A stretch of 36,778 nt of DNA, taken from positions 1 to 36,778 of the forward strand of contig JAUNAK010000024.1 of assembly GCA_030527665.1 (NCBI GenBank), read 5' to 3'. Within the stretch, counting starts at the first letter, position 1. Every line of letters begins with the position of its first letter. The notes under the pieces are model-generated. The model worked only from the letters and a program-made list of their open reading frames with translations. It did no database searches and had not been told where the DNA came from. The stretch comes from Eubacteriales bacterium. Its GTDB lineage: Bacteria > Bacillota > Clostridia > Lachnospirales > Lachnospiraceae. A program made the translations under genes and the position numbers. Positions 1 through 36,778 of this stretch are shown here, in pieces.

Positions 1-93
1 TGTGACAATCAACCATAGCTATATAAGGTCATGCTGGGATAGTGGCAACAACATTACTTTACTATTTTATCCAAAAACAGAACTCATGTACAT

Positions 94-125
94 AGAAAGC
101 CGACTGTTTTCACAGCCGGCTTTCT
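94..125 (-). terminator. hairpin downstream of the yfcC-like gene
   Basis: A 13-bp inverted repeat with one mismatch and a 6-base loop (arms 94-106 and 113-125) lies about 130 bases beyond the stop of the YfcC-family gene. The T tract after it is poor, so it may be a weak terminator or only an mRNA-end hairpin. Nothing else recognisable lies in bases 1-252. Confidence 0.45.
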
Positions 126-252
126 TCCAGAAATACTATTCTCGAATAGTTAGAATCTGTTTCCTCTATGATTCATCCATTTTTCCCGATCCAAATTGAG
201 GTCTGCGAGATCTGTTGCAGGATCCGGATCAGTTTTATCCGGCATCTGCCTA

Positions 253-1773
253 TCAGAATCCCATACCGACAGCGATCAGAACCGTGATAATTGCACAGAT
301 CATCAGTACACCAAGGAATTTCCACATAAACTTGATCCAGCTGGACCATTCGATCCTGGCGATCGCAAGAGAACCGATCAGGCATCCGGAAGTCGGAACG
401 ATCAGGTTGGTCAGTGCATCACCGAGCTGGAAGGCAAGTACGGATGTCTGACGGGTAACCCCCAGCAGATCTGCCAGCGGCGCCATGATCGGCATCGTAA
501 TAGCAGCCTGTCCGGAACCGGAAACAACGAAGAAGTTGAATACGGACTGGAACAGATACATCAGAACTGCGGCAAATGCCCCTGAGAGACCTGCAAATGC
601 CTGTGAGATACCGTAGAGGATCGTATTGATAACGGTCGGTGTCGTCGGATCGGATCCGCCGAGAACCTGCATGATTCCCTGTGCCATGGCAACAACAAGA
701 GCCGCACCAATCAGATCTTTTGCACCGTTTTTAAAGGAAACAGCGATGTCATTCAGCTTCATATCATTCAGCTTGAAGATAACACCGATGATACCGGAAA
801 CGATTCCCATTACAAAGAACTGGGTTGCAATCTCAGCCATATAATAGCCGTTGACCATTACGCCCCAGATCACCCAGATCACGGTTACTACCAGTGTAAG
901 AAGTACAAGAATATGTCCGATTCCAAAGGAATGTCCTTCATCGATTCCTGTATTCTCATTCTGATCACGGAAATACTGATCAGTCTTGTAGGCAATGGAA
1001 ATCTCCGGATTCTTCTTGATCCTTGCGGCATAGAACATGGTCATTCCGCAGCCAAGCACGGTAAAGAACACCCACATAGCCATACGGAATCCGGCACCGG
1101 AGAATACATCCAGTCCTGCGATACCCTGAGCGATACCTACGGAGAAAGGATTCATCCAGGAAGTACCGAAACCGATCTGTGTTGCGACATAGGTAACCAG
1201 AACAGCAATAACCGTATCATAGCCTACAGCTACAAAGAGCGGGCAAAGGATCATCGTAAACGGAAGTGCTTCCTCTCCCATTCCAAACACAGCTCCGCCC
1301 AGTGAAAAGAGAACGAACAGAACCGGAATCAGTAATTTCTCCGCTCCCCTGGCTTTACGGATCAGGCCGATCAGTCCGGCCTCGATCGCACCGGTTTTGA
1401 TCATGATACCGAATGCACCGCCGACAACCATCAGAAAGGCAATGATTTCGATGGCGGAACCGCCGACGATTCCGTTATACATGTAGTTAAAGAAACCCGG
1501 ACCTCCGTCTCCGCTGAACAGCGGAACCCCTTCGGTCACAACTTTACCGGCATCGTCGGTCAGGTACTGAAAACTTCCGTCCTTGATAACGGTACGGGTC
1601 TTCTCGACGCCTTTCATCATGTAGGTTACATCCTGCGTCTCATAATATCCTTTCGGAATCATGTACGTCAGGATCGCAGCAATAACTACAACAAAAAAGA
1701 TAATAATGTACGTATCCGGTACATGAAAACCTTTGTTGAAGGATTTTAATCCTCCCACTTTCTTCTCACTCAT
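253..1773 (-). CDS. YfcC family (DcuC superfamily) membrane transporter
   Basis: This 506-residue, very hydrophobic protein is a secondary transporter of the YfcC/C4-dicarboxylate anaerobic carrier (DcuC) superfamily. The first helix follows the family pattern of a short polar N-terminus, then HVPDTYII and a segment ending LTYMIPKG. There are about 12-13 hydrophobic segments, and Gly/Ser/Pro-rich stretches such as FVVSGSGQAAITMPIMAPL (residues about 410-430) correspond to the conserved re-entrant transport motifs. YfcC relatives are often annotated as basic amino acid or peptide transporters, but the substrate cannot be read from the sequence. The ATG is preceded by GGGGGA at good spacing. 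It stands alone, upstream of a weak promoter that overlaps a palindrome. Length is normal for the family. Confidence 0.88.
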   Translation of the reverse strand: MSEKKVGGLKSFNKGFHVPDTYIIIFFVVVIAAILTYMIPKGYYETQDVTYMMKGVEKTRTVIKDGSFQYLTDDAGKVVTEGVPLFSGDGGPGFFNYMYNGIVGGSAIEIIAFLMVVGGAFGIMIKTGAIEAGLIGLIRKARGAEKLLIPVLFVLFSLGGAVFGMGEEALPFTMILCPLFVAVGYDTVIAVLVTYVATQIGFGTSWMNPFSVGIAQGIAGLDVFSGAGFRMAMWVFFTVLGCGMTMFYAARIKKNPEISIAYKTDQYFRDQNENTGIDEGHSFGIGHILVLLTLVVTVIWVIWGVMVNGYYMAEIATQFFVMGIVSGIIGVIFKLNDMKLNDIAVSFKNGAKDLIGAALVVAMAQGIMQVLGGSDPTTPTVINTILYGISQAFAGLSGAFAAVLMYLFQSVFNFFVVSGSGQAAITMPIMAPLADLLGVTRQTSVLAFQLGDALTNLIVPTSGCLIGSLAIARIEWSSWIKFMWKFLGVLMICAIITVLIAVGMGF

Positions 1774-1820
1774 AAATGAGTCCCCCTTCAGAATAATACT
1801 GTCAGCTTATCATATTATCG

Positions 1821-1842
1821 GATTAAAATACAGTATTTAATC
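1821..1842. promoter_or_regulatory. palindromic candidate operator upstream of the YfcC gene
   Basis: A near-perfect 22-bp dyad, GATTAAAATAC then AGTATTTAATC, sits 48-70 bases before the yfcC-like start. On the minus strand it overlaps a possible -35 (TTAAAT), 17 bases from a possible -10 (TAATAT). An operator for a dimeric regulator is an inference; no regulator is identified. Confidence 0.4.
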
Positions 1843-1854
1843 CTGTACACCATG

Positions 1855-1899
1855 CAAAAAAGGGGCACAGTATTCCCTTTAAAAAGAATACTGTGCCCT
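1855..1899 (-). terminator. intrinsic terminator of the SLH-protein gene / corrinoid operon
   Basis: A perfect 13-bp stem (arms 1863-1875 and 1886-1898) is followed on the minus strand by CCTTTTTT. It lies about 75 bases beyond the stop of the SLH protein gene and would end the long leftward operon. Confidence 0.9.
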
Positions 1900-1972
1900 G
1901 TATTATACCTTTGTTCAGCCTGGCGGATAAACTGCTTAGCTACCGTATTCAAGATTGCCGGCAACTGCTGTA

Positions 1973-4321
1973 TCATGCCAGTTCATAGGCAAATTTATTG
2001 TTGTAACGATACAGAATTACAGACATCTGGAAGCGCAGGCAATTACCTGTCGGCTCAAATTTACCAGTATTGTAACCGTTAACAAGCTTATTGGCAGAAG
2101 CCCACTTGATGGCATTTACCATATTTTCGGTAACACCCGTCTTCTTGTCCACTTTGACATCCGGGAAGTTCTTGGCTGTGCCGATCAATTCCGGCTTTCC
2201 GGCAAACTTCCAAAGCATGATAGCCACCTGTCCTCTTGTAACAGAATCCGTCGGTTTAAAGGTTCCGTCACTATAGCCGTTGATAATACCTTCGGAAGTT
2301 CCCCATGCAATTGCCTGATAGGTTGCGGTTGTCTTTGCATATTTGCCTTCGATATCCTTAAATGTCTTGCTTTTAGAAAGATCCGCTTCCGGTCTGCCTG
2401 CATATCTCCACAGGAAGATGATGAAATCAGCTCGGGATGTTGTTTTAAAGGAGCCAAAGTTTACCCTGTCATATCCGCTTGTAATTTCTTCGTCAGCCAT
2501 CCATTTGATAGCATCTGCAATGTTCGGTGTAATCGCATTGTTTCCATCTTTCACACCAACAACTGCATCGTAGAAATTATTCTCCACTATGCATTCTGCA
2601 GAAAATGCACCATCTTCTGTTGTTGCAGTAATCACTGCAGTACCGTAGCGAAGGGCATTTACAAGACCATTTTCATCAACAGCTGCAATCCTTTCATCAC
2701 TAGACTTCCAAATTACCTTTTTATTCGTTGCATCTTCCGGCAAAACTTTTGCAGTAAGCTTTCTTGTGGATACATCAGTATTATCCGCAGACGTATTCAT
2801 AGTTACAAGCTCCGCAAAATCAGCATCCAGCTCGATACCGGTAACTGCGATAACTGCCGGATCGATTACTACGCTCTTCTCTGTCTTGCTTACGGTGATC
2901 TGTCTCTCATACCATCCCTTTTCGGAGTGGAAGGATACAACAACAGCTTTGTCCATGTTATCCAGTGCGGTCGATCCGCCCATGGCGTTTGCTTTTACCG
3001 GAATTGCAAAGGTACGGTTCTCATCTACAGCAATAGTCTCTGCTGCCGTTTCTGCATTCTCTTTGCTTCCTACAAATACTTTATCGAAGGTATCGTTTGC
3101 CATTGTCAGCTTCAGTATCTCTTTGTAGTTGTTGGAGTTCGGTCCTCCGATGGTCTCCAGCTGTGCGGATGCCGGCTTAAACATCTTCACATTGTTGGTC
3201 AGAGTCAGATCTACGGAAGCATCGTAATCGCCAAGAATGATGGTTCCTGCAGTCAGGTCGATCTCTGCCTGACGCGGATAGAAGCTTCTCTCCAGCGTAT
3301 TGCTTCCTTTTTTGTATCTGTCATAGTAGGATTTGGAGATTGAGGTAATTGCATAGTAGCTCTGTCCCTCTGTCAGCGGAATGCTGAAGGTGAACTTGCC
3401 TTCTTCCACCTTCCCCTCTACTCCTGCGATCCAGTTTTCCGGAACATCTCCGTTTGCGACAGCCTCTTCATAGGTTCCGAGAAAGAGATTCTGATAACCT
3501 CTTCCGCTTAAGGTAAGCTCCAGGACCTTGCTTCCGTCAGCACTTGCTATAACGGTTGCTGCAATACCATTAAACATACCGGTTTTGTTGGTAATGGCAA
3601 GTTCCGTACGTACATCCTCTTCAACAGTACCTTCCACCGGCATTGTCAATGCATCATCAAGAACAACTGCAGCCGTTCCAGCCGGAGCTTCCGCAAGTGT
3701 CTCCATCTTTACGTACATCCGCATCTTATTGCCGATCTTGGTTCCATCATCTTTCATATAGAAAGCGAATACCGGATCTGTCAGATTTGTCAGCGGAATC
3801 GTATATTCACTGAGTTCCCCGCGGGCTGTAACCGAAGACTTGTACCAGGTTACCTGATGTGCCTTAGCGGCATCCTGATCTTCTCCCAGTGCGATGATTC
3901 TTTTACTGGAATTACCGGAAACAAAATGCATCAGAAAGGTACCGTCTGCCTGCATGGTGATCGTAACATTGCTTGCACTGTACATACCTGTTGCTACATC
4001 CGGTGTATCTGCATTGGCTGCAAATACCTCTGCAGTATATGTCTTTCCGATTTCCGGTGTTACCTGTGTTCCCTGCTCGGTTCCCTCTGCAGTTTCCGCA
4101 TCTGCATCGTTGGTTTCCTCTTCTGATCCGCCCAGAACACTTTCTTCTGTTTCATCCAAAATCATTTCCTCTTCTGCCGGAAGTGCTTCTTCCTCTTCTG
4201 CAACTTCCAGCTCGATCATTTCACCGTCATCTGCATACACAGGTGCCGCTGACGCGATCGGTGCTGCTGCCATTGATGCGGAAAGCATCAGCGCAAGCAG
4301 CTTATTCATGCGTCCTTTCAT
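1973..4321 (-). CDS. SLH-anchored surface protein with three NEAT-like beta domains and a Big2 domain
   Basis: This 782-residue exported protein has a signal peptide (1-30, ending ...APVYA) and an acidic Glu/Thr-rich stretch (31-88). Three beta-rich modules follow (about 90-208, 236-356 and 365-482), then a Big2-type Ig-like domain (about 492-578) and three S-layer homology repeats (about 583-775, with motifs such as ADFIIFLWRYAGRPE and TRGQVAIMLWKFAGKPE) that would bind it to cell-wall polymer. The second module clearly resembles the middle module of the 1218-residue protein two genes upstream: both contain LSGxGY, then a G-x-x-E-x-A stretch, W, and a G-K-x-T/Y-x-x-I-x-x-P strand. This suggests a shared ligand. 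It is last in the operon, 254 bases beyond the lipoprotein gene, with a strong site TAAGGAGG before the ATG. Capture of a corrinoid at the cell surface is inferred from the operon riboswitch; heme or another ligand is not excluded. Confidence 0.8.
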   Translation of the reverse strand: MKGRMNKLLALMLSASMAAAPIASAAPVYADDGEMIELEVAEEEEALPAEEEMILDETEESVLGGSEEETNDADAETAEGTEQGTQVTPEIGKTYTAEVFAANADTPDVATGMYSASNVTITMQADGTFLMHFVSGNSSKRIIALGEDQDAAKAHQVTWYKSSVTARGELSEYTIPLTNLTDPVFAFYMKDDGTKIGNKMRMYVKMETLAEAPAGTAAVVLDDALTMPVEGTVEEDVRTELAITNKTGMFNGIAATVIASADGSKVLELTLSGRGYQNLFLGTYEEAVANGDVPENWIAGVEGKVEEGKFTFSIPLTEGQSYYAITSISKSYYDRYKKGSNTLERSFYPRQAEIDLTAGTIILGDYDASVDLTLTNNVKMFKPASAQLETIGGPNSNNYKEILKLTMANDTFDKVFVGSKENAETAAETIAVDENRTFAIPVKANAMGGSTALDNMDKAVVVSFHSEKGWYERQITVSKTEKSVVIDPAVIAVTGIELDADFAELVTMNTSADNTDVSTRKLTAKVLPEDATNKKVIWKSSDERIAAVDENGLVNALRYGTAVITATTEDGAFSAECIVENNFYDAVVGVKDGNNAITPNIADAIKWMADEEITSGYDRVNFGSFKTTSRADFIIFLWRYAGRPEADLSKSKTFKDIEGKYAKTTATYQAIAWGTSEGIINGYSDGTFKPTDSVTRGQVAIMLWKFAGKPELIGTAKNFPDVKVDKKTGVTENMVNAIKWASANKLVNGYNTGKFEPTGNCLRFQMSVILYRYNNKFAYELA

Positions 4322-4425
4322 AAAAGACCTCCTTAAATAATATTGTACATTCTATGCCTGTACTGATATAAAAGCCTTTCAAAATATCCGCATATTCCAA
4401 ATGACTTTTATCCTGGCAATTTGTG

Positions 4426-4542
4426 TACCTGTAAGGCAGATACGACCTTATGAAGAACTCTCCGCAAAAGTTCATGCATACAAATTTACCTGTACCCGAT
4501 TCACAGGTACCTGAGATTCAGACTGCACAGATTTACCTGTAC
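4426..4542. repeat. cluster of TACCTGTA motifs in the 254-bp intergenic region before the SLH gene
   Basis: The motif TACCTGTA occurs at 4426-4433, 4487-4494 and 4534-4541. A palindromic version, CAGGTACCTG, lies at 4504-4513. The last two full copies extend to a shared ATTTACCTGTAC, 47 bases apart. The region (4322-4575) has no ORF and no B12-box. It may hold operator sites or RNA pairing elements that set expression of the SLH gene separately; this is inference. Confidence 0.5.
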
Positions 4543-4575
4543 AATCGTAATCGCTGCAATCTCAATCATTTTTCA

Positions 4576-5934
4576 TTACTTTGCCGGTACCTTGGAAAGG
4601 AATGTCATCTTCCCGTCATCACCGCTGTCCATCATCTCATGGAAATCAAGGATCAGGTTGGCCACCTTATCCGTTGACTGATACCAGGTTCCGTCTACCT
4701 GATAGACGTTTCCTTCTTTTACAGCTTTAAACTCCTCGAACAAGACGTCCTTGCCGATCAGGTCCTCGATGGTATTCAACGGTGCTTCGATCGTTCCGTT
4801 ATAGATCAGATAATCCGCATCCTTGGCAACGCTGTAGAACTCCTCCATGGAAACATTGACGGATGCACTCTTGCTTTCTGTATTCTCCAGGTTTTCGAAA
4901 ATATATTCCCCTCCGGCAAGGGCGATCATATTCGGAATGAAATCGGCAGTCTTACGAACGACGATGGATTTGTTGGAATTCACAGAGAAGAACGCAACCG
5001 TTTTACCGGTAGCCTGATAATCCTGAATCTGACTGATCAGCTTTTCCTGTTCAGTAAAAAATGCTTCCGCCTCTTTTTCTTTATCAAAGATCGCCCCGTA
5101 GACCTTGACCCATTCACAGCGTCCCAGAGCTTCCTGCTCATAGCTGCATCGATCGATCAATACCGGCATGCCCAGATCCTCCAGCATCTCCTGTACCTCC
5201 GGAGAATGCAGGATCATCGTTGACTCAATGGCAAGATCACAGTTTTTTCCAACCATCTGCTCGTAGTCCGGTGCACTGTATTTGCCGGCGTAAGCCATCT
5301 TTCCATCCTCCAGTGCAGCCTTCGGTGCTTCAATATACCAGCCGGATGTATCCACACTGGTCATGGTTACTTTATCCAATGCACCGATCGCATTGATCAG
5401 AGACATGGATGCGGTGGCTGCATTGTATACTTGTGTCAGCGGCTGCTGAATAACGGTAATATTCTTGTCCAAACCTTCCGGCTTTTCTTTTCCTTCCGGA
5501 ACGAGCAGATATTTTCCGCTTTCCACGATATCGAGCAATTTATAGCCGTCGGTGTAATAGAATACATTAAACTGATTTGCATAATGCAGATCCATAACCG
5601 ATTCACAGGTGAGACCCTTGATCTCCGGTGCAGCCTCTATAGATGCAGATGTATGCGGACCGTCAGAGCTGTTTCCGGAATCGTTTGAGGACAGAACCTC
5701 TCCGGTAGAACCGGAAATAACTACTTCTTCAAATTCCTGACTGGATGCCGCTGCCGCCTTCTCTCCCGCTGTGTTTACCGACTCACTGCCGGCAGCTGTT
5801 TCGGCAGAAGAAGCAGCCGATCGACTGTTCTGTGCAGCAGTGTCTGTATTTCCGGATGCGCCGCAGCCTGTCAGCAGAACAGCAGCCAGCGCCGTACACA
5901 GAATATTCTTCACAAACCTGTTTTTCATTTTCAA
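4576..5934 (-). CDS. ABC transporter substrate-binding lipoprotein (BtuF/FhuD class)
   Basis: A 452-residue lipoprotein with a type II signal peptide and lipobox LTGC (Cys24), a Ser/Ala/Glu-rich tether (25-90) and a class III periplasmic-binding-protein fold of the PF01497 type, used for siderophores, heme and cobalamin. Visible features are the N-lobe start (YYTDGYKLLDI, LLVPEGKE), the MPVLIDR turn before the long linker helix, and a complete C lobe with TADFIPNMIALAGGEYIFEN and the late GNVYQVDGTWYQS strand. It should deliver substrate to the permease encoded upstream. It begins 8 bases after the preceding gene, with AAGAGGA as ribosome binding site. Residues about 100-300 match the C-terminus of that preceding protein, so the two are partial paralogues. 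A corrinoid ligand is inferred from the riboswitch. Confidence 0.9.
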   Translation of the reverse strand: MKMKNRFVKNILCTALAAVLLTGCGASGNTDTAAQNSRSAASSAETAAGSESVNTAGEKAAAASSQEFEEVVISGSTGEVLSSNDSGNSSDGPHTSASIEAAPEIKGLTCESVMDLHYANQFNVFYYTDGYKLLDIVESGKYLLVPEGKEKPEGLDKNITVIQQPLTQVYNAATASMSLINAIGALDKVTMTSVDTSGWYIEAPKAALEDGKMAYAGKYSAPDYEQMVGKNCDLAIESTMILHSPEVQEMLEDLGMPVLIDRCSYEQEALGRCEWVKVYGAIFDKEKEAEAFFTEQEKLISQIQDYQATGKTVAFFSVNSNKSIVVRKTADFIPNMIALAGGEYIFENLENTESKSASVNVSMEEFYSVAKDADYLIYNGTIEAPLNTIEDLIGKDVLFEEFKAVKEGNVYQVDGTWYQSTDKVANLILDFHEMMDSGDDGKMTFLSKVPAK

Positions 5935-5942
5935 TCCTCTTC

Positions 5943-8900
5943 TTATTTTTCTTCTTCATTACCGGCTTTATCACTGTCACCGGCTTTGTTCTCTTCTTTT
6001 CCTGCAGCCTTCAACGCAGCTGCTTTATCTGAATCCGAAGCTTTGGATACGATTTCACTGTATTTCTGTCCGGCTTTATCCATCGTTCCGTAGATGGTGC
6101 CGTAGACCTTATACCATTCTGCTTTTGCCAGATCATTTTCCTCATCGGCACTTCGATCGACCAGAAGCGGCATTTCCATCTGCACACATCTGGAGCCAAG
6201 AGAATACAGAACCTTTGCAGCCTCTGTGGCTGCCTCTTTGATCTCTTTCTCCTCCGGAAGAAGATCGGAATTCTGAATCATCAGGTTGTTCTTGCCGAGG
6301 ATCAGCGCCTTATAATTCAGCTGATCATAGCTTCCTGCATCCTTCAGATCATCCTTATCGGCCAGTTCTTTCGGAAGCTTGTCCTTTTCTACCGCTGCCG
6401 CTGTAATCATCTTCAGCAGATCCAGATCCTCCATATAGGAAAGCGCCTCTTCCGAAGCCACGCAGGCTTTATCAGCCGGTGTCTGGATCAGGATGACCTG
6501 ACGATCCATGCCCGCCGGAATCTCCTTGCCTTCCGGAATCACCAGATACTTCAGTATCGGATTTTTATAGAGAGCATCCTTCTGAGCCGTGATCGTTGCG
6601 GATGACTCCTTCTCCTCTTCTTCACCGGTATCTTCGGATTTTTTCTCCAGTGTTTTTTTATCGATCGTTTTCAGGGCTGTTCCCTTTTCCATATCGATCT
6701 CGATCAGAGAATATCCATCCTTATAATTGAAGATTTTGAAAAGACTGGAATAGGTTACTTCCGTTTCCTTCTCTGCCTCCAGTCCCGGAATATCGGGAGC
6801 AACAGCATCAAAGGTGTCATACTGCTTGTCTACGGAGACCGGTTTTTCACTGGTCTTTGCTGCCGAACCGCCCTTGCTGCTTCCGCCACCTCCATTGCTT
6901 CCGCCTGCTTTTTCGGCAGCCTTCAGCCCGAAATAGAGAGTATATGTGATCTCATGCGGCTGTGACATTGCAGTAGTCATACCGATGATAGTGTTATTCT
7001 GATTCAGCTGAACCGGAATACGGAAGGTTGTTGATCCGCCTCCCTGTACCTTGTCGTTGATCGTCATTCCGCCTGCTTTGACATACTGGAAATGTGTACT
7101 CGAGAAGGTGATATCCGCATAGGTCTTTCCGCCCTGCACGATAATACGATTGCAGCTGATGCTGACTCTTCCTGTTCCGCCGGACCAGTTAAAGGAATCC
7201 GGTGTGTATTCTCCGTCTTCCAGTTTTGTGCTGCTGTTGACAGCACCGGTGCTTCCGTTTGTGTTTGCCGAATAACCGCCGGAACCGCTGCCGCCGGATC
7301 CGGTTCTTCCAGAGCTTTTTCCTGAACTATCTCCTGTATCGCTTCCCTGACTGTTTCCGTTATCACCGTTTGCATCCCCGGTATGTACACCGTCCTGTTT
7401 GGAAGGATTGGGATCCTGGGTGTAGCTGCTGCTGTTTTTATCCTCTGCCTTATGTGTAGGCAGTGCACTGCCATTTACATCCTTGGAATAGATGATGATG
7501 GAATGATCACCGTCTCTCCAGGGTTCATTGCCGCTTCCGTCTGTTGCATATTTATGACTTCTGGAAGCAAGCGTAAACGGCTTGTCCAGATACGGAACAC
7601 GAATGGTATAGGTGTATTTGCCGTCTGCATTTGTCCATGCAGGAGACCATGCACCTTCACCGGCCGCCTTGGCCTGCTCGGCACTTCCCGGATATACATA
7701 ATCGTATCCGGTGCCGCTGAGCGTAATATCTGCCGTATATACACCGTCCTTTACATGAAGCACAACACCGGCCATATTGAACATTTTGTTCTCGGCATCC
7801 TTATAGCTCATGGTATAATCGCCGTCATTTACGACATCTACTTTTGCATCTGCCGGTGCCGCTGTCGGTGCTTTGGTCGGTGCCGCCGTCGGTGTCTTGG
7901 TCGGTGCCGCTGTCGGCTCCGTACTCTTCTGCTTCGTCATCTTGACAGTAAGATTCAAGCCTTTTCCGCCGGCATCCTCGATCGGATACTGGATATTACT
8001 CGAAGAATAACCTTTTGCAGTAATGGAAAACATACACAGCTGTCCGGTCGGAATTTCATACAGACCATCTGTACCAGCTTTCAGCACCTTTCCTTTTGCA
8101 TCCGTCACCTTGATCGTGGGCTTTTCCGAACCGCAGTCTACCGTAATTCGTACTTTTCTCACGGCATGTTTCAGCTTGATCACCGGACTCTCATCCGCTG
8201 TCAGCTGTACTGACGAAGTTTTTGTTTCATAATTGTCCGCAGAAACCGTCAGATCATAGACCCTCCTGGAAGACAAGCTGTATTTTCCGTTTTCTGCATT
8301 GAGTGTTACATTGCTGCTGTCGGTAATACGTACAACAGCATTCTCGATCAACTTTCCGGTCGCTTCGTCTTTGATTACCGGCGCATAGGTAAAAAACTTC
8401 TCCGGTTCTGCATTTTTAACCAGTGCAACAGAAACCGTATCATTGGAATTTGCGGTAAACGTCTGCGAATTGCTGTTGTATCCGTCTGCCGCAGCCTGAA
8501 CCGTATATGTTTTCCCGGAAAGCAGATGATATTTTCCGTCTCCTCTGACTGCAACAGCGTTCCCGCTTTCATCGGTTACGGTGCATAAAGCATTGCCGAT
8601 AGCACTGTTGTTCTCACTGTCTACCGCCTGTACTGCCTTTACATTGTAGTCGACAGAAAGCTTGACCTGAAACTCGTAGAGGATCCAGTGCGGATCATTC
8701 ATTCCGACTGTACGTCCGGCAACCGGAGTAACTCCATTCAGCTGAACGGGAATCTCCACTTTATTTCCTGCATATACATTTACTCCAGTACTTCCTGTAT
8801 TGGGATCATACAGACTCGGAATTTCACTCGGATTATAATCCGGTTCCCCTTTCTTTGGAATTCTGCCGGTATAGAAATGTGTATAGCTGCTGGTCGTATG

Positions 8901-9599
8901 GAATGTTGCAAAAGCTTTTCCGTCCGTAATACGAATCTGATCCAACTCATATTTTACTTTTCCGGTTCCGCCGGTGAACGTCAGTGCACCATTCGTATAC
9001 ACGCCATCCGGAAGATCTGTTGCATTATTTACTGTACCGGAAGCCGGATCCACATTACCGACCAGTGTATCCTTTTCTTTGTCGGATTCCTCTTCTTTTT
9101 TCTCAGTCAGGGAATCCTCCTTCTTTTCTTCCTCTTTTTTATCCTCTGCTTTTTTGTCAGAATCATTCTTTGGGGAGTTATCTGCCTTTTTTTCGCTTCC
9201 GGCATCACCCTTCTGACTGTCTTTGCGGTTGTTTTTATCAGCAGCAGGCGCCTCTGTCACTTCAGGCTTTTCTGCTCCTGGTGTTTCTGTTGCTGCCGGT
9301 GTATCTGCACCTGACGGTGTTTCTGTCGTTCCCGGTACAGGTACTGCCGGATCATTTCCGTCCTTCTCGTCTGCCGGTGCTTCCGGATCCGCTGTCGGTG
9401 TCACCACTACATTTTCAAAATCATCAGAAGGTGCCGGATCCGGTGTCGGCGGTTCTTCCGTATCGGCATTTTCATTTTCCTGCTGTGTTTCCACGCTTGA
9501 TCCCGTAACTTCATCAGCTGCAGCTGCAGGAGCTGCCATCGTCAGCATCATGCTGCATGTAAGAATACCGATCAATGCTCGAACCTGAAGGTTTTTCAT
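5943..9599 (-). CDS. large exported multidomain protein: NEAT-like modules, PEGA-like repeats and a half substrate-binding protein
   Basis: 1218 residues. Layout: signal peptide (1-28, AAPAAAA), a long disordered Pro/Thr/Glu/Lys stretch (29-190), beta module 1 (196-317), three PEGA/carboxypeptidase-regulatory-like beta repeats (about 318-394, 395-478, 479-556), a TAAPTK linker (557-585), module 2 (587-708), a Gly/Ser/Asp linker, module 3 (791-893), and a C-terminal region (935-1188) resembling only the N-terminal lobe of a class III substrate-binding protein. Modules 1 and 3 share DGxYT, SGGTG, a GK-[AT]-[FY]-A strand, IPVQLN and a late PH motif; module 2 matches the SLH protein. They look NEAT-like, but that family call is not certain. 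No LPXTG, lipobox or membrane anchor is seen. The ATG follows AGGAGG. It lies between the ATPase and the full-length binding protein, so a corrinoid relay role is inferred. Confidence 0.8.
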   Translation of the reverse strand: MKNLQVRALIGILTCSMMLTMAAPAAAADEVTGSSVETQQENENADTEEPPTPDPAPSDDFENVVVTPTADPEAPADEKDGNDPAVPVPGTTETPSGADTPAATETPGAEKPEVTEAPAADKNNRKDSQKGDAGSEKKADNSPKNDSDKKAEDKKEEEKKEDSLTEKKEEESDKEKDTLVGNVDPASGTVNNATDLPDGVYTNGALTFTGGTGKVKYELDQIRITDGKAFATFHTTSSYTHFYTGRIPKKGEPDYNPSEIPSLYDPNTGSTGVNVYAGNKVEIPVQLNGVTPVAGRTVGMNDPHWILYEFQVKLSVDYNVKAVQAVDSENNSAIGNALCTVTDESGNAVAVRGDGKYHLLSGKTYTVQAAADGYNSNSQTFTANSNDTVSVALVKNAEPEKFFTYAPVIKDEATGKLIENAVVRITDSSNVTLNAENGKYSLSSRRVYDLTVSADNYETKTSSVQLTADESPVIKLKHAVRKVRITVDCGSEKPTIKVTDAKGKVLKAGTDGLYEIPTGQLCMFSITAKGYSSSNIQYPIEDAGGKGLNLTVKMTKQKSTEPTAAPTKTPTAAPTKAPTAAPADAKVDVVNDGDYTMSYKDAENKMFNMAGVVLHVKDGVYTADITLSGTGYDYVYPGSAEQAKAAGEGAWSPAWTNADGKYTYTIRVPYLDKPFTLASRSHKYATDGSGNEPWRDGDHSIIIYSKDVNGSALPTHKAEDKNSSSYTQDPNPSKQDGVHTGDANGDNGNSQGSDTGDSSGKSSGRTGSGGSGSGGYSANTNGSTGAVNSSTKLEDGEYTPDSFNWSGGTGRVSISCNRIIVQGGKTYADITFSSTHFQYVKAGGMTINDKVQGGGSTTFRIPVQLNQNNTIIGMTTAMSQPHEITYTLYFGLKAAEKAGGSNGGGGSSKGGSAAKTSEKPVSVDKQYDTFDAVAPDIPGLEAEKETEVTYSSLFKIFNYKDGYSLIEIDMEKGTALKTIDKKTLEKKSEDTGEEEEKESSATITAQKDALYKNPILKYLVIPEGKEIPAGMDRQVILIQTPADKACVASEEALSYMEDLDLLKMITAAAVEKDKLPKELADKDDLKDAGSYDQLNYKALILGKNNLMIQNSDLLPEEKEIKEAATEAAKVLYSLGSRCVQMEMPLLVDRSADEENDLAKAEWYKVYGTIYGTMDKAGQKYSEIVSKASDSDKAAALKAAGKEENKAGDSDKAGNEEEK

Positions 9600-9639
9600 A
9601 TTGTATTTTCCTCCTGTTATCTTATCGATCCGCTTAAAC

Positions 9640-10785
9640 TTATTTCACTGAAACGAACTCGGACATTTTTGTGTCAAAAAACTCTTTTTCCGTCATTAAT
9701 TTTCCTGCTGCTGCCGCCTCTTCCAGAAGTTTCCTCATACAGGCATTTCCCTGACCGGTAACCAGACCGGCATCGATCACCATACTGCAGAAATTCATTT
9801 TTTCTCTTGCTGCCTTCATTGCCTCTTCACTGACCGGCTCGAAGGGCTGCATTTCGATCATATCCGCAGCCAGCAGTCGTGCCAGCTTATGATCCACATC
9901 GTTGGTATAGAGAATGCCGGCCGAAAATGGAATGCCCAGCTTCTGCAGCTTTCGATAGGTGCCGATTCCGTTTCCGCAGGAAGAAAGAACCATGACTTTT
10001 GCTTCACCCACTGGTTTCGGAAGTTCGATACTTCCGAACAGTGGATCGAAATAACCCTTGTCGATCTCATAGAGATCACGAATCATCCCTTCTTCAAAGA
10101 TCTCCTCCGGTTTTCCGTGCCTGAAAATATGATCTCCCTTTACACAGATAATACGATCGGAGATTTTCATTGCCAAATCAATCTCATGAAGAGACATGAT
10201 AACCGTGATATTTCTGCTCTTAGCCATATCACGAAGAATCGACAGCAGTTCCAGTTTATGCCGCACATCCAGGAAGGAGGTCGGCTCATCCAGAATGATC
10301 ATATCCGGTTCCTGACAGATCGCACGTGCAAGCAGAACCCTCTGTCTCTGTCCGTCACTGATAGCATTGAAATCCTTGTTTCCCAACTCATAGGCATGTA
10401 CGGAACGCATGGCCGCATCCACGATCTCCTCATCCTCCCGACTCAGAATTCCCAGACGTCCGGTGTAGGGATATCGTCCGGTAGCCACCACATCATGACA
10501 GGTCATAAGCTCCGGTTTCATTCGTTCTGTTAAAACAACAGCCATTCTGGCAGATAATTCCTTGAAAGAATACTTCTGAATATCCTTTTCCGCAAAGATC
10601 ACCCGTCCGCTGATCAGAGCAAGCTGCCGGGTAATACTCTTCAGAATCGTAGATTTACCGGCACCGTTCGGACCGATCAGTGTTACGATCTCACCTTTCT
10701 GCACATTGATATTGATATCTTTGATCAGCGCCTGTCCCTGATAACCGACAGAAAGCTGCTTGGTTTGTACATAATATTCAGCCAT
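9640..10785 (-). CDS. FecE/BtuD-type ABC transporter ATPase with C-terminal extension
   Basis: 381 residues. Residues 1-255 are a complete nucleotide-binding domain: Walker A GPNGAGKST (38-46), signature ISDGQRQR (142-149, the SDGQ variant common in FecE/BtuD proteins), Walker B MIILDEP (162-168) and the H-loop His200. Residues about 256-381 form an extra domain beginning EAKVMVLSSCGNGIGTYRKL and containing AGILYTNDVDHKLARLLAADMI. It resembles an alpha/beta fold with a Gly-rich loop. I do not recognise it, and it is too short to be the CbiZ amidohydrolase that is fused to some cobalamin ATPases. The start codon overlaps the permease stop by one base (TAATG), with AAAGGAAAT as ribosome binding site inside the permease gene. 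It powers import through the upstream-encoded permease. Confidence 0.93.
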   Translation of the reverse strand: MAEYYVQTKQLSVGYQGQALIKDININVQKGEIVTLIGPNGAGKSTILKSITRQLALISGRVIFAEKDIQKYSFKELSARMAVVLTERMKPELMTCHDVVATGRYPYTGRLGILSREDEEIVDAAMRSVHAYELGNKDFNAISDGQRQRVLLARAICQEPDMIILDEPTSFLDVRHKLELLSILRDMAKSRNITVIMSLHEIDLAMKISDRIICVKGDHIFRHGKPEEIFEEGMIRDLYEIDKGYFDPLFGSIELPKPVGEAKVMVLSSCGNGIGTYRKLQKLGIPFSAGILYTNDVDHKLARLLAADMIEMQPFEPVSEEAMKAAREKMNFCSMVIDAGLVTGQGNACMRKLLEEAAAAGKLMTEKEFFDTKMSEFVSVK

Positions 10786-11849
10786 TACATATTTCCTTTC
10801 TGTCTGCGGATCAGCATATAAATAACGATCGGTGCACCGAAGATCGAGGTGACCGTACTGATATTCAATTCCCGCGGAGCAAAAGCCATTCTCGCTACCA
10901 GATCGCAGAACATAACAAATACCGAACCGCCGAAAAAGGTCGCCGGAATAACGACCAGCGGCTTGGATGTATGCAGTGCATGCTTGATCAGGAACGGAAC
11001 TGCAATTCCTACAAAGGAGATCGGTCCTGCAAAGGCAGTAACACAGGCGGATAAAATACTGGAAAACAGGATCAGAAGCACACGGAAGCGTTTTACATTC
11101 ACACCCATACTCTGTGCATAAGCCTCGCCCAGCTGATATGCACCGATCGGTTTAGAAAGCCCAAATACACAGATCACACCGATTCCTACAATGACAGCAC
11201 CTACTGCCACATTGCTCCAGTTCATACCGGAAAAGCTTCCCTGTGACCATCCATGCAGATTGACAATATCCGAATCATCGGCAAACGTAATGATCAGCTC
11301 GGTGACTGCCGAACAGATATATCCGATCATAATTCCGGCTACCAGCAGTGCCGCCATATGCTTTACACTTCTGGAAACAGCAAGAATAAATCCGGTGGCA
11401 AGCAGGGAACCAACGAATGCAGCTGCAACCAGTACATAGGAAGAAACCCGTCCGAAATTACCGATAAAAAAGATCATAACAATGGCAACCACCATCTTGG
11501 CACCGGATGAGATGCCAAGTACAAACGGACCTGCAATCGGGTTGCTGAAGAAAGTCTGCAGCAGGAAACCGGAAAGCGATAAGGCTCCTCCCAGTAAAGC
11601 CGCCATCAGAATACGGGGCAGACGAATTTTCCAGATGATATTGACCTCATCAACATCTCCTGCTTTTGTAAAGATGATTCGAAAAATCCGGGACACCGGA
11701 ATATTTACATTTCCTGTATTCACGTTCAGAACCGTAATCATCACAAATGCTGCAAGAAGAACCAGAAACACAATGGAATATCTGCTCCTTCTTCGAAAGT
11801 TTTCCATATGGAAGCTTTCCGGTGTTCCCGGATTGACTTTTTCGTTCAT
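10785..11849 (-). CDS. FecCD/BtuC-type ABC transporter permease
   Basis: 354 residues with about 10 hydrophobic helices, typical of the FecCD family that imports siderophores, heme and cobalamin. Family landmarks are LPRILMAALLGGALSLSGFLLQTFFSNPIAGPFVLGISSGA near residues 80-125 (read as separate conserved motifs LPR, GxxLxxxGxxxQ, NPLA/NPIA and LGxxxGA), the cytoplasmic coupling stretch around GEAYAQSMGVNVKR, and the late FVGIAVPFLIKH. It is the first gene after the cobalamin riboswitch and terminator. The site before this ATG is only a purine run (AGAAAG), so Met15 (MENFRRR) is a possible alternative start. It would form the transport pore with the ATPase that overlaps it. Cobalamin or another corrinoid is the likely substrate because of the riboswitch. 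Confidence 0.93.
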   Translation of the reverse strand: MNEKVNPGTPESFHMENFRRRSRYSIVFLVLLAAFVMITVLNVNTGNVNIPVSRIFRIIFTKAGDVDEVNIIWKIRLPRILMAALLGGALSLSGFLLQTFFSNPIAGPFVLGISSGAKMVVAIVMIFFIGNFGRVSSYVLVAAAFVGSLLATGFILAVSRSVKHMAALLVAGIMIGYICSAVTELIITFADDSDIVNLHGWSQGSFSGMNWSNVAVGAVIVGIGVICVFGLSKPIGAYQLGEAYAQSMGVNVKRFRVLLILFSSILSACVTAFAGPISFVGIAVPFLIKHALHTSKPLVVIPATFFGGSVFVMFCDLVARMAFAPRELNISTVTSIFGAPIVIYMLIRRQKGNM

Positions 11850-11922
11850 TTTCTTTCTCTCTTTCTAATTGTTCTTATATGCGCCTGCAATATGCAAAGC
11901 CTCTTACGGGATCTGCATTTTA

Positions 11923-11955
11923 ATCCTGCTCTGCCATGCCGGCATGGTGCAGGAT
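11923..11955 (-). promoter_or_regulatory. second strong hairpin in the corrinoid operon leader
   Basis: Between the riboswitch terminator and the permease start lies a nested dyad: a 14-bp palindrome CCATGCCGGCATGG (11934-11947) inside flanking arms ATCCTGC and GCAGGAT (11923-11929 and 11949-11955). There is no T tract, so it is not a terminator. It may be a processing site, an mRNA-stability element or a transcript-folding element. Confidence 0.45.
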
Positions 11956-12018
11956 CCGACATCTCAAATACCGGATTCATCCACAGATCCTATATGCTGC
12001 ACACTCCTGCGCTGCCGC

Positions 12019-12051
12019 AAAAAAAACAGCTGTCCGCTTCTACGGACAGCT
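12019..12051 (-). terminator. riboswitch expression-platform terminator
   Basis: A 9-bp perfect stem AGCTGTCCG/CGGACAGCT (12028-12036 with 12043-12051) with a 6-base loop is followed on the minus strand by GTTTTTTTT. It lies about 55 bases after the cobalamin aptamer and 170 bases before the permease start, so ligand binding would be expected to favour it and shut off the operon. Confidence 0.9.
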
Positions 12052-12106
12052 TTCTGTGCACACAAAAAAAGGATCACAGATGCAGCTTTCGACGGAAGCG
12101 CATTTC

Positions 12107-12284
12107 TGATCATTCAGCAGGTTTCCTGACTCATAGAGATTCCTGTTATTCCTTCTCACTTTCGCAATGGATAGCAACAGTATCTTCCATAAGAGAAGTT
12201 CTCTATTTACAGTGACCGGATCGTTCAGGTCTTCCACCTGATTCCCTTTTACCTTTGTTCCTGAGAACACTCCCCATAACAAAG
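12107..12284 (-). ncRNA. cobalamin riboswitch aptamer
   Basis: Read on the minus strand, this leader has the class hallmarks in order: an AAAAGGGAATCAGGTGGAA segment (around 12248-12230), GACCTGAACGATCCGGTCACTGTAAA (around 12230-12205, split by the conserved CACTGTAA), a variable P6-P11 region, and a B12 box GAGTCAGGAAACCTGC (12117-12132). These match the AdoCbl-type cobalamin riboswitch consensus. It sits between a promoter and an intrinsic terminator upstream of the FecCD-type permease, so the operon is likely repressed when intracellular cobalamin is plentiful. The 5' boundary is estimated. Confidence 0.92.
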
Positions 12285-12311
12285 CACTGAATGACTGATA
12301 TTCAACAATTT

Positions 12312-12340
12312 ATTTTAACACTCTTATATATGCCTTTCAA
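12312..12340 (-). promoter_or_regulatory. promoter of the riboswitch-controlled corrinoid operon
   Basis: On the minus strand, TTGAAA (12335-12340), a 17-base spacer and TAAAAT (12312-12317) form a good sigma-A-type promoter about 30 bases before the aptamer. Confidence 0.8.
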
Positions 12341-12384
12341 TATTCTATTCCGAACAAAAAATTCCGAAAATTACAACAGTTGCT

Positions 12385-12415
12385 AAAAAAAACGCACAGC
12401 CTATCAGCTGTGCGT
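12385..12415 (-). terminator. terminator of tRNA-Glu copy 1
   Basis: A perfect 9-bp stem ACGCACAGC/GCTGTGCGT (12392-12400, 12407-12415) is followed on the minus strand by a run of seven or eight T. It directly follows the tRNA gene. Confidence 0.92.
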
Positions 12416-12421
12416 ATAAAG

Positions 12422-12493
12422 CAGTTGATATGGGAATCGAACCCATGTTTTCGCCGTGAGAGGGCGACGTCTTGACCCCTTGACCAATCAACC
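12422..12493 (-). tRNA. tRNA-Glu (anticodon CUC), copy 1
   Basis: The minus strand folds as a 72-base tRNA: acceptor GGTTGAT/ATCAACT (G1-U72 wobble), discriminator G, anticodon stem TCGCC/GGCGA with loop CTCTCAC (anticodon CTC, reads GAG), and T arm ATGGG TTCGATT CCCAT. CCA is not encoded. It differs from copy 2 by one base in the D arm (C instead of T). It has its own promoter and terminator. Confidence 0.95.
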
Positions 12494-12500
12494 GTAATTC

Positions 12501-12529
12501 ATAATAACAGGTCATCTACTCTTTTGCAA
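12501..12529 (-). promoter_or_regulatory. promoter of tRNA-Glu copy 1
   Basis: On the minus strand, TTGCAA (12524-12529), a 17-base spacer and TATTAT (12501-12506), ending 7 bases before the mature 5' end. The same architecture precedes copy 2. Confidence 0.85.
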
Positions 12530-12601
12530 GTACTTTTTAAACTTTTCTTCTATTTTTTTCTGAACAGACATATCTCATACTAGATTCCGCTTTCCAAACA
12601 G

Positions 12602-12630
12602 AAAAAACGCACAGCCTTTCGACTGTGCGC
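12602..12630 (-). terminator. terminator of tRNA-Glu copy 2
   Basis: A stem GCGCACAG/CTGTGCGT (one G-T pair) is followed on the minus strand by TTTTTT. Its stem shares the CTGTGCGT arm with the terminator of copy 1, which indicates that the whole unit was duplicated. Confidence 0.88.
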
Positions 12631-12636
12631 AGCAAG

Positions 12637-12708
12637 CAGTTGATATGGGAATCGAACCCATGTTTTCGCCGTGAGAGGGCGACGTCTTAACCCCTTGACC
12701 AATCAACC
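12637..12708 (-). tRNA. tRNA-Glu (anticodon CUC), copy 2
   Basis: A 72-base tRNA on the minus strand with the same acceptor, anticodon (CTC) and T arm as copy 1, 215 bases away. The only difference is a T in place of C in the D arm. CCA is not encoded. Confidence 0.95.
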
Positions 12709-12715
12709 GTTTATC

Positions 12716-12744
12716 ATAATAACAAACGTTCTCTCAAAATGCAA
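12716..12744 (-). promoter_or_regulatory. promoter of tRNA-Glu copy 2
   Basis: On the minus strand, TTGCAT (12739-12744), a 17-base spacer and TATTAT (12716-12721), 7 bases before the tRNA. Confidence 0.85.
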
Positions 12745-12747
12745 GTA

Positions 12748-12804
12748 CTATTTTACTATTTTTTTACCTGTGCTATTTTACTATTTTTTTGCACCTGCTA
12801 TAAT
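12748..12804 (+). promoter_or_regulatory. DUF4317 gene promoter inside a tandem AT-rich repeat
   Basis: Two tandem copies of a 25-26-base unit (12748-12772 and 12773-12798, core CTATTTTACTATTTTTTT followed by ACCTG) run directly into a perfect TATAAT (12799-12804). TTTACT (12777-12782) in the second copy, 16 bases upstream, can serve as -35. The first copy repeats the same -35-like element. Confidence 0.65.
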
Positions 12805-12883
12805 GTACTAACTACGTGGTCTTTCGAGCAGAGGCTCTCCTATCCCTCTGTTCGGAAATGACCTGATAAAAGGAGTCAAACAT

Positions 12884-14053
12884 ATGAACAAAAAAGAAGT
12901 TCTTGAAATACGCAAACTGTTTAAACCCGATGACTGCCGGGTAAATAAGATCTGTGCCTGTTATGTAGATGGTCACAAGGAAAAGATCCTGCAGACGAAG
13001 GATGCTTTCCTCTCTCTCCCCGAGGAAGAGATCTTCAAATACACCGACATATTCAAAAAGACCCTCTCAGGTCAGATCGGCAAAAACCTGATCAATCTGG
13101 AATTTCCTCTTGCCGAGGAAGAAGAAGGCGGACGTCAGCGTATGCTGATGGCCCTTCGTGATACCCGTCTGGATGACCAGGAGCTGATCGATGCCTTTTT
13201 TGATTCTGTTATTCGTTCTTATCTGTATCCCGATCATTATCTGATTCTTCTCATTCACGGCACCTACGATGTACCGGGAAGAAGTTCCTCCAACGATGAG
13301 ATGTTTGATGCTTCGGACTATGTATACAACTATGTCATGTGCAGCATCTGCCCTGTGACCCTGTCCAAACCGGGTCTCTGCTACAATGCGGCCACCAATG
13401 CATTTATCGATAAAGTACAGGACTGGATGGTTCAGATGCCGGAAGTCGGCTTCCTCTTCCCGGCATTTACAGACCGCAACACCGATATTCACAACCTGCT
13501 GTACTACATAAGGAATGCCGAACAGATGCATCCGGAAGTAACCGACGAGATCCTCGGCTGTACTCTCCCGCTTTCCGCCGGTGATCAGAAGCACACCTTT
13601 GAAGCAATCATTGAAGAGACCTTCAAAGACGACTGCAGCTTTGATACAGCACTTACCGTACAGAAAAATCTGAATGCCCTTCTGGAAGGAAAAAAAGAAG
13701 AACCGGAACCGACTCCTCTTGGAAAAAACGAGATCAAACGTTTTCTCTCCGACTGCGGAGCCAAGGCCAAGCATCTGGAGCATTTTGAAGAAGCCTACGA
13801 CAATGACCGGACAACCGATGCCCAGCTTCTGGCATCCAATATCGCTACACCGAAGAAGATCGAAGTGAAGACCGATGACTTCAAGATCAGCATCGATGCC
13901 TCCCGGCAGGATCTGCTTGAGACCCGTATCATCGACGGCCGTGAGTATCTGCTGATTCCGGTCTCCGACAACGTTACGGTAAACGGCATACACATCCATG
14001 CAGCCGGAGGTCCAACGGATGACGTTTATGAAGAAGATGAGGAGATTTTCTGA
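12884..14053 (+). CDS. DUF4317 domain-containing protein
   Basis: This 389-residue soluble protein matches the DUF4317 family seen in Lachnospiraceae and relatives, judged from the start MNKKEVLEIRKLF, the CRVNKICACYVDG segment and the YLILLIHGTYDVPGR/CSICPVTLSKPGL centre. The family has no known function. It has no signal peptide or membrane segment and is rich in acidic residues, with an acidic C-terminal tail (DDVYEEDEEIF). The start is fixed by AAAAGGAGT before the ATG. It is monocistronic, with a repeat-associated promoter upstream and a strong terminator downstream, and is transcribed divergently from the tRNA-Glu genes. I assign no biochemical role. Confidence 0.9.
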   Translation: MNKKEVLEIRKLFKPDDCRVNKICACYVDGHKEKILQTKDAFLSLPEEEIFKYTDIFKKTLSGQIGKNLINLEFPLAEEEEGGRQRMLMALRDTRLDDQELIDAFFDSVIRSYLYPDHYLILLIHGTYDVPGRSSSNDEMFDASDYVYNYVMCSICPVTLSKPGLCYNAATNAFIDKVQDWMVQMPEVGFLFPAFTDRNTDIHNLLYYIRNAEQMHPEVTDEILGCTLPLSAGDQKHTFEAIIEETFKDDCSFDTALTVQKNLNALLEGKKEEPEPTPLGKNEIKRFLSDCGAKAKHLEHFEEAYDNDRTTDAQLLASNIATPKKIEVKTDDFKISIDASRQDLLETRIIDGREYLLIPVSDNVTVNGIHIHAAGGPTDDVYEEDEEIF

Positions 14054-14130
14054 TCGCTTTGTACCTCTTCTCTTCTTAGAGACACAGCAGCAATACGTGC
14101 AGATGCTGACGAGTAGTATTTCTTCATACA

Positions 14131-14178
14131 AGAGAATGCAGCCGCTTTCATATGAAAACGGCTGCATTCTCTTTTTTA
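14131..14178 (+). terminator. terminator of the DUF4317 gene
   Basis: A perfect 14-bp stem (14131-14144 with 14159-14172) is followed on the plus strand by TTTTTT. The complementary A-rich 5' side is weak, so it acts mainly rightward. Confidence 0.93.
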
Positions 14179-14268
14179 ATCTGTTTTTTTCATAACTCAG
14201 AGCAATGGAAATCAACCGCATCTGCTGATTAACAGCAGGTCGACTTCCATTCTGTCACTTCACTGTAA

Positions 14269-14652
14269 TCAATCGATCACAGCAACTGCCTCAATCTCAA
14301 CCAAAGCACCCTTCGGGATATTAGCTGCTTCAAAGGCAGCACGAGCCGGATAAGGCTCTGTGAAGAAGGTTGCATACACCTCATTCATTGCCGCAAAATC
14401 ATTGATATCTGCAAGCAGACAGGTGGTTTTTACCACATGACTCATATCCGTTCCGGCAGCCTTCAGGATATTGCTGATATTGGTCAGGCTCTGTCTGGTC
14501 TGTGTGACAATATCTTCACCTGCAAATGCTCCTGTTGCCGGATCTACCGGAATCTGACCGGAAACATAGATCGTATTGCCCGCCTGTACAGCCTGGGAAT
14601 ACGGACCGATCGCTGCCGGTGCCTGTTCTGTATGAATTGCTTTTGTACTCAT
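14269..14652 (-). CDS. ridA: RidA family reactive-intermediate (imine/enamine) deaminase
   Basis: 127 residues, the normal length for the RidA/YjgF/UK114 family. RidA hydrolyses 2-aminoacrylate and related imines released by PLP enzymes such as threonine and serine dehydratases, protecting PLP enzymes from damage. The family signatures are visible: GPYSQAV (16-22), [10 protein letters not shown] (29-38), the substrate carboxylate-binding Arg104 in [20 protein letters not shown], and Glu119. It acts as a cytosolic trimer. A strong AGGAGG site precedes the ATG. It is a single gene, convergent with the DUF4317 gene. Confidence 0.95.
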
Positions 14653-14713
14653 TTCGTTGATTCCTCCTGAACTGATTGATCAATTCCCGTAAACCGGGTC
14701 TATTTGTTTTATC

Positions 14714-14749
14714 TTATCATCAGCTGCCTACTGCTGCCGCCGATGATAA
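14714..14749 (-). terminator. hairpin after the DUF2284 gene
   Basis: An 8-bp inverted repeat TTATCATC/GATGATAA (14714-14721, 14742-14749) lies just beyond the DUF2284 stop codon. The sequence after it is A-rich rather than T-rich, so termination is uncertain. Confidence 0.35.
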
Positions 14750-14762
14750 AATGATTACCGGA

Positions 14763-15314
14763 TCACTGTTTTCCCTTTACAAGAAATACTGCCGTATAGG
14801 TAACTGTATCTTTCCCGTAATAATATCCCATGTCGTTTGCCTTGCATACATCACTGACTACCAGACCGTAGGCCTCCATGGATGAGATGGCACGATTCGG
14901 AAATCTGCAGGGAGACTCCGGATAGGTACATTTCTTGCAGAGTCTGCAGCAGCCTGCAGAAAGCGGCAGAACCTCGTCATCCGTCAGCTCCAACAGCCGA
15001 TCTCTGAGCGCCTGCACATGCTCACGCTGCATTTCCTCACCTTCCATCATTCCTTCATAATCCATGCTGTCTTCCAGTTCCTGCGTCGTCTGAACCAGAA
15101 CACCGTAATCATAGGACATCATACGTGCGGTACACTCCTCGATCGTTCCGCATGCCGGCGGTCCGGACCATGTGGTTGCATACGCATGACAGGAATTGAC
15201 TTCGCACATATCCCTTACTTCTTTACGTGCACGCAGTGTTGCTACCGCAGCCGGTCCCACATGAGAAAAACCGATCTTCTCCGCTTCTTTTATTACAGTT
15301 TCCTGAGAGATCAT
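14763..15314 (-). CDS. DUF2284 domain-containing predicted metal-binding protein
   Basis: 183 residues with the spaced cysteines of the DUF2284 family: CEVNSCHAYATTWSGPPACGTIEEC (Cys37, 42, 55, 61) and, later, GCCRLCKKCTYPESPCRFP. These are predicted to bind a metal or Fe-S cluster, and the family's function is unknown. It is the last gene of a three-gene operon, after a small Cys-rich protein and a HAD phosphatase, 43 bases beyond the HAD gene. The ATG is preceded by AAGGAGG. Two Cys-rich putative metal proteins in one operon hints at a shared metal or redox role; that is only inference. Confidence 0.85.
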   Translation of the reverse strand: MISQETVIKEAEKIGFSHVGPAAVATLRARKEVRDMCEVNSCHAYATTWSGPPACGTIEECTARMMSYDYGVLVQTTQELEDSMDYEGMMEGEEMQREHVQALRDRLLELTDDEVLPLSAGCCRLCKKCTYPESPCRFPNRAISSMEAYGLVVSDVCKANDMGYYYGKDTVTYTAVFLVKGKQ

Positions 15315-15357
15315 AGCACCTCCTTCGACAGTTTCCTGTCACATATCTCTTTATTTT

Positions 15358-16185
15358 TTAGTTCTGCAATAAGCCCATCTGCTTAAAAGCCGCATATAAT
15401 CCATCCTTGTCCACATCATCCGTAATCCGATCCGCATGTGCCTTCAATTCTTCGCAGGCGTTTCCCATCGCAACGCCTACAGCTGCATAATCCAGCATTT
15501 CCAGATCGTTCGGTCCGTCACCGACAGCGATCGAATCCTCTCTGTCCGCACCGATGTAAGCAAGGTATCTCTCCATGGCCGTTCCTTTGTCGCAGCCTTT
15601 CATGGTCACTTCCCCATCCGAAGTGTTTGTAAGTTCAAAACTGGAAGCGGTGACCGTAAATACTTCTCCAAGGACAGAACGAATCTCCTCCAATGATGCA
15701 GAGGCTCCGTAATAGGCCATCTTATTCACATCCTGCAGTGCTGTCGGGGCTTCTGCTGTAAGTATCTCTCCCAGAAGCCTTTTTCGTTCTTCCCGATCCA
15801 CTTTGTTTGTCCGATAGGACACCTCGATCCGGTCCATGATCTTCCGAGAAGTATATACACCGGAATCCGCCTGCAAAAACCAGGTGGCATCCAGCTTGTC
15901 CATATACTCAACAAACAGCTTCACATGCTCCTCAGTCACATGCCGGGAATAGAAAACTTTTCCGTCCTTTTCCATATAGGCACCGGCACCGGCAATGATT
16001 CCTGTGAAACATCCGGTCTCCAGCAGCCATGGATAGATCTGTGTAATAGTTCTTCCGGTACAGATTACGATTTCATGACCTGCCGCTTTTGCCTCCTTCA
16101 AAGCTTTTCCTGCACTTTCAGGGAGTTCTCCCCTAAAGGTTGTGATCGTTCCATCTATATCCAGAAAAACGATTTTCTTATTCAT
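15358..16185 (-). CDS. Cof-type HAD-IIB family hydrolase
   Basis: 275 residues from the start chosen here. It is a HAD-superfamily phosphatase, usually acting on small sugar or nucleotide phosphates. Motif I is DIDGT near the N-terminus (the nucleophile is the first Asp), motif II CTGRT follows, and the C2 cap lies between. Motif III (GCDKGTAM) and motif IV (VGDGPNDLEMLDYAAVGVAMGNA) are intact. The ORF is open for 15 more codons upstream, but those are Arg/Lys-rich and the ATG at 16185 follows AAGGAAAG and gives the usual MNKKIVFLDIDGT start. It overlaps the preceding Cys-rich gene by 8 bases, implying translational coupling. Confidence 0.92.
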   Translation of the reverse strand: MNKKIVFLDIDGTITTFRGELPESAGKALKEAKAAGHEIVICTGRTITQIYPWLLETGCFTGIIAGAGAYMEKDGKVFYSRHVTEEHVKLFVEYMDKLDATWFLQADSGVYTSRKIMDRIEVSYRTNKVDREERKRLLGEILTAEAPTALQDVNKMAYYGASASLEEIRSVLGEVFTVTASSFELTNTSDGEVTMKGCDKGTAMERYLAYIGADREDSIAVGDGPNDLEMLDYAAVGVAMGNACEELKAHADRITDDVDKDGLYAAFKQMGLLQN

Positions 16186-16516
16186 TTGTCTTACTTTCCT
16201 TCTTCTCTGTCTTGGTTTTATCCTTTTCAAAAGGAATGGCTTTCGCCTTTATCTCATCACTGAATGTCCGGGTCCGGATCTGATGTGTTACCCATTTGAT
16301 GATCACATCATAACTCTCCGGCCTGTGCGGGAACGTACAATTGGTACAATCCTTTATGATCTGCTCTCCTCTGGAACGAAATACCGGATCCCCCGGGCAC
16401 TTCTCACCGATATAAAACGGACAATAACAGAACATGCAGTTGAAGTCTTCCAGTCCTTTATGACAGGGATAATACTGACAGTCTTTGTTTGCAAAAAATT
16501 TGTATGAATTTTCCAT
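16178..16516 (-). CDS. small cysteine-rich domain protein
   Basis: 112 residues matching the cysteine-rich small domain family (PF04071). The pattern KDCQYYPCHKG, then FNCMFCYCPFY, KCPG and IIKDCTNCTFPHRPE gives at least nine Cys plus His, a likely metal-binding cluster. The function is unknown; relatives are sometimes found near or fused to cobalamin genes. The Lys/Glu-rich tail (KDKTKTEKKESKTNE) is probably disordered. It is first in the operon with the HAD phosphatase and DUF2284 protein, and its end overlaps the HAD start by 8 bases. Confidence 0.85.
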   Translation of the reverse strand: MENSYKFFANKDCQYYPCHKGLEDFNCMFCYCPFYIGEKCPGDPVFRSRGEQIIKDCTNCTFPHRPESYDVIIKWVTHQIRTRTFSDEIKAKAIPFEKDKTKTEKKESKTNE

Positions 16517-16550
16517 AAAATAATCATAATACAGTCGATTCCGAAAGTCA

Positions 16551-16607
16551 AAAAAAGCTGCTGTTCTGACAAGATCCTGCAGATATTGTCAAAACAACAG
16601 CTTTTCT
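16551..16607 (-). terminator. terminator after the CarD-like gene
   Basis: A long imperfect stem of about 20 bp (16551-16572 with 16586-16607) carries a T run on the minus-strand side (GCTTTTTTT), just beyond the CarD-like stop. Its plus-strand side also ends in T-rich sequence. Confidence 0.85.
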
Positions 16608-16608
16608 T

Positions 16609-17124
16609 TTATGTATGTACAAGCGCCTGTTTCAGACTACGTTCAAGAAGACCCTGTGCCGATGCTTTATCCATCTGCAGCACCACGGAAACCTCTGTAC
16701 ATAATACCCCAATGACTTCATGAAGATATCGTTCATCAACCGCAGTAAATTTTCTGCCTTGATCCAGTCTCTCTTTGCGTTTCTGAAAAAGAATATACGC
16801 CAAACTGACACACTGGCGAAAATCTGCGTTTCTGAGAATCTCCTTGTACGTTTCTTCTCGCAGCTTTTCATTCTCGATCACCACTGCTTGCAATTCCGCA
16901 ATCTTCTGCAGTGCTTCTTCCATCTCGGATGCAGAAATCACATCCCTGATCCTGACCTTTTCATTGTTAACCGGTGAATAGATCGTACTTTTGCTACTAT
17001 TAACGGGTCTTAGCACGTAGTACTTTCTCTTCCCGTCTGTTCCGGGAATGCTGAGTCTGGTCACATCCTCAACTTTACATGTACCACTTGCTCCATATAC
17101 GATATAATCGCCTTTCTGATACAT
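16609..17124 (-). CDS. CarD family transcription regulator
   Basis: 171 residues. The N-terminal part (1-60: YQKGDYIVYGASGTCKVEDV ... YYVLRPV) is the CarD/CdnL/TRCF RNA-polymerase-interacting Tudor-like domain, which binds the polymerase beta subunit. The rest is helical, as in CarD proteins. The sequence ALVHT ends the protein with no extra domain. CarD-type factors stabilise open promoter complexes. The ATG follows AGAGGT, and a candidate promoter lies 60-85 bases upstream. It is divergent from the BirA-like gene; shared regulation is possible but not shown. Confidence 0.92.
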   Translation of the reverse strand: MYQKGDYIVYGASGTCKVEDVTRLSIPGTDGKRKYYVLRPVNSSKSTIYSPVNNEKVRIRDVISASEMEEALQKIAELQAVVIENEKLREETYKEILRNADFRQCVSLAYILFQKRKERLDQGRKFTAVDERYLHEVIGVLCTEVSVVLQMDKASAQGLLERSLKQALVHT

Positions 17125-17182
17125 AATTTACCTCTTTTCTGAGTTTGTCCTACCCTCCTGTATATAACGATTTATATGTATT

Positions 17183-17210
17183 ATTTTAACACACATCTAT
17201 ACTTTTGTAA
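17183..17210 (-). promoter_or_regulatory. promoter of the CarD-like gene
   Basis: On the minus strand, TTACAA (17205-17210), a 16-base spacer and TAAAAT (17183-17188). Confidence 0.6.
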
Positions 17211-17326
17211 TCAAAATTTTGTACAGATATTAGTATTTTTATACTTCCGTTTTAGTTTTTATGCTGTTATTTCACATTTATTCCATCTATAATAGAGCTA
17301 TATCAGATGCAGGAGACAAAAGCATT

Positions 17327-18151
17327 ATGCTTAAACAAAAAATATTACAGCAGCTCATCGAACATCCGGACTGCCCGCTGTCCGGACAGACACTGGCAGC
17401 AGAACTTCAGGTTTCCAGAAATGCGGTCTGGAAAGCAGTCAATGTACTCAAACAGGAAGGTTATCCGATCTACGCAGACGGACGAAAAGGCTACGTTCTT
17501 CGATCGACCAGCAACCATCTGTCCGCAGAGACGATTCTCTCCTATCTGCCGCCTTCCATGCAGCACATACGGATCATTGCAGAAGAAGAAATGGATTCCA
17601 CCAATCGGGAAGCGCGCCGGCTGCTGGCTGACGGTTTCCACGGACATGCACTGCTTGTCTGCAATCACCAGACAGCCGGGAAAGGACATCAGCAAACCTC
17701 CTTTTCCTCTCCCAGAGACACCGGGCTCTATATGTCTGTCATTCTTCCGGTCGATATTCCTATTGAATTATATCGGAATATTCCCATGGCAGCCGCCTAT
17801 GCACTGATCGACACCTTAAAGGAGCTCTCTCATCTTCCTTTCCGAATTCGGGGAATCGATGAGATCTATCTGCATGATAACAAAATCGGTGGAATCCTCT
17901 GTGAAGCCTATTCCGCCGAACTGGAATCCGGAATGCTTCACGCACCGGTCATCGGCATCGGTCTTCACCTGACTCAGTCCGAATTATCCGAAAATCTTCT
18001 GGATTCCATGTTTTCTCTTGGATATGCCGTCTCGCGAAACCGTCTGGCTGCACTTCTTACAGAAAAGCTCAGCGGCATCGATCTATGTGATACGGATGCT
18101 GTTCGCCGGTCCTATCAGCCTCTTGTCGATCAGACAATTTCCAATATATAA
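17327..18151 (+). CDS. BirA-like protein: HTH plus degenerate biotin-protein-ligase domain
   Basis: 274 residues from the ATG that follows AGGAG (17311-17315); TATAAT lies at 17288-17293. Residues 1-60 are a BirA-type winged helix (LQVSRNAVWKAVNVLKQEGYPI ... GRKGYVL). Residues 65-255 align with the biotin-protein ligase catalytic domain: MDSTNREAR, QTAGKG, SFSSPRDTGLYMSVIL, NKIGGILCE. Several catalytic signatures are altered: GRGRxGR is AGKGHQQT, KWPND is RGIDE (175-179), and GIGxNxN is GIGLHLT. The protein ends at YQPLVDQTISNI, so the usual C-terminal SH3-like domain of about 45 residues is absent, with a hairpin directly after the stop. It may be a non-catalytic regulator or a divergent ligase; I cannot decide, so no symbol is given. 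Confidence 0.85.
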   Translation: MLKQKILQQLIEHPDCPLSGQTLAAELQVSRNAVWKAVNVLKQEGYPIYADGRKGYVLRSTSNHLSAETILSYLPPSMQHIRIIAEEEMDSTNREARRLLADGFHGHALLVCNHQTAGKGHQQTSFSSPRDTGLYMSVILPVDIPIELYRNIPMAAAYALIDTLKELSHLPFRIRGIDEIYLHDNKIGGILCEAYSAELESGMLHAPVIGIGLHLTQSELSENLLDSMFSLGYAVSRNRLAALLTEKLSGIDLCDTDAVRRSYQPLVDQTISNI

Positions 18152-18191
18152 AAAAGCTATGAGAAACACGCTTTTCGTGTTTCTCACAGCT
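18149..18191 (-). terminator. hairpin between the converging birA-like and XRE genes
   Basis: A 16-bp stem with one mismatch (18155-18170, 18176-18191) and a 5-base loop sits immediately after the birA-like stop. T residues follow it on the minus strand (GCTTTTTTAT), so it terminates mainly leftward transcription from the XRE gene. Confidence 0.8.
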
Positions 18192-18251
18192 GCTCCGGTG
18201 CTCCTCGAATGCTCGTGCCAGAACGGTATTCTTATCAGGCTCGCACAAACA

Positions 18252-18281
18252 AGGGCAGGTATGCCAAAACATACCTGCCCT
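18252..18281 (-). terminator. hairpin after the XRE regulator gene
   Basis: A perfect 12-bp stem AGGGCAGGTATG/CATACCTGCCCT (18252-18263, 18270-18281) lies just beyond the XRE stop, followed on the minus strand by TTGTTTGTG. It is a possible first terminator ahead of the stronger one at 18149-18191. Confidence 0.65.
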
Positions 18282-18288
18282 CTGCTTA

Positions 18289-18654
18289 TTACTCTTCATT
18301 ATCTTTCTGACCTTTATTTCGGATCTCCGCCAGATACTCCAGATATTCCAGAAGCGGCTTCAGCTCCCGATCCGGAATCTTGCGTGTGATCTCCAGAATA
18401 TGTTTCTGGTGATCCGACAATTCATCCATTGTCTCCCCTTCAAAACTCATATCTTCTTTGAAAAATTGTGAAACTGTAATACCAAGTCCTTCACAGACTC
18501 TCGCGATCGTATTGACATTGGGAGAGTTATTTGAGCGTACAAGATTGCTCAATGTAGACTTGGTCACTCCGGTAATACGAGCAAGTGCATCGATTGAAAT
18601 ACCTCTTTGCTCACATATTTCTTTGATCCGTCTAGCTGAAAAATTTTCATCCAT
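18289..18654 (-). CDS. XRE-family helix-turn-helix regulator
   Basis: 121 residues. Residues 5-66 form a Cro/C1-type helix-turn-helix (ISIDALARITGVTKSTLSNL followed by NTIARVCEGLGITVSQFF). The C-terminal helix (DHQKHILEITRKIPDRELKPLLEYLEYL) is probably a dimerisation segment. It is a DNA-binding repressor-like protein of unknown target. The ATG follows GGGGACTG. It is transcribed alone, between the two-component genes and the BirA-like gene, with terminators on its 3' side. No phage genes are near it, so a chromosomal regulator is more likely than a prophage repressor. Confidence 0.9.
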   Translation of the reverse strand: MDENFSARRIKEICEQRGISIDALARITGVTKSTLSNLVRSNNSPNVNTIARVCEGLGITVSQFFKEDMSFEGETMDELSDHQKHILEITRKIPDRELKPLLEYLEYLAEIRNKGQKDNEE

Positions 18655-18740
18655 ACTCGTTCAGTCCCCTTTATACAGTTAAATTCCTATTCATTATAGC
18701 AATAATGTTAAAAATTGGACATCCCTTTTTGAAAATTGGA

Positions 18741-20189
18741 TCATAAACTGCTTTCCAGGGTAAAGGAGAATTCCACACCGTCATCATAATTAACAACACG
18801 GCAGGTCTGCGCATGCGCATCCATAATTGCCTTTACAATAGACAGACCGATACCGCTGCCTCCATACGCCCGGGTTCTGGCCTTATCCACTTTATAGAAT
18901 TTATCCCAGATGCGTTCCAGATCCTCCTTCGGAATCGGTTTTCCCGTATTAAATACTGAGGTGATAACAACACCGTTCTCTTCCCGAACTCGTATCTCGA
19001 TCCTTTTTTCGCCCTCCAGATGATGAATGGCATTGGTAAGGAAATTCGTAATGACCTCTTCGATCCGGAATTCATCTGCCCAGACATACCAGGAATGCTG
19101 CGGTTCAAAGATAACATTTGCCCCGCTCTGCTCCAGCAGAAGCCGGGAGGACTGCAGAACGCCTTCTACCACCTCGCACAGATCAAAACGTTCCATCTGC
19201 ATCTGATTCTCTCCGGATTCCAGCTGATTCAATGACAGCAGCTGCTTGACCATCGTATTCATTTTCTGTGCTTCGTCTATGATCACATCACAGTAGAACT
19301 CCGCATCTTCGGGGCTTTCGCTGATTCCGTCCCGAAGCCCTTCCGCATAGCCCTGGATCAGGGCGATCGGTGTCTTCAGCTCATGAGAAACATTCCCCAG
19401 AAATTCCCGGCGCATCTCATCGATCTGAATCTTTTCTGCAAGATCCACTTCCAGACGGGTATTGGCACTCTTCAGCTCTCCCATCGCTTTTTCCAGATTA
19501 TCCGACATCCGGTTAAAGTTTTCTCCAAGAATGCCTATCTCATCTTCACCGCCGCTCTCATAGTGCGCACTGAAATCCAGTCCGGCCATCCGTTCGGACA
19601 GCCCGCTGAGCTCGCGAATCGGCTTAACGATCCTCGATGTAATGATCCAGATACTGATACCGCTGCAAAGCATAGCCAATGCGCCCAGAAGCAGATAGAA
19701 ACGAACAGAAATATGAGCTGCCTCGGAGATACTCTGCACCGGCGACATTACGATGTAATAGGATCCGTTGTCCAGTCGTCCCCACATCTCCAGATAATCG
19801 ATTCGTTCAAACCGATCCTGCACGATCAGGATCTGATAATCCTCCGTATTCTCCAGAATTCTGGAATTATCTTCTTCTTTTCCCAGAAGATTTCCCAGCA
19901 GACGTCCGGCCATTTCCTTCGGTTCTCTTGCATTGGTCTGCATTGTGGTCAGATTTTCATCGACCAGAGCATACACCAGACTGTTGGAGGAGCAAAACTG
20001 TATAGTATCTTCTGACAGCGTTCCCTTGGAATCGCAGATCGTATTCCAGCTCTTCAGAAGCTGTTCCTTCTTTTCGGACATGTAGACCTTTTCCAGAAAG
20101 AAATTGGCACACAAGCCGATTCCGATCAGAAACGCTGCCATCAGAGCGATAAACACTACCGCAATACGTGTTCTAATTGATTTCTTCAC
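18741..20189 (-). CDS. OmpR-class sensor histidine kinase
   Basis: 482 residues. Membrane segments are at about 8-32 and 164-186, with a 130-residue extracytoplasmic sensor region between them. HAMP (about 187-238) is followed by HisKA with the phosphoacceptor His269 in GNVSHELKTPIALIQGYAEGLRDGI. The catalytic ATPase domain has the N box (NFLTNAIHHL), the G1 region and the G2 loop (YGGSGIGLSIVKAI). It autophosphorylates and passes phosphate to the adjacent response regulator. The start codon is GTG, preceded by GGGGTGATC, 19 bases after the regulator stop, so the pair is one operon. The signal is unknown. Confidence 0.95.
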   Translation of the reverse strand: MKKSIRTRIAVVFIALMAAFLIGIGLCANFFLEKVYMSEKKEQLLKSWNTICDSKGTLSEDTIQFCSSNSLVYALVDENLTTMQTNAREPKEMAGRLLGNLLGKEEDNSRILENTEDYQILIVQDRFERIDYLEMWGRLDNGSYYIVMSPVQSISEAAHISVRFYLLLGALAMLCSGISIWIITSRIVKPIRELSGLSERMAGLDFSAHYESGGEDEIGILGENFNRMSDNLEKAMGELKSANTRLEVDLAEKIQIDEMRREFLGNVSHELKTPIALIQGYAEGLRDGISESPEDAEFYCDVIIDEAQKMNTMVKQLLSLNQLESGENQMQMERFDLCEVVEGVLQSSRLLLEQSGANVIFEPQHSWYVWADEFRIEEVITNFLTNAIHHLEGEKRIEIRVREENGVVITSVFNTGKPIPKEDLERIWDKFYKVDKARTRAYGGSGIGLSIVKAIMDAHAQTCRVVNYDDGVEFSFTLESSL

Positions 20190-20208
20190 TTTTGATCACC
20201 CCGGCTGC

Positions 20209-20883
20209 TTATGCTTCGAATTTATATCCCATGCCCCAGATGGTCTTGATATAGCTTCCCTTCTCTCCCATCTTGCTGCGAAGCTTTTTCACATGAGTAT
20301 CGATCGTTCTGGCATCACCGAAGTAATCATAGTTCCACACATTATTCAGAATCTTCTCTCTGGACAATGCAATTCCCTTATTCTCCATAAAATAAGTCAG
20401 CAGTTCGAATTCCTTATAACTGAGATCGATCGGTGTTCCGTCTACAGAAGCCTGGTGAGCGCTTTTATTCAGTTCGATGCCTCCGATCTCCAGAACCGCA
20501 TCCTGTGAAAGCTGGTTGGTCCGGCGCAGGATCGCATTGATCCTTGCCACAAGGATCTTCGGACTGAAGGGTTTTGAAATATACTCATCCACTCCCAGTT
20601 CAAAACCCAGAAGCTCATCCCGTTCATCCCCGCGTGCCGTCAGCATAATGATCGGTATTCTGGAATCTCTTCGGATCTCACGGACGACCTCCCAGCCGTC
20701 CATGCGAGGCATCATCACATCCAGTACGATCAATGCGATGTCCTTTGTATCATAAAATACATTAACCGCCTCTTCTCCGTCTCCGGCCTCCAAAACCTCA
20801 AAACCATCACGAACCAGGAAATCACGAACCAGCTTGCGCATTCTGACTTCATCATCCACTACCAGTATTTTTAATTTGTCCAT
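20209..20883 (-). CDS. OmpR/PhoB-family response regulator
   Basis: 224 residues. The receiver domain (1-120) has acidic residues Asp10/Asp11, phosphoacceptor Asp55 (LIVLDVMMPRMDGW), Thr82 and Lys104. The C-terminal winged-helix DNA-binding domain (about 130-224) ends VKKLRSKMGEKGSYIKTIWGMGYKF, the standard recognition helix and wing. Phosphorylation by the adjacent histidine kinase should drive dimer binding to direct repeats. The ATG follows GGAGTG. It is first in the two-gene operon. Confidence 0.96.
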   Translation of the reverse strand: MDKLKILVVDDEVRMRKLVRDFLVRDGFEVLEAGDGEEAVNVFYDTKDIALIVLDVMMPRMDGWEVVREIRRDSRIPIIMLTARGDERDELLGFELGVDEYISKPFSPKILVARINAILRRTNQLSQDAVLEIGGIELNKSAHQASVDGTPIDLSYKEFELLTYFMENKGIALSREKILNNVWNYDYFGDARTIDTHVKKLRSKMGEKGSYIKTIWGMGYKFEA

Positions 20884-20950
20884 ATCACTGTCACTCCATC
20901 ATTCAGATCTATCTTCCATCACTGTCCGGTATTCCCGGGACAATGAACAG

Positions 20951-20985
20951 AAACCTCATTTCCTGTACCAGTATATCCGAGGTTT
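20951..20985 (-). terminator. weak hairpin between the nitrilase and response regulator genes
   Basis: Inverted repeat AAACCTC/GAGGTTT (20951-20957, 20979-20985) in the 227-base gap between two leftward genes. No strong T tract is present. No clear promoter for the response regulator was found in the same gap. Confidence 0.35.
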
Positions 20986-21110
20986 GTTAATTAATTGTGA
21001 CGAGATCAATTGAAAACAGGAATTTCGCAAGCGAATCCACGGCACTGCAGACCGGATTCTGTTCACAGAAATTCTACCTGCAGAATGTATTCCTTTACAA
21101 AACGCATCGT

Positions 21111-21908
21111 CTATACGTATACGTCCTTCCGCCGGAGCTGTGTATACGGTCTGCTGTTTCTAATCTCACTGACTTTGGACAGATCTGTTTCTGCATAAAG
21201 GATCTGTTCCTTTTCATCTGCCTTTGCCAGAACTTCACCATTCGGTCCGACGGCCAGCGATTCTCCGGAAAATTCCATGTTTCCTTCTTTTCCGACACGA
21301 TTGCACATAACAACGGCAGCACTGTTCTGGAAAGCCTGCACCCGGATCTCCCACTCAAACATTTCCGAAGGTTCACGCATTGTATTTGCTGTCGGAATCA
21401 GGATCAGATCCGCCCCCAGCAGGGCTTCTGTCCGAATGCTTTCCGGATAATGACGATCGAAGCATACAACGATTCCGATCTTTCCAAAGGGCGTCCGGAA
21501 TACCTGAAATCCCTCTTCGGAAGGCGTGTAATAATCCTGCTCATAAAACTCTTCCGCCTGCGCTATATGCACCATCTTCTGAAGGCCGATCAGCGTTCCA
21601 TCCGAATCGATCAGCAGCGTAGCATCGTAGTATTTTTCGTTTTTCAGGAGATAGATATTGGGAGCCGCCATAATATGGTATTTGGCACACGCATCTTTGA
21701 TCTGCCGCACAAAAGGATGTTCCTCTGTCATTGCACAGACGGAAGCATCCTGCTTTTCATACTGGGGAAAGAACGTACAATACTGTATCTCTGGAAAAAC
21801 GATCAGATCCGCTCCGTTCTCCGCTGCTTCCCGGATCGCCTCCAGGCTTTTCCGCTGATTCTCCTCCATACTGCTGCTCATTTTCATTTGATAAAGTGCT
21901 ATTTTCAT
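21111..21908 (-). CDS. carbon-nitrogen hydrolase (nitrilase superfamily amidase)
   Basis: 265 residues, a complete nitrilase-superfamily domain. The catalytic triad is visible as Glu40 (LIVFPEIQY), Lys111 (LQKMVHI) and Cys149 (IVVCFDRHYPESIR). Such enzymes hydrolyse amides or N-carbamoyl compounds; the closest overall look is N-carbamoylputrescine amidase/beta-ureidopropionase-like, but the substrate is unknown. It starts 10 bases after the aldo/keto reductase stop with AGAGGTAAG as its site, so the two genes are probably one operon. Length is normal. Confidence 0.92.
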   Translation of the reverse strand: MKIALYQMKMSSSMEENQRKSLEAIREAAENGADLIVFPEIQYCTFFPQYEKQDASVCAMTEEHPFVRQIKDACAKYHIMAAPNIYLLKNEKYYDATLLIDSDGTLIGLQKMVHIAQAEEFYEQDYYTPSEEGFQVFRTPFGKIGIVVCFDRHYPESIRTEALLGADLILIPTANTMREPSEMFEWEIRVQAFQNSAAVVMCNRVGKEGNMEFSGESLAVGPNGEVLAKADEKEQILYAETDLSKVSEIRNSRPYTQLRRKDVYV

Positions 21909-21918
21909 TTCTTACCTC

Positions 21919-22902
21919 TTACGCCTTCCGAATGATCTCCAGCTCCCGTAGTACTTCTTCCGGAACGGAAACTGAGATTTCCTGTAATGTCTGATCCATC
22001 TGCTTCACACTGGAGAAGCCAAGAATCGGAACGGTCTGGAAGGAAAAGTTCTTCACATATGCAAAAAGGACACTGTTGATCGGAAGACCTTCCTGATTCA
22101 GCTGGGCAAGCTTCTCATAAATGGCGTCATTGACAGAACCGTTGTATAGAATTGCCGGCCATCCTTCCAACTGTCCTCCATGAGCGGCCAGGCGCTTCTG
22201 GAAATAGCCGTTTGCAAGTGCCATAACAGGCATTGCCGGCATACCGGTCTGCTCATGATATTTCTTCGTTTCCTCATCCATACAGAGCATGCCTGTCTCC
22301 GCCATGAAAAAAGGAGGAAATACGGCCAGATTCGCAGGCACCTGGCTGCAAACAAAGCCCTGATATCCCTTCTCTTCCGCATATGCAGACGCCTGCTCCA
22401 TACGCTCCGGTTTCCAGTTGGAACATCCATAATACCGAATGGTTCCCTTCTGTCTCTCTTCCTCCAGCACATCGATGATCTCGGATACCGGAACCTCTTC
22501 GTTGTCCCGATGCGGAAAGTAAAGATCGACATAATCTGTCTGCAGCGTGCGCAGACTCATATGCAGATCATGCAGAATAGCCTCCCGACTCACGCGGGAC
22601 GGACCGAAAGCCATCTTCTCGGGAATCATATTCGGATGCGCTCCCTTTGTCATCAGACAGATCTGTTCCCGGCAGTTTCTGCTCCTGATCCATGCTCCGA
22701 TTGTTTTTTCACTCGGACTCTCTTCCTCACAGGATGCTGTACCGTAACTGTGAGCTGTATCAACCAGATTTCCGCCTTTTTCCATATATGCATCCAACAG
22801 TGTAAAGGAGGCCTGTTCATCAAGCTTTCCGCCGAAATGGCTGCCTCCGATACCGATCTCCGATACCTGCAATGCGGTTCCGTTCAAAATTGTTTTTTCC
22901 AT
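21919..22902 (-). CDS. aldo/keto reductase
   Basis: 327 residues from the ATG at 22902, which follows AAAGGA; an 18-codon upstream extension is open but unlikely. The aldo/keto reductase tetrad is visible: Asp and Tyr in LVDTAHSYGTA, Lys in LMTKGAHPN, His in LYFPHRDN. C-terminal elements resembling NADPH-binding segments (SVLFAYVKNF, VPILGFSSVKQMDQT) are present. It is a TIM-barrel, NAD(P)H-dependent carbonyl reductase. The Gly/Ala-rich tail is normal. It is cotranscribed with the downstream nitrilase-family gene. The substrate is not deducible. Confidence 0.92.
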   Translation of the reverse strand: MEKTILNGTALQVSEIGIGGSHFGGKLDEQASFTLLDAYMEKGGNLVDTAHSYGTASCEEESPSEKTIGAWIRSRNCREQICLMTKGAHPNMIPEKMAFGPSRVSREAILHDLHMSLRTLQTDYVDLYFPHRDNEEVPVSEIIDVLEEERQKGTIRYYGCSNWKPERMEQASAYAEEKGYQGFVCSQVPANLAVFPPFFMAETGMLCMDEETKKYHEQTGMPAMPVMALANGYFQKRLAAHGGQLEGWPAILYNGSVNDAIYEKLAQLNQEGLPINSVLFAYVKNFSFQTVPILGFSSVKQMDQTLQEISVSVPEEVLRELEIIRKA

Positions 22903-22940
22903 AACTTTTCCTTTCTGTACGAAATTTATGTTTGCTATTA

Positions 22941-22968
22941 AGTATAACAAACTCATGTCAAATTACAA
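22941..22968 (-). promoter_or_regulatory. promoter of the aldo/keto reductase-nitrilase operon
   Basis: On the minus strand, TTGTAA (22963-22968), a 16-base spacer and TATACT (22941-22946), about 40 bases before the start codon. Confidence 0.6.
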
Positions 22969-23056
22969 CTTACCCTGCCTGCTATTCACAGGATATAACG
23001 CAGCAATACCAGATAAAAGTGGTATACAGAACATCTACGATAATAGCGGCATGCAG

Positions 23057-23085
23057 TTGACAACCCACTGTCTATCTGCTATTTT
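23057..23085 (+). promoter_or_regulatory. candidate tmRNA promoter
   Basis: TTGACA (23057-23062), a 17-base spacer and TATTTT (23080-23085), about 100 bases before the mature tmRNA 5' end. Transcription would start in a 5' precursor removed by RNase P. The rest of the 285-base gap after the aldo/keto reductase shows nothing else. Confidence 0.6.
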
Positions 23086-23187
23086 TATAAAGATATACAG
23101 AGCAAGCAACTTTGTTCTGTACGAACAGCTGATGATTGCTGCCCACCAGACAGAACTCCAGCCGACATGCAGAGTCATGTTCCGTTC

Positions 23188-23537
23188 GGGCTAGTACTGG
23201 TTTCGACGGGGATTTTGAAGTTTGGGAAGCCATCCGTGGACTCCGGGACCACGATAAAACCTGGAATTAAATTTAAACGCAGATAACAATCAGTTAGCTG
23301 TAGCTGCCTAAATGCAGCTTGTCAGTACGACAGGTTCCCGCGCCTGCCGGCCTGGCATCATCCTAAGGCGGGGCACTTTTACTCCAAAGCTTTGCGGAGC
23401 AAAAAGAACTTATGAAGCTACCGGGATCCTAAGCCTGTCATCCGGCGTCCGATTTCGGGAATCTTAAAAGAATGACTATGATGGTAGAAGCCAGATGAAT
23501 AGGTTTTCGGACGCGGGTTCGATTCCCGCCTGGTCCA
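23188..23537 (+). ncRNA. ssrA: transfer-messenger RNA (tmRNA)
   Basis: About 350 bases. The 5' end GGGCTAG pairs with CTGGTCC at the 3' end, followed by the conserved TGGTTTCGACGGGG. The tag reading frame runs GCA at 23279 to TAA at 23311 and encodes ADNNQLAVAA (after the tmRNA-borne Ala). The 3' tRNA-like domain has the T arm GCGGG TTCGATT CCCGC. Discriminator A is at 23537 and CCA is not encoded. It rescues stalled ribosomes with SmpB, whose gene lies about 5 kb away on the other strand. Confidence 0.97.
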
Positions 23538-23538
23538 T

Positions 23539-23589
23539 AAATAAGGGCACATACTTACGAGTATTCATAAGTATGTGCCCTTATTTTTG
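23539..23589 (+). terminator. ssrA terminator
   Basis: A perfect 17-bp stem (23541-23557 with 23568-23584) is followed by TTTTT. Confidence 0.92.
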
Positions 23590-23592
23590 AAA

Positions 23593-23632
23593 AGCCCGCA
23601 AATCCATGAAATCACTGGATTTACGGGCTTTC
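23593..23632 (-). terminator. terminator of the tRNA-Gly gene
   Basis: An inverted repeat pairs AAAGCCCG with CGGGCTTT and, inside it, AAATCCA with TGGATTT, just beyond the tRNA-Gly 3' end. It separates the converging tRNA-Gly and tmRNA genes; its minus-strand side continues into T-rich sequence. Confidence 0.7.
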
Positions 23633-23640
23633 TTCAATTA

Positions 23641-23711
23641 AGCAGATAACGGGAGTCGAACCCGCCTGTCCAGCTTGGGAAGCTGGCATTCTACCGATGA
23701 ACTATATCTGC
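23641..23711 (-). tRNA. tRNA-Gly (anticodon CCC)
   Basis: The minus strand folds with acceptor GCAGATA/TATCTGC, anticodon stem CCAGC/GCTGG with loop TTCCCAA (anticodon CCC, reads GGG), T arm CGGG TTCGACT CCCG and discriminator T. CCA is not encoded. Confidence 0.93.
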
Positions 23712-23721
23712 ATATAAATAT

Positions 23722-23749
23722 AGTATAACGCAGCTGCCGGAGATTGCAA
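23722..23749 (-). promoter_or_regulatory. promoter of the tRNA-Gly gene
   Basis: On the minus strand, TTGCAA (23744-23749), a 16-base spacer and TATACT (23722-23727). It overlaps the hairpin at 23734-23770 that follows the upstream gene. Confidence 0.6.
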
Positions 23750-23770
23750 GTATTCTGTAATCTCCGGCAG
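23734..23770 (-). terminator. hairpin after the cytidylate-kinase-like gene
   Basis: A perfect 12-bp stem CTGCCGGAGATT/AATCTCCGGCAG (23734-23745, 23759-23770) without a T tract. It lies between the TRAP operon's last gene and tRNA-Gly and contains the tRNA's probable -35. Confidence 0.5.
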
Positions 23771-23823
23771 TATTCTGTATTATACGTTGATCGGGGTACG
23801 TCCCCTCCAAACCTGCATCTGCT

Positions 23824-24429
23824 TTACTGGTCCAATATCTCACACAGCAGTTTCAGACAATTCTCCACTCTGATCCGACCTACGTCCAGGCAGATATTAT
23901 AGTTTTTATAATATCCCATATCCTTTTTGGTATAGGTCTTGTAGTAGGTACTTCTATGCTGATCCTTCTTGCTGATGACTTTTCTGAGTTCTGACTCGGA
24001 AAGTCCCTGATTTCCTTCCAGCTGCTTTGCTCTTTCCAGACGAGCCTCGGTATCCGCATACAGGAAAATATCAAAGCTCTCAATGCCTGCTTCCCGCAGT
24101 ACATGATCGGCGCAGCGTCCGACAATAATGCAGGGCTGCTTGGCAAGCTCCAGAATAACCTCTTTTTGTGCCTTATAGATTCCGTCATAAGAACTTGCAT
24201 AAGAGGATGCATTGTTCAGAAGCGCATTCATGAACTTGGAACTGCGGCTCATGGACTCTCCCTCTTTCAGAATATCCTCTTCCGAATATCCGCTGGATTT
24301 TGCAGTTTCTTTAACGAAATCCTTGTCATAGTATGGAATTCCCAGATGCTCGGACAAGCCGGCTGCTATGGTACGTCCATATGCCGCATATTCACGGCTG
24401 ATCGTAATGACCGGTAACTTCTTTTCCAT
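23824..24429 (-). CDS. cytidylate kinase-like family protein
   Basis: 201 residues from the ATG at 24429, chosen because GGAAGGGA lies upstream and the product then begins MEKKLPVITISREYAAYGR, the usual start of this family. A longer form from 24462 would begin in a TAATG overlap with the TRAP permease stop. The protein resembles cytidylate-kinase-like P-loop proteins, with the N-terminal ISREYAAYGRTIA region replacing a classical Walker A, then PYYDKDFV, CIIVGRCADHVL and FDIFLYADTEARLERA. Its substrate is unknown; it is not the housekeeping CMP kinase. It lies last in the TRAP-TAXI operon. Confidence 0.85.
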   Translation of the reverse strand: MEKKLPVITISREYAAYGRTIAAGLSEHLGIPYYDKDFVKETAKSSGYSEEDILKEGESMSRSSKFMNALLNNASSYASSYDGIYKAQKEVILELAKQPCIIVGRCADHVLREAGIESFDIFLYADTEARLERAKQLEGNQGLSESELRKVISKKDQHRSTYYKTYTKKDMGYYKNYNICLDVGRIRVENCLKLLCEILDQ

Positions 24430-24461
24430 TATTTTTATGTTCCCTTCCTGTAGTATCTCCA

Positions 24462-26501
24462 TTATGCAGCACTTACTGTCTGACGTCTACCCAGAATAAA
24501 CTGAATGACCAGGCAGGCTGCTACTATGATCAAACCGATTGCATCGGTTGCAAGTGCCGGATGGATCAGCATCAGTCCACCAACCGCAATGATCACTCGA
24601 ATAAACGGATTCATTACAGCAAAACAATAACCTTCCAGGGCTGCTGCCAATGCAAAAATTCCGATTACGGAAGTGATACAGATCTGTGCAACCTGAAGCG
24701 GTGTCGTATCGATGATCAGCATCGCCGGGTTAAAAGCAAACATATACGGAACGATAAAGGCAGCAATTGCAAGCTTGGATGCATTGAATGCTGTTTTCAT
24801 CGGATTTGACTTCGCAATGGCAGATCCTGCGTACGCAGCAAGGGCAACCGGCGGTGTGATGTCCGCAACAATACCGAAATAGAATACGAAGAAATGCGCT
24901 GCCATGATCGGAACGCCCATACGAATCAGGATCGGTGCGGTTGTAGCTGCCATGATACAGTAGTTGGCTGTTGTCGGAACACCCATACCGAGAACGATAC
25001 AGCAAAGCATGGTCAGAACCAGTGCAATGATCAGCTTGTCACCGGCTACGCCGACAATGGCATTGATCAGTTCATTAGCAAGACCTGTCATGGTAATGGA
25101 ACCGGAGATAATACCGGCTACACCGCAGGCTGCTCCTACCGTAATGGCACTCTTTCCGCCCGCCTCCAGCGCATCAACGATCTTGTGCAGATTGATACGG
25201 TTTTCTTTGTTAAACAGACTTACCGCAATGGTAAGCAGAATGGCCAGTGCGGCTGCTCTCTGCATGGTCATATAGTTTCCGGATACCCAGACTACCAGCA
25301 TGACAAGCGGAATCAGCAGATAGATCTTCCTGATCAGAATACGCATCTTCGGAAGCTGTTCTTTCGGAATACCTGTCAGCTTTAATTTTTTTGCTTCCAG
25401 ATGAACGGAAATAAAAATACCGAGGAAATACAGGATCGCCGGCAGAATGGCACGTCCGATGATGCTGCTGTAGGGAACGCCTACAAAGTCAGCCATCAGG
25501 AATGCAGCTGCACCCATGATCGGAGGCATGATCTGTCCTCCTGTTGAAGATGCTGCCTCAACTGCTGCTGCAAACTCGGATTTGTAACCGGTCTCCTTCA
25601 TCATCGGGATGGTTACCGAACCGGTCGTTACTGTATTTCCTACCGAAGATCCGGATACCATACCGCAGAGTGCGGAGGAAATAACCGCAACTTTCGCCGG
25701 TCCGCCTGCAAAGCGTCCCGCAAGGCAGTTCGCCATATCGATAAAGAAATTGGAGATTCCGGTTCTCTCCAGGAATGCACCGAAAATAATGAATACTACA
25801 ATAAACTTGGAGCCTACATTGACCGGTGTCGAGAAAATACCTTCCTTCGTATAGAACAGGTTACGAATAAAGTAACGGATTCTTCCGAAGAAATCCGGGT
25901 TGGTCAATCCATACGTCAGTGCGTAAATGATAAATACCGCTGCTACAATAATGATCGGAATTCCGACGCAGCGTCTGGTCACTTCGATCAGGGCCGCTAC
26001 CGCCATGACGCCGATCAGAATCTGATACCATTCAAAATGAGTTCCCTGATTGATGATAGTCTGTGCGTTGAATGTATAATAAAAATACGCACCGCCGCCA
26101 AGAACCATAAAGACAATGTCATACCAGGGCATATAATTGACTTTCTGCGTCATTCCTTTTTTCGCCGGATAGATCAGAAATCCCATGACAACGATAAGTC
26201 CCATAAAGGATGTCAGACGAATCTCCTCCAGGAAGGTAGCAAACAAGGTTACATAGATGCACCACAGAGAAAAACAGGTCATGATGATCGTAATGAACAT
26301 CTTTGGCTTTCCTACCCATACGCGGGTGTTGCTCTCTCTGTCATATTTACGCATGACAACTTCGATATCTTCATGAACCGAATGATCCTTCTCATCTACA
26401 AAGGAAGCATACTGGTTTAATCTTTTTTCTTCTTCTCTGTTATGAGCATCTTCCGCTGCATGCAGCTCCTGCTCAAATGATTTACGTTTCTCTTCGCTCA
26501 A
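24462..26501 (-). CDS. TRAP transporter fused permease (DctQM, TAXI type)
   Basis: 679 residues. After a charged cytoplasmic N-terminus (1-65), about four helices correspond to the DctQ part, and the remaining helices to DctM, which carries the substrate path with Na+ or H+ coupling. Family motifs include ERTGISNFFIDMANCLAG, GMVSGSSVGNTVTTGSVTIPMMK, SSTGGQIMPPIMGAAAFLMADF and GMGVPTTANYCIMAATTAPILIRMG. Fused 4TM/12TM permeases go with TAXI binding proteins, and one is encoded 12 bases upstream. The start codon is TTG, preceded by GGGGGAG at close spacing. Carboxylate substrates are usual for the class; the exact one is unknown. Confidence 0.94.
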   Translation of the reverse strand: MSEEKRKSFEQELHAAEDAHNREEEKRLNQYASFVDEKDHSVHEDIEVVMRKYDRESNTRVWVGKPKMFITIIMTCFSLWCIYVTLFATFLEEIRLTSFMGLIVVMGFLIYPAKKGMTQKVNYMPWYDIVFMVLGGGAYFYYTFNAQTIINQGTHFEWYQILIGVMAVAALIEVTRRCVGIPIIIVAAVFIIYALTYGLTNPDFFGRIRYFIRNLFYTKEGIFSTPVNVGSKFIVVFIIFGAFLERTGISNFFIDMANCLAGRFAGGPAKVAVISSALCGMVSGSSVGNTVTTGSVTIPMMKETGYKSEFAAAVEAASSTGGQIMPPIMGAAAFLMADFVGVPYSSIIGRAILPAILYFLGIFISVHLEAKKLKLTGIPKEQLPKMRILIRKIYLLIPLVMLVVWVSGNYMTMQRAAALAILLTIAVSLFNKENRINLHKIVDALEAGGKSAITVGAACGVAGIISGSITMTGLANELINAIVGVAGDKLIIALVLTMLCCIVLGMGVPTTANYCIMAATTAPILIRMGVPIMAAHFFVFYFGIVADITPPVALAAYAGSAIAKSNPMKTAFNASKLAIAAFIVPYMFAFNPAMLIIDTTPLQVAQICITSVIGIFALAAALEGYCFAVMNPFIRVIIAVGGLMLIHPALATDAIGLIIVAACLVIQFILGRRQTVSAA

Positions 26502-26513
26502 TATATCTCCCCC

Positions 26514-27485
26514 TTATTCTTCCGTAGGAACTGTAATTCCATGCTCTTCGTAGTATCTGGCTGCTCCTTTGTGATACGGAACCGTGGAAATACGTGTTGC
26601 TGTCTCCAGACTCAGTTCATTTCCTTTTGCATTTTCCACTGCGATCTCCTCGGTATGATCAAAAATCGCTGCTGTCAGCTTGTATGCGGTTTCCTCATCT
26701 ACATTTGCAGAAATAATAAGTGTTGCCTCTACGGTAATCGTAGAAACCGGTTCCTCCTGGCCCGGATAGGTTCCTGCCGGGATCTCCAGCGGCGAATAAT
26801 ACGGTGAACTCTCAATGATCTTGTCTCTCAGTTCACCGTCAATGTTGATCAGATATACGCCGTTTGTTGTTGCAAGCTCCGTAATGGCAGTTGTCGGTGC
26901 ACCGGCAACGATAAAGGCAGCATCGATCTTTCCGTCTTTTAAGGACTCCTTGGAATCTTCAAAGGACTGATACTGCGGTTTGATATCATTCAGAGACAAG
27001 CCGGCTCCTTCCAGTACATCAAGTGCATTGAAATATACGCCGGAACCTGCCGCTCCGACAGATACGCTTTTACCCTTCAGATCGGCAACCGATTTGATAT
27101 TCGGATTCATGGTAAATAACTGTACAGTCTCTGCATACAGGCATCCCAGCACACGGAAATCATGGGTCGCACCATCATTTTCAAAGGCACGCATTCCGTT
27201 CCATCCGTAGGTCAGTACGTCTGTCTGTGCAAAACCAAGCTGATAATCGCCGTCCTGGATCGACTGAATATTTACCTTCGATCCTCCTGTCGATACAGCA
27301 GTTACTCGAACATCTGCATAATTCTTCATATACTGTGCCAGAATTCCACCGTAGGCATAGTACGTTCCGGCAGTTCCGCCTGTTCCAAACATCATTCTGG
27401 ATGAATTGGAACCACATCCAGAAAGCATGGACACCAGCAGTACAACTGCAAGCAGAACACCGGAAAATCTTTTTGTTCTTCTCAT
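26514..27485 (-). CDS. TAXI-family TRAP transporter solute-binding lipoprotein
   Basis: 323 residues. A lipoprotein signal ends at LSGC (Cys24), and the TAXI start follows (MMFGTGGTAGTYYAYGGILAQYM). Other family traits are TGGSKVNIQSIQDGDYQLGFAQTDV, LKGKSVSVGAAGSGVYFNALDVLEGAGL and the late IPAGTYPGQEEPVSTITVEATLI segment. It binds the substrate outside the membrane and delivers it to the fused permease encoded next. It is first in the operon. A palindrome lies 70-90 bases upstream and may be its operator. Confidence 0.94.
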   Translation of the reverse strand: MRRTKRFSGVLLAVVLLVSMLSGCGSNSSRMMFGTGGTAGTYYAYGGILAQYMKNYADVRVTAVSTGGSKVNIQSIQDGDYQLGFAQTDVLTYGWNGMRAFENDGATHDFRVLGCLYAETVQLFTMNPNIKSVADLKGKSVSVGAAGSGVYFNALDVLEGAGLSLNDIKPQYQSFEDSKESLKDGKIDAAFIVAGAPTTAITELATTNGVYLINIDGELRDKIIESSPYYSPLEIPAGTYPGQEEPVSTITVEATLIISANVDEETAYKLTAAIFDHTEEIAVENAKGNELSLETATRISTVPYHKGAARYYEEHGITVPTEE

Positions 27486-27555
27486 AGCTTTTCCCTCTTT
27501 CTATTTGATAACATTCCTATTTTACTTGATTCTCCGCTTTTTGCATAGAAAAAAG

Positions 27556-27572
27556 TTCTGTGTATCACAGAA
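27556..27572. promoter_or_regulatory. palindromic candidate operator of the TRAP-TAXI operon
   Basis: TTCTGTG TAT CACAGAA is a perfect 7-bp dyad with a 3-base centre, 71-87 bases before the binding-protein start. A third half-like element (TGCAGAATC) lies 10 bases away. A -10-like TAAAAT occurs between it and the gene. A regulator-binding role is inference. Confidence 0.5.
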
Positions 27573-27660
27573 TCGGAAAATTGCAGAATCTAAATGTATA
27601 GTCCTCTCAATTACATAAATATAAAAAAGAATATGCGTTGGCACATTCTCGTTTCCTATT

Positions 27661-27704
27661 AAAACAAAAAGACAGCCGATCGATCCACCCGGAACGCTCG
27701 GCTG
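27661..27704 (-). terminator. terminator after tcdA
   Basis: A stem CAGCCGA/TCGGCTG (27673-27679, 27698-27704) is followed on the minus strand by TCTTTTTGTTTT, just past the tcdA stop. It closes the secG-rnr-smpB-tcdA group. Confidence 0.85.
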
Positions 27705-27724
27705 CTTCAGCTTTACATCTATTT

Positions 27725-28480
27725 TTATCGATTCACAATATCCTTGATCACCTCACCGGCAATGATCAGGCCGGCAACCGAAGGTACAAATGCAGTACTT
27801 CCGGGAATATCTCTGCGGTCGGTGCAATGACGCTCGGTTCCAGGAGGACAGATACAATGGGTCCTGCAGCTGATCGCCATATCCTCATAGGGGCGAATCG
27901 GCTTTTCCTCGGAGTAAACGACCTTCAGTTCTTTTACGCCTCTCTTTTTCAGCTCCCGGCGCATAACTCTTGCGAGCGGATCCATTTTCGTTTTGTAGAT
28001 ATCCGCAACACGGAAGGCAGATGCATCCAGCTTGTTTCCGGCTCCCATGGAACTGATAATCGGAACACCCATCTTCTGGCACTGGAGAACAAGCTCGATC
28101 TTTGCGGTGATGGTATCGATTGCATCCACTACATAATCGTACTGATCAAAGGGGAAGTCCGATGCATTTTCAGGAAGGAAAAAACATTTATGCGTCGTTA
28201 CCTTTGCAGCCGGATTGATCTCATGAATACGTTCTTCCATGACATCGACTTTATATTTTCCGACCGTTTTTCGCGTAGCAATGATCTGGCGGTTGAGATT
28301 GGTCAGACAGACTCTGTCATCGTCGATCAGATCAAAGGACCCGATTCCGCTTCGTACAAGAGCCTCACAGACATATCCGCCGACACCTCCGATTCCGAAG
28401 ACTGCTACACGGCTGTTCTCCAGTCGTTCCATTCCGCTCTTTCCAAGCAGAAGTTCTGTTCTTGAAAACTGATTTAACAT
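27725..28480 (-). CDS. tcdA: tRNA threonylcarbamoyladenosine dehydratase
   Basis: 251 residues, E1/ThiF-like. TcdA uses ATP to dehydrate t6A at position 37 of ANN-decoding tRNAs to the cyclic ct6A form. The N-terminus carries the ATP-binding FGIGGVGGYVCEALVRSG loop and the NLNRQ motif. The Asp region VVDAIDTITAK is the adenylation site, and the family's Cys-rich late motif appears as SCRTHCICPPGTERHCTDRRDIPGS. ThiF-like function is less likely given the context and motifs. It follows smpB by about 33 bases in the same direction. Confidence 0.93.
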   Translation of the reverse strand: MLNQFSRTELLLGKSGMERLENSRVAVFGIGGVGGYVCEALVRSGIGSFDLIDDDRVCLTNLNRQIIATRKTVGKYKVDVMEERIHEINPAAKVTTHKCFFLPENASDFPFDQYDYVVDAIDTITAKIELVLQCQKMGVPIISSMGAGNKLDASAFRVADIYKTKMDPLARVMRRELKKRGVKELKVVYSEEKPIRPYEDMAISCRTHCICPPGTERHCTDRRDIPGSTAFVPSVAGLIIAGEVIKDIVNR

Positions 28481-28513
28481 GTATTTCCTTACCTTTCAGT
28501 ATCTTTTATTTCT

Positions 28514-28984
28514 TTAGTACAGATTGCGGATCTTGAAATCTCTCTCCGCTTCTCTCCGGACATCCTTCTTTGCAATATCCGCACGCTTATCATACAGCTT
28601 CTTGCCTCGTGCAAGCCCAACCTCAACTTTGATCAGTGAGTTCTTGAAATATACCTGCAGCGGAACAAGCGTATATCCTTTCTGAGCAACCTGCGCTTCC
28701 AGTTTACGTATCTCGTTCTTATGCATCAGAAGCTTACGGATACGCATTGGATCCTTATTGAAGATATTTCCTTTCTCATAGGGGCTGATGTGCATACCAT
28801 ATACAAAGATCTCTCCGTTTTTAATATGGATAAAAGATTCCTTGATGGAGCATCTGCCCATACGAACCGATTTAACCTCGGTTCCCACCAGCTCGATCCC
28901 GGCTTCGTATTTCTCATCGATAAAATAATCGTGATATGCTTTTTTATTATTGGCAATCAGACGTGTACCTTTTTCGTGAGCCAT
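28514..28984 (-). CDS. smpB: SsrA-binding protein SmpB
   Basis: 156 residues, the normal length. SmpB binds the tRNA-like part of tmRNA and occupies the decoding centre of stalled ribosomes. Visible conserved elements: [29 protein letters not shown] in parts (N-terminal OB fold), HISPYEKGN, and the basic C-terminal tail with [24 protein letters not shown], which inserts into the mRNA channel. It overlaps the RNase R stop by one base (TAATG) with AAAGGAG before it. Its partner ssrA lies about 5 kb away. Confidence 0.97.
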
Positions 28985-30930
28985 TATTCTTCTCCTTTGA
29001 CCTCATCTTCCAGCAGCGCAAAGTCTATTATACGTCTTTCTTTGTCTGCACGCACGATTTTTATTCGAACATTCTGTCCGATGGCAAATACTCTGCCTCT
29101 TCGTTTGCCGGCAAGTGTCATCGTATGCTCATCGAACTCATAAAAATCATCATGCAGACTTCCGCAGGGAACAAGACCTTCCATCGTATCCGGACGCTGT
29201 ACATAAAATCCCCAGGCCGTTACACCGGTGATCACACCGTCTGTCTCCTCCCCCAGATGCTCGGAAGCATATTCGGCCATCAGAAGTTTTTTTACCTCCC
29301 GCTCCGTCTCAGCTGCCCGACGCTCCAAAGCCGAAGACTTCCAGGCAACATCATCCAGAATCTTCTCATAGAAGCCTTTCTTTCTGCCTTCCACCCGTCC
29401 GTGGATCGCATTCTTGATGATCCGATGGATCTGCAGATCGGGATAGCGGCGGATCGGCGATGTAAAGTGGCAGTAATATTTGGAAGCCAGTCCGAAATGG
29501 CCGCTGTTTACCGTGGAATACCGGGCCTGCTTCATGGAACGAAGGATCATGGTACCGATCATATTTTCCGCATCGCTCTCTTTTGCCTGTTCCAGCACTT
29601 TCTGCAGTTCCAGTGGCGAGATCTGATGCTCTTTTTTCTCAACAGCAAAGCCCATGGAACGAAGAATGGTCAGGGTATCTTCGATCCGCTCCTCATCCGG
29701 ATGTTCGTGAGTACGATAAACGAATGGAATCTGACGGTCAAAGAAGGTCTTTGCTACCACTTCATTGGCTGTAAGCATGAAATGCTCGATCAGACGAGTG
29801 GATTCAGTAGGCATCTTGGCACACAGCTGTACCGGTCTTCCGTTTTCATCGACCAGGATCTTTGACTCCGGAAATTCAAAATCCAGCATACCGCGGTTAT
29901 GCCGTTTCTGCTCCAGTGTATGTGCCAGTTCCCGCATGGAAAACAGCATGGGAACCACATCGGCATATCTGTCCATCAGTTCAGGATCTTTCTCGTCAAA
30001 CAGTTTCTGTACTTCGTTGTATGTCATTCGATGTGCGGAACAGATCACACTCTCGACGATCTTGCTGCCGCGGATCGTACCGTTCTTATCCATGCGGACG
30101 ATACAGGAAAGTGTCAGCCGGTCCTCCCCTTCATTTAAGGAACAGATACCGTTGGACAGCCGCTCCGGAAGCATGGGAATGACACGCTCCGGCAGATAGA
30201 CGGAGGTTCCCCTCTTCAGAGCTTCCTTATCCAGAGCGCTGCTGGCAGGAACATAAGCAGTAACATCCGCAATGTGAATGCCGAGAATATAGCCGCTGCC
30301 GTCACGTTCCAGGGATACCGCATCATCGAAATCCCGGGAATCCTCACCATCGATGGTAATGGTCGTCAGCCCCCGCAGGTCTGTCCGCCCGGAAAGTTCT
30401 TCCTGACGTATATGCATCGGGATCTTCTCCGCCTGTTTCATCACCTTATCCGGAAATTCCGTCGGGATCTCGGCCGAAAGCAGGATTTCTTCTACGTTGT
30501 TTCCTTCCGGCCTTGTACTCCCGGAAGGCAGGATCTTCTGTCCTTTCCCGCCTTTTTCAGCGGCTCCCCTTCCGAATCTGTCTCTTCCCTTTCTCTGTCC
30601 GAAGGCAGAACGCTCTGTTCTGTCCTGCCGTTCCCTGTTCTCTTTTCTGCCACGTTCTTCGCGAACATTCTCCCTTCGATTCCTGTCTTTTTTTAACCCG
30701 GCAGCAGCCGTTCCGGAGGTCTTTTCATACCGTCCGTTTTCATTGCAGACGATCTGGCCCTCTTCCTTCAGCTGATCCAGGATCTTGTACAGATCCTTTT
30801 TCTTCGGCTTGGGAATGTTCAGAAGCACAGCGATCTCGGAGGCCCGCATCGGAACATAGTTCTTATTGCGGATCACATCCAGGATCAGCTTCTTTCTTCT
30901 CTTGTCTGCTGCATTATCATTTTTTATCAT
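28984..30930 (-). CDS. rnr: ribonuclease R lacking the cold-shock domains
   Basis: 648 residues from the ATG at 30930, which follows AGGAG; a GTG nine bases upstream overlaps that site and is not the likely start. Layout: an N-terminal winged helix (about 12-69, [26 protein letters not shown]); an Arg/Lys/Glu/Gly-rich linker (about 70-142, e.g. [18 protein letters not shown]); the RNB exonuclease domain with Asp194, Asp200, Asp202 and Asp203 in [14 protein letters not shown]; and a C-terminal S1 domain (about 560-635). The two cold-shock/OB domains that normally sit between the helix and RNB are absent. The enzyme degrades structured RNA 3' to 5' and works with tmRNA-SmpB. It lies between secG and smpB. 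Confidence 0.93.
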
Positions 30931-30991
30931 AAAGATCACTCCTAATTAATTGCTCACCACTTGCAGAAACGGGAGTCTTCTCGCCTAAGAT

Positions 30992-31021
30992 AAAAAGAGC
31001 TGCCGCTACTGCGACAGCTCT
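30992..31021 (-). terminator. terminator between secG and rnr
   Basis: An 11-bp stem AGAGCTGTCGC/GCGGCAGCTCT (one G-T pair; 30996-31006 with 31011-31021) is followed on the minus strand by TTTTT. It may let rnr be expressed at a lower level than secG. Confidence 0.85.
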
Positions 31022-31027
31022 GTAATA

Positions 31028-31270
31028 TCAAAACTTAACATTCAGTACAACTGCAAGAACAACGAAAATAACTGCAAGTGCACATGTAATGCGTTTCAGT
31101 TTTCCCTCACGGGAACGGCCTTTATTCTTGCTCCAGTAAGTATCGGTGTTGCTTACGCCGGCAAGTGCTCCAAGACCTCTGTCTTTGCCTTCCTGCATAA
31201 GTACAACTACAACAAGCGCTACACAATCTATTGCAAAAATAATGGAAAGTACTGTACGAAGTATATCCAA
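31028..31270 (-). CDS. secG: preprotein translocase subunit SecG
   Basis: 80 residues with two hydrophobic segments (about 5-24 and 60-78) and the SecG loop VLMQEGKDRGLGALAGVSNTDTYW between them. SecG joins SecYE and promotes SecA-driven export. The start codon is TTG, preceded by AGGAGG 9 bases upstream. It leads into rnr-smpB, the usual Firmicutes order, but a terminator follows it directly. Confidence 0.96.
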   Translation of the reverse strand: MDILRTVLSIIFAIDCVALVVVVLMQEGKDRGLGALAGVSNTDTYWSKNKGRSREGKLKRITCALAVIFVVLAVVLNVKF

Positions 31271-31373
31271 CTTACCTAACCTCCTGTTAATACAAAACTC
31301 GCAAATAGTATATTATCACAGCCAAAACAGAATGGCAATGCCTATTTTACAGTTTTTCCAGTATACATCTGTT

Positions 31374-31814
31374 TTACAGATTTTCCAGTATCACGGTAAA
31401 CGGACCGTCATTTACAAGGGAAACTTTCATATCCGCACCGAAGCTTCCGGTCTGAACTACCGGAACCGATTCTTTTGCCTTCTCGATCATATACTCGTAA
31501 AGCGCCTCTGCTTCTCCGGGATCACCGGCTTCGATGAAGCTGGGACGATTCCCTTTTTTGCAGTTTGCATAAAGCGTAAACTGAGATACCAGCAGCAGTT
31601 CTCCGTTTACGTCCTTCAGGGAAAGGTTGGTCTTGCCGTTTTCATCCTCAAAGATACGAAGTCCCAGCATCTTTTTCAGATACTTATCGGCCGTTTCTCT
31701 GGTATCCCCCTGACCGACGCCGATCAATACGAGAAATCCTCTGTCGATCTCTCCAATACAGTTTCCGTCCACTTTGACATCCGCGGATAATACCCGCTGA
31801 ATTACCAGTTTCAT
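31374..31814 (-). CDS. dtd: D-aminoacyl-tRNA deacylase
   Basis: 146 residues, the full length of DTD. It hydrolyses D-aminoacyl-tRNA (and glycine mischarged on tRNA-Ala) in the cytosol. The family signatures are SQFTLYA (77-83) and NDGPFT (135-140), standing for the NxGPxT motif, plus [14 protein letters not shown] near residue 52. It lies 39 bases after the ABC ATPase gene in the same direction. It may share a transcript with it, or may belong to the housekeeping secG group. Confidence 0.95.
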
Positions 31815-31853
31815 TCTATGCTCCCATCTACTGTCAATCCCTGACTGCCGTGC

Positions 31854-32609
31854 TTAAATAAGAACCTTTGACAGGAATTCCTGCAGTCTGGCATTCTTCG
31901 GATGATTGAATACCTCTTCCGGTGTTCCCTGCTCTTTGATCTCTCCGTCTGCAATGAACAGAACACGGTCGGCAACCTCTTTTGCAAATCCCATCTCGTG
32001 GGTTACAACAGCCATTGTCATACCTTCATCAGCAAGCTCCTTCATAACCTGAAGAACCTCACCTACCATCTCCGGATCCAGTGCGGAGGTCGGCTCGTCA
32101 AACAGCATGACCTTCGGCTTCATAGCAAGAGCACGAACAATGGCAATTCGCTGTTTCTGTCCGCCGGAAAGAGAGGACGGATATGCCTCTGCTTTATCGA
32201 AAAGATCTACACGCTTCAGAAGATCATCGGCCAGCTTGTCCGCCTCTGCCTGTGACATCAGCCCTGTCTTCACCGGTGCCAGTGTAATATTCTTTCGAAC
32301 TGTCATATTGGGAAACAGATTGAAATGCTGGAATACCATTCCCATCTGCTCACGAATCTTATTGATATCCACCTTGTCACCGGTGATCTCCTGTCCGTCA
32401 AAAACAATGGAACCGGAGGTCGGTGTCTCCAACAGGTTCATACAGCGAAGATAGGTGGATTTTCCGGAACCGGAGGGACCGATAATAACCAGCTTCTCAC
32501 CTTCAGCAACATAATCGGAGATATTATTCAGAACCACATGATCCCCGAACTGCTTTGTCAGATTATCGATACGAATCAATGCGTTTTCTTTCTTATTATT
32601 TGCGGTCAC
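31854..32609 (-). CDS. polar amino acid ABC transporter ATPase
   Basis: 251 residues, GlnQ/HisP-type. Walker [11 protein letters not shown]-loop [12 protein letters not shown], signature LSGGQKQR, Walker [13 protein letters not shown] and the H-loop THEMGFA are all intact. It hydrolyses ATP to drive uptake of a polar amino acid. The start is a GTG at 32609 with GGAGACTGAG upstream, 14 bases inside the permease gene, so the two are translationally coupled. The substrate is unknown. Confidence 0.95.
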
Positions 32610-33315
32610 TTCTTCTCAGTCTCCTTTCCAGAATGCCCAGAAGGCTTGTAAGGATCATTACGATGATCAGATACATAGCTGCAATACCGAAGAACGGCAT
32701 GAATGCCTGGTACGTCTTACCCTGAATCTGAATGGCGGTCTTTGTCAGATCTACCAGTCCGATCACGGTCACCAGAGAAGTATCCTTGAACAGAGTGATC
32801 AGCTCATTGCCAAGTGCAGGAAGTATATTCTTGATTGCCTGCGGAATAATAACAGATTTCATAACCGTACCGTATCCAAGTCCGAGAGAACGTCCCGCCT
32901 CCATCTGTCCCGGATCGATCGACATAATACCGCTTCGAATGATCTCGGCAACATAGGCACCGGAGTTGATACCCAGGGATAAAATAGCAATTCCGATCAG
33001 ATTTCTACTGGCTTTAAAGAAAACAAATCCCATGATCAGAAGCTGAACCATCATCGGAGTACCACGGATCACAGTTACATAAACTTTGCAGATTCCGTTC
33101 AGAATCTTCAGCAGAACACCTCTTTTATTCTTCGGAGTCTGATCACTCTTTGTTCGGATAACCGCAATCAGTATTCCGAGGATAATACCGATAGCCAGTG
33201 CCCCAAGAGTAACCAGACAGGACACTCCGAGTCCCTTCAGGTACTTCATCCAACGATCAGCTTCTATAAAGCTCTGATAAAACTGATTATACAGATCATC
33301 AAAAAAAGCAGCCAT
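32596..33315 (-). CDS. polar amino acid ABC transporter permease
   Basis: 239 residues, HisM/GlnP-type, with about five helices. The EAA loop region appears as [22 protein letters not shown] ... [18 protein letters not shown], and the family's [11 protein letters not shown] motif is present. It forms the pore as a homodimer or with another copy. The ATG follows GGAGATAAGA. It lies between the binding-protein and ATPase genes. Confidence 0.95.
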
Positions 33316-33399
33316 TCTTATCTCCTCTCAATTTTTGCCATAATGTATAAAAAGGGTGACATTACTGCCACCCTGTTATGAACCTGCGTACAGGTCAGA

Positions 33400-34260
33400 T
33401 TACTCAGCTTTGATATATTTTGCAATGATCTGATCAACTGTACCGTCAGCGATCAGCTCCTGCAGTGCATTGTTTACTGCACTAAGAAGTGCATCGTTCT
33501 CTTTTGCGATACCGATTGCATAATCCTCTGTTACATACTCTGTATCCAGAATCTTCAGACCTTCGTTTGCTGCTACATATTCTTTAGCCGGCTGACTGTC
33601 GATAATGATCGCATCGATCTTTCCGCCGAGCAGAGCCTGTACAGCTGTAGCACCATTTGCATAGGCAATTACATGATCCTCACCGTAACCGCCGTTTTCT
33701 ACAGAATCAGATGCATAGATATATCCGGTAGTTGCTTCCTGTGTACCGATCATCTTGTCATTAGACAGATCATCAACACTTGCAATATCGGAATCTTCCG
33801 GAACAATAACAACCTGAACGCCTGTTGCATAAGTTTCTGTAAAGTTGATATTCTGCTTTCTCTCCTCAGTTACTGTCAGACCGGCCATAACGATATCCTC
33901 TTTACCACTCTGTACAGATGTGATTACAGAGGAGAAATCCATATCGTCAACAACCAGCTCCAAACCAAGTTTCTCAGCAATCGCACCAGCGATTTCTACA
34001 TCAATACCTTCAAATCCTTCATCATCGGATACCATCTCATATGGAGGGAAGGATGCGTTGGTTGCCATATGCAGTTTTCCGTCTTCAACGGTTGTGAATA
34101 CTGCATCCTCTGCAGCTGCGGAAGATGCTGTACTTCCTGCTGCTACTACACTCTCTGCTGCTGCGCTCTCAGCTGCCGGAGCTTCCTCTGCTTTGGATCC
34201 GCAGGCTGCAAGAGACATTGTCATTACTGCTGTAAGTGCAAGTACTGCAAGTTTTTTCAT
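33400..34260 (-). CDS. polar amino acid ABC transporter substrate-binding lipoprotein
   Basis: 286 residues. Lipobox LAAC (Cys20) and an Ala/Glu/Ser tether precede a family 3 (SBP_bac_3) domain from about residue 55: LHMATNASFPPYEMVSDDEGFEGIDVEIAGAIAEKLGLEL. The Asp/Glu pattern and ATTGYIYA resemble cystine, glutamine or arginine binders, but specificity is not clear. It is the first gene of the importer, with a strong promoter upstream. The DNA directly upstream shows no T-box or other leader motif that I recognise. Confidence 0.94.
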   Translation of the reverse strand: MKKLAVLALTAVMTMSLAACGSKAEEAPAAESAAAESVVAAGSTASSAAAEDAVFTTVEDGKLHMATNASFPPYEMVSDDEGFEGIDVEIAGAIAEKLGLELVVDDMDFSSVITSVQSGKEDIVMAGLTVTEERKQNINFTETYATGVQVVIVPEDSDIASVDDLSNDKMIGTQEATTGYIYASDSVENGGYGEDHVIAYANGATAVQALLGGKIDAIIIDSQPAKEYVAANEGLKILDTEYVTEDYAIGIAKENDALLSAVNNALQELIADGTVDQIIAKYIKAE

Positions 34261-34335
34261 ATTATTTTCCTCTTTTCCTTATAGTATGTACGGAACAGAT
34301 CGTCCGAAACATGCGAACCTAAAATAACAAATCAC

Positions 34336-34364
34336 ATATTACCATTCCAAAATATGCATGTCAA
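34336..34364 (-). promoter_or_regulatory. promoter of the amino acid ABC operon
   Basis: On the minus strand, a consensus TTGACA (34359-34364), a 17-base spacer and TAATAT (34336-34341), about 75 bases before the lipoprotein start. Confidence 0.88.
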
Positions 34365-34414
34365 CAGGGGATATACATAAGCATGAATATTTATACACGT
34401 TTGAACGTATATAT

Positions 34415-34510
34415 AAAAGAAAACACAGCAAGATCCCGGGTTGGATCTCTCTCGTCAGCCTGTCATATCTGACGAGAGGATTCCGGATTCCCCTTTAAAT
34501 CTCACTGTGT
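34415..34510 (-). terminator. branched terminator structure after gpmI
   Basis: Outer arms ACACAG/CTGTGT (34423-34428 with 34505-34510) enclose a perfect 10-bp stem CTCTCGTCAG/CTGACGAGAG (34449-34458, 34469-34478) and a 6-bp stem AGATCC/GGATCT (34431-34436, 34443-34448). It ends on the minus strand in TTTTCTTTT (34415-34423). It also has a tandem GGATTCC repeat (34478-34491). It ends gpmI transcription; the extra branches are unusual for a simple terminator. Confidence 0.7.
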
Positions 34511-34548
34511 CTGTTTTTCTATTTTATATTGTGATCTGCTTATCCCGA

Positions 34549-36093
34549 TTATTTGATAAGAAGAGACTCTCCTGTCATCTCCTTCGGAATCTCCATTCCC
34601 ATCATATCGATCAGTGTCGGAACGATGTCGCAGAGTTTTCCGCCTTCACGCAGCTTATAGGACGGATCTGCATTAACAAGGATGAACGGAACCGGGTTGG
34701 TGGTATGTGCTGTCCACGGATCACCGGTGGTATCGTCAACCATGTACTCTGCATTGCCGTGGTCTGCGGTAATGAACATCTGTCCGTCAACCTCTTTCAG
34801 AGCCTCAACAGCTTTGCCCACGCAGGCATCTACAGCCTCGATGGCAGCGATTGCAGCAGACTCCACGCCGGTATGTCCAACCATATCCGGGTTTGCAAAG
34901 TTGGTAATAATCACGTCGTATTTTCCGGAACGGATCGCATCACAGAGTTTGTCGCATACTTCATATGCACTCATCTCCGGCTTCAGATCATAGGTAGCAA
35001 CCTTCGGAGAAAGAACAAGGATTCTGTCCTCGCCTTTGTTCGGCTCCTCAACACCGCCGTTGAAGAAGAAGGTAACGTGAGCGTATTTCTCGGTCTCGGC
35101 AATTCTTGCCTGTGTCTTGTTGTTGTTAGCCAGCCACTCACCGAAGGTATTAACGATCTCTTCTTTCTTGAATGCAACGTACTTATTCGGGATGGTCTCA
35201 TCATAATCCTTGAAGCATACATAGGTCAGATCCAGCAGCTTCTCTCTTTCGAATCCCTGGAACTCCGGATCACAGAATGCTCTTGTGATCTCACGTGCAC
35301 GGTCCGGACGGAAATTGAAGAAGATCACAGAATCGCCGTCTTTGATCACTGCGGACGGTGTTCCGTCAGCATTTTTCATAACGGTCGGAACAACGAACTC
35401 ATCGGTTACACCATTGTCATAGGATTTCTGAACAGCAGCAGCCGGATCAACGCCGCCGTCTTCACCAACACCTTTGGTAAGAGCATCGTATGCGGTAACT
35501 ACACGCTCCCAGCGGTTATCACGATCCATTGCATAGTAACGTCCGGAGATCACGCCGACACGGCCGACACCGATCTCAGCCATCTTCTCTGTCAGTTCTG
35601 CCACAAAATCTTTTCCGGATGCCGGCGGTGTATCACGTCCGTCCAGGAAGCAGTGAACCGCAACATCCTCCAGACCGTTTTTCTTTGCCATCTGCAGCAG
35701 ACCGTACAGATGTGTATTGTGGCTGTGTACACCACCGTCAGACAGCAGTCCGAACATATGCAGTGTAGAATTGTTTGCCTTTGCATTGTTGATCGCACGA
35801 AGCAGTTCCTCATTCTCGAAGAAATCGCCGTCCTGGATCGATTTTGTAATACGGGTAAGATCCTGGTATACGATACGTCCGGCACCCATATTCATGTGTC
35901 CAACCTCAGAGTTTCCCATCTGTCCTTCCGGAAGGCCTACTGCCAGACCGCTTGCCTGTCCCTGTACATACGGGCACTGGCTCTTCAGCTGGTCAACGAC
36001 CGGTGTTTTTGCTTCACAAACAGCATTATGCGCACAAACCGGATTCTCACCGTAACCGTCAAGGATCATCAGAACTGTAGGTTTTTTAGCCAT
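34549..36093 (-). CDS. gpmI: 2,3-bisphosphoglycerate-independent phosphoglycerate mutase
   Basis: 514 residues, full length. The glycolytic enzyme interconverts 3- and 2-phosphoglycerate using two Mn2+ ions. Asp12 (MILDGYG) and the phosphorylated Ser62 in QMGNSEVGHMNMGAGR are visible, as are the metal ligands in NFANPDMVGHTG and FITADHGNAEYM. The insert domain (about 80-310) carries FLDGRDTPP and FFNFRPDRARE. The ATG follows AAGGAGA. It is transcribed alone, with a consensus-like promoter. Confidence 0.97.
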   Translation of the reverse strand: MAKKPTVLMILDGYGENPVCAHNAVCEAKTPVVDQLKSQCPYVQGQASGLAVGLPEGQMGNSEVGHMNMGAGRIVYQDLTRITKSIQDGDFFENEELLRAINNAKANNSTLHMFGLLSDGGVHSHNTHLYGLLQMAKKNGLEDVAVHCFLDGRDTPPASGKDFVAELTEKMAEIGVGRVGVISGRYYAMDRDNRWERVVTAYDALTKGVGEDGGVDPAAAVQKSYDNGVTDEFVVPTVMKNADGTPSAVIKDGDSVIFFNFRPDRAREITRAFCDPEFQGFEREKLLDLTYVCFKDYDETIPNKYVAFKKEEIVNTFGEWLANNNKTQARIAETEKYAHVTFFFNGGVEEPNKGEDRILVLSPKVATYDLKPEMSAYEVCDKLCDAIRSGKYDVIITNFANPDMVGHTGVESAAIAAIEAVDACVGKAVEALKEVDGQMFITADHGNAEYMVDDTTGDPWTAHTTNPVPFILVNADPSYKLREGGKLCDIVPTLIDMMGMEIPKEMTGESLLIK

Positions 36094-36163
36094 TTTATAT
36101 TCTCCTTTGATACTGTATTCCTGTTTTCAAACGAACTGTATACTGACGTTTAAGTCGCTTTTT

Positions 36164-36192
36164 ATATTACTAAGAATAACGATAAATTACAA
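36164..36192 (-). promoter_or_regulatory. promoter of gpmI
   Basis: On the minus strand, TTGTAA (36187-36192), a 17-base spacer and TAATAT (36164-36169). Confidence 0.75.
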
Positions 36193-36272
36193 GTTTTCTT
36201 TCCCAAATTGCAGACAGATTATGTTATACTGTAGCATACATCCGTTTTATAACAGAGAGGTAATATATACAT

Positions 36273-36778
36273 ATGATCGAATCATCCTATTCTTTATATA
36301 AGCTTATTATTCTGTTTATGCTGCGGAAGGTCACCTTCCCGCTTACCAATGCCCAGATCGCCGACCTGTTTCTGAGCAAAAACTACACCTCCTATTTTCA
36401 TCTGCAGGAGGTCTTTCAGGAGATGATCTCCACACAGCTGATCGAGACGGAGACAAAGAATCACACCACCTACTACCACCTGACCGATCAGGGACGCAGT
36501 ACATTGGACTACTTCGAAAATGAGATCTCCCCGGAGATCCGCCGGGAGATCTCCAATTATCTGGTTCTCCACTCCTATGAAATGCGAAACGATTCTTCCA
36601 CTCTGGCCGATTACTTCCGTACCTCCAATCAGGATTACATCGTAAACTGCATGGTCAAAGAAGGAAACCAGACACTGATCGAACTGAAATTCAATGTACC
36701 GACAGAAACAGCTGCCCAGACACTGGCAGACAACTGGAAAAAGAACAGCCAGGAATGCTATGCGGCACTGATGAAAAT
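36273..36778 (+). CDS. DUF4364 family protein, 5' part (runs off the window)
   Basis: The first 168 residues are present and the frame is open to the end. The start is the ATG at 36273, following AGAGAGG (36253-36259). The product resembles DUF4364 proteins of Lachnospiraceae: a PadR/winged-helix-like N-terminus (about residues 1-80, YKLIILFMLRKVTFPLTNAQIADL, YYHLTDQGRSTLDYFE) and then a domain with WKKNSQECYAAL. A DNA-binding role is likely from the fold but unproven. The gene is divergent from gpmI. Confidence 0.88.
   Translation, partial: MIESSYSLYKLIILFMLRKVTFPLTNAQIADLFLSKNYTSYFHLQEVFQEMISTQLIETETKNHTTYYHLTDQGRSTLDYFENEISPEIRREISNYLVLHSYEMRNDSSTLADYFRTSNQDYIVNCMVKEGNQTLIELKFNVPTETAAQTLADNWKKNSQECYAALMK

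Follow-up and report, generated by a model that had tools for sequence, protein, structure and literature searches.

The locus described here raises the question of which cargo may be moved from the wall to the membrane by a set of exported proteins that are encoded, together with a BtuCD-like importer, behind a cobalamin riboswitch. The window, the whole stretch of DNA that was analysed, is 36,778 nt of contig JAUNAK010000024.1 (assembly GCA_030527665.1) from an Eubacteriales bacterium of the Lachnospiraceae. A sequence-only reading of the window had proposed a relay for the capture of corrinoids, an interpretation that was partly supported by the analyses reported below.

Organization and control of the locus

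The promoter, cobalamin aptamer, terminator, permease, ATPase, 1218-aa protein, binding lipoprotein and 782-aa SLH protein of the earlier description were all located, every element in one direction on the minus strand and at the positions given before. The features are as follows.

12312..12340, minus strand: promoter-like site TTGAAA-17-TAAAAT (consensus match only)
12099..12305, minus strand: cobalamin riboswitch aptamer RF00174 (73.8 bits, E 1.5e-16)
12028..12051, minus strand: intrinsic-terminator-like hairpin between the aptamer and the first gene (10 pairs, 6 GC, T-rich tail)
10785..11849, minus strand: BtuC-like FecCD permease, 354 aa (PF01032, E 1.4e-77)
9640..10785, minus strand: BtuD-like ABC ATPase, 381 aa (PF00005)
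5943..9599, minus strand: 1218-aa secreted surface protein with signal peptide, NEAT-like domains, CarboxypepD_reg domains and half-BtuF (domain searches and comparison)
8640..9050 (approximate), minus strand: NEAT-like domain A of the 1218-aa protein (similar domains matched in relatives)
7455..7850 (approximate), minus strand: NEAT-like domain B of the 1218-aa protein (matches in relatives)
6900..7262, minus strand: NEAT-fold domain C of the 1218-aa protein, with HxxxY (predicted fold)
6033..6800, minus strand: half-BtuF, N lobe and linker helix only, C-terminal in the 1218-aa protein
4576..5934, minus strand: BtuF-like binding lipoprotein with both lobes and lipobox LLTGC (Peripla_BP_2, PF01497, E 1.4e-36)
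1973..4321, minus strand: 782-aa exported protein with NEAT-like region, Big_2 (PF02368) and SLH repeats (Pfam and BLASTP)
1863..1898, minus strand: terminator-like hairpin 3' of the last gene (16-bp stem)

The aptamer covered positions 1-189 of the RF00174 model at a score well above the gathering score of 31.5 bits, and was found again at 76.5 bits in a search of the whole genome. Any single terminator-like hairpin is weak evidence, since 21 were found in the window against 9.4 expected from shuffles. Intergenic gaps in the locus are at most 40 bp with the exception of the 254 bp ahead of the SLH gene, and because of this gap the SLH gene is only a candidate member of the same transcript.

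All three parts of a BtuFCD importer, namely a FecCD permease, an ABC ATPase and a Peripla_BP_2 protein, are present. The best NCBIfam model for the permease was BtuC (207.9 bits, under the cut-off of 334) and that for the ATPase was FecE (211.6 bits, also under its cut-off), followed by the corrinoid ABC ATPase PRK09536 over residues 6-355 (198.7 bits, cut-off 537); the equivalog cut-offs for BtuC and the corrinoid ATPase were thus reached by neither protein. A phmmer search with the binding lipoprotein gave no match. The importer is BtuFCD-like, with corrinoid binding and transport putative. The ATPase carries a C-terminal extension (about residues 256-381), absent from the earlier description, which aligns with PRK09536.

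The SLH repeats of the 782-aa protein (PF00395) form three stretches scoring 75.8 bits, above the cut-off, and its NEAT-like region was called by BLASTP to the 1218-aa protein. A NEAT-named NCBIfam match of the same protein falls within its SLH part.

Domains of the 1218-aa protein

The sequence-only reading had called the surface proteins NEAT-like. For domain C this label stood, by predicted fold: the best structural matches of its predicted structure were NEAT domains (Z to 10.0), and domain C alone is predicted to have the NEAT fold, a feature missed in the first description. The cut-off of Pfam NEAT (PF05031) was reached by no window protein. Searches of whole window proteins gave no PF05031 match at E<=1, a 317-aa piece of the window scored 13.9 bits (E 0.075) and relatives up to 28.2 bits, against a cut-off of 32.8. 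Profile searches of the PDB found nothing with the NEAT alignment and one chance match (E 0.47) with alignment A1, and phmmer with the 1218-aa protein returned antibody chance matches only. Domain A had no Pfam match and its boundaries are our own segment; domain B resembles the 782-aa SLH protein (BLASTP 2e-5).

In heme NEAT domains, YxxxY is the heme-ligating motif. Domain C reads HxxxY in its place, at a position that is putatively equivalent from sequence. Among 20 sequences gathered without a motif filter HxxxY was invariant, as it was in a set of 69 whose collection relied in part on a pattern that includes this H and Y. In the C81 cluster of the window's own genome, Val takes the place of the His in the NEAT protein.

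The 1218-aa protein ends in a half-BtuF, which was also absent from the first description. It aligns to approximately residues 22-180 of CeuE and 23-147 of 2r7a, lacks the two lobes joined by a helix that characterize class III substrate-binding proteins, and is at least as similar to the heme binders 2r7a and IsdE as to BtuF. Truncation or misassembly was considered and rejected because the same ending recurs in 80 proteins from 79 named loci.

Conservation of the locus in relatives

From 240 relatives the best 80 were taken as named loci, with candidates obtained through two patterns, one of which includes the H and Y of HxxxY; L158 and L159 are mirror copies on one contig and were counted twice. 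Proteins matching full BtuF at E<1e-60 being excluded, a half-BtuF was present in 79 of these best 80, no such frame being obtained in L186. It lies close to the C-terminus in the 80 proteins read, at most 56 residues from the end in 77. The next gene after the half-BtuF gene encodes full BtuF in 66 of the 79 loci, and an ATPase with a C-terminal extension is encoded nearby in 54 of the 79. Fusions of CbiK with NEAT and of NEAT with BtuF occur among the relatives.

In 58 of the 64 testable named loci with a half-BtuF gene (from the best 80 of 240), a same-strand cobalamin riboswitch lay upstream; the other six had room for a riboswitch and none was found. Model R1, used for calling these riboswitches, had a training set of 22 sequences that came in part from contigs also carrying named loci, and it matches by construction where these overlap (e.g. 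L036/L185 and L038/L113); the weakest matches counted were those of L188 (30.2 bits) and L137 (27.3 bits, interrupted by the contig end). The earlier proposal of a B12-riboswitch-controlled wall-to-membrane relay of NEAT-fold and BtuCD-like parts is supported by these counts, which run against the pattern that would have refuted it, homologues lacking a B12 riboswitch. The parts, the predicted folds, the fusions and the linkage to riboswitch, B12 producers and CbiK make up the demonstrated side of the case.

Association with B12 production and CbiK

Genomes were scored as hits when they matched the 1218-aa protein at E<=1e-8, some perhaps by BtuF alone. CbiC, a marker of B12 production, was present in 101 of 104 hit genomes and in 68 of 195 others, in a set holding mostly one genome per genus and by tests that ignore phylogeny; the 130 genomes without CbiC held three hits. 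The cobalt importer CbiM was found in 27 of 101 hit producers versus 46 of the 68 other producers. Two weak CbiC matches (G016, G166) and 15 weak CbiM matches had been dropped ahead of counting. Six of the 68 non-hit producers (G100, G128, G156, G187, G190, G192) carry CbiK-NEAT-BtuF genes, and moving them gave a hit by CbiC table of 107/3/62/127. The system is thus concentrated in B12-making genomes, and hit producers are more often without CbiM.

In a systematic sample of CbiK loci of hit genomes, 15 of 19 joined a secretion signal with adjacent NEAT/BtuF genes, signals being called by regular expression and reading by eye and not by a trained predictor. In the relatives read, CbiK adjoining NEAT/BtuF genes bears a lipobox, and judging from these lipoboxes the protein is probably located at the cell surface. 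In 54 producers the sole CbiK match is signal-bearing and there is no CbiX match outside CbiK, the scoring having covered CbiM as the one cobalt importer and CbiX as the one alternative chelatase. The idea that CbiX is an overlooked chelatase of the cytoplasm was rejected, because each of the 56 PF01903 matches found in the 64 genomes searched falls within a CbiK gene.

The CbiK of L002 scored 239.9 bits against the PF06180 cut-off of 26.2; the NCBIfam equivalog cut-off of 400 bits was reached neither by the lipobox CbiK of L074 (183.3) nor by the signal-less C81 copy (227.1). Among solved structures, one close to the lipobox CbiK is a chain named heme-binding protein FetB (PDB 9b86), which we take to be the Porphyromonas gingivalis protein; FetB of that organism is surface-located. 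In the one sequence aligned to 1qgo, the lipobox CbiK of L066, both cobalt-insertion histidines are kept by hand count, His145 and His207 being described as important in Salmonella CbiK in the portion of PMC7689651 consulted.

The window's own locus holds no CbiK. Elsewhere in its genome, a lipobox CbiK lies behind a separate riboswitch of its own, a cluster of HemA, HemC, CobA-HemD, CbiL, CbiK and a DrrAB-like exporter adjoins a NEAT protein, and no CbiM match was found. Cobalt insertion outside the cell is not forced in this genome, since a signal-less CbiK (C81) is also present. Among the 19 genomes in which a half-BtuF operon was read, by our reading G124, G203, G026 and G186 have only signal-less CbiK, and no CbiK was found in G040 and G142; G124, G203 and G026 also have CbiM. 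In G008, BtuF and BtuC adjoin a signal-less CbiK with no NEAT gene there.

Proposed mechanism and alternative explanations

The claim that the system is simply for corrinoid capture found no support in that form, given its concentration in B12 makers and its coupling to CbiK with a secretion signal in many relatives; a cobalt-tetrapyrrole precursor is therefore at least as likely a cargo as finished corrinoids. Our preferred reading, with a probability of about 0.48, is a cobalamin-repressed wall-to-membrane import line, in a gut bacterium that itself produces B12, whose main cargo would be cobalt-sirohydrochlorin or a near precursor, supplied by lipid-anchored CbiK outside the membrane, with finished corrinoids a possible secondary cargo. 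We infer the cargo, which is unproven, as well as the direction of transfer, the role of half-BtuF and the surface place of CbiK. Judging by the class of riboswitch and by the terminator, low adenosylcobalamin would permit the operon to be read. The SLH-anchored and secreted proteins would bind the cargo in pockets of the NEAT fold, where the HxxxY histidine may be a cobalt ligand, and the 1218-aa protein would pass it through half-BtuF to the full BtuF lipoprotein and on to BtuCD; the one lobe of half-BtuF could hold the ring from one side or dock onto BtuC. More tentatively, we propose that in many B12-making Lachnospiraceae sirohydrochlorin exits the cell, lipid-anchored CbiK adds cobalt outside, NEAT-fold proteins ferry the cobalt ring across the wall and an importer of the BtuFCD type returns it for CbiL, a route that would replace cobalt-ion import by CbiMNQO, and that the window encodes an expanded form of this scheme, which includes SLH-bound carriers and a half-BtuF for transfer.

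A close rival, which we consider possible but doubtful, has finished corrinoids of gut origin (B12 and analogues) as the cargo of a Gram-positive surface relay, in which capture by NEAT-fold and half-BtuF proteins feeds BtuFCD and producers salvage or re-import. The riboswitch at the locus and its frequency in relatives, the permease nearest BtuC and the ATPase aligning with a corrinoid ATPase model all fit such a relay, as does the half-BtuF operon of G124, G203 and G026, where signal-less CbiK and CbiM make outside insertion needless. However, a scavenger should help most in genomes without CbiC, where hits are rarest, and secretion-signal CbiK beside or fused to NEAT and BtuF domains would have no evident job. 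Scavenging of cobalt with an exported metallophore, in which sirohydrochlorin is released, loaded by surface CbiK and retaken, is a special form of the preferred reading with overlapping odds, and we regard it as rather unlikely. It draws on the rarity of CbiM among hit producers and on G081, where a single riboswitch-led run comprises lipobox CbiK, NEAT proteins, CbiL, a DrrAB-like exporter, CobA-HemD, a SirC-like gene, BioY and NEAT-BtuF. Yet a DrrB-like exporter, the only type looked for, turned up in no more than 8 of the 40 hit genomes sampled, versus 0 of 40 non-hit genomes, the latter including G128, G156, G187 and G190 with their CbiK-NEAT-BtuF genes; sirohydrochlorin export by this route is thus not general, and the DrrAB-like exporter was lowered as a general component.

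Uptake of heme or iron-porphyrin, with lipobox CbiK a porphyrin chelatase or dechelatase like Porphyromonas FetB, seems improbable. A predicted NEAT fold closest in structure to heme NEAT domains, the closeness of half-BtuF to heme binders and the FetB-named chain near lipobox CbiK would suit it, P. gingivalis FetB being a metal-exchanging porphyrin chelatase in the part of a review consulted (PMC13402209). Against it stand HxxxY in place of YxxxY in domain C and the locus of L075, which sits within a cbi operon, and a heme or siderophore system was lowered because of the frequent riboswitch and the linkage to CbiC.

If the preferred reading is true, NEAT folds would serve cobalt tetrapyrroles besides heme, and a single lobe of a binding protein could suffice for transfer. 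Cobalt may then enter common B12 producers of the gut as a ring complex built outside the cell, which would offer an explanation for cobalt supply in producers without CbiM. Genome-based predictions of how gut bacteria share and compete for B12 would change, because BtuFCD-like genes in such strains alone would not imply B12 scavenging.

Comparison with known systems

Isd systems use sortase anchoring and are under iron (Fur) control. The Isd heme relay of Gram-positives comprises NEAT proteins, IsdE and a FecCD-type transporter (in part from an excerpt of PMC13402209, in part general background), and the window system resembles it in NEAT-fold surface domains, a class III binding lipoprotein, a FecCD permease and wall-to-membrane logic, but differs in its cobalamin riboswitch, SLH or no evident anchor, HxxxY, half-BtuF and link to B12 synthesis and CbiK. 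With BtuFCD it shares the permease, ATPase, binding lipoprotein and riboswitch, but its proteins score under the NCBIfam equivalog cut-offs and it has additional NEAT and half-BtuF surface proteins. BtuG and BtuH, described as Bacteroides surface B12 binders in the consulted parts of PMC6143338 and PMC8941943, likewise provide surface capture preceding Btu transport, but in another phylum and envelope. FetB of P. gingivalis is, like CbiK, a CbiK-family chelatase acting on porphyrins, but according to the review it inserts manganese into protoporphyrin, and the available section mentions no B12 control (PMC13402209).

Desulfovibrio is Gram-negative, and the excerpts of its accounts at hand do not mention NEAT or half-BtuF (PMC545781, PMC4063343). 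According to the same excerpts, one B12 element is shared by cbiK-cbiL and btuCDF, no known cobalt transporter was found by the authors, who proposed cbtX as one (PMC545781), and CbiK-P of D. vulgaris is a periplasmic cobaltochelatase (PMC4063343). To that extent Desulfovibrio resembles the system proposed here in placing CbiK outside the cytoplasm, co-regulating a B12 transporter and having no known cobalt transporter.

Organization of the riboswitch-led unit

The system is real, and larger than the sequence-only reading had claimed. The predicted unit (promoter-like site, cobalamin aptamer, terminator, permease, ATPase, 1218-aa protein, lipoprotein and SLH protein) was present on one strand, as follows.

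12340-12312, minus strand: promoter-like site
12305-12099, minus strand: cobalamin riboswitch (73.8 bits)
12051-12028, minus strand: terminator-like hairpin
Gene order after the riboswitch, minus strand: FecCD permease, ABC ATPase, 1218-aa protein (NEAT-like domains and a C-terminal half-BtuF), Peripla_BP_2 lipoprotein, 782-aa protein with SLH repeats and Big_2
1898-1863, minus strand: 16-bp hairpin 3' of the 782-aa protein gene

The top NCBIfam model was BtuC for the permease and FecE for the ATPase, with PRK09536 (corrinoid ATPase) second for the latter; all three scored under their equivalog cut-offs, and the PRK09536 alignment extended past the ATP domain. Inspection by eye of the 254 bp that separate the lipoprotein gene from the SLH gene showed several inverted repeats of the ACCTGTA type (window 4400-4570), perhaps a terminator or regulator site. 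Two tRNA-Glu(CTC) genes (12421-12493 and 12636-12708), each followed by a terminator-like hairpin, lie immediately upstream of the unit.

Riboswitch linkage in relatives

How often homologues sit behind such a riboswitch was assessed with a covariance model built from 22 riboswitches and run on the best 80 of 240 relatives. A riboswitch lay upstream on the same strand in 58 of the 79 half-BtuF loci, 180 to 5313 nt from the half-BtuF gene, a count in which some training riboswitches share contigs with named loci (e.g. L036/L185, L038/L113) and match by construction, and in which the weakest matches were L188 (30.2 bits) and L137 (27.3 bits, cut by the contig end). Fifteen of the 79 start too close to a contig end for the test, and six (L115, L123, L151, L162, L165 and L173) had no riboswitch despite room. 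Rfam's own model, applied to another set of genomes, gave at least one cobalamin riboswitch in 35 of 36. Among the 19 half-BtuF loci L036-L054, a riboswitch preceded the gene in the same orientation in 13 and did not do so in L037, L044 and L048, while L045, L046 and L049 start at contig ends.

Association with B12 synthesis

Among 299 family genomes, 104 matched the 1218-aa protein at E≤1e-8 (hit genomes). CbiC (precorrin-8X methylmutase), taken as the mark of a producer, was present in 101 of these compared with 68 of the 195 others (Fisher p 3e-29; phylogeny ignored). Among the 169 producers CbiM, the usual cobalt importer, was found in 27/101 hit genomes and 46/68 others (p 1.5e-7). The system thus belongs to B12 makers, more often those without CbiM, and not chiefly to scavengers that require B12.

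Signal-bearing CbiK in relatives

The gene order behind the riboswitch in many relatives is CbiK (sirohydrochlorin cobaltochelatase), a NEAT protein, BtuF, BtuC and BtuD; at one such locus, L075, a CbiA/CobQ-type protein, CbiC, CbiD, a tetrapyrrole methylase and CbiG lie further downstream. The CbiKs of these loci carry N-terminal extensions with lipoboxes. Twenty hit-genome CbiK loci were sampled (each fourth of the first 77 listed); among the 19 parsed, 15 had a lipobox, 1 a hydrophobic signal and 3 no signal, and NEAT/BtuF genes adjoined 15 of the 16 signal-bearing CbiKs. In 20 loci of non-hit producers (each third of the first 58 listed), CbiK was signal-less in 19 (including L229), and in five of these it was joined to an ABC ATPase domain in one protein; the sole lipobox CbiK, in genome G100, adjoined NEAT, BtuF and BtuC. 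Seven more non-hit loci were chosen for long CbiK frames, and five had a lipobox CbiK with NEAT and BtuF, the exceptions being G244 and G008, the latter having a signal-less CbiK adjoined by BtuF and BtuC. Taken together, the NEAT/half-BtuF/BtuFCD system of B12 producers is conserved, mostly riboswitch-controlled and in many tied to a signal-bearing CbiK.

Fusions of CbiK to NEAT-like domains (E below 1e-4) were found at loci L070, L205, L212, L251, L266, L124 and L175, with weaker cases at L064 (3e-3) and L065 (4e-4). NEAT-like domains were fused to BtuF at L058, L064, L065, L067, L068, L072, L073, L074, L202, L204, L205, L209, L266, L271 and L272. CbiK was fused to an ABC ATPase, CbiO-like by eye, at L087, L085, L215, L217, L219, L220 and L223, and CbiM is present in each of the seven genomes concerned; such fusions would be a cytoplasmic counterpart of the CbiK-NEAT fusions. 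A 946-aa open frame with two CbiK domains was seen at G229:C6:18970-21249.

Site of cobalt insertion

In 56 hit genomes the extended frame was the only CbiK match, its N-terminus bearing a lipobox in 52. In the remaining 4 (G226, G002, G169 and G043) the N-terminus is hydrophobic; for the last two the sequence inspected ends ahead of where a lipobox could show. CbiC was present in 54 of the 56, and CbiM in 11 of those 54. All 56 CbiX matches from the 64 genomes searched lay inside CbiK genes. The lipobox CbiK of L066 matched the cobalt chelatase 1qgo, which we take to be Salmonella CbiK, at E 8e-35; its other two solved matches were FetB (9b86) and the putative chelatase 2xvx, presumably Desulfovibrio CbiK-P. 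Histidines 145 and 207, counted by hand against 1qgo, are kept. In Salmonella CbiK both are important for insertion, according to the review PMC7689651. If these CbiK proteins are exported, cobalt would be inserted outside the cytoplasm in these producers or by an enzyme type beyond CbiK and CbiX. Insertion outside the cell, if true, is the step that would make the system categorically new.

Several genomes do not fit. The half-BtuF operon occurs in G124, G203, G026 and G186 with, by reading, only a signal-less CbiK, the first three also having CbiM. G142, G040, G003, G094, G127 and G293 have CbiC and gave no match to CbiK or CbiX; possibly they use a cobalt precursor that other organisms make, or their assemblies have gaps. 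The cargo in the misfit genomes may be finished corrinoids or precursor made by others. Because of them, corrinoid scavenging is retained as a close, if less likely, alternative reading of the system.

The gene content of some genomes would allow an export-insert-import loop. Contig C81 of the window's own genome carries genes for HemA, HemC, CobA-HemD, CbiL (TIGR01467, 203 vs 163.25 bits) and a signal-less CbiK, along with a DrrAB-like exporter, whose ATPase scored 251 bits, under the drrA cut-off of 312; a divergent two-domain NEAT protein gene adjoins the cluster. In G081 a single riboswitch-led run holds a lipobox CbiK, two NEAT proteins, CbiL, DrrA-like and DrrB-like proteins, CobA-HemD, a SirC-like protein (PF13241), BioY and NEAT-BtuF. 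A DrrB homologue (E≤1e-12) was found in 8/40 sampled hit genomes (including G063, without CbiC) vs 0/40 non-hit genomes (including four later found with the NEAT set), so that the loop may operate in some.

Precedents and other riboswitches

No description of the system was found in the titles and abstract openings of the literature searched, drawn mostly from outside subscription journals, and nothing there joined cobalamin riboswitch, S-layer homology and uptake in Firmicutes, or corrinoid surface protein, riboswitch and Lachnospiraceae. The nearest precedent is Desulfovibrio, where, according to PMC545781, cbiK-cbiL and btuCDF are under one B12 element and none of the known cobalt transporters was identified. 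Compared with known wall-to-membrane NEAT relays, the window system is a variant with a B12-producer linkage.

The window's own genome has four cobalamin riboswitches over the cut-off. About 90 nt downstream of one (C68:7981-8156, 78.6 bits) begins a gene for a xanthine/uracil-type permease (PF00860; 102-1412 of stretch L003), possibly for uptake of a base for the lower ligand. Another (C129:32175-32356, 99 bits) precedes genes at 2302-6697 of stretch L077 for a serine acetyltransferase-like protein, an HbpS-like protein and the diol-dehydratase large and medium subunits.
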